From contig NZ_LT629748.1 of the NCBI RefSeq assembly GCF_900105005.1, forward strand, positions 806,001 to 870,000: a stretch of 64,000 nucleotides of DNA. The letters are read 5' to 3'. Made by a program: the position numbers and the translations under genes. The stretch's first letter is position 1. Every line of letters starts with the position of its first letter. The DNA is from Halopseudomonas litoralis. GTDB lineage: Bacteria; Pseudomonadota; Gammaproteobacteria; Pseudomonadales; Pseudomonadaceae. Below the pieces are notes generated by a model. The model ran no database searches, was not told where the DNA came from, and saw only the letters and a program-made list of their open reading frames with translations. Positions 1 to 64,000 of this stretch are shown here, one piece after another.

Positions 1-94
1 ATCCTACTGGACCGGTGGTGTAATGCTGATGCTGGCAGCTATCGTACTGGTGCTGGGGCTGGAATGGTTCGGCCAACGACTGCGCCAGGATTGA
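1..94 (+). CDS. C-terminal end of an unidentified small membrane protein
   Basis: The window opens inside a reading frame (codons from base 2) that ends at the TGA at 92-94. The last 30 residues hold one hydrophobic stretch (GGVMLMLAAIVLVLGL) followed by a basic tail ending RLRQD, as expected for the last membrane helix of an inner-membrane protein. It ends one base before the nlpD ATG, so the two genes are probably translationally coupled. In related genomes surE, pcm or a small membrane protein lies upstream of nlpD. Too little is present to name the family. Confidence 0.55.
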   Translation, partial: SYWTGGVMLMLAAIVLVLGLEWFGQRLRQD

Positions 95-95
95 G

Positions 96-959
96 ATGCC
101 AGTGAGAAAAACCTACCCGCGCGAAATATGGGGGATGATTGTGAGGCAATGGAGCAGCAGAGTCGGACTACCCGCAGTCTTGCTTCTTGCATCGTTGCTG
201 GCAGCTTGCGCGGGACCCATCGGTAGCATTCCGGTTGACGATCGCAGTCGTGGCGGCAAGCGTGCTGATCAGGTGACGTCTGGCTCCCACATCGTCCGTC
301 GTGGTGAAACCCTCTATCAGATCGCTTTCCGTTACGGCTGGGACTGGAAAGCCCTTGCCGCGAATAATGGCATGCGTGAGCCTTTTATCATCTATCCGGG
401 ACAACGTATCAGCCTCGCGACCCGGGCAGGGGGAGTCACTCGCACTACCACTCCGATAGCCCAGGCGAAGCCGGCAACCGGTGCACCGGTGAAATCCACT
501 CCGGTCCCGGTATCCGCTCCGGTTACAAGTAGACCGCAGAAACAAGCTGTTACAAAAAAACCGGCGCCCGTTGCAGCGCCCGCTGCGCTTACTGGCTGGA
601 AGTGGCCGGCCCAGGGCCCATTGATCGCGCGTTTCCAGTCGAACGCCAGTTTGAATAAAGGGATTGATATTGCTGGCGAGTTGGGTCAGCCTGTTCTAGC
701 CGCCGCAAACGGTACGGTTGTGTATGCGGGACGTGGGCTGCTGGGTTACGGGGACATGATCATCGTCAAACATGATGAGGATTTTCTCAGTGCCTACGCA
801 CACAACAGCCGCTTGCTGGTTAAGGAAGGGGAGCAGGTCAGAGTCGGGCAGAGAATTGCGGAGATGGGTAACAGTGGCACCGACCGGGTCAAACTGCACT
901 TCGAGATCCGCCGTCGCGGCCAACCGGTAGATCCCCTTGGTTATTTGCCCAAACTGTGA
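96..959 (+). CDS. nlpD: NlpD-type lipoprotein, LysM plus degenerate M23 (LytM) domain; amidase activator
   Basis: NlpD activates the periplasmic amidase AmiC during daughter-cell separation. The protein has a lipoprotein signal peptide with lipobox LLAAC (Cys38 from this start), a LysM domain at about residues 64-107 (HIVRRGETLYQIAFRYGW), a Pro/Ala/Thr-rich linker, and a C-terminal LytM domain (about 168-287). The first zinc-ligand His of the M23 HxxxD motif is Asn187 (NKGIDIAG), so the domain should be non-catalytic, as in other NlpD proteins; the late LHFEIR His is kept. An AGGA precedes the ATG at 96, which follows the upstream stop directly. A start at ATG 135 would give a more typical lipoprotein leader (Cys25) and cannot be excluded. 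The main rpoS promoter usually lies inside nlpD. Confidence 0.93.
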   Translation: MPVRKTYPREIWGMIVRQWSSRVGLPAVLLLASLLAACAGPIGSIPVDDRSRGGKRADQVTSGSHIVRRGETLYQIAFRYGWDWKALAANNGMREPFIIYPGQRISLATRAGGVTRTTTPIAQAKPATGAPVKSTPVPVSAPVTSRPQKQAVTKKPAPVAAPAALTGWKWPAQGPLIARFQSNASLNKGIDIAGELGQPVLAAANGTVVYAGRGLLGYGDMIIVKHDEDFLSAYAHNSRLLVKEGEQVRVGQRIAEMGNSGTDRVKLHFEIRRRGQPVDPLGYLPKL

Positions 960-1023
960 ACTTGCTTCAAGATAAATCGGTATCGGCGTTGTCATAATTT
1001 CCAGGCACACTGCAGGGAGCACT

Positions 1024-1100
1024 GGATTGGCGAAGCGGGGTAGCCAATCCCGGCGATAGTCAGCGGAGGCTGACACGCACCGGATTGCGCTATGCGATCC
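1024..1100 (+). other. Three consecutive hairpins in the rpoS leader
   Basis: Between nlpD and rpoS there are three inverted repeats in a row: an 8-bp stem (1024-1031 with 1043-1050), a perfect 6-bp stem with a GGAG loop (GTCAGC 1059-1064, GCTGAC 1069-1074), and a 7-bp stem with one G-U pair (1082-1088 with 1094-1100). They lie just before the rpoS start and would be in any transcript started inside nlpD. rpoS leaders are known targets of post-transcriptional control in enterics and pseudomonads. The folds are read by eye. Confidence 0.5.
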
Positions 1101-1134
1101 GACCGTGTTTCGACTGAAGATGGGGCATGCAAAA

Positions 1135-2112
1135 ATGGCTGTTAATAATAATGCGCCTGATGATCTGGAGCTTGTGGATCAGACCAGGCCTGACGAACCC
1201 GAGACTGCGGATGAGCCAGATCGCGTTCGGGTTGCCACTCCTCGTAATCACAAACGCGAAAATGCGTTTGAATTCACCCGGCAGCTTGATGCCACTCAGA
1301 TGTACCTCAATGAAATCGGCTTCTCACCACTTCTCACTCCCGAGGAAGAGGTTTATTTCGCCCGGCTCGCGCTGAAGGGTGATGAGGCTGGTCGCAAGCG
1401 CATGATCGAAAGCAATCTGCGGTTGGTGGTCAAGATTGCCCGGCGCTACGTCAACCGGGGGTTGACCCTGCTGGATCTGATCGAAGAAGGTAACCTCGGT
1501 TTGATCCGGGCTGTCGAGAAATTCGATCCCGAGCGCGGTTTCCGTTTTTCAACCTACGCCACCTGGTGGATTCGTCAGACCATCGAGCGGGCCATCATGA
1601 ATCAGACGCGTACCATACGTCTGCCGATTCACGTGGTGAAGGAGCTGAACATCTATCTGCGCGCTGCGCGCGAGCTGACCCAGAAACTCGACCATGAGCC
1701 AACGCCCGAGGAGATCGCCGAGCTGCTGGACCGCCCGGTCGCGGACGTCAAGCGCATGCTCGGGTTGAACGAGCGGGTGGCGTCGGTGGACGTTTCACTG
1801 GGAGCGGATTCGGACAAGACCCTGCTCGATACCCTGGCAGATGATATGGCTGAGGATCCGCTGGAGCGTCTGCAGAATGACGACCTCAATGCCAGTATCG
1901 ATATGTGGCTGTCGGAGTTGAGCGAGAAGCAGCGCGAGGTAGTCACCAGACGCTTTGGTCTGCGCGGCCATGAAAGCAGCACGCTGGAAGAAGTGGGTCG
2001 GGAGATCGGCCTGACCCGCGAGCGCGTACGCCAGATTCAGGTCGAGGCGCTCAAGCGCCTGCGCGACATCTTCGAGCAGCACGGCCTGTCAGGTGAATCG
2101 CTGTTCCAATGA
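1135..2112 (+). CDS. rpoS: RNA polymerase sigma factor RpoS (sigma-38)
   Basis: Stationary-phase and general-stress sigma factor. All sigma-70 regions are visible: region 1.2 ([20 protein letters not shown]), region 2 with the core-binding and -10 helices ([35 protein letters not shown]), region 3 ([20 protein letters not shown]), and region 4 with the -35 helix-turn-helix ([20 protein letters not shown]), ending SGESLFQ as in Pseudomonas RpoS. I chose ATG 1135 ([10 protein letters not shown]), giving 325 residues, over the in-frame GTG at 1105, because a GGGG-type ribosome site lies about ten bases before 1135. The acidic N-terminus ([10 protein letters not shown]) is typically variable. A strong terminator follows. 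Confidence 0.97.
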
Positions 2113-2141
2113 AATTGCGCCACTTTGATGGTGCCTGCAGC

Positions 2142-2181
2142 AAACGCAAAACGGGAACCCATGGGTTCCCGTTTTGCGTTT
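2142..2181 (+). terminator. Rho-independent terminator of rpoS
   Basis: A perfect 40-base palindrome whose GC core is CGGGAACCCATGGGTTCCCG, flanked by CAAAA and TTTTG arms. It starts 29 bases after the rpoS stop. The structure is symmetric and could act on both strands. Confidence 0.85.
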
Positions 2182-2242
2182 TCCCGTTCTGTGCGAAGAT
2201 AAGCCGCGCTGTATCGGGCAGCGTGGAAAAGGAGAAGGTCGA

Positions 2243-2824
2243 ATGGATTGGACTCACGTTCTGGTTTGGGTGGTGGTAGCGGTACTGATCATATTGTCGA
2301 TCTATGGGATCACTCTGTATAACCAGCTGGTCAACATCAAGCATGCGGTGAGTCGGGCCTGGGCCAATATCGATGTGTTGCTGCGCCAGCGTCACGAGGA
2401 ATTACCCAAGCTGGTGGAGGCCTGCCGGCAGTATATGCAATATGAACAGGGTACGCTGGAGCGGGTGATCAACGCGCGCAACGCGGTCAGCCAGGCGCGC
2501 GACCGCTCGGATCTGAAGCAGCTGGGGCAGGCCGAAACTGCGCTGCGCAATGGTCTCGGTCAGCTGTTTGCACTCGCTGAAGGTTACCCCGAATTGCAGG
2601 CCAGTACATCGTTCCAGCACCTGCAACAACGCATCTCCGGATTGGAGAGCGGCATTGCTGATCGCCGTGAGCTGTATAACGCTGCGGTGAACATCAATAA
2701 TGTGCGTATCGAGCAGTTTCCCGACGTGCTGATCGCGCGACTGTTTTCCTTCCAGGCCGCCGAACTATTGCAATTCTCCGAGGCGGACAAGGCTGACGTG
2801 GATCTTCGCCAGCTGTTCTCATGA
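2243..2824 (+). CDS. lemA: LemA family membrane-anchored protein
   Basis: A 193-residue LemA-family protein: an N-terminal membrane helix (about residues 7-26, VLVWVVVAVLIILSIYGITL) followed by the typical helical domain (VNIKHAVSRAWANIDVLLRQRHEELPKLVEACRQYMQYEQ). The function of LemA is not settled. AAGGAGAAGG at 2230-2239 fits the ATG at 2243. The last four bases (ATGA) overlap the start of the next gene, a GIDE-domain protein, so the two are an operon. LemA-GIDE pairing recurs in bacteria and suggests a joint envelope role. Confidence 0.9.
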   Translation: MDWTHVLVWVVVAVLIILSIYGITLYNQLVNIKHAVSRAWANIDVLLRQRHEELPKLVEACRQYMQYEQGTLERVINARNAVSQARDRSDLKQLGQAETALRNGLGQLFALAEGYPELQASTSFQHLQQRISGLESGIADRRELYNAAVNINNVRIEQFPDVLIARLFSFQAAELLQFSEADKADVDLRQLFS

Positions 2825-3744
2825 TTGATCTGTACGGGGTTTTACTCGTATCCAGGGGCGTGCATGCCGCCATTACCGGGGCCAGCTCCCTGCTGACCCT
2901 GTGGTTGCTGTACCGCATGTTCAGCCGTTTGCGCCGAGCCCGTTGGGTTGAGGACACGCCGACTTCGAAAATCCGCTCTGCGGCGCAGGGACTGGTTGAG
3001 CTGGTTGGGCAGTTAGAGGGCGGCGGGCACGCACCGCTGCATTCTCCATTGGCTGGCCGACCTTGTCTGTGGTATCGCTTTACCGTCGAGGAGCTGCAGC
3101 GCCGGGGCAGGAGTACTGAATGGCGCACAGTGGAACGTGGTCGTTCCGACCGACCTTTCCTGCTGCGTGATGAGACCGGCAGTTGCTGGATCCTGCCCCA
3201 GGACGCAGAGGTTCATCCTCGGCTGCGCAGGCGCTGGGAAGGCAACCGGCGTTGGCCGCTGGGAAACAAGGCACAGACCGGTGTGCTGGGTGCGTTGCTC
3301 GGACGCCGCTACCGTTATACCGAAGAATACCTGCAGGAAGCCGACCTTCTCTATGCGCTGGGCTGGTTCGAGAGTCGTGGCGGTGGTCGGGATGCCATCG
3401 ACCCGCATTCGGTAGCGCGACAGATCATCAGCAGCTGGAAGGCTGACTATCCAGATCTGCTGGCGCGTTTTGACCGCAACCGCGACGGCCAGCTTGATCA
3501 GGCTGAATGGGAGCGGGTGCGCACAGCAGCTGCTCTCGAGGCGCAACGTCAGGTACGCAGCGCGGGAGAATTACCGACGGTGCATGCGCTTGCCGGGCCG
3601 CCGCACAAGGGGTTACCTTTTCTTCTGTCCGATCACCATGAACACGACCTCAGTCGCAAGCTGCGCCGTCAATCGGGCTGGAGCATGGCTGGCATGCTGC
3701 TGGCTGGCGGCCTGGCAGGCTGGTTGTGGCTTGCTCTACTTTGA
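2821..3744 (+). CDS. GIDE-domain (MULAN-like) membrane protein with an EF-hand loop
   Basis: A 307-residue protein with an N-terminal membrane segment (about 14-32), a region resembling the GIDE domain of the eukaryotic mitochondrial ubiquitin ligase MULAN (about 55-170; HSPLAGRPCLWYRFTVEE near its start), and a C-terminal membrane helix (about 288-307). No RING finger is present, so ubiquitin ligase activity is not expected. At residues 218-229 there is a canonical 12-residue EF-hand calcium loop (DRNRDGQLDQAE), with acidic or Asn residues at 1, 3, 5 and 9 and Glu at 12. Overlaps lemA by 4 bp. Calcium binding and partnership with LemA are inferences. Confidence 0.75.
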   Translation: MIDLYGVLLVSRGVHAAITGASSLLTLWLLYRMFSRLRRARWVEDTPTSKIRSAAQGLVELVGQLEGGGHAPLHSPLAGRPCLWYRFTVEELQRRGRSTEWRTVERGRSDRPFLLRDETGSCWILPQDAEVHPRLRRRWEGNRRWPLGNKAQTGVLGALLGRRYRYTEEYLQEADLLYALGWFESRGGGRDAIDPHSVARQIISSWKADYPDLLARFDRNRDGQLDQAEWERVRTAAALEAQRQVRSAGELPTVHALAGPPHKGLPFLLSDHHEHDLSRKLRRQSGWSMAGMLLAGGLAGWLWLALL

Positions 3745-3754
3745 TGATGGTATT

Positions 3755-5794
3755 TCAGTGGTCGCGCTCATAATCCTGTAACCACTCGATCAGTGCGGCG
3801 GCCGTCAATGGGCGGCTGTAGAAATAGCCCTGGCCCTCATGGCAGCCTTCCCGTTGCAGGTAGGCCTGTTGTTCAGCCGACTCCACACCCTCGGCTATCA
3901 CCTGCATATTCAGGTTGCGGCCAAGCTGGATGATGACCCGCACGATGTTCTGGTCGCCCGAGTCAGACAGCAGGTCGCTGGTGAAACTCTTGTCGATCTT
4001 GATCTTGTCCAGCGGCAATCTGCGCAGATAGCTGAGTGATGAGTAGCCGGTACCGAAGTCGTCCAACGCGATCAATACACCGGTGCGCTTCAGTTCATTC
4101 AGGTGTCGGGCCGCGGCATGAATGTCTTCCATCAGGCCGGTTTCGGTGACTTCCAGTTCCAGGCTGTTGTGTGGCAGTGCGTAGCGCTGCAATACGCGTG
4201 TGACTATCATCGGCAGGTCGGGATGGTGTAGCTGGACGGTCGACAGGTTGACCGACATGCGCAGATGCGTTCGGCCAGCGTCGTGCCATTCCCGCAATTG
4301 TCGGCAGGCCTGATCCAGTACCCATTCACCAATGGCGATGATGGCTCCGCTCTGTTCTGCCAACGGAATAAACAGATCCGGTGGCACCAGGCCGCGCTCG
4401 GGATGATGCCAGCGCAGCAGCGCCTCGAAGCCAACCACCCGGTGATCAACCAGGTTGATCTGTGGCTGATATACCAGATGAAATTCATTGCGCATTAGTG
4501 CATCGCGCAGGCTGGAAGCCAGCTCGCGGCGCACGCGCATTTCGCTGTCCACGCTGGCGATATAGAACTGATAGCGGTTACGTGAGCGGACCTTGGCCAG
4601 CATCATCGTCTGTTCGGCTTTCTGCAGCAATTTACCCGCGTCCCTGCCGTCCTCCGGAAACAGGGTAATGCCGATGGTGGCCTGAACGGCTACCTGATGC
4701 CTGTCTATCTGGAGTGGCTGACCCAGCTCCTCAAGTACCTGCTGCGCCAGCTCGGCTACCTCGTAAGGCTCGGTGACATCGGGGACGACCAGTGCGAACT
4801 GATCACCGCCGAGGCGTGCGATACTGGCCAGCCGCCCGCTGTGCGCGCGCAAACGTTCGGCCACGTCGATCAATGCACGGTCGCCGACCTGATAGCTGAA
4901 CCTCTCATTTACTTCCTTGAAGTCATCCAGCCCGCAGCACAGTACAGCGACGCTGTGTTGGCGGCGGCCGGCTTCGGCGAGAACCCGTATCAGTTGATCC
5001 AGCAACAGGCTGCGGTTGGGCAGGCCGGTCAGTTGGTCATGGCGGGCCATGTGGCGCATGCTGGCTTCTGCCTCGTGGCGCTGGCTGCGGTTGCGCTCGA
5101 TGGATTCCAGCAATTCGTTGACCTTGGTGATCCACAGCCCCAATTCATTCTTTTCATGGCCGGTCAGCATGGGAATCAGTGTTCGACCTGGCCGTTCTGG
5201 ATCAATATTGGCGATATGCTCGATGATGCGGGCCAGCGGACGGGTCAGCAGGATGTGATATACCAGATAGACGGCGGCGGCCATCAACAGGGCGCGCAGC
5301 AGACCCGTGACCAGGATGACCAATGAATTGCGCAGCAAGATCTGGCCATAGGGCGCGGTGTCCAATGTCAGGCGCAGATCACCATAGTATTCGTTGTAGG
5401 GCGCACGGCCATACAGGCTCGTACTGAAGCTTTGCTCGACACCGAGAACCTGGTCGGTGAGATAACGATAAGATGACGAGATCAAAGGCCGCTCGCGGCT
5501 GGCAAGAGGCTCTTCATCGGGGTGACCGATGGCAGCGAAGCGGACTGCCTTGTGGGCGAAAAGACCTTCAATGACCTGGGTGGCCATTTCCCTGTCGAGA
5601 CTGAATATCGCCTGGCTGGCCGGATCGTGAAACATGGCCAGAATCTGGCTGGCATCCCGGGCAATGGCTTGCCGTTCGGTGCGCAGGTCGAACGATATCT
5701 GGGCCAGGCTCAATAACACGCCTACCAGTAATGCCCACAATAACACCAGCTTCAAAAGCTTGACTGAAAGACTGTGCCGGCGATTCACTTTCAA
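3755..5794 (-). CDS. Membrane GGDEF-EAL protein, probable c-di-GMP phosphodiesterase
   Basis: A 679-residue signalling protein. Membrane helices at about 12-32 and 156-178 flank a periplasmic sensor domain (about 35-155). A HAMP-like linker (about 179-233) leads to a GGDEF domain (about 250-410) and an EAL domain (about 425-670). The GGDEF signature is altered to GGDQF (329-333), so cyclase activity is doubtful. The EAL domain keeps EALLRW (457-462), ELEVTE, DDFGTGYSSL, KIDKSF and AEGVES, so it should hydrolyse c-di-GMP. The degenerate GGDEF may act as a GTP-sensing regulator, as known for other hybrid proteins. It converges with the GIDE gene. No specific named orthologue is claimed. Confidence 0.9.
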   Translation of the reverse strand: MKVNRRHSLSVKLLKLVLLWALLVGVLLSLAQISFDLRTERQAIARDASQILAMFHDPASQAIFSLDREMATQVIEGLFAHKAVRFAAIGHPDEEPLASRERPLISSSYRYLTDQVLGVEQSFSTSLYGRAPYNEYYGDLRLTLDTAPYGQILLRNSLVILVTGLLRALLMAAAVYLVYHILLTRPLARIIEHIANIDPERPGRTLIPMLTGHEKNELGLWITKVNELLESIERNRSQRHEAEASMRHMARHDQLTGLPNRSLLLDQLIRVLAEAGRRQHSVAVLCCGLDDFKEVNERFSYQVGDRALIDVAERLRAHSGRLASIARLGGDQFALVVPDVTEPYEVAELAQQVLEELGQPLQIDRHQVAVQATIGITLFPEDGRDAGKLLQKAEQTMMLAKVRSRNRYQFYIASVDSEMRVRRELASSLRDALMRNEFHLVYQPQINLVDHRVVGFEALLRWHHPERGLVPPDLFIPLAEQSGAIIAIGEWVLDQACRQLREWHDAGRTHLRMSVNLSTVQLHHPDLPMIVTRVLQRYALPHNSLELEVTETGLMEDIHAAARHLNELKRTGVLIALDDFGTGYSSLSYLRRLPLDKIKIDKSFTSDLLSDSGDQNIVRVIIQLGRNLNMQVIAEGVESAEQQAYLQREGCHEGQGYFYSRPLTAAALIEWLQDYERDH

Positions 5795-5863
5795 CTCGGG
5801 CTGTCCTTTTCTCTGTTTACCACATCATGCATTCGTAACCGAGGTGGCGCAACAGCTGAAAAC

Positions 5864-5893
5864 AAAACACCCCGCACGAGGGCGGGGTGTTTT
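5864..5893 (-). terminator. Rho-independent terminator of sodB
   Basis: A 12-bp stem (AAAACACCCCGC with GCGGGGTGTTTT) and a 6-base loop, 15 bases after the sodB stop. The arms provide A/T tracts on both sides, so it can serve the minus-strand sodB transcript and block plus-strand readthrough. Confidence 0.85.
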
Positions 5894-5908
5894 GAAGGAA
5901 AACCGGAC

Positions 5909-6490
5909 TCAGCCAGCGAAGTTTTTCGCGACGAAATCCCAGTTGACCAGATTCCAGAACGCTTCGACATACTTCGGACGGGCGTTGCGGTAATCGATGT
6001 AGTAGGCGTGTTCCCAGACGTCACAGGTCAGCAGCGGAGTGTCACCGGAGGTGATCGGGTTGCCGGCGCCAATGGTGCTGGCCAGCGCCAGGGAGCCGTC
6101 AGCTTTCTTCACCAGCCAGCCCCAGCCGGAACCGAAAGTGCCGATGGAGGTTTTGCTGAACTCATCCTTGAATGCGGCAAAGGAACCGAACGCCTTGTTG
6201 ATGGCTTCGGCCAGCTCGCCAGTAGGCTCACCACCACCGTTGGGGCTCAGGCAGTTCCAGTAGAAGGTGTGGTTCCACACCTGGGCTGCGTTGTTGAATA
6301 CGCCGCCGCTGGAGGTCTTGATGATTTCTTCCAGGCTCTTGCCTTCGTAATCGGTACCAGCGATCAGGTTGTTCAGGTTGACCACGTAGGTGTTGTGGTG
6401 CTTGTCGTGGTGGTATTCCAGAGTCTCGGCGGAGATGTGCGGCTGGAGGGCGGTCTTCTCATAAGGAAGTGCGGGCAATTCGAAAGGCAT
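5909..6490 (-). CDS. sodB: Iron superoxide dismutase
   Basis: Converts superoxide to O2 and H2O2 in the cytoplasm. The 193-residue protein has the Fe/Mn-SOD ligands His27 (EYHHDKHH), His74 ([11 protein letters not shown]), Asp157 and His161 ([13 protein letters not shown]). Gln70 in NNAAQVWNH and the [11 protein letters not shown] segment point to the iron form. The length matches SodB. The gene stands alone with its own terminator. No Fur box was recognised in the 160 bases upstream. Confidence 0.96.
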
Positions 6491-6652
6491 GGTCTCTCTC
6501 CATCTTCAGGTTATCGGGGTCGGTTCGGTGTTGCGCATTCCTGGTCGGGGTCTCCTCAAGCCAGTCAAACACAGGCGCCGCCCCTGTTTATAGCAGCCAA
6601 GATCATAGCATTCTGTGTCGGGGCTAGCCATGCTGCAAGTATCAATGCCGAT

Positions 6653-7264
6653 TCAGCCGGGCCATGCTAGAGACCAGGCCACCCGAAGCATCATGGCGGC
6701 AACGCCGAGGTCGATCAGCCGCCAGGTCAACGGGCGCTGCAGCCATGGCGCGAGCCGGGCCGCGCCGAGGGCCAGGCTGAAGAACCAGACCACGGAGGCA
6801 CTGGCCGCGCCCAGGGTGAACAATGCCGGCAGGCTCTGCTGGGCGCCGATTGAGCCAATCAGCACCAGCGTATCGAGATAGACATGGGGATTGAGCAAGG
6901 TGACCGCCAGAGTAGTCAGTAGTACAGCGCGGCGCGAGCGTATTGGACGACCGGCGTCCATGCCGATCAGACTCTGGTTACCCAGGGCGCGGTGCAGCGC
7001 GCGCAAGGCGTAGCCGATCAGAAAGACGATGCCGCCCCAGCGTGTGATCTCCATGGCCAGCGGATACTGCTGCAGCAGCGAGGCCAGGCCGTAGGTGCCA
7101 GCGCTCACCAATAGGGCATCGCAGGTCATGCAGACCACGGCTGCGCTGAGGTGGTGCTCCCGGCGCAGGCCCTGAGCCAGAACAAAGGCATTCTGCGCCC
7201 CGATGGCCATGATCAGGCCGGCTGCTACCAGAAATCCGTTGATATAACTGCCGAACCCTTGCAT
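6653..7264 (-). CDS. argO: LysE/ArgO-type amino-acid exporter
   Basis: An inner-membrane exporter of arginine/lysine in the LysE superfamily, about 203 residues with 5-6 membrane helices. The family motif GLIMAIGAQNAFVLAQGLRR is at the N-terminus and NPHVYLDTLVLIG in the middle. The start at ATG 7264 (MQGFGSYINGF) matches family N-termini; an in-frame ATG at 7276 adds four residues. It is divergent from an argP-like LysR gene 93 bp away, the standard arrangement in which ArgP activates argO when arginine or lysine is abundant. Confidence 0.9.
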   Translation of the reverse strand: MQGFGSYINGFLVAAGLIMAIGAQNAFVLAQGLRREHHLSAAVVCMTCDALLVSAGTYGLASLLQQYPLAMEITRWGGIVFLIGYALRALHRALGNQSLIGMDAGRPIRSRRAVLLTTLAVTLLNPHVYLDTLVLIGSIGAQQSLPALFTLGAASASVVWFFSLALGAARLAPWLQRPLTWRLIDLGVAAMMLRVAWSLAWPG

Positions 7265-7357
7265 ACCGATGTCCACTGCGAAAAAGAGAGGTGGCAGTCT
7301 GCTGGGTTATTGATTATAAGAGAAACCAATATTGCTGATGGTATATAAGAATATTTC

Positions 7358-8233
7358 ATGTTGGACTACAAGTTATTGCAGGCGCTCGCAGCGGTGGTAG
7401 AGGAGGGCGGTTTCGAACGGGCTGCGCGGATGCTGGGTCTGTCCCAGTCGGCGGTGTCTCAGCGCATCAAGCTGCTGGAGTCGCGAGTCGGGGCACCGGT
7501 GTTGCTGAGGGCTGCGCCGCCCACACCGACGGAAACGGGCAGAAAGCTGCTCAACCATGTGCAACAGGTACGGCTGCTGGAGCGCGACCTGCAGCGGGAA
7601 GTGCCCATGGATGACGAAGCCGATGTCGCGACCCGACTGCGTATTGCATTGAATGCCGACAGCCTGGCGACCTGGTGGGCAGCTGCGGTGGCCGATCTGT
7701 GTCAAGCGCAGAACCTGTTGCTCGAACTACTGGTCGATGATCAGGACGTGGGGCTGCGCCGCATGCGTGCGGGAGAAGTAGCCGGCTGCGTCTGCGCCAC
7801 GGAGCAACCGGTGGCGGGCGCGCGCTCTTTGCCATTGGGTGCGATGCGTTATCTGGCGGTGGCCAGCCCCGCCTTCATGGCGCGCTATTTTGCCGAGGGG
7901 GTCAGTCATGCGGCGCTGCGCCGTGCGCCGGTGATCGTCTTTGGTCCGGATGATCAGCTGCAACATCGTTTTTTGGCCGGTTGCGGCTTCAACGAGACTT
8001 TTCCACATCATCTGTGTCCGTCATCGGAAGGGTTCGTGCGGCTGATCGACGCGGGACTGGGCTGGGGGTTGGTGCCGGCATCGCAGATCCGCTCGGAACT
8101 GGCTGCGGGCAGGCTGCAGGAAGTGCTGCCCGGCAACCCAGTGGACGTGCCGTTGTACTGGCATTACTGGCGCAATGGCGGGCGGCTGCTGGATGCGCTG
8201 ACCCGGCAGCTGGCGCGCACGGCGCTGCAGTGA
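7358..8233 (+). CDS. argP: LysR-type regulator ArgP (IciA)
   Basis: A 291-residue LysR-family protein. The N-terminal winged helix-turn-helix is MLDYKLLQALAAVVEEGGFE-RAARMLGLSQSAVSQRIKLLE, followed by an effector domain. The MLDYKLLQAL start and short length are typical of ArgP/IciA, which senses lysine/arginine and controls the divergent exporter gene argO. The 93-bp shared promoter region is AT rich (ATTGATTATAAGAG) and should hold the ArgP site. Confidence 0.9.
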   Translation: MLDYKLLQALAAVVEEGGFERAARMLGLSQSAVSQRIKLLESRVGAPVLLRAAPPTPTETGRKLLNHVQQVRLLERDLQREVPMDDEADVATRLRIALNADSLATWWAAAVADLCQAQNLLLELLVDDQDVGLRRMRAGEVAGCVCATEQPVAGARSLPLGAMRYLAVASPAFMARYFAEGVSHAALRRAPVIVFGPDDQLQHRFLAGCGFNETFPHHLCPSSEGFVRLIDAGLGWGLVPASQIRSELAAGRLQEVLPGNPVDVPLYWHYWRNGGRLLDALTRQLARTALQ

Positions 8234-8320
8234 GTGCCGTGGTGGCATGGGTGGTCAGGGCGCTGCGCAACGAGCAGAATAGAGGCGTATGAGAAGTCGG
8301 GAATAACCGCAGGGGATTGT

Positions 8321-9247
8321 ATGGGTGATGATGATATCCGGGACCTCCCGGGAATTCGTGCAACCGATGATGATCGGGTAACTGCACAGCCGGCAGCGCG
8401 TCGCACAGACGGGGAGCCGCCGGCAGTGCGTGCCCGGCGCGAACCGCCGCCGCGTCGGCAGCGCAACGGCGCGCTGTGGGCGGTATGCCTGAGTCTGTTG
8501 ATTGCCTTGGTCGGGCTGGGTTACTGGAGCCATCAGCAGCAGACGCGCCTGCAACGCCAATTGGTAGCGACCCAGGAAAGCTTCGCGCGGATCAGCGAGG
8601 AAGCGGCCGGCCGCTTGCAGGACATCAGCGGCAAGGTCGTGGCCACTGAATCCAGTCTGAGTCAGAACGAGCGGGCCCGTACACAACAGCTCCACCAGCT
8701 GCAAAAGCGGGTGGAGCAACTGACCACTGCCCAACAGGTACAGCAGGAACGGCTTCAGGAGCACCAACAGGAGCAGCAACAGGGGCTCCAGCGACTGCAG
8801 CAGGCCGATGCGACTCAAGGACAACGTTTGACCGCGCTGGATGAGCTGGCCGGTAAGCTCGGTGAGCAGATAGAACGCCAGCAGCAGGCTTTCACCGAGC
8901 TGGCGCAACGGGCAGAGTCAGCCAGCGCTGCGCAGGCCGCGTTGCGTAGCGAAGTGGAACAGACCGGCGAGCGGCTGCAGACACTGGTCGAGCTGGAGCG
9001 ACGACTGGTGGAGCAGGATAGTGAACTGGCCCGTCAGCGCGGCGAGTTGGAGGCGCTACTACAGGTCTCAGCTGGTGCCAGTCCAGAACAGGAAATGCTG
9101 GTGCTGCGCAGTGAGATCGACGAGCGTCTGGCCAATACCGAGGACTCTTTGCGCGCGATTGACAGTTTCCGCCTGCAAACCAACCGCAGTATCTCTACGC
9201 TGCGCAATCAGCTTGGCAATCTCCAGCAACAGCTGGGGCAGCGCTGA
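8321..9247 (+). CDS. Hypothetical membrane-anchored coiled-coil protein
   Basis: 308 residues, not recognised as a named family. A charged, Arg/Pro-rich cytoplasmic N-terminus (residues 1-50) is followed by one membrane helix (about 51-68, ALWAVCLSLLIALVGLGYW) and then by a long Gln/Glu-rich heptad-like region (QQVQQERLQEHQQEQQQGLQ) predicted to be a coiled coil to the C-terminus. The start at ATG 8321 follows AGGGGA. The stop overlaps the acpH start by one base, so the two are co-transcribed. A structural or scaffold role in the periplasm is a guess. Confidence 0.75.
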   Translation: MGDDDIRDLPGIRATDDDRVTAQPAARRTDGEPPAVRARREPPPRRQRNGALWAVCLSLLIALVGLGYWSHQQQTRLQRQLVATQESFARISEEAAGRLQDISGKVVATESSLSQNERARTQQLHQLQKRVEQLTTAQQVQQERLQEHQQEQQQGLQRLQQADATQGQRLTALDELAGKLGEQIERQQQAFTELAQRAESASAAQAALRSEVEQTGERLQTLVELERRLVEQDSELARQRGELEALLQVSAGASPEQEMLVLRSEIDERLANTEDSLRAIDSFRLQTNRSISTLRNQLGNLQQQLGQR

Positions 9248-9885
9248 TGAACTTTCTTGCCCATCTGCGGCTGGGGCCGGATGACCCGCAACAGGCGCTG
9301 GGCGGGTTGCTGGGTGATTTCGTCAAGGGGCCTGTGGCCGCCATGACTTTGCCGGACCCGGTGCGCCAGGGTATCTGGCTGCATAGGCGCATCGACGCAT
9401 TCACTGACCGGCATCCGCTGGTGCTGCGCAGTAAGGCGCGGGTCAGTGGTGATCGGCGGCGCTATGCCGGGATCATGGTCGATATGTTCTATGACCACCT
9501 GCTGGCGCGCCACTGGCATCAATTTGATGACCAGCCACTGGCAGCTTTCACCGCCCGCATGTACCAGGCGGTTTTGGCCCAGCAGACGCTGATGCCGGAG
9601 CGGGCACGAACGGTTCTGGTACGCATGGCCGAGCAGGACTGGCTGGGTAGTTATGCTGACCTGCAGAACCTGCATCAGGCGCTGAACAATATGGCCCGGC
9701 GCTTGCGTCCGGCTAACCCGTTGCCGGGTGCGGTGCACGAGCTGGAGCGGGACTATCCGGGTTTTGAGGCCGACTTTCTTGGGTTCATGCCCGAGGTGAT
9801 TGCGTTTTCCGAAGCCCAGGCAACTGCGCTCAGGGAATCGGCAGATTGGCAGCTGCTGCTGTCTTCTTCCATTTCCAGCGCTTGA
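9247..9885 (+). CDS. acpH: Acyl carrier protein phosphodiesterase (ACP hydrolase)
   Basis: AcpH removes the 4'-phosphopantetheine group from holo-ACP. The 212-residue protein begins MNFLAHLRL and has GGLLGDFVKGP, the family N-terminal signature, followed by GIWLHRRIDAFTDRHP, an HD-type metal-binding segment, and DMFYDHLLARHW. The length fits. It overlaps the preceding coiled-coil gene by one base. No terminator is seen before the next promoter. Confidence 0.88.
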   Translation: MNFLAHLRLGPDDPQQALGGLLGDFVKGPVAAMTLPDPVRQGIWLHRRIDAFTDRHPLVLRSKARVSGDRRRYAGIMVDMFYDHLLARHWHQFDDQPLAAFTARMYQAVLAQQTLMPERARTVLVRMAEQDWLGSYADLQNLHQALNNMARRLRPANPLPGAVHELERDYPGFEADFLGFMPEVIAFSEAQATALRESADWQLLLSSSISSA

Positions 9886-9911
9886 GTATGAAAGCCATTG
9901 CATGCCTTGGC

Positions 9912-9925
9912 TTGATCCAGGTCAG
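9912..9925 (+). promoter_or_regulatory. Anr/Fnr-type box and -10 for the diiron protein gene
   Basis: TTGATCCAGGTCAG matches the Pseudomonas Anr consensus TTGAT-N4-GTCAA at 9 of 10 positions. TATAAA at 9948-9953 sits exactly where a class II Anr promoter needs its -10 (box centre at -41.5, start near 9960). The ATG at 9988 follows GGAGAGGG. This suggests low-oxygen induction of the two genes downstream. Confidence 0.65.
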
Positions 9926-9987
9926 TATGCAGGCGGCACTCCTCGCTTATAAAGACGGCCCGTGGAATTCAAGGCAAGGAGAGGGAA

Positions 9988-10770
9988 ATGTCGAGTACCC
10001 CGAGGGTATTGTTCGATAACGGCTCGCACAAAGTGTTGTGTTTCGATCAACTGGTGACTGGCGATGGTGTGCAATCCAATCAGTTTCTGATCATTGATCG
10101 TGATCAACACGCATTGCTTGATCCGGGCGGCGACCTGACCTACATGCCGCTGTCGCTGGCGTTGAGTCAGCATATACCTCTGCGTGACCTGACATACGTA
10201 TTCGCCTCGCACCAGGACCCCGATATTATTTCCTCGTTGGATAAATGGTTTCTGCATACCGATTGTCAGGTCGTTTGCTCAAAGCTCTGGGCGCGTTTTC
10301 TGCCGCATTTGTCCGCCGCTTTCCTGACCAGAGCGTCCGGCAAGAGCACCACCGAACGTATGGTTGCTGTCCCTGATCGCGGACAGAATATTCCGTTGGG
10401 CGACTGTGTGATCAAGGCCTTGCCGGCGCATTTTCTCCACTCGGTGGGCAATCTGCAGTTCTATGATCCGGTCAGCGGGATTCTGTTTTCCGGGGATATG
10501 GGCGCGTCCCTGGTAGATGATGCTGAGCCGGTCGTCGACTTCGCTGCGCACCTGCCCAGCATGGAAGGGTTTCATCGACGTTACATGGCCGGTAACAAGG
10601 CCTGTCGGTTGTGGGCCAACATGATTCGCCAGCTCCGGCCGAAGATGATAATGCCGCAACATGGCAGCCCATTTGTAGGGACTGCTATGATCAATACGTT
10701 CCTGGATTGGATCAGCCAGTTGCAATGCGGCATGGATCTGATGGAGCAGGAAGATTATCGGATACCCTGA
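9988..10770 (+). CDS. Flavodiiron-like metallo-beta-lactamase-fold (ODP-type) protein
   Basis: 260 residues with the beta-lactamase fold of flavodiiron proteins but no flavodoxin domain. Apparent diiron ligands are His75, Asp77 and Asp79 (SHQDPD, in place of HxExD), a His in PAHFLHSVGN, Asp in FSGDMGAS, and His in MPQHGSPF. Stand-alone proteins of this kind (ODP, oxygen-binding diiron protein) are known as O2 or NO sensors linked to chemotaxis or c-di-GMP. Here it is followed after 6 bp by a cardiolipin-synthase-like gene and preceded by an Anr-type promoter, which fits an oxygen-linked role. The substrate is unknown. Confidence 0.78.
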   Translation: MSSTPRVLFDNGSHKVLCFDQLVTGDGVQSNQFLIIDRDQHALLDPGGDLTYMPLSLALSQHIPLRDLTYVFASHQDPDIISSLDKWFLHTDCQVVCSKLWARFLPHLSAAFLTRASGKSTTERMVAVPDRGQNIPLGDCVIKALPAHFLHSVGNLQFYDPVSGILFSGDMGASLVDDAEPVVDFAAHLPSMEGFHRRYMAGNKACRLWANMIRQLRPKMIMPQHGSPFVGTAMINTFLDWISQLQCGMDLMEQEDYRIP

Positions 10771-10776
10771 CGGCAG

Positions 10777-11940
10777 GTGATGATGGCGGCCTCGATTTAT
10801 CCATGGCGTGACGGCAATAGCTTCGAACTGATGATGGACGGGGACTGCTTCTTTCCGAAGATGCTGCAGGCCATGGAGCAGGCTCGCTCCAGTATTGATA
10901 TCGAGCTGTATCTGGTCGAATCCGGACACAGCACCCAGCGAGTGATGGACATCCTGCTGCAGGCAGTAGCCCGTGGTGTTCGTGTGCGCTGCCGTTTCGA
11001 CAGCCTCGGTAGTCGTGATCTGCAAGAGGCTGATCGTCAGGGATTGTCGCGCGGCGGCGTTGATCTGCGCTTCTACAACCCATTGAACCTGCTAGGCGGG
11101 CGTTCCAATCTGCATCGCGACCATCGCAAGCTGGTTATTATTGACGATAGCGTGGCCTTTATCGGTGGCGCCGGGTTCACCGATGACTTCTGCATTCCCG
11201 GCCCGGAAGGACATTGTCTCTGGCATGAACAGATGCTCAAGGTATGTGGCCCGGTGGTGGCTGACTGGGTGGAACTATTCGAGCGCCAATGGCGGATCAC
11301 CGAGCGGCACAACGGCAGGCAGCCGGCGCGCCTGCGTCGGGTGCGTGTGCCACCTCATCCACCGAAGGGTGAGGGGCTGGCTCGGGTATCGCTGACCGAT
11401 GGTCGTACCCACCGGGAAATGGTCCAGGCGTTGCTGGCCAGTATTGCCCGGGCGGAACGTCGAGTCTGGCTGGCCACACCTTATTTTGCGCCGACCAGAC
11501 GCATCCGTCGGTCGCTGACTCGGGCCGCTCGGCGTGGGGTGGATGTACGCCTTCTGTTGTGCGGGGATGTGACCGATCATCCGGCAGTGCGCTACGCCGG
11601 CCAGCGGTTCTATAAAAAGCTGCTGGCTGCGGGCGTACGCATTTTCGAATACCAGCCGCGCTTTCTGCATCTGAAAACCGTGCTGGTTGACGATTGGGTG
11701 AGCCTCGGCTCATCCAATTTCGATCACTGGACGCTGCATTGGAATCTCGAAGCAAACCAGAACATCATCGACACTGAGTTGGCTCTGACGGTAGAGCAGA
11801 GCTTTGTTACCGACTTCGCAGAATCGCGAGAATGGACGTTGAATGATTGGCTGACGTTGCCCTGGGCCCATCGTATGAAAATTCGTCTCTGGGGCACCAT
11901 CAATCGCGCCGCGATATTCGGCTTGGATATTCGGCGCTGA
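10777..11940 (+). CDS. clsB: Phospholipase D-type cardiolipin synthase (ClsB-like)
   Basis: 387 residues with two PLD (HKD) motifs: HRKLVIIDD with the downstream GGAGFTDD, and HLKTVLVDDWVSLGSSNFD. This domain order and length fit ClsB, which makes cardiolipin from phosphatidylglycerol. There is no N-terminal membrane region, as in ClsB and unlike ClsA. Starts are clustered (GTG 10777, ATG 10780, ATG 10783) with weak ribosome sites. It lies 6 bp after the diiron protein gene and is probably co-transcribed from the same Anr-type promoter. The phospholipid substrate is inferred from the family. Confidence 0.85.
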   Translation: MMMAASIYPWRDGNSFELMMDGDCFFPKMLQAMEQARSSIDIELYLVESGHSTQRVMDILLQAVARGVRVRCRFDSLGSRDLQEADRQGLSRGGVDLRFYNPLNLLGGRSNLHRDHRKLVIIDDSVAFIGGAGFTDDFCIPGPEGHCLWHEQMLKVCGPVVADWVELFERQWRITERHNGRQPARLRRVRVPPHPPKGEGLARVSLTDGRTHREMVQALLASIARAERRVWLATPYFAPTRRIRRSLTRAARRGVDVRLLLCGDVTDHPAVRYAGQRFYKKLLAAGVRIFEYQPRFLHLKTVLVDDWVSLGSSNFDHWTLHWNLEANQNIIDTELALTVEQSFVTDFAESREWTLNDWLTLPWAHRMKIRLWGTINRAAIFGLDIRR

Positions 11941-11968
11941 TATCGAGTCAATGGGGAGCGGCAACGGT

Positions 11969-13096
11969 TCAGGCATAGACATCCTCATGGATTCTGGAGC
12001 AATTGCGGCCGCCGGCCTTGGCCCGATACAAGGCTTCATCCGCTTGGCTGATGCGCACTTCGAGACTGTCTTCCGGGTGAATCAGGCAGAGTCCGGCGGA
12101 CATGGTGCAATGCGCGCTCTCTGGCAGAGATGGGTGGTGTGTGTTGGCAAAGTTCATACGGATGCGCTCCACGCAGTGTTGCAGCGTGGCGAGATCACAA
12201 TTACCCAGTAGCACCACGAACTCTTCACCCCCGAATCGGGCGACCATGTCGTCACCACGCAGATTGGTACGGGCGATACATGCAAAGCTTTGCAGCACGT
12301 CGTCCCCGGCGGAATGCCCATATAGATCGTTGATGCGTTTGAAATGATCCAGATCGATCAGGGCCAGCCCGAGGGTCTGACCATTGCCCAGCAGGGCCAT
12401 GCGGCGGTGTACCTCATCGAGAAAATACCGGCGGTTCGGTAGTCCCGTCAGGGTGTCGGTACTGGCCAGGTTCTGTAATTGTTCCATCATCCCGCGCAGC
12501 GATTGCTGGTGCTGTTGCAAGGTGGTGTGGCGTTGTTGCAGGCGTTCGCGCAGTTCGCGGATATAGCTGCCGAGAATGGTCAGCCAGAGCATGAAGCAGG
12601 CGAGTACGAACCACTCCAGCAGCGCGATGGACAATGTCTGCGGATAGAGCTCGAAGTGCATATTGATAACGACGAGGCTGCCATAGCAGACCAGCGCAAA
12701 CGCCGCATGGGCTAGGTAGGCAATACGCGACAGCTGAAATACACCGAACAGCAAAATCAGACAATAGGCCACCAGAATAGTGCTACGTACCGGGCCGGCA
12801 AAGGCCAATAAATAGGTTTGCAGCAGCAGCGCGACAATGATCTGTGCGCTGGTCAGACTGGGGTCTTTGAAGCGCAGGTTGAATCCGGTCTTGAACATGA
12901 CGAAGAAAACGGCCTGGCTGCCAAAGCCGAGTAGATAATGACTCATTGCCATGGCGTTACTGCCGGTATAGCTGCCGGTAGCCCAAGTGACGGCTATGAT
13001 GAGATAGCTTATTCCATAGATCAGTTGTGCCAGGTAGAAGCGCTGCAGACGCAACGCCTGGTAACGAGCCTGCCGGTTGACGTCCATTTCAATCAT
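11969..13096 (-). CDS. Membrane diguanylate cyclase (GGDEF)
   Basis: About 375 residues from ATG 13096 (MIEMDVNRQA). About six membrane helices span residues 20-185 and a short coiled coil (LRERLQQRHTTLQQHQQSL) leads to a GGDEF domain with intact GGEEF. The inhibitory I-site RGDD lies five residues upstream of it (RGDDMVARFGGEEF), so product feedback is expected. It should make c-di-GMP. An in-frame GTG at 13129 is a possible longer start. It converges with the clsB-like gene, 28 bp apart. No sensor ligand can be assigned. Confidence 0.9.
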   Translation of the reverse strand: MIEMDVNRQARYQALRLQRFYLAQLIYGISYLIIAVTWATGSYTGSNAMAMSHYLLGFGSQAVFFVMFKTGFNLRFKDPSLTSAQIIVALLLQTYLLAFAGPVRSTILVAYCLILLFGVFQLSRIAYLAHAAFALVCYGSLVVINMHFELYPQTLSIALLEWFVLACFMLWLTILGSYIRELRERLQQRHTTLQQHQQSLRGMMEQLQNLASTDTLTGLPNRRYFLDEVHRRMALLGNGQTLGLALIDLDHFKRINDLYGHSAGDDVLQSFACIARTNLRGDDMVARFGGEEFVVLLGNCDLATLQHCVERIRMNFANTHHPSLPESAHCTMSAGLCLIHPEDSLEVRISQADEALYRAKAGGRNCSRIHEDVYA

Positions 13097-13348
13097 CTTT
13101 TGTTCTTTTGGGTGGCATAGTGATATCACTTTAGCTGTCGGTGTCAGGTTTGCCCAGCTTTTTGTCTCTCCATAGCATAAAGCTATCAGCTCAACGGCTG
13201 CCCCGAATTCGCAAGCTCGGGTATACTCTGTCGCCTGCTTTCATCAGCCGGGATATTCGGCCCGGCCCAAGCATTCCGTGAATCTGGTCGCATTGCCCTT
13301 CGTTGGCATGTCTGCGGCCAGCAAGCCTATAGAGGAGCCTGTCCGAGA

Positions 13349-14872
13349 ATGGCCGTAATCAAGCAAGATGATCTGATCCAGAGCGTCGCCGATGCGCTGC
13401 AATACATCTCCTATTATCACCCCGTAGACTTCATTCAGGCGGTGCACGAAGCCTACCAGCGTGAAGAGTCTTCTGCGGCGCGTGATGCCATGGCGCAGAT
13501 CCTGATCAACTCGCGTATGTGTGCCACCGGTCACCGGCCCATCTGCCAGGACACGGGCATCGTCACCGTATTCGCCAAGGTCGGCATGGACGTCCGCTGG
13601 GATGGCGCGACCATGGCACTCGACGACATGATCAACGAAGGCGTCCGTCGGGCCTATCAGCTGCCTGAAAACGTCCTGCGTGCCTCTATTCTGGCCGACC
13701 CGGCCGGTAAGCGCACCAACACCAAGGACAATACGCCGGCGGTGATCCACTATCAAATAGTTCCCGGCAATACCGTCGAGTTCCACGTTGCCGCCAAGGG
13801 CGGCGGTTCCGAGAACAAGTCGAAAATGGTGATGCTCAACCCCTCCGATTCGATCGTCGACTGGGTGCTCAAGACCGTGCCGACCATGGGTGCCGGTTGG
13901 TGTCCGCCAGGCATGCTGGGCATAGGTATTGGCGGCACAGCCGAGAAGGCGGCAGTGCTGGCCAAGGAATCCCTGATGGATCCGATCGATATTCACGAGC
14001 TGCGCAAGCGCGGCCCGCAAAATCGGGTCGAAGAGCTGCGTCTGGAGATCATGGATAAGGTCAATGGGCTGGGCATCGGTGCTCAGGGGCTGGGCGGTCT
14101 GACTACGGTACTGGATATCAAGATCAAGGATTATCCGACTCACGCTGCCAGCCTGCCGGTGTGCATGATCCCCAACTGCGCTGCCACCCGTCACGCGCAT
14201 TTCGTACTTGACGGCAGTGGTCCGGCCGAGCTGGCTCCGCCGCCTATGGATGCCTACCCGGACATCACCTGGGAAGTCGGCAGCGGTGTGCGTCGTGTCA
14301 ACCTGGACACCCTCACTCCTGAAGATGTGCTGAGCTGGAAGACCGGCGAGACCGTATTGTTGTCCGGCAAGATGCTGACTGGCCGTGATGCCGCGCACAA
14401 GCGCATGGTCGACATGCTGAACAAGGGCGAAGAGCTGCCGGTGGATCTGAAGGGACGCTTCATCTATTACGTCGGCCCGGTTGATCCGGTACGCGATGAG
14501 GCCGTTGGACCAGCTGGTCCGACTACCGCCACGCGGATGGACAAGTTCACCCGCCAGATCCTGGAGCAAACCGGGCTGCTGGGCATGATCGGTAAATCCG
14601 AACGTGGTCCAACCGCCATTGATGCAATCAGAGACAACAAGGCGGTATATCTGATGGCTGTCGGCGGCGCGGCCTACCTGGTCTCCCAGGCAGTCAAGAA
14701 AGCCAAGGTGCTGGCTTTCCCGGAGTTGGGTATGGAAGCGATCTACGAATTCGACGTGCAGGACATGCCGGTAACCGTGGCAGTCGATAGCAGCGGCGAG
14801 TCAGTGCACATCACCGGCCCGCAGATCTGGAAGCAGAAGATTGCCGACAGTCTGGCGGTGGAAGTGCAGTAA
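13349..14872 (+). CDS. fumA: Class I fumarate hydratase (iron-sulfur)
   Basis: A 507-residue TCA-cycle enzyme that hydrates fumarate to L-malate. It has the class I organisation: an N-terminal catalytic part with cluster Cys in GHRPICQDTG and CMIPNCAATRHAHFVLDGSG, then the C-terminal beta part with GPAGPTTATRMD and LGMIGKSERGPTA. An [4Fe-4S] cluster makes it oxygen sensitive. A TATACT hexamer at 13222-13227 is a possible -10. It converges with pyk, sharing a terminator. Confidence 0.95.
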   Translation: MAVIKQDDLIQSVADALQYISYYHPVDFIQAVHEAYQREESSAARDAMAQILINSRMCATGHRPICQDTGIVTVFAKVGMDVRWDGATMALDDMINEGVRRAYQLPENVLRASILADPAGKRTNTKDNTPAVIHYQIVPGNTVEFHVAAKGGGSENKSKMVMLNPSDSIVDWVLKTVPTMGAGWCPPGMLGIGIGGTAEKAAVLAKESLMDPIDIHELRKRGPQNRVEELRLEIMDKVNGLGIGAQGLGGLTTVLDIKIKDYPTHAASLPVCMIPNCAATRHAHFVLDGSGPAELAPPPMDAYPDITWEVGSGVRRVNLDTLTPEDVLSWKTGETVLLSGKMLTGRDAAHKRMVDMLNKGEELPVDLKGRFIYYVGPVDPVRDEAVGPAGPTTATRMDKFTRQILEQTGLLGMIGKSERGPTAIDAIRDNKAVYLMAVGGAAYLVSQAVKKAKVLAFPELGMEAIYEFDVQDMPVTVAVDSSGESVHITGPQIWKQKIADSLAVEVQ

Positions 14873-14881
14873 TATCTGAGG

Positions 14882-14921
14882 CGCACAAAAAACCCGGTCT
14901 TCGAACCGGGTTTTTTGTGCG
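14882..14921 (+). terminator. Bidirectional terminator between fumA and pyk
   Basis: A 17-bp perfect stem with a CTTCGA loop. Its core ACCCGGT/ACCGGGT is flanked by AAAAAA and TTTTTT, so it can end both the fumA and the pyk transcripts. Confidence 0.9.
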
Positions 14922-14952
14922 TGCCATTTGCTTGCCGCGTGTGTGTCAACTC

Positions 14953-16404
14953 TCAGACGAGTTGCTCACCCACATGCAGCAGCTTCATCGAGTTGGTACC
15001 GCCGCGCGAGTTGTAGACGTCACCCTTGGTCAGCACCACCCAGTCTCCCGGTTTGACATGTCCCAGCTCCAGCAGCTTGTTGACTGCATGCTGGTTCACT
15101 TCACTGGACGGTATCTCGCTGGGGTTGAAGGCAATGCTCTGCACGCCGCGCATCAGTGCTACCCGCCCCAGGGTCTGGGCGCTGGGCGACAAGGCGTAAA
15201 TGGGTAGGTGCGAGCGGATGCGCGACATGATCAGGGGGGTATAGCCACTGTCGGTCAGGGTGATCACCGCAGTCACACCGGGAAAGTGGTTGGCCGCATA
15301 CATGGCCGCCAGCGCGATGGTTTCATCGCAACGTTCGAACTCCATGTGCAGGCGGTGGCCGGACTGCTGACTGGTGGGGTTCTTCTCGGCGCCGCGGCAG
15401 ACGCGGTCCATGGCGGCCACGGTTTCCACCGGAAAATCGCCTGCAGCGGTTTCGCCCGAGAGCATGACCGCATCGGTATAGTCCAGCGCGGCGTTGGCCA
15501 CATCAGAGACTTCCGCCCGGGTCGGCAACGGACTGCTGATCATGGATTCCATCATCTGGGTGGCGGTGATTACAGTCTTGTTCTTGCGCCGGGCGCGGGC
15601 AATGATGATCTTCTGTATACCTACCAGCTCGGCATCACCGATCTCCACGCCGAGGTCACCGCGGGCAACCATGACGCAGTCGCTGGCATCGATCAGCCCA
15701 TCCAGCGTGGCCTCGTCGGCCACCGCTTCGGCGCGCTCGATCTTGGCTACCAGCCAGGCTTGGGAGCCGGCATCGGTGACCAGCTTGCGGGCCTGATCCA
15801 TGTCCTTGGCGTCGCGGGGGAAGGATACGGCGACGTATTCCATCTTCATCTCGGCCGCGAGCAGAATATCGGCGCGGTCCTTGTCGGTGAGCGCTGCGGC
15901 AGACAAGCCGCCACCGCGCCGGTTGATGCCCTTGTGGTTGGACAGGGGGCCACCGGCGGTAACGGTGCAGAGCACTTCGTCCGCCGTCACGCTGTCTACC
16001 ATCAATACCACGCGGCCATCATCAAGCAGCAATTCATCGCCGGCGCGGCAGTCGGATACCAGTTGCGGGTAGTCGATACCAACTACATCCTGGTTGCCTT
16101 CATCCAGCGAATGGCTGGTGGACAGGCGGAACTTATCGCCCACATTCAGGTGGATCTTGCCATCCTTGAAGCGCGCAATGCGGATCTTCGGGCCCTGCAG
16201 GTCACCCAGCAGGGCGACATGGGTACCCTGTTGCGCGGCAATCTCGCGTACCAGCAGTGCTCTGGCGCGGTGTTCATCATGGGTGCCGTGGGAGAAATTC
16301 AGGCGGGCTACGTTCATCCCGGCCTTGATCAGGGCTTCTATACGTTCCGGAGTACTGCTGGCAGGGCCGAGGGTGGCGACGATCTTGGTGCGACGCAGGG
16401 TCAT
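14953..16404 (-). CDS. pyk: Pyruvate kinase
   Basis: A 483-residue enzyme converting phosphoenolpyruvate and ADP to pyruvate and ATP. It begins MTLRRTKIVATLGPASSTPERI, with NVARLNFSHG, the catalytic segment WLVAKIERAEAVA, MVARGDLGVEIG, and the Mg/K region VITATQMMESMI. The C-terminal allosteric domain is complete. It is divergent from edd, so the two last steps of Entner-Doudoroff catabolism share a control region. Confidence 0.96.
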   Translation of the reverse strand: MTLRRTKIVATLGPASSTPERIEALIKAGMNVARLNFSHGTHDEHRARALLVREIAAQQGTHVALLGDLQGPKIRIARFKDGKIHLNVGDKFRLSTSHSLDEGNQDVVGIDYPQLVSDCRAGDELLLDDGRVVLMVDSVTADEVLCTVTAGGPLSNHKGINRRGGGLSAAALTDKDRADILLAAEMKMEYVAVSFPRDAKDMDQARKLVTDAGSQAWLVAKIERAEAVADEATLDGLIDASDCVMVARGDLGVEIGDAELVGIQKIIIARARRKNKTVITATQMMESMISSPLPTRAEVSDVANAALDYTDAVMLSGETAAGDFPVETVAAMDRVCRGAEKNPTSQQSGHRLHMEFERCDETIALAAMYAANHFPGVTAVITLTDSGYTPLIMSRIRSHLPIYALSPSAQTLGRVALMRGVQSIAFNPSEIPSSEVNQHAVNKLLELGHVKPGDWVVLTKGDVYNSRGGTNSMKLLHVGEQLV

Positions 16405-16446
16405 GAATGTTTTCCCTTGAGTTACATTTCAGTGGCTTACAATAGA

Positions 16447-16465
16447 TCATACGCTCTATGTATGA
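16447..16465. promoter_or_regulatory. Palindromic operator candidate between pyk and edd
   Basis: TCATAC-N7-GTATGA is a perfect 6-bp inverted repeat in the 103-bp divergent interval, 43 bp before the edd start. Its position suits a repressor controlling edd or pyk. It does not match the HexR sites I know (TTGT-N7/8-ACAA). Confidence 0.4.
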
Positions 16466-16507
16466 CAGGCAGAAGCTAACATGACATTGGTCTGACAGGA
16501 GAAATGC

Positions 16508-18346
16508 ATGCATCCCCGTGTAATCGAGGTTACCGAGCGGCTGGTGGAACGCAGTCGGCTGTCACGCGCGGCTTATCTGCAGCAAATGGCCGAAGCGGCT
16601 GCGCGACCGCGGGGTCGCCGCGATCTGTCCTGCAGCAACTTCGCCCACGGCATGGCCGGGTGTTCGGCCGTGGACAAGGACCGCCTGCGGATGGTCGATG
16701 AAGTGAATATCGGTATGGTGACCGCCTATAACGATATGCTCTCGGCGCATCAGCCCTATGAAACCTATCCTGCGCAGATCCGTGAAGCCCTGCGTGCCTT
16801 CGGCGCTACCGGACAGGTGGCAGGCGGTGTGCCGGCCATGTGCGATGGCGTCACCCAGGGCGAGCCGGGAATGGAGCTGTCGCTGGTCAGCCGTGATGTC
16901 ATTGCCATGGGTACGGCGATCGCCTTGTCGCACAACATGTTCGACGCTGCGCTGTGCCTCGGTATCTGCGACAAGATCGTACCGGGATTGTTGATGGGCG
17001 CGTTGCGCTTTGGTCATCTGCCGATACTCTTTGTCCCTGCCGGACCTATGCCCTCGGGTCTGCCCAACAGCGAGAAGGCCCTGGTGCGGCAGCGTTTTGC
17101 CGAAGGCCTGGCCACCCGCGAGGAGCTGCTGGACGCCGAAAGCAAGGCCTACCACGCGCCCGGTACCTGCACCTTCTATGGTACGGCCAACACCAACCAG
17201 ATGCTGCTCGAAGCCATGGGACTTCAATTGCCCGGTGCGTCCTTCATCAATCCCGGCACGCCGTTGCGTGATGCGCTGACCGTGCATGTGGCTGAACAGG
17301 CGGCGCGGCTGGCAAGGGCGGGCGAGGGCAGTTTGGCGTCGATCCTGGATGAGAGAGCCTTGGTCAACGCGCTGGTGGTATTGCTGGCCACCGGCGGCTC
17401 GACCAACCTGACCTTGCACCTGATTGCGATCGGCCAATGCGCCGGGTTGCAATTGAACTGGAGTGACATGGCCGAATTGTCTGAAGTAGTGCCGACGCTG
17501 GCGCGGATCTACCCCAACGGTCAGGCCGACGTGAACCACTTTCAGGCAGCGGGCGGCAGTGCTTTCCTGTTTGCCCAGCTGCTGGAAGGCGGGCTGCTGC
17601 ATGCTGATGTGAACACCATTGCAGGCCCGGGTTTACAGCGCTACACGCACGAGCCGACGCTGGTTGATGGTAGGTTGGCGTGGCGTGATGGCCCTGCAGC
17701 CAGCCTGGATGACAGCATTCTGCGCAGCCTGCGAGCGCCGTTCAAGGTTGATGGCGGGCTGCGACTGGTTGAGGGTGACCTTGGCCGCAGCGTGATCAAG
17801 GTATCTGCTGTCAAACCCGAGCATTGGCAGGTCAGCGCGCCCTGCCGCACGTTTGTGACCCAGGAAGCCTTTGTAACCGCCTTCCAGAATAACGAGTTCG
17901 ATAGCGATGTGATCGTCGTCATTCGTTTTCAGGGGCCGGCGGCCAACGGTATGCCTGAACTGCACAAACTCACGCCCTACCTGGGAGTTCTCCAGGACCG
18001 CGGATTACGGGTGGCGCTGGTAACGGATGGCCGTATGTCCGGGGCATCGGGCAAGGTGCCTGCGGTCATTCATATGAGCCCTGAAGCTCATTCAGGGGGG
18101 CCTATTGCCTGTCTGCGTGACGGTGACATTCTGGATCTCGATGCCGACCGGGGTACCTTGCTGGTGCGGATGGACGAGGCTGAGTGGCAAAGCCGAACCC
18201 CGGCCGTGCATCCACAGCCGGTCCGGCGTGGCTGGGGGCGAGAGCTTTTTGCCTTTGCCCGTACGGCCGCCAGTCCGGCGGAGCAGGGCGCGAGCTGTTT
18301 TACTGAAAGCTTGATTCAGGCCGATGGAGGGCAACATGACGATTGA
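16508..18346 (+). CDS. edd: 6-phosphogluconate dehydratase
   Basis: The first committed Entner-Doudoroff enzyme: 6-phosphogluconate to 2-keto-3-deoxy-6-phosphogluconate (KDPG). The 612-residue IlvD/Edd protein shows [51 protein letters not shown] and GICDKIVPG, which hold the Fe-S cluster Cys, and [12 protein letters not shown]. It begins a compact edd-pgl-eda operon, overlapping pgl by 11 bp. The more common Pseudomonas neighbours glk and gltR are absent here. Confidence 0.96.
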
Positions 18347-19043
18347 AGAACAGGCCCGCTCTCGCGGGCTCGCCTGGTATCCTGCGGACTCGCCGCAGGC
18401 GCAGGCTGAGGCGGTGGCCACGCATGTAGCGGCGCTGCTGAAAAAAGCCATCGAGCAGCGCGGGCATGCCAGCCTGGCGCTTTCCGGCGGGCGCGGCCCG
18501 GAGTTGTTTCTTCGACGTCTGGAACAAATCCAACTCGACTGGGAAAAGGTAACTATCACCCAGGTGGACGAACGCTGGGTGCCACCGGAGCATGAGCAGA
18601 GCAATGCTGGCTTGATTCAACGTTGCATGCCGCAGCTGTTGCAGCGTGCCACTTGGCTACCCCTATATCAGGGGCGGAGTCTGGAAGCCGATGCGCAGCA
18701 TTGCCATACCATGCTAAAAACGCTGATGCCGGTGGACGTGGTGGTGCTCGGCATGGGCCCAGACGGTCACACGGCCTCGTTGTTCCCGCATATGCCGAAG
18801 CTCCCGGATTACCTGTCCGAGCAGACGCCGGCGCTGTGCATCGCTGTGCCCGAGACAGCTGAGCGGCTGGCTCGACTGAGCATGACCGCAGCGGTGATCA
18901 ATCAGGCGCGCAGCAAGATTCTCGCGCTATCCGGCGAGGACAAGCTTCAACAGCTGGCTACCGCACTGGAAACGAGTGACCCGCTGGCACGGCCGATTGC
19001 GGCTTTTCTCACGCCTTCCATGGATATTTTCTACAGCCCTTGA
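18336..19043 (+). CDS. pgl: 6-phosphogluconolactonase
   Basis: Hydrolyses 6-phosphogluconolactone to 6-phosphogluconate. 235 residues from ATG 18336, which is preceded by GGAGG at 18326-18330 inside the end of edd. SVLALSGGRGPELF-like (SLALSGGRGPELF), VDERWVPPEHEQSN and GMGPDGHTASLFP are the sugar-phosphate binding motifs of the DevB/SOL family. Placed between edd and eda rather than after zwf. zwf is not in this window. Confidence 0.93.
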   Translation: MTIEEQARSRGLAWYPADSPQAQAEAVATHVAALLKKAIEQRGHASLALSGGRGPELFLRRLEQIQLDWEKVTITQVDERWVPPEHEQSNAGLIQRCMPQLLQRATWLPLYQGRSLEADAQHCHTMLKTLMPVDVVVLGMGPDGHTASLFPHMPKLPDYLSEQTPALCIAVPETAERLARLSMTAAVINQARSKILALSGEDKLQQLATALETSDPLARPIAAFLTPSMDIFYSP

Positions 19044-19060
19044 GGCACCTGGATCCTTGA

Positions 19061-19702
19061 ATGAGACTGACTGAAAACACCAGAACCCTTGAGCGGATAT
19101 TTACCGGACAGCGCATCCTGCCGGTGCTCAGCATTCAGCGTGAGGAAGATGTGTTGCCACTGGCTGATGCGCTGGCCGCCGGTGGTATCACCAACCTGGA
19201 GATCACCTTGCGCACGCCCCTGGCATTGTCGGCTATCCGTCTGCTGACGGCACAGCGCCCGGCATTGTGCGTGGGTGCCGGCACCGTGCTGGATGGCCGC
19301 CAGTTCCAATCGGTGCTGGATGCCGGAGCGAAGTTCGTGGTCAGCCCCGGTAGCACTCAGGAATTGCTGACGCTGGGGCTGGATAGTCCGGTGCCGCTCT
19401 TGCCGGGAGTGGCGACGGCCTCGGAAATCATGATGGGCTATCGCCTGGGCTATCGCCACTTCAAGCTGTTCCCCGCTGAAGTCTGTGGCGGCGTGGCATT
19501 GTTGCGGGCTTTTTCAGGCCCCTTTCATGACGTGCGCTTCTGCCCGACCGGCGGGATAACAACCCGGTCTCTGCCGAGTTACCTGGCGCTGAATAATGTC
19601 ATGGCTACCGGCGGCAGTTGGATGGCACCGGCAGCCATGGTAGAGGCGGGAGATTGGGCTGGTATTACGCGGCTTTGTCGGGAATTCGCCAGCACTGACT
19701 GA
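19061..19702 (+). CDS. eda: KDPG aldolase
   Basis: Cleaves KDPG to pyruvate and glyceraldehyde-3-phosphate. The 213-residue class I aldolase has the catalytic Glu segment NLEITLRTP, GAGTVL, VSPG, and the Schiff-base Lys in HFKLFPAEVCGG, followed by FCPTGGI. It is the last gene of edd-pgl-eda. A large inverted repeat, not a classic T-tract terminator, follows. Confidence 0.95.
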   Translation: MRLTENTRTLERIFTGQRILPVLSIQREEDVLPLADALAAGGITNLEITLRTPLALSAIRLLTAQRPALCVGAGTVLDGRQFQSVLDAGAKFVVSPGSTQELLTLGLDSPVPLLPGVATASEIMMGYRLGYRHFKLFPAEVCGGVALLRAFSGPFHDVRFCPTGGITTRSLPSYLALNNVMATGGSWMAPAAMVEAGDWAGITRLCREFASTD

Positions 19703-19763
19703 AGAGACCGGCAAGAGAGAGGTTGATCGGGAAGCGATGATCAGAGGAGGGTAGTGTGTCTGC

Positions 19764-19868
19764 GCGTTGGGGCATCCGCCACAGCGGACACGTAGCAAGT
19801 ACGTCCATGTATGCTCGCGGTTGCCATCCTTGGCAACCGACGGTCCGCTGTGGCGGATGCCCCAACGC
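19764..19868. repeat. Long perfect inverted repeat (26-bp arms) with a nested hairpin
   Basis: Arms at 19764-19789 and 19843-19868 are perfectly complementary over 26 bases and separated by 53 bases. The arm includes GGGGCATCCGCCACAGCGG. A second stem, GGTTGCC...GGCAACC (19819-19825 with 19832-19838), lies inside. There is no T-tract. It fills the 209-bp gap between eda and the universal stress gene. It may be a bidirectional transcription barrier or a dispersed palindromic repeat; only one copy is in this window. Confidence 0.7.
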
Positions 19869-19911
19869 GCTCGCAAGTTTGGTGCCATGATCAACGCTTC
19901 CCTGCGTACTC

Positions 19912-20847
19912 TCAGTCCGGCTTCGAAGGATTCACAAAACCATCCGGCTTGACGATGAGTACATCGCAAGGCACCTCATCCAGCAGGCGTTCGGCAGTAT
20001 GTCCGACCAGAGCATTTTCCAGACGTGAGCGGGAAATGGCGCCCATGATCAGCAGATCGACTTGCTGCTGTTTGACAAAAGTCGGGACCGCCTGCTCAGG
20101 ATAGCCACGCAACAGATGCTGCTCTGCAGGCGCTATCCCGGCCTGGCTGGAAAACTCACTGAAAGCAGTAGCGTGATGCTCCTGCACCTGCGCCGCATAC
20201 CCATCATAGTTCGCCACCAGACCGGTATCGAATGCCAGGGTGTGGGGCAGGGGGTTGTAGCAGTGCAGCGCCTGAACCTCAGCGCCCGTGGCTGCTGCCA
20301 GTGAGCGGCCTGTCGCAAGCAGCTTGTAGTCGAGCGCGGCGGGCTTGTCCGCCTCATGTAGAGGGTCGACACTGACGCCCAATATCTTCAATTTGCCTTC
20401 CGGCTGCTTGACCAGCCACAGCGGTACCGGGCAATGGCGGATCAGATACCAGTCGGTGTTGGTCAGTACCAGACGTTTCAGCAGGTTGTGATGATGGGTG
20501 GTCTTGAGTACCAGATCCGGCTGCTGCTCATGGATGGCGCGCAGTATGTGCCGCTCGTAGCGTTTGCCCCAGACAGCCGAGGTATTCACCGTAAAACCTT
20601 TGGCCCGCAACGGTCCCGCCAGTTGCTCCAGACACTTTTCGCGGTGGCCAAGCAATGTATTGCGAGCATTGGCCAGACTGTCGGTATTGAACAACATGCC
20701 ACCATCGAGCGCCGGAATATAATCACTCAGAAATAACGTGAAGCGCGCTGAAGGATAATACTCAGCCAACTGCTCAGCCCGTCGCAGACAGGGCTGATCC
20801 GTATCGCTGGTCGGATCGATCACTACCAGGATGTGCTCAATATTCAT
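19912..20847 (-). CDS. uspE: Tandem universal stress protein (UspE-like)
   Basis: 311 residues with two Usp domains. The first is at about 1-148 (MNIEHILVVIDPTSDTDQPC) and the second at about 155-305, with the nucleotide-binding pattern GAISRSRLENALVGHTAERL and ending CDVLIVKPDGF. The architecture is that of UspE, a cytoplasmic stress/survival protein. In P. aeruginosa several Usp proteins are Anr dependent and support anaerobic survival. An Anr-like box upstream agrees with this. Confidence 0.87.
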   Translation of the reverse strand: MNIEHILVVIDPTSDTDQPCLRRAEQLAEYYPSARFTLFLSDYIPALDGGMLFNTDSLANARNTLLGHREKCLEQLAGPLRAKGFTVNTSAVWGKRYERHILRAIHEQQPDLVLKTTHHHNLLKRLVLTNTDWYLIRHCPVPLWLVKQPEGKLKILGVSVDPLHEADKPAALDYKLLATGRSLAAATGAEVQALHCYNPLPHTLAFDTGLVANYDGYAAQVQEHHATAFSEFSSQAGIAPAEQHLLRGYPEQAVPTFVKQQQVDLLIMGAISRSRLENALVGHTAERLLDEVPCDVLIVKPDGFVNPSKPD

Positions 20848-21215
20848 TACGCTGCCCCTCGTTGTATGCTGGGTTTGGTCAGTGTGTTCCAGCCTAAGCC
20901 GTTTTTCGCAGTATAGCGCTGATGTAGATCAAACTCGCCTGAATGGGGTATGGCGCTTTGTAATCAGGGCTTGGCCTGTGGCCGTAGCTGGTTTATTCTT
21001 TACGCAGCCTCTTCCAGGGATGAGCCGGCACAGGGAAGCCACATGATGCGCTCAGCTTTTGTTACTCCGTTACTGCATTTTAATAATCTGTCTGCCCAGA
21101 TGGGGGCCTGTCTATGGGCGGATATCGGTGGCCGTGTGCATTCTGATTTTCGACTGATGACGGGCGCTGGGCAGAAGGATGTCCTGCTGACCAATAAACA
21201 GGAGCACCGCTGATT
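20848..21215. other. 368-bp gap between uspE and the PilZ gene
   Basis: It holds an Anr-like site at 20919-20932. A possible 87-codon frame (20950-21213) has no recognisable motif or convincing ribosome site, and I do not call it a gene. The PilZ ribosome site (CAGGAG) is at the right end. Nothing else was recognised. Confidence 0.5.
20919..20932 (-). promoter_or_regulatory. Anr/Fnr-like box before uspE
   Basis: CTGATGTAGATCAA matches the Fnr palindrome TTGAT-N4-ATCAA at 9 of 10 positions. Its centre would put a class II start near 20884 on the minus strand, 37 bases before the uspE ATG. Confidence 0.5.
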
Positions 21216-21617
21216 ATGCAAAGCATGCCCTACCATGGCGCGAAGCCCGAGCCGTTTGATCAGTTCAGCCGCCGAATTACGCGCCATCAGCTGCCTGCCT
21301 ATCTGAATGTCTACAACAGCCATACGGGGCGGTTCATGGGCACCATGGGCAACGTATCCTGTAACGGTTTCATGTTGATCAGCCCGCTACCGGTGATGCT
21401 GGGTGCGGAATACGCCATGCAACTCCACCTGCCGTCGGCGAATGGAGACCAAGTGCAGACACTGGCATTTCGTGCCGTCAGCCGCTGGTGTCGTCCGGAT
21501 CTGACGCCAGGTCATCACGATGCCGGATTCAGTATCGTTGATAACATGCAGGTCTTCGCCAATCTGGCCGACGCGCTACAGCGCTACTTCACTTTTGTGC
21601 ATGCGACGGATGCCTGA
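21216..21617 (+). CDS. PilZ-domain protein
   Basis: 133 residues with a single PilZ domain. The c-di-GMP motifs are visible: RxxxR as R19-R-I-T-R23 and (D/N)xSxxG as NVSCNG around residues 45-50. Proteins of this size act as c-di-GMP receptors or adaptors, often for motility. It follows a CAGGAG ribosome site. No partner is apparent nearby, although two GGDEF/EAL genes lie elsewhere in the window. Confidence 0.82.
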   Translation: MQSMPYHGAKPEPFDQFSRRITRHQLPAYLNVYNSHTGRFMGTMGNVSCNGFMLISPLPVMLGAEYAMQLHLPSANGDQVQTLAFRAVSRWCRPDLTPGHHDAGFSIVDNMQVFANLADALQRYFTFVHATDA

Positions 21618-21701
21618 TCGGGCGGCGTAGGTTACCCTGCCGACATTATCGCGAGCGCGGCAAGATCCGCGTTTGCAGTCAGGCTTCTTCAGGGACCCTT
21701 C

Positions 21702-23165
21702 ATGAGCAAAAGCATCTTCTGGTACGACTTCGAATCCACCGGTATCGACCCCCGCCGCGACCGGCCACTGCAGGTGGCTGGCGTTCGCACGGATGAGGAC
21801 CTCCAGGAAATAGGCGAGCCGCTGTGCATCGATTGCCGGATTTCTCCAGACGTGCTGCCCCACCCCAAGGCCTGCCTGGTCACCGGTATCAGTCCAGACC
21901 GCGCGTTGCGCGGGTTGCCGGAAGCGCAGTTCATCCATCTATTGCACGAGCAGATGGCCGTACCGGGGACCTGCACCGCAGGCTACAACAATCTGCGTTA
22001 TGACGATGAAATGACGCGCTTCTCCCTGTACCGCAATTATTTCGACCCCTATGCGCGGGAATGGCAAGGGGGCAACAGTCGTTGGGATCTGCTGGACGCG
22101 TTGCGCACGGCCCACGCGCTGCGGCCTGACGGCATCAACTGGCCGCAGCAGGATGGTTTTACCAGTTTACGACTGGAGTTGCTGACCGCAGCCAATGGCA
22201 TCGACCACGGTCAAGCGCACGATGCTCTGGCCGATGTGCGGGCGACGATCGCCATGGCCAGATTGCTGAAGCAAGCGCAACCGCGCCTGTATCAATATCT
22301 TTATGATCTGCGCAGCAAGCACAAGGTCAGTGAGCTGATCGACCTGCAGAACCTGCGGCCGTTGGTGCACGTATCCGGGCGTTTCGGTCGGGAACGCAAA
22401 GGGTTGGCGTTGATAGTGCCGCTGGCCTGGCACCCACGTAACCGCAACGCATTGATTGTCTGGGATCTTGCTGTCGAGCCGCACCTGCTGCAGGACCTCT
22501 CGGCTGAGCAGCTCTGCGAGCGACTTTATACGCGCAACGATCAGCTGGCGCCCGGCGAACAGCGCCCCGGCCTCAAGCTGGTGCATATCAACAAGTGTCC
22601 GGTGTTGGCTGATGCAAAAGTATTGCGAGCACAGGATATTGAACGGCTGCAGCTGGATGTGCCGCTGTTGAACGAACGTGCCCAGTGGCTGGCGCAATGG
22701 CGCATATCCGGGCAGCAGAAACTGGCTGCGGTATATGCTGAACGTCAGCCGACGTCTCAGGAGGATGCCGGCGAACCGGACCCCGAAACGCAGCTGTATG
22801 ATGGCTTCATGGCGGATAGAGATCGACAGTTGTTACCGGCTATCCGGCAAGCCGATGGCGCAACATTGAATGCGGCACATTGGCCGCTCCAGGATCAGCG
22901 CCTGGCAGATATATTGAAGCGCTATCGCGCGCGTAACTTTCCTGAATCCCTGAGTGATGCTGAGACCGAAGAATGGCATTATTTCTGCAGCCAGAAACTC
23001 AGTGGCCGAGCATCGGGTGCGCCACTTACATTTGAAATGTTCATGCGGGATATGGAACAGGCGATGAGTGGAGCGGACGAGGCGCAGCGGGAACTGCTCA
23101 CACAATGGCAGGAATATGCGTTGGCGCTGATGAAGAAACTGAAAATGAAAAGCCCCGGCATATAG
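21702..23165 (+). CDS. sbcB: Exodeoxyribonuclease I
   Basis: A 3'-5' single-strand DNA exonuclease used in repair and recombination. The 487-residue protein has the DEDDh catalytic set: Asp and Glu in FWYDFESTGIDP, Asp in YNNLRYDDEM, and HDALADVRAT. An SH3-like and a C-terminal helical extension follow, as in E. coli ExoI. The neighbour is mvaT, as in P. aeruginosa. A terminator overlaps the last codons. Confidence 0.95.
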   Translation: MSKSIFWYDFESTGIDPRRDRPLQVAGVRTDEDLQEIGEPLCIDCRISPDVLPHPKACLVTGISPDRALRGLPEAQFIHLLHEQMAVPGTCTAGYNNLRYDDEMTRFSLYRNYFDPYAREWQGGNSRWDLLDALRTAHALRPDGINWPQQDGFTSLRLELLTAANGIDHGQAHDALADVRATIAMARLLKQAQPRLYQYLYDLRSKHKVSELIDLQNLRPLVHVSGRFGRERKGLALIVPLAWHPRNRNALIVWDLAVEPHLLQDLSAEQLCERLYTRNDQLAPGEQRPGLKLVHINKCPVLADAKVLRAQDIERLQLDVPLLNERAQWLAQWRISGQQKLAAVYAERQPTSQEDAGEPDPETQLYDGFMADRDRQLLPAIRQADGATLNAAHWPLQDQRLADILKRYRARNFPESLSDAETEEWHYFCSQKLSGRASGAPLTFEMFMRDMEQAMSGADEAQRELLTQWQEYALALMKKLKMKSPGI

Positions 23166-23177
23166 CAGGGGCTTTTT
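23147..23177 (+). terminator. Rho-independent terminator of sbcB
   Basis: A stem of about 9 bp (AAAAGCCCC with GGGGCTTTT), an 11-base loop and a T-tract. The left arm lies within the last sbcB codons. It can also act on the convergent mvaT transcript. Confidence 0.8.
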
Positions 23178-23204
23178 CTTGGTACCAACCTGCGGAGTCG
23201 AAAC

Positions 23205-23576
23205 TCAGCCCAGGATGGTTGCCCAACTTTCTACTGTTTCCGCACCGTACTGTTCTTTCCAGGCTTTCAACGTCTTGTGGTTGCCGCCCTTGGTTTCGAT
23301 GATGTCACCGGTTTTCGGGTTCTTGTACTGTTTGACCTTGCGAGCCCGTTTGACAACAGGTGCGCTGGCCGTTTTGCTGCTGGACAGTTTGTTCTGCGGG
23401 TCAAGGAGAGCGATCACATCTTTCTGGCCCTTGCCGTACTGTTCCATCAGTTTGTTCAGCTTCTCTTCAAACTCGAGTTCTTTCTTCAGCTTGTCATCAT
23501 TTGACAGCGAATTGAGCCGGTCAGTCAGATCGCGAATGGTTTCTTTGATCTGGCGGTATTCCTGCAACATGGACAT
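23205..23576 (-). CDS. mvaT: H-NS family nucleoid protein MvaT
   Basis: A xenogeneic silencer of AT-rich DNA. 123 residues from ATG 23576 (MSMLQEYRQI), which follows AAGGA; an upstream in-frame extension is not supported. The N-terminal oligomerisation coiled coil (DKLKKELEFEEKLNKLMEQY) and the C-terminal DNA-binding segment (RKVKQYKNPKTGDIIETKGG, then NHKTLKAWKEQYG) match MvaT/MvaU. The region upstream (23577-23860) is AT rich, consistent with self-binding. Confidence 0.94.
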   Translation of the reverse strand: MSMLQEYRQIKETIRDLTDRLNSLSNDDKLKKELEFEEKLNKLMEQYGKGQKDVIALLDPQNKLSSSKTASAPVVKRARKVKQYKNPKTGDIIETKGGNHKTLKAWKEQYGAETVESWATILG

Positions 23577-23864
23577 GGGGGGTTCCTTTTTGAAGTATAG
23601 AATCAGTGAGGGTAATAATAGTTTATGGTTAGCGGGATGCACAAGAAGTTAAAGCAGTATCAGCCTGTTTAAATGAATCTTTTTGTGAAGATGCATCTGA
23701 ATACTTCGTTATGTCGTTGAGGCAGCGTTGAGTAATTTGAAAACACACAGATGATAAGTTCCCTCTTTCTTTGAGTTGAGGCGGCGAAGCGGCTGAAATT
23801 TTCTCTGACTCGGAGTAGAATACGCCGCTTTCGAGCTCTAGCCCGACCCTGTGGAGTTGATTTG

Positions 23865-24716
23865 ATGCGTACCTTTCGATTGGTAATCGCCTGCCCCGAC
23901 CGCGTGGGGATTGTGGCCAAGGTCAGTAACCTGCTGGCAACTCATAATGGCTGGATCACTGAAGCCAACCACCATTCAGACAACCTGTCCGGCTGGTTCT
24001 TCATGCGTCACGAAATTCGTGCCGACTCGCTGCCCTTTGATGTGGACGGCTTGCGCGCTGTATTCGCGCCCATCGCTGAAGAGTATGAAATGGAGTGGCA
24101 TGTCAGCGACTCCGCGCAACGCAAGAAAGTGGTTTTGATGGCCAGCCGCGAATCACATTGTCTGGCTGACTTGTTGCATCGCTTCCATAGCGGTGAGTTG
24201 GATTGCGATATAACCAGTGTTATCTCCAACCATAACGACCTGCGCAGTATGGTTGAATGGCACGGCATCCCTTTTCACCATGTCCCTGTTGACCCGCAGG
24301 ACAAGAAGCCGGCCTTTGATGAAGTTACTCGTCTGGTGAATGCACAGCAGGCGGATTGTATCGTGTTGGCGCGCTATATGCAGATTCTGCCTGCCGATCT
24401 ATGTGAGCAATATGCCCGGCGCGTGATCAATATTCATCATAGCTTTCTGCCTTCTTTTGTTGGTGCTCGTCCCTACCATCAGGCAGCGCAGCGCGGGGTA
24501 AAACTCATTGGCGCTACTTGCCACTATGTTACTGAAGAGCTGGATGCCGGTCCGATTATCGAACAGGACGTAGTACGCATTACCCATCGACATAATGCCG
24601 ATGACATGGTTCGTCTCGGTAAAGATGTAGAAAAAATGGTGCTTTCCCGTGGTTTGCGCTATCACTTGGAAGACAGAGTGTTAGTTCACGATAATAAAAC
24701 CGTGGTATTTGGCTGA
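23865..24716 (+). CDS. purU: Formyltetrahydrofolate deformylase
   Basis: Hydrolyses 10-formyl-THF to THF and formate, balancing one-carbon pools. 283 residues: an N-terminal ACT domain (MRTFRLVIACPDRVGIVAKV) and a formyltransferase-like catalytic domain with VINIHHSFLPSFVGARPYHQ and LIGATCHYVTEELDAGPIIE. The ATG at 23865 is used; a TAGAAT hexamer near 23814 may be its -10. It neighbours mvaT, as in P. aeruginosa. Confidence 0.94.
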   Translation: MRTFRLVIACPDRVGIVAKVSNLLATHNGWITEANHHSDNLSGWFFMRHEIRADSLPFDVDGLRAVFAPIAEEYEMEWHVSDSAQRKKVVLMASRESHCLADLLHRFHSGELDCDITSVISNHNDLRSMVEWHGIPFHHVPVDPQDKKPAFDEVTRLVNAQQADCIVLARYMQILPADLCEQYARRVINIHHSFLPSFVGARPYHQAAQRGVKLIGATCHYVTEELDAGPIIEQDVVRITHRHNADDMVRLGKDVEKMVLSRGLRYHLEDRVLVHDNKTVVFG

Positions 24717-24764
24717 GTTTGACCTGCCCGATGCCCCGGCGATAACAGGCGGGAGCGAGACGGT

Positions 24765-25184
24765 ATGCTCAAGTCATTGAAAGTGCGCGACTACATGAAT
24801 AGGGAGCCGGTAACCTTCTCTCCGGAAACGGATTTGTTCAAGGCGGTCGATCTGTTGTTGGCCCATCGTATTTCCGGTGCGTCGGTAATCGACGCTCAGG
24901 GTTATCTGGTGGGCGTTCTATCAGAGAGTGATTGCCTGCGTGCGATTCTCGGCGGCAGCTATTTTGAAGAAGTGGGCGGTACGGTTGCTTCATTCATGAG
25001 TGAAGTGGTGGAAACCATCGATGCTGACGCCAATATTCTCAAGGCAGCGGAACACTTCGTGGAAAGGAACCGCCGACGCCTGCCGGTGATGGAACAGGGG
25101 CGACTGGTGGGGCAGATAAGCCGTCGCGATCTGTTGGTGGCGTTGAAGTCGTTCAATGATCATGGTGTGCCGAAGACGGGTTGA
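24765..25184 (+). CDS. CBS-domain pair protein
   Basis: 139 residues made of two CBS domains (a Bateman module): residues about 7-62 (VRDYMNREPVTFSPETDLFK) and about 75-130 (VASFMSEVVETIDADANILK). Such proteins sense adenine nucleotides, but no effector domain is attached here and the ligand is unknown. It lies 48 bp after purU and may be co-transcribed. A strong terminator follows. Confidence 0.85.
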   Translation: MLKSLKVRDYMNREPVTFSPETDLFKAVDLLLAHRISGASVIDAQGYLVGVLSESDCLRAILGGSYFEEVGGTVASFMSEVVETIDADANILKAAEHFVERNRRRLPVMEQGRLVGQISRRDLLVALKSFNDHGVPKTG

Positions 25185-25190
25185 GAATAA

Positions 25191-25220
25191 AAAAGCCGCA
25201 CCCGGAAGGGTGCGGCTTTT
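25191..25220. terminator. Bidirectional terminator between the CBS gene and ahpF
   Basis: A 13-bp perfect stem (AAAAGCCGCACCC with GGGTGCGGCTTTT) and a GGAA loop. It is placed between two convergent genes and can serve both. Confidence 0.9.
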
Positions 25221-25237
25221 GTTTACTGCAGCATTAA

Positions 25238-26815
25238 TCAGGCACTTTCAGCAGCAGTAGTCTCAGCCGGAGCCGAGGTGCGGATCAGGTGGTCGAAGGC
25301 AGCCAGCGACGCTGTTGCGCCTGCGCCCATGGAAATGACGATCTGCTTGAAAGGCACAGTCGTCACATCACCTGCGGCAAACACACCGGGTACCGAGGTG
25401 GCACCGCGAGCGTCGATCTCGATCTCGCCGAAGCGGGTCAGGTTGACGTCGCTGTCCTTCAGCCAGTCGGTATTGGGGATCAGACCGATCTGGACGAAGA
25501 TACCGGCTACATCAACGTCAGCACTTTCACCCGAGGCGCGGTCGGTGTAGGTCAACCCGACCACCTTGTTGCCGTCACCACGCACCTGAGTGGTGGCTGC
25601 GTTGCGGATGATCTTCACGTTTGGCAGTGAGCGAGCCTTGCGCTGCAGAACCTCGTCCGCACGCAGCGTATCGCTGAACTCCAGCACAGTGACATGCTCA
25701 ACGATACCTGCCAGGTCGATGGCGGCTTCGATACCCGAGTTCCCACCGCCGATGACTGCTACGCGCTTGCCCTTGAACAGCGGGCCGTCACAGTGGGGGC
25801 AGTAGGCTACGCCCTTGCCGCGGTATTCCTGCTCGCCGGGCACGTTCATTTCTCTCCAGCGTGCGCCGGTGGCCAGAATGACCGACTTGCTGCGCAGGGT
25901 AGCGCCGCTTTCCAGCTCAATCTCAACCAGGCCATTAGTCGCCAGCTTGGCAGCCGACTGTTCGGTGATCACGTCAATGTCGTATTCCTTGACGTGTTGT
26001 TCCAGGCTGGCCACTAGTTTCGGGCCTTCGGTGTAGGGCACGGAAATGAAGTTCTCGATGCCGACCGTGTCCATCACCTGACCACCAAAGCGTTCAGCGA
26101 CCAGCGCCGTACGGATGCCCTTGCGTGCGGAGTAGATGGCTGCTGCAGCACCGGCCGGGCCACCACCGACAACCAGCACTTCGTAGGGTGCTCTTTCATT
26201 GAGCTCGGCAGCGGCGCGTTGCGCAGCACCGCTGTCCACCTTGTTGACGATCTCAGCCAGTGTCATACGGCCCTGTCCGAAATGCTCACCATTCAGGAAT
26301 ACGGTAGGCACGGCCATGATCTGGCGGCTCTCGACCTCATCCTTGAACAGCGCACCGTCGATCATCACGTGAGTGATGTTCGGGTTCAGCGTGGACATCA
26401 GGTTCAGCGCCTGAACCACGTCCGGGCAGTTCTGACAGGACAGGGAGATATAGGTCTCGAAGTGGAACTCGCCTTCGAGATTGCGGATCTGCTCCAGCAG
26501 CGCCGGGTCAGCCTTGGACGGGTGACCGCCGGCTTGCAGCAGAGCCAGAACCAGTGAGGTGAACTCGTGGCCCATCGGGATACCGGCGAAACGCACGCGG
26601 GGGCTCTGACCGGCTTCGGCAATGCCCATGCTCGGGGTGCGTTGATCAACGGCATCAGTCAGCCCGATTTTGCTCGACATCTCGGCAATTTCGGCCGCGA
26701 GTTCATACAATTCTTTGCCCTTGGGGCTGTCATCTACGGACACGCTGATTTCGATCGGCTTGGCGATGTTCTGCAGGTACGTGTCCAGTTGTTTCTTCAG
26801 ATTGGCGTCCAACAT
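25238..26815 (-). CDS. ahpF: Alkyl hydroperoxide reductase flavoprotein subunit
   Basis: Transfers electrons from NADH to AhpC. The 525-residue protein has an N-terminal double thioredoxin-like domain with CxxC (LSCQNCPDV), then a thioredoxin-reductase-like part with an FAD site ([20 protein letters not shown]), redox CxxC (YCPHCDGP), an NADH site ([19 protein letters not shown]) and the C-terminal FAD motif ([16 protein letters not shown]). It lies 108 bp after ahpC. A terminator-like structure in the gap would reduce its expression relative to ahpC. Confidence 0.96.
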
Positions 26816-26866
26816 AGGGTGCGTGTCCTGTGAAATGGGTTGCTCAGGTAAATTCTGGATATAAAA

Positions 26867-26912
26867 AACCCAGCCCGCCGACTGGGCGCAGAGCGCCGCA
26901 GCGGGCCGGGTT
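26867..26912 (-). terminator. Terminator/attenuator between ahpC and ahpF
   Basis: On the minus strand an outer 12-bp stem with one mismatch (26867-26878 with 26901-26912) encloses a small GGCGC/GCGCC hairpin, and a run of six T follows. This is a rho-independent shape right after ahpC. It probably acts as a partial terminator so that ahpC mRNA exceeds ahpF mRNA. Confidence 0.7.
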
Positions 26913-26923
26913 ATCAGGCAGGC

Positions 26924-27487
26924 TTAGATCTTGCCAACCAGGTCCAGCGAAGGAGCCAGAGTGGCTTCGCCTTCTTCCCACTTGGCCGGGCAAACTTCGC
27001 CTGGGTGGGCTGCAACGTACTGAGCGGCTTTGATCTTGCGCAGCAGGTCAGCAGCGTTACGGCCGATGCCTTCAGCAGTGATTTCGATCGCCTGGATGAC
27101 GCCTTGCGGGTCAACGATGAAAGTACCGCGGTTAGCCAGACCTTGATCTTCGCGCAGGATTTCAAAGTTGCGGCTGATCTGCAGAGTCGGGTCACCGATC
27201 ATGGTGTACTTGATCTTGCCGATGGTCTCGGAGCTGTCGTGCCATGCTTTGTGGGTGAAGTGGGTATCGGTAGATACGGAGTAAACTTCAACGCCCAGCT
27301 TCTGCAGCTCTTCGTAATGGTCAGCAACGTCGCCCAGTTCGGTCGGGCAAACGAAGGTGAAGTCGGCTGGGTAGAAGAAGAATACGCCCCACTTGCCTTT
27401 AACGTCGGTGTCGGAAACGGTGATGAACTCACCGTTCTTGAACGCTTCAGCGGTAAACGGCTTGATTTCGGTATTGATAACGGACAT
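26924..27487 (-). CDS. ahpC: Alkyl hydroperoxide reductase peroxidase subunit (2-Cys peroxiredoxin)
   Basis: Reduces H2O2 and organic peroxides. 187 residues with peroxidatic Cys47 ([12 protein letters not shown]) and resolving Cys in [10 protein letters not shown] near residue 166, plus the GGLG-like and YF-type C-terminal region of sensitive peroxiredoxins. Preceded by AAGGAG. A TACTAT -10 element (plus-strand 27536-27541) and an OxyR site upstream indicate peroxide induction. Confidence 0.96.
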
Positions 27488-27564
27488 TGAAGACTCCTTG
27501 TTGAGCTTTTTGTCTATGGGTTGGAAACAGTGCTTATAGTAGAGCTGTCGGATGCATACTTAAA

Positions 27565-27601
27565 ATAAATTCAGTCTAAGCACCGGATAGCTTTTATCTA
27601 T
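27565..27601 (-). promoter_or_regulatory. Tandem OxyR binding site of ahpC
   Basis: The distal half, ATAGCTTTTATCTAT (27587-27601), fits the OxyR motif ATAG-N-T-N3-A-N-CTAT exactly. A second, weaker copy, ATAAATTCAGTCTAA (27565-27579), lies seven bases away, which is the known OxyR spacing. It sits just upstream of the ahpC -10 region. Confidence 0.75.
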
Positions 27602-27642
27602 ATGGCGGCGGCACTGAGTTTTTCAAGCCTGAATCAATAAAA

Positions 27643-27656
27643 TTGATTTAGGTCAA
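27643..27656 (+). promoter_or_regulatory. Perfect Anr/Dnr box in the ahpC - acyl-CoA dehydrogenase interval
   Basis: TTGATTTAGGTCAA matches TTGAT-N4-GTCAA at every fixed position. A class II start toward the acyl-CoA dehydrogenase would fall near 27691, leaving a leader of about 110 bases with a possible hairpin (CATGCCG near 27719 with CGGCATG near 27751). No good -10 is seen at the ideal place; TATGAA at 27673 is a few bases too close. It could also repress or tune ahpC. Confidence 0.6.
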
Positions 27657-27801
27657 TTTTCATTATTCATGCTATGAATTGTGACGATTCAGCCGCTGAT
27701 ACAAGATAGCCAGAATAGCATGCCGCTCCTAGCCTTGAGAGTAAGCCCTCGGCATGTCGGTTCCATGAATGCCGGGTTTCACTTATCGAGGAGGTCATGG
27801 G

Positions 27802-29061
27802 ATGGATTTTGCCTACAGCGTCAGAACCGAAACACTCCGCCAACAGGTTCGCGGTTTTCTGGACCAGCACATTGTACCGCGTCTTGCCGAATGGCACGGA
27901 GAAGTTGCGGCAGGAAGTTTCCCGGTGTCCTTCATGGGGGATCTGAAAGCGTTGGCGAAGGAAGAGGGACTGTGGAACCTGTTTCTCCCTTCGTTGCATG
28001 CCGACGAACCGGGGCAGGGACTGAGTAATCTTGAGTATGCCCCATTGGCGGAAATCATGGGGCGGGTCAGTTGGGCCTCGGAGGTCTTCAACTGCAACGC
28101 GCCGGATACCGGCAACATGGAGCTGCTGCACATGTTCGCTACGCGGGAGCAGAACCAACGTTGGTTGCAGCCGCTGCTCAACGGTGAAATCCGCTCGGCC
28201 TTCGCCATGACCGAGCCGGATGTGGCCTCATCCGATGCGAGCAATATCCAGACGCTGATCCGCCGTGAGGGTGATGAGTATGTGATCAATGGGCGCAAGT
28301 GGTTCATTACCAATGCATCGCATCCCGATTGCGCCTTTCTGATTGTCATGGGCAAGACCGATCCCGATGGTGATGCGCGTCGCCAGCAGAGCATGGTTAT
28401 TGTGCCGTTCGACACCCCCGGCGTGGAGTTGGTACGCAATATCCCGGTCATGCATCATCTGGCACCGGAAGGCCACAGTGAGCTGATATTTCGTAATGTG
28501 CGGGTGCCGTTGGGCAACCTGTTGGGCGGCGAGGGTGACGGTTTCATGATGGCTCAGGCGCGCCTCGGGCCGGGCCGGGTGCATCACTGTATGCGCGCGA
28601 TCGGTATGGCTGAGTTGGCCTTGGAGTTAATGGTGGATCGGGCTCAGGAGCGCAAGACCTTTGGCCGCTATCTGCATCAGCACGGCAGCATCTCCGAGTG
28701 GATCGCCCGCTCTCGGATGGAGATCGAACAGGCGCGGCTGCTGGTACTGAAGACCGCCTGGATGATCGACAACGTCGGCGCCAAGGGTGCGCGCAAGGAA
28801 ATCGCCATGATCAAGGCGGTGGTACCGGGCATGCTGAGCCAGGTGGTGGACAGGGCCATGCAGGTATTCGGCGCCATGGGCTTGACGCCTGATACGCCGC
28901 TGGCTGATCTATGGATCAGCTCGCGCTGCCTGCGCATTGCCGATGGGCCGGATGAGGTCCATCTGCGCAGCATCGCGCGATTGGAAATCGATGGGGCGCA
29001 GGAACGGCGAGGTTGCAGCAGCGACTATCTGACTCCGGCGGATGTTCTGCGCGCCAGGTAG
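27802..29061 (+). CDS. Acyl-CoA dehydrogenase family protein
   Basis: A 419-residue FAD-dependent acyl-CoA dehydrogenase. FAD/substrate motifs: FAMTEPDVASSDASNIQTLI, VINGRKWFITNASH, RKTFGRYLHQHGSI, and the C-terminal QVFGAMGLTPDTPLADLW. The N-terminal lead (DFAYSVRTETLRQQVRGFLD) and length suggest the ACAD10/11-like branch. GAGGAGG at 27789-27795 supports ATG 27802. The substrate is unknown. It stands alone, with an Anr-type box far upstream. Confidence 0.88.
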   Translation: MDFAYSVRTETLRQQVRGFLDQHIVPRLAEWHGEVAAGSFPVSFMGDLKALAKEEGLWNLFLPSLHADEPGQGLSNLEYAPLAEIMGRVSWASEVFNCNAPDTGNMELLHMFATREQNQRWLQPLLNGEIRSAFAMTEPDVASSDASNIQTLIRREGDEYVINGRKWFITNASHPDCAFLIVMGKTDPDGDARRQQSMVIVPFDTPGVELVRNIPVMHHLAPEGHSELIFRNVRVPLGNLLGGEGDGFMMAQARLGPGRVHHCMRAIGMAELALELMVDRAQERKTFGRYLHQHGSISEWIARSRMEIEQARLLVLKTAWMIDNVGAKGARKEIAMIKAVVPGMLSQVVDRAMQVFGAMGLTPDTPLADLWISSRCLRIADGPDEVHLRSIARLEIDGAQERRGCSSDYLTPADVLRAR

Positions 29062-29075
29062 GACGCTGTTCATTT

Positions 29076-29141
29076 TGTGGGAGCGGTTTTGCCCGCGAGG
29101 TTTTGCTGCAGGCACCCTTCGCGGCCAAGGCTGCTTCCACA
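29076..29141. repeat. REP-type inverted pair (REPIN-like)
   Basis: Two REP-like sequences face each other: TGTGGGAGCGGTTTTGCCCG at the left end and a diverged reverse copy ending GCTTCCACA at 29141. GTGGGAGCGG...GCCCGCG is the common Pseudomonas REP core. It lies just after the acyl-CoA dehydrogenase gene. Confidence 0.65.
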
Positions 29142-29163
29142 AGAACAGCCGGTGGAGATCAGA

Positions 29164-29191
29164 TTGGCAAGAACCATAGAATTTCCCACGC
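29164..29191. repeat. 28-bp sequence repeated at the right side of the IS110-family element
   Basis: TTGGCA-x-GAACCATAGAAT-x-TCCCACGC occurs here and at 34140-34167 (26 of 28 identical). It may be an IS110-family target or end sequence, or part of a dispersed palindromic repeat. Confidence 0.6.
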
Positions 29192-29231
29192 AAGCTCATT
29201 CGCCCCGGATATCGCCAGGTCGAGCCCCGTC

Positions 29232-29245
29232 TTGACCTTGATCAA
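29232..29245 (+). promoter_or_regulatory. Perfect Anr/Dnr box before ubiU
   Basis: TTGACCTTGATCAA is the reverse complement of TTGATCAAGGTCAA and fits TTGAT-N4-GTCAA exactly. The predicted class II start near 29280 lies 25 bases before the ubiU ATG. The box overlaps the left arm of an 11-bp inverted repeat (29239-29249 with 29282-29292). Confidence 0.75.
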
Positions 29246-29304
29246 AGACCTTTAGCGCCATTGGGCGCAGAGTCTCGGGCTGTCTTTGATCACAGGGAGT
29301 TCCC

Positions 29305-30300
29305 ATGCAACTGGTCTGTCCTGCAGGCAGTCTGCCTGCTCTCAAGGCAGCGGTGCGTCAGGGCGCCGATGCTGTCTATACCGGCTTTCGCGACGATACC
29401 AACGCTCGTCATTTCGCTGGTCTCAACTTTACCGACAAACAGTTGGAACAGGGGCTTGAGCTGATCCGTAAGGAAGGTCGCAAGCTGTTTATCGCGGTCA
29501 ACACCTATGCCCTTCCGGATGGCTGGCAGCGCTGGCAGCGGGCGGTGGACCAAGCCGCCGATCTGGGAGTAGACGCGCTGATCGTCGGTGACCCCGGTAT
29601 CATGGCCTATGCCAGCAAACGCTATCCTGCACTGAATCTGCACCTGTCGGTGCAAGGCTCTGCCACCAATGCCGGTGCGCTGAATTTCTATCATGAGCAC
29701 TACGGCATCCGCCGTACGGTATTACCACGCGTGCTGTCGCTGAATCAGGTGAAGCAGGTAGCGGCATCCAGCCCGGTGCCGGTGGAAGTCTTCGCTTTTG
29801 GCAGTCTGTGCATCATGGCCGAAGGGCGCTGTCATCTATCGTCTTATGTCACCGGCGAGTCACCGAACCTGTCCGGTGTCTGTTCGCCTGCAAGCGCAGT
29901 GCGCTGGCAGGAAGAACCTGATGGGCTTACCTCACGGCTCAGCGGTGTACTGATCGATCGTTATCAGGAGAGTGAGCCCGCCGGCTATCCGACCCTGTGC
30001 AAGGGGCGTTTCATGGTGCACGGCAAGCGCTTTCACGCGTTGGAGGAGCCAACCAGTCTGAACACCATGGACCTGATTCCCGAGCTGACCAGCATCGGCG
30101 TCAAGGCGGTCAAGATCGAAGGTCGCCAGCGCAGTCCGGCCTATGCCGAGCAAGTCACCGGTGTCTGGCGCCAGGCATTGGACAGCTACAAGGCCAACCC
30201 GCAGAGGTTTGCTGTTGAAGACCGTTGGCGCCGGGTATTGGACGGCGTATCCGAGGGCAGCCAGACCACCCTGGGCGCGTATCACCGCGCCTGGCAGTAG
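29305..30300 (+). CDS. ubiU: O2-independent ubiquinone hydroxylation protein UbiU (U32 family)
   Basis: UbiU and UbiV form a heterodimer with Fe-S clusters that hydroxylates the ubiquinone ring without oxygen. The 331-residue U32 protein begins MQLVCPAGSLPALKAAVRQG and has the cluster Cys in FGSLCIMAEGRCHLSSY, SGVCSP and TLCKGRF. It is the first gene of ubiU-ubiV-ubiT. The Anr box upstream fits anaerobic use beside a denitrification cluster that needs ubiquinol. Confidence 0.92.
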   Translation: MQLVCPAGSLPALKAAVRQGADAVYTGFRDDTNARHFAGLNFTDKQLEQGLELIRKEGRKLFIAVNTYALPDGWQRWQRAVDQAADLGVDALIVGDPGIMAYASKRYPALNLHLSVQGSATNAGALNFYHEHYGIRRTVLPRVLSLNQVKQVAASSPVPVEVFAFGSLCIMAEGRCHLSSYVTGESPNLSGVCSPASAVRWQEEPDGLTSRLSGVLIDRYQESEPAGYPTLCKGRFMVHGKRFHALEEPTSLNTMDLIPELTSIGVKAVKIEGRQRSPAYAEQVTGVWRQALDSYKANPQRFAVEDRWRRVLDGVSEGSQTTLGAYHRAWQ

Positions 30301-30313
30301 GAGAAAAAGAAAG

Positions 30314-31204
30314 ATGAAACTGACGCTGGGTCCGATTTTGTTCTACTGGCATCGCCAGCAGATCATGGATTTCTATGCTGATATGAGCGAGCAGCCGCTG
30401 GATGTGATTTACCTGGGGGAAACCGTCTGCTCCAAACGCCGTGCCCTGTCATTGGACGACTGGATTGGCTTGGCCCGCGATGTGCGCGAGGCCAGCGGTG
30501 CCGAGGTGGTGTTGTCGGGACTGGCATTGATCGAAGCGGCTTCGGAGTTGTCGAGCCTGCGGCGACTCTGTGAGAACGGCGAGATCAAGGTCGAGGCCAA
30601 CGACATGGCCGCAGTGCATTACCTGAGCGGCAAGGGTGTAGAGTTTGTCGGCGGTCCGCCGCTGAATCTGTACAACGCCTTTGCTCTGGAAGAGCTGATC
30701 CGCAATGGCATGACCCGTTGGGTGCCGCCGGTTGAGTGTTCCGCGGACCTCTTGGCCGCGTTGATGCAGCAGGCGCAAGCGAATGACCTGGCCCTTCCGG
30801 AGATCGAAGTATTTGCCTGGGGTCATCTGCCGCTGGCCTATTCCGCCCGCTGCTTCACTGCCCGCGCGGAGAACCTGTCCAAGGACGATTGCGGGTTCAT
30901 CTGCCAAAATTACCCCGAGGGGGTGCCGCTGACCAGTCAGGAGGGCCAGGCGGTATTCACGCTGAATGGTATTCAGACCATGTCTTCCGCGCCGACCAAT
31001 CTGCTGGCTGAATACCCGCGCATGGCGCGTATGGGGATCGATGCGCTGCGGCTGAGTCCGCGTGCGCAGGATATGGCGCAGGTGGTGCAGATGTTCGATG
31101 CGGTGCGGCAGGGTGCGACTCCGCCGCTGGCGCTGGATGGCTGCAATGGTTATTGGCATGGCCAGGCGGGCATGCTGCGGGTAGATGAGGTCGGATTATG
31201 CTGA
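30314..31204 (+). CDS. ubiV: O2-independent ubiquinone hydroxylation protein UbiV (U32 family)
   Basis: The partner of UbiU, 296 residues from ATG 30314 after GGAGAAAAAGAAAG. It begins MKLTLGPILFYWHRQQIMDF and has Cys in YLGETVCSKRR, SARCFTARAENLSKDDCGFIC and the C-terminal region, matching the [4Fe-4S] ligands of UbiV. It starts 13 bp after ubiU and overlaps ubiT by 7 bp, so the three are one transcript. Confidence 0.92.
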   Translation: MKLTLGPILFYWHRQQIMDFYADMSEQPLDVIYLGETVCSKRRALSLDDWIGLARDVREASGAEVVLSGLALIEAASELSSLRRLCENGEIKVEANDMAAVHYLSGKGVEFVGGPPLNLYNAFALEELIRNGMTRWVPPVECSADLLAALMQQAQANDLALPEIEVFAWGHLPLAYSARCFTARAENLSKDDCGFICQNYPEGVPLTSQEGQAVFTLNGIQTMSSAPTNLLAEYPRMARMGIDALRLSPRAQDMAQVVQMFDAVRQGATPPLALDGCNGYWHGQAGMLRVDEVGLC

Positions 31205-31698
31205 ACGCGGCCAATCTGCTGTTACGCGCTGGGGCGCCGGTATTGCCGCTGAGCCGGCACGTGCCATTTATCGTGCAGAAGTTGATGATCGAAAAGGCGA
31301 TGGCACGGCTGTTTGCCCAGCCGCTGGAGGAGGGGGAATTCGATGTGCTGCAGGATCGTTGGTTGCGCATTGAAGTAACCGATCTCGGGCTGGGCTGGAG
31401 TCTGACGCGAGCCGAGAAGGGCCTGCGCCTGGAAAAGCATTCACCGGTGAACGTGTGCATTCGCGGTAACTGGAAGGAATTCCTGCTGCTGGCCAGCCGT
31501 CAGGAAGACCCGGATACCCTGTTCTTCCGCCGTCGGCTGATCATCGAGGGCGATACTGACTTGGGGTTGGCGATCAAGAATCTGGTGGACAGCCTGGATT
31601 CGGATTTGATGCCGGCGCGGCTATGGCAACTGATCAGTTGGCTGGGGGCAGCGGCGAAGGAGCAAAATGGGCTTGTGGCGGCAGGCGCCCGAGCATAG
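31198..31698 (+). CDS. ubiT: SCP2-domain lipid-binding protein UbiT
   Basis: The accessory factor of anaerobic ubiquinone synthesis, thought to carry the lipid intermediates. 166 residues with an SCP2 sterol-carrier fold (FDVLQDRWLRIEVTDLGLGW, then VNVCIRGNWKEFLLLASRQE and DTLFFRRRLIIEGDTDLGL). It overlaps the end of ubiV by 7 bp. The IS110-family element begins shortly after its stop. Confidence 0.9.
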   Translation: MLNAANLLLRAGAPVLPLSRHVPFIVQKLMIEKAMARLFAQPLEEGEFDVLQDRWLRIEVTDLGLGWSLTRAEKGLRLEKHSPVNVCIRGNWKEFLLLASRQEDPDTLFFRRRLIIEGDTDLGLAIKNLVDSLDSDLMPARLWQLISWLGAAAKEQNGLVAAGARA

Positions 31699-31742
31699 AC
31701 GCCCGCTACTTCGATCCGCCCAGATCGTTTGTATGGTTCATC

Positions 31743-31954
31743 TGCAGGTCCAAAATGGACCTGTCAGGGTGGAGGGGCTCAATCGTTTTCCGGCCTTTCG
31801 GCACGGACTGTGGGAGATTTCGCCCCACCCTCACCATAAACGCCAATAGAGAATCCATCGGCAGAGCCAAGCCGCTCAGACCGACGATACGTCGCAAGCC
31901 AGCGTCTGGTGAGCCCTGACAAGTCAAAGACTACTTTAGCTTGGAGGACGCGCC
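31743..31954 (+). ncRNA. Leader of the IS110-family element, possible bridge RNA region
   Basis: A 212-base untranslated segment before the transposase ATG. It contains several stems, for example AGGTCC-AAAAT-GGACCT near 31746-31762 and CAGAC...GTCTG around 31878-31909. In IS110 elements the recombinase-guiding bridge RNA is encoded in the non-coding end before the gene. Position and structure fit, but no loop pairing to target was demonstrated. Confidence 0.35.
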
Positions 31955-32858
31955 ATGACAAAATCTGTTGAATCTATCCTGGTGGGTATCGATGTCAGCA
32001 AGGCGGAGCTGGTGATCGCTCGCAGTGACGCCCCTCAGATCGACACGATCAACAACTCCCCCAGCGCTATTAAGCGCTGGTTGAAGTCGTTGCCGCAGGG
32101 CTCAAGGATCGCGCTGGAAGCCACCGGAATTTATCATCGGCAACTGGCCACGCTGGCTCATGCAGCAGCACACCCGCTCTACTTACTGGATGGTTATCGG
32201 CTCAGCCGTTACCGCGATGGGGTAGGTACCCGGGCCAAGACCGACCCGTCTGATGCCAGACTGATCCTGCGTTATTTGAGCAACGAGCTTGAGGAGCTCA
32301 AGCCTTGGATCCCTGCCCATGATGCGTTTTACCGCATCCAAAGCCTGATGCGCCGTCGAGCCTCGCTGGTTCATACCCGAGTAGCGTTGAGCCAGAGCTT
32401 GCAGGATGTACCTGAGTTGAAGCAGGCGAGCAAACAGCTGGATACCCATATCCGTCGCGTTGAGCTGCTGATTACCCAGCGCCTGAAGCAGGCCTTGGCA
32501 GACGTAGGCTGGGACGCAGATGCAAAACGCTGCATGGACATCGAAGGCATTGGCGAGCTGAGCTCAATGGCACTCGCCAACACCTTCCACCGAGGTCGCT
32601 TCAAGAGCAGTGACGCCTTCATCGCTTACCTGGGGATGGATGTCAAAGTCCGAGACTCTGGCAAGCAGGCAGGCCGACGAAAACTCACCAAGAAAGGCGA
32701 CCCGGAATTACGCCGCCTGCTCTACAACGCGGCTATGGCTGCCCGTAAAACCGCTGCCTGGAAGGCGTTATACGAGACCTATCTATCACAGGGACTGTAG
32801 TGGTCTAATGAAACCGGACACCAACTAGGCGACAATACTCGCCATTGAGAGGTGTTCG

Positions 32859-34021
<1,163 letters not shown>

Positions 34022-34139
34022 CCACTACAGACTCAAGCCCATCCAGGCGCTGATCAAGCTGGCAAGAAAGTTGGCGCGCATTGCCTTTGCCTTGATGCAG
34101 AATCAAACGGTTTATCGGCCCAAAACCTGATAAAAGGGG

Positions 34140-34371
34140 TTGGCATGAACCATAGAATCTCCCACGCTCCAGCGTGGGATGCCTGTTGGGACGCTCTGCG
34201 TCCCGGTTTGGTATTGTTCAAGCGGCGGGCTCGGACGCTGGAGCGTCCACGGCGCGGGCTCCCACGCAGAGCATGGGAGCCATCAGATATAGAGTGCTGG
34301 CTCCCTACTGGATCGTTCCCATGCTCCAGCGTGGGAATGCCTGCCGGGACGCTCCGCGTCCCGGTTTCCGT
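34140..34371. repeat. Cluster of palindromic repeats after the IS elements
   Basis: Two direct copies of a compound palindrome, at about 34159-34209 and 34317-34367, share GCTCCAGCGTGGGA followed by GGGACGCTC-GCGTCCCGGTT. Between them are inverted relatives (GGACGCTGGAGCGTCC; GGGCTCCCACGCAGAGCATG). It holds no gene; it separates the IS elements from norF and may end transcription from either side. Confidence 0.7.
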
Positions 34372-34375
34372 GGCC

Positions 34376-34621
34376 TTACATATTAAACAACGCCGTCATC
34401 CCCACCAGTAATACCAGCCAGCCACTGATTACCCAGCGAAGCCACTGCGGGGCGTGGCGCAGTTCCATGAACTCGTCGATCAACCACTGACCTTTGACGA
34501 ATGTGATGGCCAGCACGCAGCCGATGACCCAGGTTCCGGTCATTTCGTGTCCCAGCAACCAAGCGCCCAAAGTCAGTAACAACAGACCGGCGAGGCCGAT
34601 TTCCAGTGCGAAGCGTTTCAT
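34376..34621 (-). CDS. norF: NorF-like small membrane protein (cytochrome c oxidase subunit IV-like)
   Basis: 81 residues from MKRFALEIGL with three membrane helices (LAGLLLLTLGAWLL; GTWVIGCVLAITFVKG; WLRWVISGWLVLLVGMTAL). Size, topology and place after norE match NorF/COX4_pro proteins of nitric oxide reductase clusters, which support Nor activity but are not core subunits. It starts 10 bp after norE. A longer frame upstream is not supported. Confidence 0.8.
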   Translation of the reverse strand: MKRFALEIGLAGLLLLTLGAWLLGHEMTGTWVIGCVLAITFVKGQWLIDEFMELRHAPQWLRWVISGWLVLLVGMTALFNM

Positions 34622-34631
34622 CAATGGCTCC

Positions 34632-35240
34632 TCAGGGCAGTACGTATAGAAGCGGGAACAGCACCAGCCACACCAGGTCGACCATGTGCCAGTAGCTGGC
34701 GGCGGATTCGCCGGCCATACGTGCTTTCTCCGGGTTGGCATACTGGCCGCTGCGGTAGCGCTGGGCGACGACCAGCAGTATGGCCATGCCGATCAGTACG
34801 TGGGCCATATGGAAGAAGGTGGTGAAGAAATAGAAGAAGTAGAAGGTGCTGGTGCGCAGGTTGTAGCCATTACCAAACAGGATTGCATATTCGCTGATCT
34901 TGATGCCGACGTAACCCAGCCCGCACAGCGCGGCCAGTACAAATCCGCTAACCAGCGCTTGCTGGTTGCCTGCCGCAGCACGTCGCACGCCCCGGGCGGC
35001 AAAGTAGCTGCCGGTCAGCAGAATCAGGGTGTTGATCAGCCCCGCCTCGGGGTGCAGGGTGGCGATGCCGGCACTGAACATCTCTCCCCAGTGCCCCCGG
35101 GCAAAGACCATGCTGCCCAGCAGAAACAGGAAAGCCAGCAGCTCGGCCAGGATGAAACACCACATGGCCAGATCGCCTGGCAGGCGACGCTCCTGCGCGA
35201 TGTCGCCGGTGTCGGCAAGGGCGGATTCGGAGCTGTACAT
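34632..35240 (-). CDS. norE: NorE, cytochrome c oxidase subunit III-like protein
   Basis: A 202-residue COX3-family membrane protein with five helices: LPGDLAMWCFILAELLAFLF at the N-terminus, then NTLILLTGSYFAARGVRRA and FFTTFFHMAHVLIGMAILLV. NorE is an accessory protein of NO reductase. Its start overlaps the norD stop by one base (ATGA on the minus strand), so it is translationally coupled. Confidence 0.88.
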   Translation of the reverse strand: MYSSESALADTGDIAQERRLPGDLAMWCFILAELLAFLFLLGSMVFARGHWGEMFSAGIATLHPEAGLINTLILLTGSYFAARGVRRAAAGNQQALVSGFVLAALCGLGYVGIKISEYAILFGNGYNLRTSTFYFFYFFTTFFHMAHVLIGMAILLVVAQRYRSGQYANPEKARMAGESAASYWHMVDLVWLVLFPLLYVLP

Positions 35241-37084
35241 CAGGCAGTCCTCCCGGTCAGCAGGAGATAGAGTTTCGGCAACAGGCCCGGCAACTCGGAG
35301 GCCTGGCGGATCAGTTGATAGCGCTGTTGACCAAACAGGTAGGGCAGGTAGTCGGCGGCCTTCTGATCGATGGTCACGCAGAACGGCTGGATACCCGCCT
35401 GGCGTGCTTCCAGCAACGCATGGCGGGTATCTTCCATGCCGTAGCGGCCTTCATAGACGTCCAGATCGTTGGGCTTGCCGTCGGTCAGCAGCAACAACAG
35501 GCGTTGCTCCGCCGGTTTGTCCCTGAGGATGTCGGTGGCCTGGCGAATGGCTGCGCCCATGCGCGTGTAGTAGCCGGGCTTGAGCCCTTTGATGCGCCCG
35601 TGAATGGTTTCCCCCCAAGGTTCGGCAAAGTTCTTGATCAGGTTGAAGCGCACATGATCGCGGCGTCTGGAAGAAAAGCCGTACATGGCAAAATCGTCCT
35701 GGCCGGCGTCCAGTGCCTCGCCGAGCAGATGCAGACTGTCGCGAATAACATCGATGACCTGATGGGTATTGTCCGCCCAGGCTTCGGTGGACAGCGACAG
35801 ATCAGCCAGCACCAGGCAGGACAGATCGCGGTGACGCGCGGTTTCGCGGCGCCACAGTGCGGGTTGCGAGGTGGCCTGACCGCGACGCATATCTGCTGCG
35901 TGGTGCAGGCAGGCATCTAGGTCGAGCAGGGTGCCGCTGGCCTGGCGCTTTTCCCAGATGCGTTGTGGCTGCAGGCCCTGGAAACGCTGCCGAAGATTCC
36001 TCGCCAGCGCTTGCAGGCGATCCGGCAGAGGCTCTGGCTCCGAGTCGCGTGGCAGCATGGGAATGACGCGACAATGATTTTCCTTGAGCTGCTGTTTTTT
36101 CCAGTCCCACTCGGGATACAGGCAGCCATCATTCAGCTGGATGTCGTCCTCCGAGGCAGATGGTAGATCCATGTCCAGCTTGATGCGTGAAGCGCTGGTG
36201 CTGGGGCTGCGCGACAGGCTCAGGAAATCGAGATCCTCGGCAATCTGCTCGGTATCTTCATCGTCGTCATCATCCTGGCAGCGGTCGACCGGTACAAACT
36301 CGGACCAGGAGAACAGGCTTTCCAGGCGGAAGATCATCATGCCATTGCGTTGCTGGTTGTCATCCACGTAGCGCGCCTGTTTGCGCTGTTTGCTCTGGCG
36401 AGTCTTGCCGTTACCACTGGACTCCCCATCCTTGCCATCGTCGTTTGCCGCGGTCGGGCTCAGGCGAGGTTCTTCCGGCAGCGGGTACAGCCATAGCGGG
36501 ACGGGCCAGGGCTCCCCGGGCGCGGCGGGGAAGGCAGTGCGGCTGCCGGGTGTAAGCAGTGCAACCTGCAGCGCGGCTTCCCGCTCGGCCTGAGCGGCGG
36601 GCAGACGGGTGCGCGCGCGACGAATCTCCACCAGACACTGCGCGAGTGAGTGATACAGGGCGGTCAGACCGGGATAGGCGGCCAGCGTCTTCAGCACCAA
36701 TTGCTGATTCGCCTGCAACCAATCGCCGGAAACACGGGATTCGGCCTGACTGGCCATGGCGGTCAGCCACAGATAGAGATCACGGTTCAATGTCTTGTCG
36801 GGGAAGACCGCAAGACTTTCCGGTACCCGCAGTGCGTCGGCTTCGCGCCAGGCCAGAGCGTGCCGGCGGCCCGTGCCTGCCAGCTTGTGAGCCAGCGGTC
36901 GCCAGGTGTTGATGCTGCGTTCGGTGCTGGCCTTGATGGTCAGCCCGGGATCGCCACTGAGAGCGCGGAAGACCATGGCCAGGCGCGGGCCTTCGTCCTC
37001 GAGGCGCACTTGCGCTTCGGGAAATCCGTTGCCGGCCAACCGGGTAATCAGCTTGTGCCAGCGGATGCCTACGGCTTCTTCCAT
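35240..37084 (-). CDS. norD: NorD, von Willebrand A protein for NO reductase activation
   Basis: About 614 residues from MEEAVGIRWHKL. The C-terminal von Willebrand factor A domain has the MIDAS motif DLSLS starting at Asp428 (VLADLSLSTEAW) and LLLLTDGKPNDLDVY. NorD works with the MoxR-type AAA+ protein NirQ/NorQ to mature NorCB, probably by inserting the non-heme iron. An acidic stretch (DRCQDDDDDEDTEQ) lies mid-protein. It is separated from norB by 135 bp with no clear terminator. Confidence 0.9.
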   Translation of the reverse strand: MEEAVGIRWHKLITRLAGNGFPEAQVRLEDEGPRLAMVFRALSGDPGLTIKASTERSINTWRPLAHKLAGTGRRHALAWREADALRVPESLAVFPDKTLNRDLYLWLTAMASQAESRVSGDWLQANQQLVLKTLAAYPGLTALYHSLAQCLVEIRRARTRLPAAQAEREAALQVALLTPGSRTAFPAAPGEPWPVPLWLYPLPEEPRLSPTAANDDGKDGESSGNGKTRQSKQRKQARYVDDNQQRNGMMIFRLESLFSWSEFVPVDRCQDDDDDEDTEQIAEDLDFLSLSRSPSTSASRIKLDMDLPSASEDDIQLNDGCLYPEWDWKKQQLKENHCRVIPMLPRDSEPEPLPDRLQALARNLRQRFQGLQPQRIWEKRQASGTLLDLDACLHHAADMRRGQATSQPALWRRETARHRDLSCLVLADLSLSTEAWADNTHQVIDVIRDSLHLLGEALDAGQDDFAMYGFSSRRRDHVRFNLIKNFAEPWGETIHGRIKGLKPGYYTRMGAAIRQATDILRDKPAEQRLLLLLTDGKPNDLDVYEGRYGMEDTRHALLEARQAGIQPFCVTIDQKAADYLPYLFGQQRYQLIRQASELPGLLPKLYLLLTGRTA

Positions 37085-37219
37085 TGCGTTTCTCCCAGTG
37101 ATCGTGGGTTGATTGCGGCCTGGGCCGACATCAGGAATTAGGGCGCTGCCGAACATGAGGTTGCGCAGCAGCGCGGTACTGCAGCCGGTATCAAGCGCAT
37201 GCCCGATACCGGAGTGGGG

Positions 37220-39110
<1,891 letters not shown>

Positions 39111-39149
39111 ATTGATCTCCTCGGGTTATGCGGATTGCATGCTCGCCGG

Positions 39150-39995
39150 TCAGGCGATTTTTCTGGTTGGTTGTTGTCCGGGTTCGGCAAAGTGCACTCT
39201 GACGATGTCCATGATCGCTGCCTGAGCGGTGGGTTCGTCGGTGAGCGGTTGTGCCATGCAGGCTTCGCAGGCCTGACGCGGGTCCATGCCTGCGGCAATC
39301 AGCCGACCGGTATGAATCAGCAAACGGGTCGAGGGGGCTTCCTCCAGATCATGCTGTCCGAGGTGGCGCAGGGCATTCCCCAGCGCGACCAGTTGGTCGG
39401 CATTGAGCGGGTCAAGGCCGGATTCGTGCTGCACAATGCGGCTCTCTGCCGCTGTTTCGGGGTAATCGAAAGCCATCGCTACAAAGCGCTGACGGGTACT
39501 GGGCTTGAGCCCTTTGAGCAGGTTTCGATAACCGGGGTTGTAAGACACCACCAGCATGAAGCCGGGCGCAGCCTGGAGTTCTTCCCCGGTTGCTTCCAAC
39601 GGCAGAATCCGCCGATCGTCGGCCAGCGGATGCAGTACCACTGTGATGTCCTTACGCGCTTCGATGACTTCATCCAGATAGCAGATGGCGCCTTCGCGCA
39701 CGGCGCGCGTCAGGGGGCCGTCCTGCCAGAAAGTGCCATTGGCGCCGATCAGATGGCGGCCGACCAGGTCGGCGGTGGTCAGGTCATCATGGCAAGCCAC
39801 GGTGTACAGCTTGCGGCCAAGGCGCTCGGCCATATGCTGAATAAAGCGAGTCTTGCCGCAGCCGGTCGGACCCTTGATGAGTACCGGCATACCGAAACGG
39901 TCAGCCTGCTCGAAGAGATCAACCTCTGCGCCGCTGGCGTGGTAGAACAGCCCGCCGGGCTGTCCGTGGAGAGGATTGGGTCGGGATGCATTCAT
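39150..39995 (-). CDS. nirQ: MoxR-type AAA+ ATPase NirQ/NorQ
   Basis: 281 residues with Walker A GPTGCGKT, Walker B AICYLDEV and sensor region VVSYNPGYRN, typical of NirQ/NorQ/CbbQ. These proteins, with the VWA partner NorD, activate NO reductase. It is the first gene of nirQ-norC-norB-norD-norE-norF. The sigma-54-like element at 40034-40049 predicts a start about 29 bases before the ATG. Confidence 0.94.
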   Translation of the reverse strand: MNASRPNPLHGQPGGLFYHASGAEVDLFEQADRFGMPVLIKGPTGCGKTRFIQHMAERLGRKLYTVACHDDLTTADLVGRHLIGANGTFWQDGPLTRAVREGAICYLDEVIEARKDITVVLHPLADDRRILPLEATGEELQAAPGFMLVVSYNPGYRNLLKGLKPSTRQRFVAMAFDYPETAAESRIVQHESGLDPLNADQLVALGNALRHLGQHDLEEAPSTRLLIHTGRLIAAGMDPRQACEACMAQPLTDEPTAQAAIMDIVRVHFAEPGQQPTRKIA

Positions 39996-40033
39996 TGACG
40001 AGTCCTTGCAGTAATTACATTTACTTATTCATT

Positions 40034-40049
40034 ATCAAGGATCGTGCCA
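40034..40049 (-). promoter_or_regulatory. Sigma-54 promoter of nirQ-norCBDEF
   Basis: On the minus strand TGGCACGATCCTTGAT: the -24 part TGGCACG is perfect, while the -12 part is TTGAT instead of TTGCW. Spacing from GG to the -12 GA is the required 10 bases. Predicted start near 40024. Three NorR-type boxes lie upstream. Confidence 0.65.
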
Positions 40050-40090
40050 TATTGTAAGTCATTGATTTTAAACAGAATATTGAGATAATA

Positions 40091-40147
40091 GGTTAAATAA
40101 ACCCAAGCTAGTAATGGTTTTTTAAACCTTTAATGGTTTATTTAACC
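40091..40147. promoter_or_regulatory. Three NorR enhancer boxes upstream of nirQ
   Basis: GGTTAAATAAACC (40091-40103), GGTTTTTTAAACC (40116-40128) and GGTTTATTTAACC (40135-40147) each fit GGT-N7-ACC, the NorR site defined in Ralstonia eutropha, where three copies are also used. Box starts are 25 and 19 bp apart. The nearest is 41 bp from the sigma-54 element. Confidence 0.8.
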
Positions 40148-40208
40148 ATTTTGCGAGGTGTGGTGGTATGTTGCACCCAGTTCGTGCGTCGGTTTGCCGC
40201 ATAGAACA

Positions 40209-40222
40209 TTGATGTTGGTCAA
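40209..40222 (+). promoter_or_regulatory. Perfect Anr/Dnr box of the TonB receptor-nirS unit
   Basis: TTGATGTTGGTCAA matches the consensus fully. CATGAT at 40245-40250 is at the class II -10 position, predicting a start near 40257, 25 bases before the receptor ATG at 40282. Confidence 0.8.
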
Positions 40223-40281
40223 GACTCTGCGCGCTTTCGCTCTCCATGATGCCGATCAAGAGTGCTGAAGGAGCGAGCGAT

Positions 40282-44123
<3,842 letters not shown>

Positions 44124-44141
44124 GGGAGGTGGTTGTAATAG

Positions 44142-44170
44142 AAACGGGAGCCATATGACTCCCGTTTTTT
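44142..44170 (+). terminator. Rho-independent terminator of nirS
   Basis: A 9-bp stem (AAACGGGAG with CTCCCGTTT), an 8-base loop and six T, beginning 18 bases after the nirS stop. It confirms that nirS is the last gene of its unit. Confidence 0.9.
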
Positions 44171-44205
44171 ATTGAAGAGGTGCAGGGAAAGGCTGGCCGG
44201 AGCAT

Positions 44206-44574
44206 TCATATCTGATCGGACTCTGGACGGGCCCACAACCACAATGCAACGCAAGGCAGAAACAGGCTGAGGAACCAGCGCAGCAACATCGGTGCCGGCA
44301 ACAACCAGATCATTACTATACTGCTGAGCATCAGCGCGCTGGCCAGCCATTTGGCGCGGCGTGGCACGGCGCGGTGTTCACGCCAATCATGAATCAACGG
44401 ACCGTATTTGGGGTGAGTCAGCAGGCGCTGCTCCAGCTCCGGCCAGCCGCGAGCGCCTGCCCAGGCCGCCAGCAGCAGGAAGGGCGTGGTGGGTAACCCA
44501 GGCAACAATACTCCCAGAGCACCCAGGCCCAGCGCCAACGATGCCACGCTGCGCCATATCCATTTCATCAGCAT
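44206..44574 (-). CDS. DUF454 (YbaN family) inner-membrane protein
   Basis: 122 residues, three to four membrane helices. The N-terminal signature LGLGALGVLLPGLPTTPFLL is typical of DUF454/YbaN. The next motif, AWAGARGWPELEQRLLTHPKYGPLI, is also conserved in the family. The role is unknown. It lies 6 bp after dnr on the same strand and may be co-transcribed with it. The start may be Met1 or Met3. Confidence 0.87.
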   Translation of the reverse strand: MLMKWIWRSVASLALGLGALGVLLPGLPTTPFLLLAAWAGARGWPELEQRLLTHPKYGPLIHDWREHRAVPRRAKWLASALMLSSIVMIWLLPAPMLLRWFLSLFLPCVALWLWARPESDQI

Positions 44575-44580
44575 GGGAGT

Positions 44581-45321
44581 CTAGAGGCTGTCAGACGCAA
44601 TAATGCTCGCCTTGTGTTCGGTATGTTGCTGACCTCCGGCGAACTCGTCCAGAAGATTGCGAATGCTGGGAATGCTGATCTGTCGTGCGCGGCTGTCGAT
44701 CAATCCACGCTCACGCAGGTTGGCTATGGCGCGTGAGAAGGTCTCCGGCTTGATCGACAGGCGTGCGGCAATCAGGCTCTTGGGCAGTATCAGTTCAATT
44801 TCTGCGCTGTCCCCTGCGCGGTCGCGCACCTGACTGACCAGATACAGAGCCAGACGCTGGGTCGCGTTCTGCAGTGTCAGGTGTTCCAGTTCATCCAGCC
44901 GCTGATGTAAACGCACACTCATATGGCCCAGCAGGTGCAGACAGGTTTGCGGGTTCTGCTCGAGATGGCGCAGCATCAGGCGGTTGGAGAAGCCGATCAG
45001 TTTGACCGGTTCCAGCGCTTCGGCACATACCGGGAAGACCGACTTCTGCATGAACATGATGGCCTCGGCAAAGGTATTGCCGGCGGTGATGATCTCGACG
45101 ACCTTCTCCTTGCCATCGGCCGAGATGCGATACAGCTTGACCTTGCCGGACTGCACCAGGTAGAAGCGCTCGGCTGGATCGTCCTGACGCTGGATCAGCG
45201 CCTGAGTATCGTAATCGCGCACCAGGGCATCAGCCAGCAGCTCTTCCTGAGCTTGTGCCTTGAAATGAGAAAACAGAGGATGACGGACAATCATCTGCCG
45301 TTGTTCCTGAGTCAGAGCCAT
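44581..45321 (-). CDS. dnr: Dnr, Crp/Fnr-family NO-responsive regulator
   Basis: About 246 residues from MALTQEQRQM (GGGAAG precedes it). A cNMP-binding fold (FYLVQSGKVKLYRISADGKE; NTFAEAIMFMQ) and a winged helix with recognition segment LSIKPETFSRAIANLRE. The FAEAIMFM and ETFSR motifs match P. aeruginosa Dnr. There is no N-terminal four-Cys cluster, so this is not Anr. Dnr binds heme, senses NO and activates nir and nor genes. Divergent from hemN over a shared Anr/Dnr box. Confidence 0.88.
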   Translation of the reverse strand: MALTQEQRQMIVRHPLFSHFKAQAQEELLADALVRDYDTQALIQRQDDPAERFYLVQSGKVKLYRISADGKEKVVEIITAGNTFAEAIMFMQKSVFPVCAEALEPVKLIGFSNRLMLRHLEQNPQTCLHLLGHMSVRLHQRLDELEHLTLQNATQRLALYLVSQVRDRAGDSAEIELILPKSLIAARLSIKPETFSRAIANLRERGLIDSRARQISIPSIRNLLDEFAGGQQHTEHKASIIASDSL

Positions 45322-45419
45322 ATCTTCCCGCCTTTGATTGATTTGTTGCAGAGTAAGCATTTCCGGCTGCGCAGACCATACCCCGCGATGAATTCATGAG
45401 GCAGGCGATCCCGAGGTTC

Positions 45420-45433
45420 TTGATGTGCGTCAA
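45420..45433. promoter_or_regulatory. Perfect Anr/Dnr box between dnr and hemN
   Basis: TTGATGTGCGTCAA is a full match. For hemN it predicts a start near 45468 with TAACCT at 45456-45461 as -10. For dnr it predicts a start near 45385. One site may drive both genes. Confidence 0.82.
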
Positions 45434-45500
45434 CGTGGCGCACCGGGGAAGGGCGTAACCTCGCCGACATCAGAGAAAAATCGCAGCGGAGCATCCTTCC

Positions 45501-46883
45501 ATGTCCGATCAAGTCAAGTGGGACGCCGGCCTGATCCGCCGTTACGATAAGCCGGGCCCGCGTTACACGTCCTACCCGTCGCCGGCCCAGTTCGTCGACG
45601 GTGTATTGCCGACCGACCTTGTCACGGCCTTGCAGCAAGGCGGTGATGCCTGCCGACCGCTGTCACTCTACGTGCATATTCCGTTCTGCGCCAACGTCTG
45701 TTACTACTGCGCCTGCACAAAGATCATTACCAAGGACCGCAGTCGTGCGCAACCTTATCTGCAGGCACTGAACCGCGAAATAGAGATGATCAGTGCACAT
45801 CTGAATCCGGCGCAGCGGGTCGAGCGATTGCATCTGGGTGGCGGCACGCCAACCTTCCTCGGTCATGAGGATCTGCGCCAGCTGATGACCAGACTGCGCG
45901 ACTGTTTCAATCTGCATGAAGACGATATAGCCGACTACAGCGTCGAAATCGATCCCCGTGAGGCAGACTGGCCGACCATGGGATTGCTGCGCGAGCTGGG
46001 GTTCAATCATGCCAGCTTCGGCGTGCAGGACCTTGACCCGGATGTGCAGCGTGCAATCAACCGACTGCAGAGCCTGGAGCAGACACAGACGGTAATGGAC
46101 GCAGCGCGTGCGTTGGCGTATCGGTCGGTCAATATCGACCTGATATATGGCTTGCCCAGGCAAACCCCGGACTCGTTCGCTCGCACCTTGGCGGCGGTCA
46201 TTGAGATGAATCCGGATCGCCTGACGTTGTACAACTATGCGCATCTGCCGGATCTGTTCCTGCCCCAGCGCAAGATCAGCCTGGCCGAGTTGCCCGGCCC
46301 CGACATGCGCCTGGAGATCATCAGCAACAGCTTCGCCCTGCTGCAGAGTGCCGGCTATCGGCATATCGGTATGGGGCAGTTTGCGTTACCCGACGACAGC
46401 CTGAGCAACGCGCAGGAAACAGGGCGGCTGAATCGAGGGTTTCAAGGTTATATCGCTGGCGGTGACTGCGACCTGATCGGGCTGGGCGTGTCGGCTATAA
46501 GTCAGGTGGGCGATTTTCATTGTCGGAACAGCTGTGACATCAAACGGTATCAGCAAAGTCTTGGGGAGCGCCGGCTGGCGCTGTATCGAGGAGTGAAATG
46601 CACAGCCGATGATCGGTTGCGGCGGGTGGTGATCAACCGCCTGATGTGCCGCTATGAACTGCGTTTTGCGGACATAGAGCAGCGCTTCAGTATCGATTTC
46701 GCAACTTATTTTGTCGACTGCCTCAACATGCTGCGGCAAATGCATCGCGATGGCCTGATTCGCCTGAGTGAGGCGGGCATCAGCATACTTCCCGCCGGGC
46801 GACCGTTGGTGGCGCGCATCTGCATGGTGTTCGATGCCTATCAGCATCAGGCAGACGAGGCTCGATACACTCAGGTGGTGTGA
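45501..46883 (+). CDS. hemN: Oxygen-independent coproporphyrinogen III oxidase
   Basis: A radical SAM enzyme that makes protoporphyrinogen IX without O2, needed for heme in NirS and NorCB. The 460-residue protein has the cluster motif CANVCYYCAC (Cys63, 67, 70 and the following Cys72), LHLGGGTPTFL, VEIDPRE, FGVQDLDPDVQRAINR and IDLIYGLPRQT. It begins MSDQVKWDAGLIRRYDKPGP, as in HemN. It is divergent from dnr and preceded by an Anr/Dnr box. Confidence 0.96.
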   Translation: MSDQVKWDAGLIRRYDKPGPRYTSYPSPAQFVDGVLPTDLVTALQQGGDACRPLSLYVHIPFCANVCYYCACTKIITKDRSRAQPYLQALNREIEMISAHLNPAQRVERLHLGGGTPTFLGHEDLRQLMTRLRDCFNLHEDDIADYSVEIDPREADWPTMGLLRELGFNHASFGVQDLDPDVQRAINRLQSLEQTQTVMDAARALAYRSVNIDLIYGLPRQTPDSFARTLAAVIEMNPDRLTLYNYAHLPDLFLPQRKISLAELPGPDMRLEIISNSFALLQSAGYRHIGMGQFALPDDSLSNAQETGRLNRGFQGYIAGGDCDLIGLGVSAISQVGDFHCRNSCDIKRYQQSLGERRLALYRGVKCTADDRLRRVVINRLMCRYELRFADIEQRFSIDFATYFVDCLNMLRQMHRDGLIRLSEAGISILPAGRPLVARICMVFDAYQHQADEARYTQVV

Positions 46884-46947
46884 GTGGGCCCCCTTTGTTG
46901 TCCCTTGCGTTTACAATCCGGAATCGGATTCGCACAGGGGAGAGAAC

Positions 46948-48072
46948 ATGCCACGCTTTCTGCATACGGCTGACTGGCAGATCGGTCGTCAATACGACCG
47001 CTTCGGCCCGGAAGATGGTCCTGCACTGACTCAGGCGCGCCTGACCACAGTGGAGCGCATTGCGGCACTGGGGGCGGAGCTGGCTGTCGATGCGGTGCTG
47101 GTGGCGGGGGATATATTCGACGCCCAGACCATCTCCGATCGCACGGTGCGGCGGCTGTTCATGGCATTGCAGGCCTTTAACGGGCCGTGGATCATGCTGC
47201 CGGGCAACCATGATGCTGCCTTAGCGGAAAGCATCTGGACCCGTGCCAGACGCCTGAACGCGGTGCCTGATAATGTGCATTTGCTGCTGACCCCTGAGGT
47301 CTCCTTGTTTGCTGAACAGGGGTTTGCCGTTCTCCCGGCGCCCTTGACCCAGCGCCACACCTTCAATGATCTGACCGAATGGTTCGACCACGCGTCGACG
47401 CCGCCGGAGCTGCTGCGTATCGGCATCGCCCACGGCAGCGTTCAGGGCATTCTTGCCGAGGATATCGACTCCCCCAACCCCATCGACCCCCAGCGCGCCG
47501 AACGAGCTCGGCTGGACTATCTGGCATTGGGCGACTGGCACGGTTGTCGGCAGATCAGCAACCGCATCTGGTACAGCGGTACGCCGGAGCAGGACCGTTT
47601 CAAGAGCAACGGTGCCGGGCAATTGATGGATGTGCGGATTGATGCGCCCGGTGCCGAGCCGCAGGTGACGCCGATAGCCATCGGTGAATTTCCCTGGCTG
47701 CAATGGCAGCGGCGGTTGAGTGTGGCCTCGGATCTGGATGCCTTGATTGAAGAGCTGGACAGCATCGAGCGCAGCAGCGTCATCAATCTGACCCTCGAAG
47801 GCGAGCTGGATCTCGCCGGAGAGCAACGTCTACAGACCGCGCTGGGTCGCGCCCAGGCACAGCATCGGGTGTTGGAATACCATCTGGCTGAACTGCGGTT
47901 GATCCCGACTGACGAGGACATTGCTGCGCTGCAGGCTGATGGCTATCTGGGGGAGGTGGTGAATCAGCTGCGCGACCTGCAACAGGCAGACGATCACGAT
48001 ACTGCCCGCGAGGCGCTGGGCATACTGTCGAGTCTGCTGCGCGAGCGGCATGCGGGAGGTACGCCGGCATGA
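46948..48072 (+). CDS. SbcD/Mre11-like metallophosphoesterase
   Basis: A 374-residue nuclease-like protein from ATG 46948 (AGGGGAGAG precedes). Calcineurin-type motifs: GDIFD, LPGNHD, IAHGSVQG and ALGDWHGC. Motif I reads ADWQIG where Mre11/SbcD have DxH, so the first metal His is Gln11. It overlaps the next gene by 4 bp, which encodes an SMC-like ATPase; the pair resembles SbcD-SbcC or Bacillus YhaO-YhaN. Role: probably DNA end processing. Confidence 0.82.
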   Translation: MPRFLHTADWQIGRQYDRFGPEDGPALTQARLTTVERIAALGAELAVDAVLVAGDIFDAQTISDRTVRRLFMALQAFNGPWIMLPGNHDAALAESIWTRARRLNAVPDNVHLLLTPEVSLFAEQGFAVLPAPLTQRHTFNDLTEWFDHASTPPELLRIGIAHGSVQGILAEDIDSPNPIDPQRAERARLDYLALGDWHGCRQISNRIWYSGTPEQDRFKSNGAGQLMDVRIDAPGAEPQVTPIAIGEFPWLQWQRRLSVASDLDALIEELDSIERSSVINLTLEGELDLAGEQRLQTALGRAQAQHRVLEYHLAELRLIPTDEDIAALQADGYLGEVVNQLRDLQQADDHDTAREALGILSSLLRERHAGGTPA

Positions 48073-50714
48073 AGTTGCAGCAACTGCGGGTAAGTCAGTT
48101 TCGACAGTTCCGTGAGCCTCTGAGCATTGACGGGTTCGGTGCCGGCATCAACCTGATCTGCGGACCCAACGAGTCCGGCAAGAGCACCTTGGTACGGGCC
48201 ATTCGCGCAGCCTTTTTCGAGCGCCACAGCTCCGGAACATTGGGCGACTTGCGCCCATGGGGTGATTCCGGCGCCGCGCCGGAGGTCGAGCTGGTCTTCA
48301 CTCATGCTGGCAAGCAATGGCAGCTGAGCAAGCGTTTTCTGCAGCGCAAGCGTTGCGATCTGACAGTGGAGGGTGAACGTTTCAGCGGTGACGAAGCGGA
48401 GGACAAGCTCGCCGCCATGCTGGGGTTCACTGTCGCTACCCGTGGCGCCAGCAAGGCGGAACATTGGGGGATTCCCGGCCTGCTATGGATCGAGCAGGGT
48501 ATGGGTCAGGAGCTTGGCGAGGCGGTCACCCATGCCGGCGATCACCTCAAGTCGGTGCTGGGTGCCAGTCTCGGGGAAATGACCAGCAGTGATGGTGATG
48601 AGATCACCCGGCAGGTTCGCAGTCGACTGGAGGAACTGTTGACGGGCGGCGGCAAGCCGCGCGGCGACTACAAGGCGAGCATTGAGCGGCTTGCTGCGCT
48701 CGGCAGTGATCTGCGAGAGCTTGACCAGCGCATCATCAGCTATCGTCAGCAGGTGGATCGCCTGGGCGAATTGCGTCAGCAGCAGGCCAGCGATGAGGCC
48801 GAGCGCCCCTGGCAGACACTGCGGGCGCAGCAGCAGGAGGCGGAACAGAAACAGGCTGAGGTGACATTGCTGGCGGACCAGCAGCAGCGGGAAATGCAGG
48901 AGCTGGAGCAGAATCGCAACAGTCGGCAGATGGTGCTGGATCAGCTGCGTGCTCACGACGAGCAGTCTGAAGACCTGCAACAACGCCAGTCGAAAGCGCA
49001 ACAGCTGCTAGGGCAGCTCGAGCGCCTGTCCGCGCAGCATGCAGAGCTGGCGGCTACGCGAGATACAGCGCTTGCCGCCTATCAACAGGCGCGCGAGCAG
49101 GAGCGCAAGGCGCATCAGCTGGCCCGGCGCCAAACTCTGGAGCGTGAGCAGCAACAACTGTTGCGCCAACAGCAGCAGTATCAGACCAGCGTGGCGCAGG
49201 CGCGTCAGTTGCAAAGTGATCTGCTTGAGCAGCAGCAAAGGCTGGCGGCAATTCGTGTCGATGATACACAGTTCGCTCGACTCGAGGCGTTGCAGACTCA
49301 ACTGCGTGAGCTGAACATCCGCCAGCAGAGTATTGCCACCCGATTGCGCTTTGAGTTGCTGCCTGATCAGCAGATGTCCGTCGGCGGTGAGCTGGTCAAC
49401 TGCACCGGCGAATCTCTGTTGCTGCAGGAGACCTGGATCGAGATTGCCGGCGTTGGTCAGCTCACCATTACTCCTGGCGGGCAGGACCTGGGCGAACTGG
49501 TGCGGCAGATCGAGCGTGGGCAGGAGCAGTTGCAGGCGCTTCTTGATGAGCTGCAGGTCGTATCGCTGGACGCTGCCCGTGAGCAGCTGGAACTGGGCCG
49601 AACACTGAACACTGCAATTCTGACCAACCGCAGGCTCCAGGCTGGCCATGCCCCGGAAGGGATCGACGCGCTGACGCAGCAGTTGACCGTTGGCAAGACG
49701 CGTCTGTCGGAACTGGAGCAGGAGCTGCATGGCCTGCCGACCTTGGCGGAAGAGCAGCTGCCGCCGATCAATATCGCCGAGCAGGCTCTGGAGCAGGCAG
49801 CAGGACGACTGCAGCAAGCCGAGAAGGCCACCGGTGAGCATAACGAGACGCTGATCAAGCTGCGCCAGAACGTTGCCAGCGCAGACGAAGAGTGTCGTCT
49901 GCTGCAGGCGAGGCTGGACGATCCGCAACGCCGTCAACAGCAACTGCAGCTCAACGACAGCTTGCTGGCGCTGCGCGCCGACCAGACGCGGCTGGAACAA
50001 CTGACTCAAGAACGGGCCGCACGCATCGCCAATGCCAGGCCGGATATCCTCGAGCAGGATATTCAACGCTACAGCGCCAGTGCTGCCCAGCTGGAGCAGA
50101 CCTTCAATCAGCGTCGCGAAGAGCTGATTGCGCTGCAGGCACGGCTGCAAAGCGAGGGTGCTGATGGCCTGGAGGAAAATCGTGCCAAGCTTGCTGCCGA
50201 GCTGGAAAGCGAAAGCCGTCGCCATCAACAACTGGAGAGCCGTGCCAATGCGCTTAACCTGTTGCATGGCCTACTCAGCGAAAAACGCCAACAGCTCACC
50301 CGACAATTGCAGGCGCCGTTGCAGAAGCATCTGGATCACTATCTGCAGCTGCTGTTTCCCCAGGCAAGGCTGGAGGTCGATGAAAACCTGTTGCCTGGGC
50401 GCCTGATCCGTCATGGGCAGGAAGCGGATGAGTTCGATGCTCTGAGTTTTGGTTCGCGGGAGCAGATGGGGCTGATCAGTCGTCTGGCCTATGCCGATTT
50501 GCTGCGCGAGGTCGGGCGTCCGACACTGATCATTCTGGATGACGCCTTGGTACACAGCGACCAGCCGCGACTGGAGCAGATGAAACGTATTCTGTTCGAC
50601 GCCGCCCAGCGGCATCAGGTGTTGTTGTTCAGTTGCCACCCGGACAAGTGGCGAGACATGGGCGTGCCGGCACGGGAAATGGAGGGGTTGAAGGTTACCG
50701 CGACCGGGAGCTGA
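48069..50714 (+). CDS. SMC/Rad50-like coiled-coil ATPase (YhaN type)
   Basis: 881 residues with Walker A GPNESGKST (about 32-40), a signature region near LSFGSREQMGLISRLAYADL and Walker B PTLIILDDALVHSD at the C-terminus. Between these are long Gln/Glu-rich coiled coils, with a globular middle part (about 400-480) and no CxxC zinc hook seen. It is shorter than SbcC (about 1,050-1,200) and closer to YhaN. With the overlapping phosphoesterase it should form a nuclease complex. Confidence 0.83.
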   Translation: MKLQQLRVSQFRQFREPLSIDGFGAGINLICGPNESGKSTLVRAIRAAFFERHSSGTLGDLRPWGDSGAAPEVELVFTHAGKQWQLSKRFLQRKRCDLTVEGERFSGDEAEDKLAAMLGFTVATRGASKAEHWGIPGLLWIEQGMGQELGEAVTHAGDHLKSVLGASLGEMTSSDGDEITRQVRSRLEELLTGGGKPRGDYKASIERLAALGSDLRELDQRIISYRQQVDRLGELRQQQASDEAERPWQTLRAQQQEAEQKQAEVTLLADQQQREMQELEQNRNSRQMVLDQLRAHDEQSEDLQQRQSKAQQLLGQLERLSAQHAELAATRDTALAAYQQAREQERKAHQLARRQTLEREQQQLLRQQQQYQTSVAQARQLQSDLLEQQQRLAAIRVDDTQFARLEALQTQLRELNIRQQSIATRLRFELLPDQQMSVGGELVNCTGESLLLQETWIEIAGVGQLTITPGGQDLGELVRQIERGQEQLQALLDELQVVSLDAAREQLELGRTLNTAILTNRRLQAGHAPEGIDALTQQLTVGKTRLSELEQELHGLPTLAEEQLPPINIAEQALEQAAGRLQQAEKATGEHNETLIKLRQNVASADEECRLLQARLDDPQRRQQQLQLNDSLLALRADQTRLEQLTQERAARIANARPDILEQDIQRYSASAAQLEQTFNQRREELIALQARLQSEGADGLEENRAKLAAELESESRRHQQLESRANALNLLHGLLSEKRQQLTRQLQAPLQKHLDHYLQLLFPQARLEVDENLLPGRLIRHGQEADEFDALSFGSREQMGLISRLAYADLLREVGRPTLIILDDALVHSDQPRLEQMKRILFDAAQRHQVLLFSCHPDKWRDMGVPAREMEGLKVTATGS

Positions 50715-50827
50715 GGTGACGCGCCAGTCTTCCGCTCCGAAAATACCGCCACAATCTGTATAATTCCCGCTTTACCCCGTGTTCTGTTCATGCGGGGTTG
50801 GCACACACAGAAAGGTCAGGTCTTCAT

Positions 50828-51814
50828 ATGCAGCGCAAAATCAGAATCGGCATCGCAGGTTACGGTAACCTCGGCAAGGGCGTGGAAATGGCCATCACCC
50901 AGAGCCCGGATATGGAACTGGTCGGCGTTTTCAGTCGGCGTAACCCAGCGGACGTGCAGCTGCTCGACAGCAGTATTCCCGTGAATGCCCAGAATGATAT
51001 CGAACAGTTTCGCGACCAGATCGACGTGCTGATCCTGTGCGGCGGCTCGAAAAATGACCTGCCCGAACAGGGCCCGGCGCTGGCGGCCATGTTCAATACC
51101 GTCGACAGCTTCGACACCCACGCCACCATCCCGGAATACCATGCCGCCATGGACAGCGCCGCTCACCCGGCAGGCAAGACCGCCATGATCTCCGTGGGCT
51201 GGGATCCGGGACTCTTCTCCCTTAACCGCCTCTATGGCGAAGCCATCTTACCTGTGGGCGCGACCTACACTTTCTGGGGCAAGGGGTTGAGTCAGGGCCA
51301 CTCCGACGCGGTGCGCCGGGTAGATGGAGTGAAGGCCGGGGTGCAATACACTCTACCTGCAGAAGCCGCGATCGAGCGTGTACGCAACGGCGAACTGCCA
51401 GAACTGGCTACCCGTGAAAAGCACAAGCGCGAATGTTATGTGGTACTGGCCGAAGGCGCTGATGCAGCCGAAGTGGAGCAGAGCATCGTCAGCATGCCGC
51501 ACTATTTCGCCGACTACGACACCACCGTCAACTTCATCAGCGAAGAAGAACTGCGCCGCGACCATGCTGCGATGCCCCATGGCGGTGTAGTGATCCGCAG
51601 CGGCACGTCCGGCGCCGGCACCACCCAGGTGATGGAATACACCCTCAAGCTGGGCAGCAACCCCGAGTTCACAGCCGCGGTACTGGTTGCTTATGCGCGT
51701 GCTACCTGGCGTTTGAACCAGAGTGGCGTGATTGGTGCGCAGACGGTGTTGGACGTGGCACCGGGATTGTTGTCACCCAAGTCGCCGGCGGAATTGCGCA
51801 AGGAACTGTTGTAA
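50828..51814 (+). CDS. ddh: meso-Diaminopimelate D-dehydrogenase
   Basis: 328 residues from MQRKIRIGIAGYGNLGKGVE, with an N-terminal NADPH fold, SFDTHATIPEYHAAMDSAAH, SVGWDPGLFSLNRLYGEAIL and YTFWGKGLSQGHSDAVRRVD, matching the family of Corynebacterium and Bacillus Ddh. The enzyme makes meso-DAP directly from tetrahydrodipicolinate and ammonia, bypassing the succinylase route. It stands alone and is unusual for a pseudomonad. An in-frame GTG/ATG further upstream is unlikely. Confidence 0.88.
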   Translation: MQRKIRIGIAGYGNLGKGVEMAITQSPDMELVGVFSRRNPADVQLLDSSIPVNAQNDIEQFRDQIDVLILCGGSKNDLPEQGPALAAMFNTVDSFDTHATIPEYHAAMDSAAHPAGKTAMISVGWDPGLFSLNRLYGEAILPVGATYTFWGKGLSQGHSDAVRRVDGVKAGVQYTLPAEAAIERVRNGELPELATREKHKRECYVVLAEGADAAEVEQSIVSMPHYFADYDTTVNFISEEELRRDHAAMPHGGVVIRSGTSGAGTTQVMEYTLKLGSNPEFTAAVLVAYARATWRLNQSGVIGAQTVLDVAPGLLSPKSPAELRKELL

Positions 51815-51819
51815 GGCGC

Positions 51820-51850
51820 AGCTTCCCTCTTCCCAGAGGAGAGGGAAGCT
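51820..51850. terminator. Hairpin between ddh and nnrS
   Basis: An 11-bp perfect stem, AGCTTCCCTCT with AGAGGGAAGCT, and a 9-base loop lie between two convergent genes. There is no clear T-run, so termination strength is uncertain. Confidence 0.55.
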
Positions 51851-51860
51851 AGCTCTGTAG

Positions 51861-53036
51861 TCAGCCTGGCCGCCCATCTGGCCGAGGCGCGGTCAAGATT
51901 GCAGTGTAATTCCACACATAGAGCCCAAAGGCTACTGCCCAGCACAGGCTCGCCAGCCAGAAGCCCGTCTGCGGCATGGGTATGGTCAGCCATACGCGCA
52001 GCGGCACTGCGAGATTGAGCAGGACGAAAGCGATGCTCATGGACGCGGCTGGCTGCAGCGGGCGTCCGGTGTGCCCGAGGCTGACCCGGGCGATCATCGC
52101 CAGAATCATCCCGGCCATGCCGCCGATGGCCAGCAGGTGAGTTGCCTGGCTGAAGCCGCCAAACCAGCCGCCATGCCAAAGAGCCATGGCGATCAGTGCC
52201 AATGCCAGCCAGGCGTAGGACAGGTGCAGTGACCAGAGCAGCGGCACTGTCCAGATTTTCGGATGGTGCCAGCGCAGCAATCTGACCATGTGACCCAAAC
52301 CCAGCGCCAGATAAATGGGCGCCTGCCAGGGCGAAGGGCGCAGGCCCGCACCGCTGAGCATCAACAGCGCAACCAGAATACTGCCGACCATCAGCAGGTT
52401 GTCCAGCCATGGCCAGGCATTCACCGGTTCTGTCAGGCCCAGGCCACGCTGGGTGAAGAAGGGGATGACGCGCCCGCCGATCAAGCCCATCAAGCCGGCG
52501 ATCAGCCATAATGCCGCGACTGCGCCGTGGCGCTGCAGAAAGAAGTCGTCCTGCTGCAGGCCGATCAATACAAGCAGGTTGCACAGGGTCAGCAATGACA
52601 ACATGACCACGATCGGATAGTTACGCACCTGACGTACTTTCCATAACGAATGGCCGATGGCCAAGGCCACCAGTGGCAGAAATAGCAGGTCCATGGGAAT
52701 CAGCAGCCACAAGGGAGCGCCGAACAGCCAGCACAGGCGTCCGCCCAACCACAAGCCGGCCATCAGCAGCACGGGTTTGCCGGTGAGCGCCGGTACGCCG
52801 GTCCACGCCTGAATGGCAGTCAGCAGAAAGCCTGCGACAATGGCGACGCCGAAACCGAAAACCATCTCGTGTCGATGCCAGGCCAGCCAGCCACCGGCGG
52901 GTGACAGTTCGATGTGGCCGAGGAAGGCGGCGATCCACAGCGGGATGGCCAACACGGCAAACAGACTGCCCGCCAGAAACAAGGGGCGAAAGCCCAATGC
53001 AAACAGCACGGGTAGTTGAGTGCGATTGTCCGGCAT
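51861..53036 (-). CDS. nnrS: NnrS family heme-copper membrane protein
   Basis: 391 residues with about 12 membrane helices. The N-terminal motif LFALGFRPLFLAGSLFAVL and the WHRHEMVFGFGVAIVAGFLL segment are the NnrS signature. NnrS relieves nitrosative stress and is usually in the NO regulon. Here it lies near ytfE and norR but 72 bp from a divergent CopD-like gene. I saw no NorR or Anr box directly upstream. Confidence 0.92.
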   Translation of the reverse strand: MPDNRTQLPVLFALGFRPLFLAGSLFAVLAIPLWIAAFLGHIELSPAGGWLAWHRHEMVFGFGVAIVAGFLLTAIQAWTGVPALTGKPVLLMAGLWLGGRLCWLFGAPLWLLIPMDLLFLPLVALAIGHSLWKVRQVRNYPIVVMLSLLTLCNLLVLIGLQQDDFFLQRHGAVAALWLIAGLMGLIGGRVIPFFTQRGLGLTEPVNAWPWLDNLLMVGSILVALLMLSGAGLRPSPWQAPIYLALGLGHMVRLLRWHHPKIWTVPLLWSLHLSYAWLALALIAMALWHGGWFGGFSQATHLLAIGGMAGMILAMIARVSLGHTGRPLQPAASMSIAFVLLNLAVPLRVWLTIPMPQTGFWLASLCWAVAFGLYVWNYTAILTAPRPDGRPG

Positions 53037-53108
53037 GAAAATCTCCTGATTGCTTGTTATGCTCGTTGCGCTGCCGTGTCGGCTACGCTTTCATCACTGG
53101 AATAACTT

Positions 53109-53543
53109 ATGACATATCTGCTGGTTAAAATTCTGCATCTGTTTGCGGCCATGGCTTTCATCGGCACGCTGTTCTTCCAGGTGCTGATTCTGACTCCGGC
53201 CGGCCGGCGCCTGGACGCCGGCGTTCGTACTCCTATGAGCCAGGCTCTGGGTCAGCAGGCCCGACGGGTCATCCACGTCGTTGCCTTTGTGCTCTATGGT
53301 GCCGGCCTGACGCTTGCCTGGCCCTATCGCAGTCTGCTGGCCGACCCGCTTTCCAGCCACTTCGCCACCTTGCTCAGCCTGAAGATCTTGCTCGCGCTGC
53401 TGATCATAGGTCATTACGCGGCCTTGATCTTTCTGCGCCGTGCTCAGCGGGTAACCGAGCGAACCATGCATCTGTTGAATATAAGCCTCTTGGTGCACGC
53501 CGTGCTGTTGGTGATATGCGCCAAGACCATGTTCGTCCTCTAG
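53109..53543 (+). CDS. CopD-like four-helix membrane protein
   Basis: 144 residues, four membrane helices (MTYLLVKILHLFAAMAFIGT at the start; HVVAFVLYGAGLTLAWPY; LLSLKILLALLIIGHYAALI; LLNISLLVHAVLLVICAKTM). His residues within helices 1 and 3 are a pattern of CopD/heme-binding small proteins. Function is not known. It sits between nnrS and ytfE, so a link to NO metabolism is plausible but not shown. Confidence 0.7.
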   Translation: MTYLLVKILHLFAAMAFIGTLFFQVLILTPAGRRLDAGVRTPMSQALGQQARRVIHVVAFVLYGAGLTLAWPYRSLLADPLSSHFATLLSLKILLALLIIGHYAALIFLRRAQRVTERTMHLLNISLLVHAVLLVICAKTMFVL

Positions 53544-53549
53544 CGCTTC

Positions 53550-54227
53550 CTATAGCGCCTTCGCGGTTACCTGGGTAACGAACAGAATGTTGTTTTCCAG
53601 GTGCATATGATCCATCAGGTCCGCGCAGAACTCGTTCAGTCCGCGGTATAGAGCCTGCCAGGTATTGCAGGCGTGAGGCGGCGGGGTGACCTCGTTGGTC
53701 AGCGCGTACAGCTTGTCGAGCGCCTGGCTGTGCTGGTCATGCTCGAAGCGCATCACGCTGATCGGTCCGCGTGACAGGCTTTCTTCGCCCCGCATCAGCA
53801 TCGGGAACAGAATCTGTTCCTCCTTGGCCATATGGCTTTCCAGCTCCTGTTGCATGTCGGAGAGATGATCGGTCAGCCCGTTCGGGCAATCGGGATTATT
53901 GCCATGTACCTGTTCGACACGCCGGGCCAGTCTGATCAGCTCAGATAACTGTTCCCGATGACATTCGTGGTAGCGCGTCAGAATATGCTGGATCAACTGT
54001 TCGGCGGATGCGTGGTTCCAGTTCTGCTCGTCCTGATCGACGGCGCATAGCTGCTCCAGGGCGGCAACAGTCGCGGCAGGATCGATGCCTTTACGAAGGC
54101 AGGCCTCAGCCAGGGTGCGCTGGCCATTGCAGCAGAAGTCCAGACGCTGAGCGTGTAATACGCGGGTGGCACCGGGAAGTTCTCGGGCGATGGTGCCCAG
54201 CTGAGTGTCAAGGAAGTCGTAAGGCAT
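53550..54227 (-). CDS. ytfE: Iron-sulfur cluster repair diiron protein YtfE (Ric/DnrN)
   Basis: 225 residues. The N-terminal ScdA domain (DTQLGTIARELPGATRVLHA; LDFCCNG) is followed by a hemerythrin-like diiron domain with His/Glu ligands (RYHECHREQL, ESHMAKEEQILFP, FEHDQHSQAL, DHMHLENNILF). It repairs Fe-S clusters damaged by NO. A perfect -12 sigma-54 element and three NorR boxes lie upstream, shared with divergent norR. Confidence 0.93.
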   Translation of the reverse strand: MPYDFLDTQLGTIARELPGATRVLHAQRLDFCCNGQRTLAEACLRKGIDPAATVAALEQLCAVDQDEQNWNHASAEQLIQHILTRYHECHREQLSELIRLARRVEQVHGNNPDCPNGLTDHLSDMQQELESHMAKEEQILFPMLMRGEESLSRGPISVMRFEHDQHSQALDKLYALTNEVTPPPHACNTWQALYRGLNEFCADLMDHMHLENNILFVTQVTAKAL

Positions 54228-54284
54228 CAGATGTGCTCCGATAAGGTGGCGGTAACAGCTGTAATGTTTAGCTATCTATAAGCT

Positions 54285-54300
54285 AGCAATACACATGCCA
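54285..54300 (-). promoter_or_regulatory. Sigma-54 promoter of ytfE
   Basis: On the minus strand TGGCATGTGTATTGCT: -24 GG and -12 GC separated by the required 10 bases. The predicted start is near 54274, about 47 bases before the ytfE ATG. Confidence 0.85.
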
Positions 54301-54339
54301 CTTATAACTGATTGATATTTAACGTAATCAAGTATTATT

Positions 54340-54397
54340 GGTGCAATATACCTGGATGCGGTATGGTTCATAAAACCATGCAAGGGTGAATTGAACC
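54340..54397. promoter_or_regulatory. Three NorR enhancer boxes in the ytfE-norR interval
   Basis: GGTGCAATATACC (54340-54352), GGTTCATAAAACC (54365-54377) and GGTGAATTGAACC (54385-54397) all fit GGT-N7-ACC. Starts are 25 and 20 bp apart, the nearest 39 bp from the sigma-54 element. The third box abuts the norR ATG and overlaps its ribosome site, so NorR may repress itself. Confidence 0.87.
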
Positions 54398-55924
54398 ATG
54401 ATCGAGCGTTTCCTGCTGCCAGACCTGGTGGCTGAGTTACCCGCTGCCGTACGCTTGCAGCGTCTGGTCCAGGTGTTGCGAGAAAGCTTCGCTTGCGGCG
54501 CTGTTGTGCTGTTGCAACATGAAAACGACTCCCTGCGTCCGGTTGCCGCCGTTGGGCTGGTCCAGGATGCACTCGGCAGGCGTTTTGAAGTGGCCCGCCA
54601 GCCGCGCCTTGCCGCACTACTTTCCCGTCGCGAACCCACCTGGTTCGAATCCGACAGCCCCTTGCCTGATCCCTATGATGGCTTGATGGATGAAAGTCCC
54701 GGCGAGCCGCTGCCGGTACATGACTGCATGGGTATAAGCCTTTATGTGGAAGGTGAGCTGTGGGGCGTGCTGACACTCGACGCACTGGATGCCGGCACCT
54801 TTGACGAGGCGGCCCGGCAGAAGCTGCAGCACCTGTTGCCGCTGGTGGAGGCGTTGCTGCGCGTGACACGCCTGGAGCAGGAGAATCGTGCACTGCGTCT
54901 GGTTCGCGCCGATGATCATCGAGCCTTGCCGGGGCTGCAGCAGCATGGGATTGTCGGCCACAGCCCGGTCGTTACGCGTCTGCTCGACGAGCTGGCTGTA
55001 GTGGCAGATTCGGATCTGACAGTCTTGATCACCGGCGAGACAGGGGTGGGCAAGGAGTTGTTCGCCCATTGGCTGCACAGACACTCGCCGCGCGCCGACA
55101 AGCCGCTGGTTCAGGTCAACTGCGCGGCGCTGCCCGAATCCCTTGCTGAAAGTGAGCTGTTCGGGCACGTCAAAGGTGCGTTCTCCGGAGCCAGCACTGA
55201 TCGGGGAGGGCGTTTTGATGCGGCCCATGGCGGCACGCTGTTTCTGGATGAAGTGGGCGAATTGCCGCTGCATGTGCAGGCCAAGCTGTTACGGACCTTG
55301 CAGAATGGCGAAATCCAGCGCCTGGGCGCCGATCAGCCGCTGCGCGTGGATGTACGCATCATTGCTGCGACCAATCGCAACCTGGCGGATTCGGTAGCCA
55401 AGGGCGATTTCCGCGCCGACCTCTATCATCGTTTGTCTGTCTATCCGGTCCCGGTTCCGCCGCTGCGCGATCGTGGCAACGATGTATTGTTGCTGGCCGG
55501 ACACTTTCTCGAGCTGAACCGCGCGCGCCTGGGTGTGCGTAGCCTGAGACTGTCGCCGGATGCCGAGCAGGCGTTGTTGACCTATGACTGGCCGGGCAAC
55601 GTGCGCGAACTGGAACATGTGATCAGTCGGGCGGCGATCAAGGCGCTGGGTCGCAATGGCTCGCGTCAGGCAATGCTGTCACTGGATGCGGCGTTACTGG
55701 ACATCCCCATCAGCGGCGGCGCCGTGCAGACACCGACCGATCCCTTGATTGCACCCACTGAAGAAGACATTCAGCCTTTACGCATTGCTGTCGAATCCTG
55801 CCAGCGCGAGCAGATCCGTCAGGCCTTGATAGCCACCGATGATAACTGGAGCGCGGCTGCGCGCCTGTTGGAGCTGGATGCCAGCAACCTGCACAAGCTG
55901 GCACGGCGGCTGGGTTTGAAGTAA
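54398..55924 (+). CDS. norR: NorR, NO-responsive sigma-54 activator
   Basis: 508 residues: an N-terminal GAF domain that binds NO at a non-heme iron (about 20-160), an AAA+ domain with Walker A GETGVGKE and Walker [13 protein letters not shown], and a Fis-type C-terminal HTH ([28 protein letters not shown]). The sigma-54 contact loop reads GAFSGA at 260-265 instead of GAFTGA. It is divergent from ytfE and autoregulation is suggested by a NorR box at its start. Likely targets are ytfE and nirQ-norCBDEF. Confidence 0.94.
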
Positions 55925-56161
55925 CAGAACGGACCATGCCCCGCTCGGCCACGGATGCTTGCGGGGTGGTGTGGCGGCGGTAGTTCTTTGCGCAGATGCT
56001 GGCAAAGAATCGGCCTCGACTCACCCATTTCAGTGATGCGTTTCTGGGGTGATATCAACGTAACTTATGCAGCAGCGCATTAAGCAGGCTCGACTATGCT
56101 GTGAAATGCGTTGGGCCGCTTCGTGCCCGGGTAGTGATTACAAAAACAATGGAGGTTTACC

Positions 56162-57604
56162 TTGCGCACTACACCTTTCTCTTTGGCTGTGTTACCCCTG
56201 ACGCTCAGTGCTTTGCTGTTATCCGGTTGTCTCGGTGGGGGTGGTGGCGGTAGCAACAATAGCGGCGGTTCCGATGATGATGTCGCTCCGCCCGATATGA
56301 CTCGCGAACAGGACGAGCGTGTTTTCGCTCCTATGGTGGTTTCTGTCACTGCCCGTGCCGGCAGCAGCGCCTACGTCGGTACCTATGATGGGCTGCAGGG
56401 GGAGGCCGTCTACGCCATCGAAGTTCCTGACGCCTGGGATGGCGATGGACTGATCATGTACACCCATGGTTATCGTGGTACGGGAGCAGGCCTGCCGACG
56501 TCGATCCCAAGGGATGCATGGCGCGATGCGGTATTGGCGGCAGGTTACGCCTGGGCTTCCTCATCCTATTCGGCTAATTACTATGATGTGCGGGCCGGCA
56601 TTGAGGATACCAACAAGTTGGCGCTGAACATCGTCGATTATCTGGAAGCAGATCATGGTGTACGCCTTGCGGAGCCTGGCCAATACCTGATTTCCGGTGA
56701 GTCCCTGGGTGGTCATGTCGCTGCCGCAGCGGTGGATCGGGAGAACATGGAGCGTACGCTGAACAAGGTGCCTTACGCGGGCGCGATGCCCATGTGCCAG
56801 GCGGAGCAAAATCAGTTTCAGTGGCTGGGCGACTATCCGCGGGTGATGATGGAGTTGAGCGGATATGGAGACGCGGACTATAGCGACTTCCAGGATCTGC
56901 TACCGCAGATGCTCGGCACTCTGTTCAACTTCAACGGCACCTCGCCGGACTGGCTGTCCCCGCGTGGAGTGGCCGGCGAGCGCCTGATAGCTGTTGCGCG
57001 CAACCTCACGGGAGGAGAGCGGCCTATCTTTGAGGAAGGCTTTGCGGTTGATATGTGGCAGGGCGCCGTACTGGGTACTGGCGGTTCCGAAGGTGACATC
57101 GAGGGGATTCTGGCGCGTAACGGCTATGGCAATGAGGATCAGGTTTACCGTTGGACCAGTGATTCAGAGCCAACTGGAGACGAACTGACGTTCAACGAAA
57201 ATATCCCAAGAGTCAGCGCTGATGAGGATGCCAATCTCATGCGGGAAGATGGGGTGCGCTGGATTCCACTGATCCAGGGTGATTTTGATGTGCCGGTGTT
57301 AACCTTGCATACGCTGGGCGATTTCTATGTGCCGTTCCGCCATCAGCAGCTGTATCGCGAGGGTGCTGAGGAGAATGGAAACGAAGATCTGCTGGTACAG
57401 CGGGCTATTCGGGCAACTGGGCACTGTGAATTTTCTAATCAGGAGATTACCCGGGCGATGAACGACTGGCTGGATTGGGTCAATGACGATGACAAGCCGG
57501 CCGGGGATGAAGTGCTCGACCCTGCTGCGGTGGCTGATGCAGATTACGGTTGTACCTTTACCAGTCCTCAGCGGCCGGGCTTGCCTGCCTGCGGAGCGAA
57601 CTGA
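56162..57604 (+). CDS. Lipoprotein alpha/beta-hydrolase, TTG start
   Basis: 480 residues. The start is TTG 56162, because GGAGG at 56151-56155 is ideally placed and no in-frame ATG gives a signal peptide. Lipobox LLLSGC is followed by a Gly/Ser/Asp-rich linker. The hydrolase fold has oxyanion-side MYTHGYRGTG, nucleophile motif GESLGGH and late HTLGDFYVPFRHQ and ATGHCEF, which supply Asp and His. The substrate is unknown; polyester or esterase activity is possible. The 237 bp upstream show no clear regulator site. Confidence 0.8.
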   Translation: MRTTPFSLAVLPLTLSALLLSGCLGGGGGGSNNSGGSDDDVAPPDMTREQDERVFAPMVVSVTARAGSSAYVGTYDGLQGEAVYAIEVPDAWDGDGLIMYTHGYRGTGAGLPTSIPRDAWRDAVLAAGYAWASSSYSANYYDVRAGIEDTNKLALNIVDYLEADHGVRLAEPGQYLISGESLGGHVAAAAVDRENMERTLNKVPYAGAMPMCQAEQNQFQWLGDYPRVMMELSGYGDADYSDFQDLLPQMLGTLFNFNGTSPDWLSPRGVAGERLIAVARNLTGGERPIFEEGFAVDMWQGAVLGTGGSEGDIEGILARNGYGNEDQVYRWTSDSEPTGDELTFNENIPRVSADEDANLMREDGVRWIPLIQGDFDVPVLTLHTLGDFYVPFRHQQLYREGAEENGNEDLLVQRAIRATGHCEFSNQEITRAMNDWLDWVNDDDKPAGDEVLDPAAVADADYGCTFTSPQRPGLPACGAN

Positions 57605-57721
57605 GTTGAACTGAACCAGTCATGGCGAGAGATCGCCATGACTGTCCGCACATCACCTGGCCGTGCAGGCTTCGGCGGTAACGGCTACAATCGCCGGTTT
57701 CCACCAGTGCGGTCCCTGTCC

Positions 57722-59719
57722 ATGTCCCTACCCAAGCATCACCTCGAACTGCTCAGCCCAGCCCGGGATGTCGCCATCGCCCGTGAGGCCATTCTGCACG
57801 GCGCTGATGCCATCTATATCGGCGGCCCGAGCTTCGGTGCCCGGCACAACGCTGAAAACAGCGTAGCCGATATCGCCGAGCTGGTGCGTTTCGCCAAGTT
57901 GTTCCATGTACGCATCTTCGTCACGCTCAACACCATCCTGCATGACGATGAGCTGGAAGGTGCGCGCCTGCTGATCCACCAGTTGTACGATGCCGGTGTG
58001 GATGCGCTGATCATTCAGGATATGGGCATCCTGGAACTGGACATCCCGCCGATCGAAATCCATGCCAGCACCCAGTGCGATATCCGCACCCTGGACAAGG
58101 CACGCTTCCTTGGACAGGCCGGCTTCTCTCAGCTGGTACTGGCCCGTGAGCTGAACCTGCAGCAGATCCGCAGCATTCATGAGGAAGTGGATACCACGCT
58201 CGAGTTCTTCATTCACGGCGCTTTGTGTGTGGCCTTCTCCGGGCAGTGCAACATTTCTCACGCCCAGACCGGGCGCAGTGCCAACCGCGGCGACTGCTCC
58301 CAGGCCTGCCGTCTGCCGTATACCCTCACGGACGAACATGGCGGCGTAGTTGCTTATGAAAAGCATCTACTGTCGATGAAAGACAACAACCAGAGTGCCA
58401 ATCTGCGCGCTCTGGTCGATGCAGGGGTACGCTCGTTCAAAATCGAAGGGCGCTACAAGGATATGGGCTACGTGAAGAATATCACCGCCTGGTATCGCCA
58501 GCTGCTGGACGAAATTCTCGAAGATCGGACTGATCTGGCCCGCGCCTCCAGCGGCAGGACCGCGCATTTCTTCGTGCCCGATCCGGACAAGACTTTCCAT
58601 CGCGGCAGTACCGACTATTTTGTCAGTGACCGCAAGATCGATATCGGTGCCTTCGACTCGCCGACCTTCACCGGGCTGGAGGTCGGTGAGCTGCAGCAGG
58701 TGCGCAAGAACGACCTGCTGGCCGTGACCCATGAGCCGCTGTCCAACGGCGATGGACTGAACGTACTGGTCAAGCGGGAAGTGGTGGGCTTTCGGGCCAA
58801 CATCGCCCAGGAGCTGGCCCGCTTCGAAGAAGACGGTCAGCCGCGCTGGCAGTACCGTATCGAACCCAACGAGATGCCGGAACAGCTGCAACGTGCGCGG
58901 CTACCGCAAACGCTCAGTCGCAACCTTGATCACAACTGGCAGCAGGCTTTGCAGAAAGTCTCAGCCGAACGCCGCATCGGTCTGCGCTGGCAGGCTGAAC
59001 TGAGCGCAGACAGCCTCAGACTCTGCGTCACCAGCGAAGAAGGTGTCAGCGTCAGCAGCCAGCTGGATGGTCCTTTCGAGCCGGCGAAAAAACCTGAGCA
59101 GGCTGAGGAGCAGCTCCGGGACCTGCTTGGTCAGCTGGGCACCACCCAATACCACGCCGAGCACATCGAGATTGCGGCATCCTTCGTTCCTTTCGTGCCC
59201 AATTCGCAACTCAAGGGGCTGCGCCGTGAGTTGATCGAAAAACTGAGCGAGGCGCGCATCGCCGCTTTCCCGCACGGCAGCCGCAAACCGGTCAGCGTTC
59301 CACCGCCGGTCTATCCGCAATCGCATCTGACATTCCTGGCCAACGTCTACAACGAGAAGGCCCGCACTTTTTATAGGCGCTACGGTGTGGAGCTGATCGA
59401 TGCGGCTTATGAAGCGCATGAAGAAACCGGCGAAGTACCGGTGATGATCACCAAGCACTGCCTGCGTTTCTCGTTCAACCTGTGCCCGAAACAGGCCAAG
59501 GGCGTTACTGGCGTGCGCACCAAGGTCGCACCGATGCAGTTGGTCCATGGCGATGAGGTGCTGACCCTGAAATTCGACTGCAAACCGTGTGAAATGCACG
59601 TCATTGGCAAGATCAAAGGCAATATTCTCAACCTGCCACAGCCCGGCAGTGGCAGTAATATCGTTGGTTCGATCACCCCCGAGGAGCTGGTCAAGACTAT
59701 TCGCAGGGCTCCACATTGA
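57722..59719 (+). CDS. rlhA: 23S rRNA C2501 hydroxylation protein RlhA (U32 family)
   Basis: RlhA makes 5-hydroxycytidine at position 2501 of 23S rRNA. 665 residues from ATG 57722 (MSLPKHHLELLSPARDVAIA). U32 core with FIHGALCVAFSGQCNIS and NRGDCSQACRLPY, then KIEGRYKDMGYV; the C-terminal extension has KHCLRFSFNLCPKQAKG and FDCKPCEMHV. Length and the long C-terminal part distinguish it from UbiU/UbiV. An upstream in-frame extension to 57638 is not supported. Confidence 0.9.
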   Translation: MSLPKHHLELLSPARDVAIAREAILHGADAIYIGGPSFGARHNAENSVADIAELVRFAKLFHVRIFVTLNTILHDDELEGARLLIHQLYDAGVDALIIQDMGILELDIPPIEIHASTQCDIRTLDKARFLGQAGFSQLVLARELNLQQIRSIHEEVDTTLEFFIHGALCVAFSGQCNISHAQTGRSANRGDCSQACRLPYTLTDEHGGVVAYEKHLLSMKDNNQSANLRALVDAGVRSFKIEGRYKDMGYVKNITAWYRQLLDEILEDRTDLARASSGRTAHFFVPDPDKTFHRGSTDYFVSDRKIDIGAFDSPTFTGLEVGELQQVRKNDLLAVTHEPLSNGDGLNVLVKREVVGFRANIAQELARFEEDGQPRWQYRIEPNEMPEQLQRARLPQTLSRNLDHNWQQALQKVSAERRIGLRWQAELSADSLRLCVTSEEGVSVSSQLDGPFEPAKKPEQAEEQLRDLLGQLGTTQYHAEHIEIAASFVPFVPNSQLKGLRRELIEKLSEARIAAFPHGSRKPVSVPPPVYPQSHLTFLANVYNEKARTFYRRYGVELIDAAYEAHEETGEVPVMITKHCLRFSFNLCPKQAKGVTGVRTKVAPMQLVHGDEVLTLKFDCKPCEMHVIGKIKGNILNLPQPGSGSNIVGSITPEELVKTIRRAPH

Positions 59720-59786
59720 AACGCGGCGCCTCAGCTATCTGTTCGATGCTTGCTCGTCCCTTTTCATATAGATCCTGAACCCTTAC

Positions 59787-59824
59787 CGCGCCAGCAGGCG
59801 AATGAAACAATTGAGGCTGGCGCG
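59787..59824. terminator. Hairpin between rlhA and the MFS exporter gene
   Basis: A 9-bp stem, CGCGCCAGC with GCTGGCGCG, and a 20-base loop between two convergent genes. There is no strong T-run, so it is only a possible terminator. Confidence 0.4.
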
Positions 59825-59843
59825 CAAGTAAGACGCTGTTGTC

Positions 59844-61088
59844 TCAATAGGCCTTTGGGGCGGCGCCTGCTTTAAGATCGCGCTGACGTTCTTGGTCAGA
59901 CACCACGTTGAGCGGTCGAGCCGCGTACCAGCCGAAACCAAGCTGAAAAAGTTGAAGCACCAGCATGGTGGCCAGCGCCCATTGCCAATGACCATTGATA
60001 TCGCGCAGCAGGCCTAGAGAAAGCGGACCCAGCGCTGCCAACAGATAGCCGATGCTCTGAGCCATCGCGGAAAGTGCCGTGGCCTGTACGGGGGTAGCAG
60101 TCCGCAGTACAAAAAATGACAGTGCGAGACTGAGCGCGCAACCGCATCCCACCCCAATCAACGAGGCCCATAGTAACGCCGCTGACGGCAACCACCACAG
60201 CCCGGCGATGCCGATGAAGGAGGCGGTGAAGGTCCCCAATACCAGCAGGCGCTGGTTGCGCATTCTTGCCGCCAGCATGGGCACGAACAGATTGAAGGGA
60301 ATACTCACCAGGTTGATGAGCGCGGTCGCGGTACCAGCCCGATGGGCATCCAAGCTGCTTTCCAGCAATATTTTCGGCAGCCAGGTGGCCATGGAGTAGA
60401 AGTAAAAGGATTGCAGCCCCATGAACAGGGTTATGGCCCACGCTACCTTGTCTCGCCACAGGCTCATGCGTGTGAGCTTTCCGAGCCGTTCCACGCCTCT
60501 TACCCGGAGCATGGGCAGCCAGAACAGCATGCAGAATAACGGCAGTAACGCCCAGAGAGCGACTGGATAGCGCCAGCTACCGAACTGTTCCATCAAAGGT
60601 ACCGCCAGATATACCCCCAGGCCTGCTCCCAAACTGAGCGTCACTGAATACAGGCCCGTCATCAGCCCCACCTGGCCTGGAAAAAAGGACTTGACCAGGC
60701 CGGGGATCAGCACGTTGAGCACGGCGATGGCTGAGCCCAGCAGCAGGGTGCCGAGAATCACCAGAGGATACTGCTCCAGCAGTCGCAAGGCGACACCGAG
60801 GCTGATGACCAGCAGCCCGGCAATGGCCAGCTGCTGGGGAGCCCAGCGGCGGGACAGCCAGGGTACGGTAATGGACACTATGCCAAAACAGAGCAGTGGC
60901 AGAGTGGTCAGCAAGCTGAATGCGCTGGCATTGATCGCCAGGGTATCGCGAATTTCCATGACCAGAGGGCCGACCACCACCAGCCCGCCGCGCAGGTTAG
61001 CTGCGGCCAGCAGCAGGGCTGCAATGGCGAGCGCCCCAATGAAAGGGCGATCGCGGAATGGACTGGCGGGCCGAGCTGGGTCTGTCAT
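59844..61088 (-). CDS. CynX/NimT family MFS transporter
   Basis: About 414 residues from MTDPARPASPF, 12 membrane helices. The motif ALLLAAANLRGGLVVVGPLV in helix 1 is the CynX/NimT signature, followed by FGIVSITVPWLSRRW and VLIPGLVKSFFPGQVGLMTG. Members export cyanate-related or nitroimidazole compounds; the substrate here is unknown. It lies beside the tRNA-Gly gene. Confidence 0.85.
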   Translation of the reverse strand: MTDPARPASPFRDRPFIGALAIAALLLAAANLRGGLVVVGPLVMEIRDTLAINASAFSLLTTLPLLCFGIVSITVPWLSRRWAPQQLAIAGLLVISLGVALRLLEQYPLVILGTLLLGSAIAVLNVLIPGLVKSFFPGQVGLMTGLYSVTLSLGAGLGVYLAVPLMEQFGSWRYPVALWALLPLFCMLFWLPMLRVRGVERLGKLTRMSLWRDKVAWAITLFMGLQSFYFYSMATWLPKILLESSLDAHRAGTATALINLVSIPFNLFVPMLAARMRNQRLLVLGTFTASFIGIAGLWWLPSAALLWASLIGVGCGCALSLALSFFVLRTATPVQATALSAMAQSIGYLLAALGPLSLGLLRDINGHWQWALATMLVLQLFQLGFGWYAARPLNVVSDQERQRDLKAGAAPKAY

Positions 61089-61218
61089 TGATTGAGCCTT
61101 CAAGGATGTTGAAACGGTAGGATGGGTAGTGCGGAAGCTGTCCGGCTTAATCCGCTTTCGGACACTTTAGCGGAACCAGGGGAAGGTTGTAAAAAGATGA
61201 TATGGATCAGTGACTTAT

Positions 61219-61292
61219 TGGAGCGGGTGAAGGGAATCGAACCCTCGTCGTAAGCTTGGGAAGCTTCTGCTCTACCATTGAGCTACACCCGC
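61219..61292 (-). tRNA. tRNA-Gly (anticodon CCC)
   Basis: On the minus strand the 7-bp acceptor GCGGGTG/CACCCGC, D-arm (AGCTCAATGGTAGAGC), anticodon loop TTCCCAA on a GAAGC/GCTTA-type stem, and T-arm GAGGG-TTCGATT-CCCTT are all present. The anticodon is CCC (reads GGG). Discriminator T is followed by an encoded CCA (plus-strand TGG at 61219-61221). Confidence 0.94.
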
Positions 61293-61336
61293 AGCGCGAG
61301 GCATTCTACGCCGCTTTCCACGGCTTCGGCAATCTA

Positions 61337-62590
61337 TTATGTCGCGCTGCCGCTCTGCACCTGGTTGATCACAAAGCGGCTCTGCACTATTGCCGGCATG
61401 CGGGACAGGCGGATGCTCAGATCCTGCTCCGGTACCTGATAGTTCATCCCGCTGGTGAGCATCTTCAGCGCTGATTTGACCACTTCGACCGTGAGCCATT
61501 CCCCTGCACAGCGATGGCCATGCGAGTATTCGCCGCCCCCCTGGGGTATGAAGTTATAGGGGCTGTGATCCCAGTCGATGAAACGCTCCGGGTAGAAGCG
61601 CTCGGGTTGTTGCCAGATGCGTGGATCGTGATTGGTGCCGTGCAGGTCGAGCAGCATCCAGTCGCCCCGCTGGAACTGGTGATCCCGCCACTCGAAATCT
61701 TCCAGAGCGATGCCGCCGACGGCAGGGAAAAAGGGATAGAAACGGCGGACTTCGTTGGCAAATAATTCGGCCAGACCTTCTTCGCCATCACGCAGACGCT
61801 CCCGGTAGTGAGGATGGCGATGCAGCGCCAGCGCCGAAAAAGTGATGTAGCGCGCGACCGCGACGATGGGGCGCAGCAAGTTGAGCAGCTCCACGGCGGC
61901 GGTGCGGTAATCCACGCCATGGCCGTGCAGCGCAGTGTGGTGGGCGATGATATCCAGCGGTGTGTGCGGGTCGGTGCGGGAATGGCTGCGGGCCTGGCGG
62001 ACGAGGTCTCGCGCCCAGTGTTCGGTGCGTTGCCGCAACAGTTGGGCATTCCAGTTGCGCGGGCCGATACTGCCCGCGCCGTCAACCATCGCCGACAATT
62101 CTGCGGTGCGTTGTCTGGCTTGGCTTTCATCAAGGGTGATGCCGACCCAGCGGCAGGCGCTGCGACAGAGGATGTATTCGGCTTCGGTATGCAGTACCAC
62201 AGAGGGCATGGCTTGCCAGCGCGGCAGCTGCGCTCGCCATTCCTGTTCAAAGATCTCCACCAGTTGCTTCAGGCGGGCCGGCCCCATCAGTGACATGAAC
62301 ATCTCTTTGCGCCGAGCATGGGCTTCGCCGGTCAAGGTCAGGCTGCTGCCCTTGTCCTGCAGCAGCGACAAGGTAGTCGGTGGCATTGCATGGTTGCGCG
62401 TGAATCGGCCGGGTACATAGAACATGCGCGCTGCGTCTTCACCGCTGACGCAATACACCGAGCGCAGCATGATGCGGGTCTGGAAAATATCGCTGGCATA
62501 CTCGCGGCAGCGGTCGGCGATGAAGTTGTAGCCGCTACCCAGAAAGGCTGTGCTACTATCGAATGCGGTGTCCCGGGGGATGCTGCTCAT
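61337..62590 (-). CDS. CYP152-family P450 (fatty-acid peroxygenase type)
   Basis: 417 residues, the length of P450 BS-beta (CYP152A1). Heme loop FIPQGGGEYSHGHRCAGE with Cys361; LLRPIVAVARYITFSALALH carries the Arg-Pro that binds the fatty-acid carboxylate in CYP152 enzymes in place of the usual acid-alcohol pair; ExxR is EVRR. Such enzymes use H2O2 to hydroxylate or decarboxylate fatty acids. The residue aligned with position 85 of BS-beta (Gln) or OleT (His) is Leu84. It does not need a redox partner gene, and none is near. Confidence 0.88.
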   Translation of the reverse strand: MSSIPRDTAFDSSTAFLGSGYNFIADRCREYASDIFQTRIMLRSVYCVSGEDAARMFYVPGRFTRNHAMPPTTLSLLQDKGSSLTLTGEAHARRKEMFMSLMGPARLKQLVEIFEQEWRAQLPRWQAMPSVVLHTEAEYILCRSACRWVGITLDESQARQRTAELSAMVDGAGSIGPRNWNAQLLRQRTEHWARDLVRQARSHSRTDPHTPLDIIAHHTALHGHGVDYRTAAVELLNLLRPIVAVARYITFSALALHRHPHYRERLRDGEEGLAELFANEVRRFYPFFPAVGGIALEDFEWRDHQFQRGDWMLLDLHGTNHDPRIWQQPERFYPERFIDWDHSPYNFIPQGGGEYSHGHRCAGEWLTVEVVKSALKMLTSGMNYQVPEQDLSIRLSRMPAIVQSRFVINQVQSGSAT

Positions 62591-62673
62591 GGCGTGCCCT
62601 CGACTTTTCCAACTGGCGTTAACGGGTTGGAAAAGTCGGGGCTGGCAAAGTTCGGGTTATATCGCCGCGCTGC

Positions 62674-63672
62674 TCAGAGTTGCGCAGCAGAGGCCATCAA
62701 GCGCCGGTAGCTGTCAGCGCGTTTGTCCTGATCGAATATTGGACTGTTTACAATGAGTTCGTTTGCACCGCTGCGCTCGAGCAGATCCGCCATCTGCTGA
62801 GCGACAGTCTGCTCATCACCGATCAGGGTGCCGGCGAGGGTGGAGAGCACTTGATGCCGCTCATGGGGCTGCCACAAGGCGTCCATGTCTTCGACCGGTG
62901 GGCGCAATTGACCGCGCTCGCCGCGGATCATGTTGAGGAAGGATTGCTGGTGCGAGCTGGCCAGGTAGTGTGCTTCGTCGCGGGTTTCGGCTACGAAAGC
63001 ATTGATGCCGAGCATGGCGTGAGGCTGCGCCAGCGTTGCCGAGGACACAAAACTGTCCTGATAGGCGCGCATGGCGGCCATCAGGTAATCCGGTGAGAAC
63101 TGTCCGGCAAAGGCAAAGGGCAGCCCGAGACTGGCCGCCAGCTGGGCGCTGAAGGTGCTGGAGCCGAGTAGCCAGATGGGCACGTCAAGACCGGCTCCGG
63201 GCACGGCGACCAAGCGCTGACCCGGCTCCGGTTCGGCAAAGTAATGGCGAAGCTCTTCGAGCATCTGCGGAAAATCTTCACCGTCGGTACGGCCGCGGCG
63301 CAGTGCCCGGGCGGTTGCCATGTCGGTGCCGGGTGCGCGCCCCAGGCCCAGGTCGATACGACCGGGATACAGTGATTCAAGGGTGCCAAACTGCTCGGCG
63401 ATCTGCAGCGGCGAATGGTTCGGCAGCATGATGCCGCCGGAACCGAGGCGGATCCGCTCGGTCCCGGCAGCGAGATAGCCTATGACCACTGAGGTAGCGG
63501 CGCTGGCAATGCCGACCATATTGTGATGCTCGGCCACCCAGAAGCGCTGATAGCCCAACTGCTCGGCATGCCTGGCCAGTTGCAGACTGTTGCGCAGGGC
63601 TTGCGCTGGGGTTGAACCCAGGGTGACGGGACAGAGATCCAGAATCGAGAGCGGTACGGCTGGGGTGGTCAT
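62674..63672 (-). CDS. Luciferase-like flavin-dependent monooxygenase (LLM class)
   Basis: 332 residues of the bacterial luciferase superfamily. Motifs: [56 protein letters not shown] and [16 protein letters not shown], typical of the YhbW-like group that binds FMN or F420-like flavin. The substrate is unknown. It lies 83 bp before the P450 gene on the same strand, so the two may be transcribed together. Confidence 0.88.
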
Positions 63673-63702
63673 ATAGGCTCCGGAACAGCAGGGATGTGCC
63701 GG

Positions 63703-64000
63703 TCATGCTAACCCCGGTTGCTCGCAGAACATAGCCCCGCAGTGCGGGTCGGGAGCGGGCATTCCGATCCGGGCGCCTTGCGCAAAGTCGATTCCGAGCA
63801 GTTGCACCTGCTGCAGAACAGCATCGTTATGCACGAATTCCGCGACTGTCTGCATGCCCAGCTCCTGAGCGAAGTGCACTATGCCCTGAGTCAGGGTGCG
63901 TGCGTCCGGATCGCTGTCCAGCTGGCGGATCAGGCTGCCATCGATCTTGATCAGGTCCACATTCAGCCGCAGCAGATGTTCGAAGTTGGAGTAGCCAGTG
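63703..64000 (-). CDS. EAL-domain protein, C-terminal part
   Basis: The coding frame enters from the right edge: the first visible residues are TGYSNFEHLLRLNVDLIKID, the conserved DFG-GYSNF...IKIDGSLI part of an EAL domain, followed by TVAEFVHNDA, where EGVE-type sequence is replaced by EFVH. The EAL domain ends normally at 63703. N-terminal sensor or GGDEF parts lie outside the window, so catalytic status cannot be judged. Confidence 0.85.
   Translation of the reverse strand, partial: TGYSNFEHLLRLNVDLIKIDGSLIRQLDSDPDARTLTQGIVHFAQELGMQTVAEFVHNDAVLQQVQLLGIDFAQGARIGMPAPDPHCGAMFCEQPGLA

Follow-up and report, generated by a model that had tools for sequence, protein, structure and literature searches.

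Layout of the ytfE-norR region

The window, by which we mean the whole 64,000-nucleotide stretch of Halopseudomonas litoralis DNA that was analysed, contains a divergent ytfE-norR pair whose intergenic region holds a sigma-54 element and three GGT-N7-ACC boxes (Table 1). The boxes are spaced 25 and 20 bp from start to start, and 39 bp separate box 1 from the sigma-54 element TGGCATGTGTATTGCT. A preliminary description of this DNA had proposed these features, and its box positions (54340, 54365 and 54385) proved exact to the base; the promoter element that it placed at 54285-54300 was recovered on the minus strand, with one mismatch to TGGCACG-N4-TTGCW. It had also described the third box as touching the start of norR, as is the case: the box ends at 54397 and the ATG begins at 54398. 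By eye, box 3 overlaps the likely Shine-Dalgarno sequence of norR, AGGGTGA, and a consensus scan for a sigma-70-type promoter of norR found none. The position of box 3 by itself makes autorepression of norR plausible, as Rodionov 2005 suggested for Vibrio norR2 in passages of that study (PMC1274295).

Table 1. Annotated genes and predicted regulatory features of the two loci, in window coordinates.
Feature	Position	Strand	Basis
ytfE (dnrN/norA type), di-iron hemerythrin-like FeS repair protein, likely NorR target	53550..54227	-	NCBIfam NF008221, 303.6 bits (cut-off 254); Pfam ScdA_N and Hemerythrin
Sigma-54 -24/-12 element TGGCATGTGTATTGCT, predicted to drive ytfE	54285..54300	-	1 mismatch to TGGCACG-N4-TTGCW
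Predicted NorR box 1, promoter-proximal, GGTGCAATATACC	54340..54352	.	GGT-N7-ACC pattern, conserved
Predicted NorR box 2, GGTTCATAAAACC	54365..54377	.	GGT-N7-ACC pattern, conserved
Predicted NorR box 3, GGTGAATTGAACC	54385..54397	.	GGT-N7-ACC pattern, abuts norR ATG
norR, NO-sensing sigma-54 enhancer-binding protein: GAF, AAA+ with GAFSGA, Fis-type end	54398..55924	+	
norD-like gene	35240..37156	-	ORF and position; name inferred
norB, NO reductase large subunit	37220..38623	-	COX1 domain; name from gene context
norC, cytochrome c subunit	38664..39110	-	Cytochrom_C domain; name from position beside norB
nirQ/norQ AAA+ protein, first gene of likely nirQ-norC-norB-norD unit	39150..39995	-	CbbQ_C domain
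Sigma-54 element TGGCACGATCCTTGAT before nirQ	40034..40049	-	Pattern scan; -12 dinucleotide GA, not GC
Predicted NorR box 1, nirQ enhancer	40091..40103	.	GGT-N7-ACC pattern
Predicted NorR box 2, nirQ enhancer	40116..40128	.	GGT-N7-ACC pattern
Predicted NorR box 3, nirQ enhancer	40135..40147	.	GGT-N7-ACC pattern
DNR/FNR-type box TTGATGTTGGTCAA, nirS side of nirQ intergenic region	40209..40222	.	In 7/8 closest loci

Box triples exceed chance expectation

Strict GGT-N7-ACC boxes numbered 37 in the window against 11.3 expected, and because the motif is over-represented across the whole window, we did not use the enrichment of single boxes as support. The sigma-54 pattern, scanned in the window with two or fewer mismatches, was not enriched (24 found, 17.2 expected, with 11 of 100 shuffles as high). 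The signal is carried by the triples; a lone box or a lone sigma-54 match has little evidential weight. Two triples occurred in the window, versus none in 300 order-1 simulated windows, and the expected number per window is approximately 8e-6 if the box density of the simulations is assumed and 3e-4 if the observed one is, in line with the earlier claim that such a layout would be very improbable by chance. Allowing any outer base (GT-N7-AC) at spacings of 24-26 and 18-21 bp still returned only the same two triples.

Genome-wide, 26 pairs of strict boxes lie 4-30 bp apart, versus 15 for a reversed control pattern. Exactly three of these 26 pairs have a spacing of 24-26 bp, one per triple, and the genome holds three strict-box triples, a count made on strict boxes genome-wide, with degenerate boxes considered within the window. 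A 19-bp pair at 1874020 was set aside, being overlapped by a 126-aa open frame and having no strict third box at the right distance.

The third triple, which the preliminary description does not contain, precedes a gene for a 168-aa protein and has spacings of 25 and 18 bp, a 40-bp core gap and the sigma-54 element CGGCATGGAACTTGCT. The gene lies at L005:4231-4737 (G000:C1:1788230-1788736); its product has, by eye, a signal-like start and a His-rich segment, and gave no Pfam or NCBIfam match. Among 21 homologue loci, its own included, three strict boxes are present in L157, L160 and L161 and two in L158, with zero or one in the remainder. This protein is a possible new NO-response gene product. 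Three of the homologue loci (L158, L160 and L161) have a DNR-type box shortly downstream of their sigma-54 element.

The adjacent NorR and the conservation of its predicted boxes

The norR product scored 696 bits against NCBIfam NF003451 (cut-off 476) and matched the Pfam GAF, Sigma54_activat (AAA+) and AAA_lid domains; Pfam HTH_8 was not reported, but a Fis-type end can be read from the sequence. The genome also encodes rpoN (TIGR02395, 520 bits; cut-off 277). We compared the protein with ytfE-linked NorRs, a set of 36 that joins seven named relatives to 29 norR orthologues, the latter being the best loci apart from the hmp-linked L046. Seven GAF positions of the NO-sensing iron site, corresponding to E. 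coli R75, D96, Y98, D99, H111, C113 and D131, are identical in all 36. In a tree built by a quick method, all 36 fall on one side of a single branch (SH-aLRT 100), across which lie E. coli NorR, the hmp-linked proteins and other NorRs; within this tree, genomes of the source family group with Stutzerimonas. The NorR of C. necator was compared through its identity and boxes, outside the tree.

Residue R81, described as key to GAF-AAA+ repression in E. coli NorR in the passages available of PMC2941729, is not kept in the 36 ytfE-linked NorRs, which have S (24), A (10) or Q (2). The corresponding position is residue 76 of norR (54623-54625), and the GAFSGA motif is encoded at 55175-55192. A comparison of 37 ytfE-linked NorRs found S, A or Q at the R81 place and GAFSGA in every one, and GAFTGA in 9/9 proteins with R; phylogeny may lie behind this association.

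Three strict boxes are present at 25 of the 29 norR orthologues, 24 of them within 330 bp of the start, plus L042. One outer box base is changed in L026, and the middle box is degenerate in L032, L033 and L035, which represent three species of the genus. In 25/29 orthologues the position of the best-scoring sigma-54 element relative to norR is between -112 and -116; in L034 it is -246, versus the usual position of about -113. Box 3 abuts the assumed norR start, or is 1 bp off, in 26 of the 29. Neighbouring genes were assigned as ytfE by shared 4-mers (12 or more).

Comparison with known NorR systems

The closest match is to Cupriavidus necator (Ralstonia eutropha) H16, where norR and norA(ytfE)-norB on pHG1 form a divergent ytfE-norR region that likewise has three GGT-N7-ACC boxes. 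There the boxes are spaced 26 and 19 bp rather than 25 and 20 bp, the box core and the sigma-54 element are likewise 40 bp apart, and the third box lies at an ATG, as it does here; in C. necator this ATG is in frame and precedes the annotated start by three codons. The two NorR proteins are 64% identical. GGT-N7-ACC in the C. necator ytfE-norR region was reportedly footprinted by Busch et al. in 2004. The systems differ in that an NO reductase gene (annotated as the large subunit) follows ytfE in C. necator H16, whereas here the two-gene norCB reductase is encoded at another locus, which has an enhancer copy of its own.

The E. coli K-12 norR-norVW region is likewise divergent, with three GT-N7-AC sites (spaced 21 and 24 bp), a sigma-54 promoter and the same seven GAF residues. 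However, its outer base pairs are T-T, T-C and A-T in place of G-C, its core gap is 55 bp, its target is norVW, and its NorR is 50% identical and lies across the deep branch. The three enhancer sites of norVW are given as essential in passages of PMC2941729. In P. stutzeri, NorR sites and a sigma-54 promoter were similarly predicted before dnrN (ytfE) by Rodionov 2005; norR was not found there at that time (PMC1274295), whereas norR is adjacent here, and also in Stutzerimonas stutzeri BAL361 (L047). Expression of the hemerythrin-like norA of R. solanacearum was 15-fold lower without norR under denitrifying conditions, according to passages of PMC9045102.

We conclude, with a probability of roughly 0.9, that the region is a NorR-sigma54 NO switch of the Cupriavidus norR-norA(ytfE) type, that the same NorR serves the nirQ-norCBD and 168-aa gene enhancers, and that box 3 probably limits norR. 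Because the layout nearly equals that of C. necator H16, the module is of a known kind, and NorR and sigma-54 very likely activate ytfE directly. The preliminary description had arrived at the same NorR/sigma-54 module, and the NorR family score, the GAF residues, rpoN, the conserved layout and the near-identical C. necator region all support it. The DNA layout, its conservation, the identities of the genes and the conserved GAF residues are observed directly; NorR binding, the response to NO, the use of sigma-54, the operon structure and autorepression we infer. NorR would sit on the three tandem boxes; binding of NO to the GAF-domain iron would then lead its AAA+ ring to open the sigma-54 promoter 39 bp away, turning on ytfE. 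The same NorR would act at the like enhancers before the nirQ-norCBD operon and the 168-aa protein gene, and box 3, lying over the norR ribosome-binding site beside the start, would probably limit norR expression. We counted against this reading the GA at -12 of the nirQ promoter, the degenerate middle boxes, the changed outer base in L026, the L034 element at -246, the two paralogues that could cross-act and the negative scan for a sigma-70-type norR promoter.

A NorR-type enhancer before nirQ-norCBD

The second triple in the window lies before nirQ, with a box spacing of 25 and 19 bp and a 41-bp gap to the sigma-54 element. The preliminary description had placed the same set here with these distances; the boxes start at 40091, 40116 and 40135, and the element lies at 40034-40049. 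The sigma-54 element is found in 8/8 aligned close loci, being itself the anchor of that alignment. Half-sites of boxes 1 and 3 are invariant in the eight nirQ regions and their spacer letters vary; box 2 has lost one outer base in L133 and L134. The DNR-type box is present in seven of the eight closest loci (L127-L134), with none listed in L133.

We also observed a fourth strict box at 40165-40177, GGTATGTTGCACC (reverse GGTGCAACATACC), which is absent from the preliminary description; one of its letters varies across the eight closest nirQ regions, unlike the NorR boxes with their variable centres. A TGCGTCA-N4-TGACGCA-like repeat lies near this box and the DNR-type box in most of these regions. 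A TonB-dependent receptor gene (40246-42345) lies between the DNR-type box and nirS in the window, and a like receptor gene occupies that side of nirQ in L128, L129, L132, L134 and L136, whereas nirS comes directly next in L130 and L131.

The presence of a DNR-type box at 40209, in the same intergenic region as nirQ, would be expected if nirQ-norCBD were run mainly by the Crp/Fnr (DNR-like) regulator encoded nearby at 44581-45360, with the NorR boxes playing a minor part. The DNR identity of this regulator is putative. Control of this kind acts on nirQ in Pseudomonas, and P. aeruginosa nirQ needs DNR and NarXL according to passages of PMC12491237. In the window, however, the box falls to the nirS/TonB-receptor side of the NorR boxes, at a distance of 213 bp from nirQ. 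In L130 and L131, where nirS and nirQ are divergent, the DNR-type box lies before nirS itself and the NorR enhancer near nirQ, and L137-L143 keep the NorR-type enhancer with no DNR-type box listed within 400 bp of nirQ. We therefore consider control mainly by DNR unlikely.

Across the genus, nirQ is followed by norC and norB in 16/16 loci with readable upstream DNA. All 16 have a GT-N7-AC triple and a sigma-54 element before nirQ, and every box is strict in 10 of them. A ytfE-type NorR (72% identity or more) occurs in 20 of 37 genomes of the genus; nirQ is present in 17 of these 20 versus none of the 17 genomes without such a NorR, some of these genomes being incomplete. Other genera of the family differ: in 9/9 genomes the best nirQ copy has a TTGA-N6-TCAA (DNR-type) box 89-105 bp upstream in this same NO metabolism, none has a NorR-type triple before it, and a nirOP-like match adjoins nirQ in place of norC. 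All five of these loci that reach norC (L145, L146, L148, L214 and L215) have a further DNR-type box, positioned at the norC frame or just ahead of it. Excluded from this comparison were L135, cut at a contig end, and second nirQ copies in a norB-nirQ-norD arrangement (L150-L156 and L216), all of which lack both a triple and a DNR-type box at nirQ.

The nirQ tree places the genus together with two genomes from another family (100/98), apart from the DNR-type sequences. One of these two genomes, L217, has a NorR-type enhancer (19/24 bp); the second, L218, has no triple by the criteria used. A separate ancestry of the nirQ operon is favoured rather than shown, because the tree was midpoint-rooted and L217 and L218 were flagged as long rows of unsure placement. 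We had first considered that the promoter was exchanged in place at nirQ, but this tree made separate ancestry more likely. Two genomes of a further family (L231 and L232) combine a DNR-type box with the nirQ-norC-norB order, so this order is not exclusive to NorR control.

The ytfE-norR module is in itself expected; the less ordinary feature is a NorR-type enhancer before nirQ-norCB, at a place where a DNR-type box stands in other genera of the family. A literature search that covered few subscription papers found no report of NorR control of norCB; a Stutzerimonas gene table puts norR, norCB and norD together, with no statement on regulation in the passages concerned (PMC13248722).

Box class and the NorR-like paralogues

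The genome encodes two further full-length NorR-like proteins, 53% identical and with the seven GAF residues kept. One is the hmp-linked FhpR type, at 389492; the other lies at 2795274, with mixed boxes, some of them GGT-like. These proteins could cross-act on the boxes described above, and one or the other might even be their main occupant in place of the adjacent NorR. Box class argues otherwise. An outer G..C pair is found in 91/93 boxes at ytfE-linked loci versus 2/75 at hmp-linked loci, where other outer pairs include T..A (33/75) and A..T (10/75), and the hmp gene of this same genome has TGT-N7-ACA boxes. These counts take the best-scoring triple per locus, with outer G-C and T-A scored alike; triples were found in 31/36 ytfE-linked, 25/31 hmp-linked and 9/23 other loci, and the rest were excluded from the comparison. 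The recognition helix differs as well, reading D[APS]SNL[HR]K in ytfE-linked NorRs (DASNLHK, DPSNLHK and similar) versus mostly DR[AG]N[LF]xR in the hmp-linked type (DRANLHR, DRGNFSR and similar). Binding mainly by a paralogue thus appears quite improbable.

That the GGT..ACC class separates NorR from the hmp-linked paralogue is offered as a hypothesis and not as a proven code, because the counts are inflated by relatedness and a single deep branch carries the change. Discrimination of this kind, involving other positions, was proposed for Vibrio NorR1 and NorR2 in passages of Rodionov 2005 (PMC1274295).

The same source places dnrN/ytfE in many NsrR regulons, but control of ytfE by NsrR, as predicted in enterobacteria, with the NorR boxes serving norR only, is very improbable here, since the best NsrR-like site in the ytfE-norR intergenic region has 3/12 mismatches and the sigma-54 element is oriented towards ytfE, with the enhancer upstream of it.

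Returning to NorR as the regulator of both loci, we lean towards a broader proposal for the genus: that NorR and sigma-54, not DNR, own the norCB operon, which would have arrived with its enhancer as a unit of separate ancestry, and that the outer box base and a matching change in the recognition helix keep NorR and the hmp-linked paralogue apart. If the norCB operon is under NorR and not DNR, control would be split within one intergenic region, DNR acting on nirS, the NO producer, and NorR on nirQ-norCBD, the NO consumer. The genus would thereby put NO production (nirS) and removal (norCB) under different sensors, and a comparison of relatives whose operons are of the DNR type or the NorR type would make the timing of NO build-up during denitrification testable. 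The difference in the outer base would likewise provide a simple rule, itself testable, by which co-resident NorR paralogues are kept from cross-talk.

The paralogue at 2795274 (L012; G000:C1:2795274-2796779) is divergent from a gene whose Gly-zipper match is weak and falls below the cut-off. Its region has mixed GGT/TGT boxes and the element TGGCACGCTTTGTGAT, and in the NorR tree it belongs to its own clade of nine within the genus.
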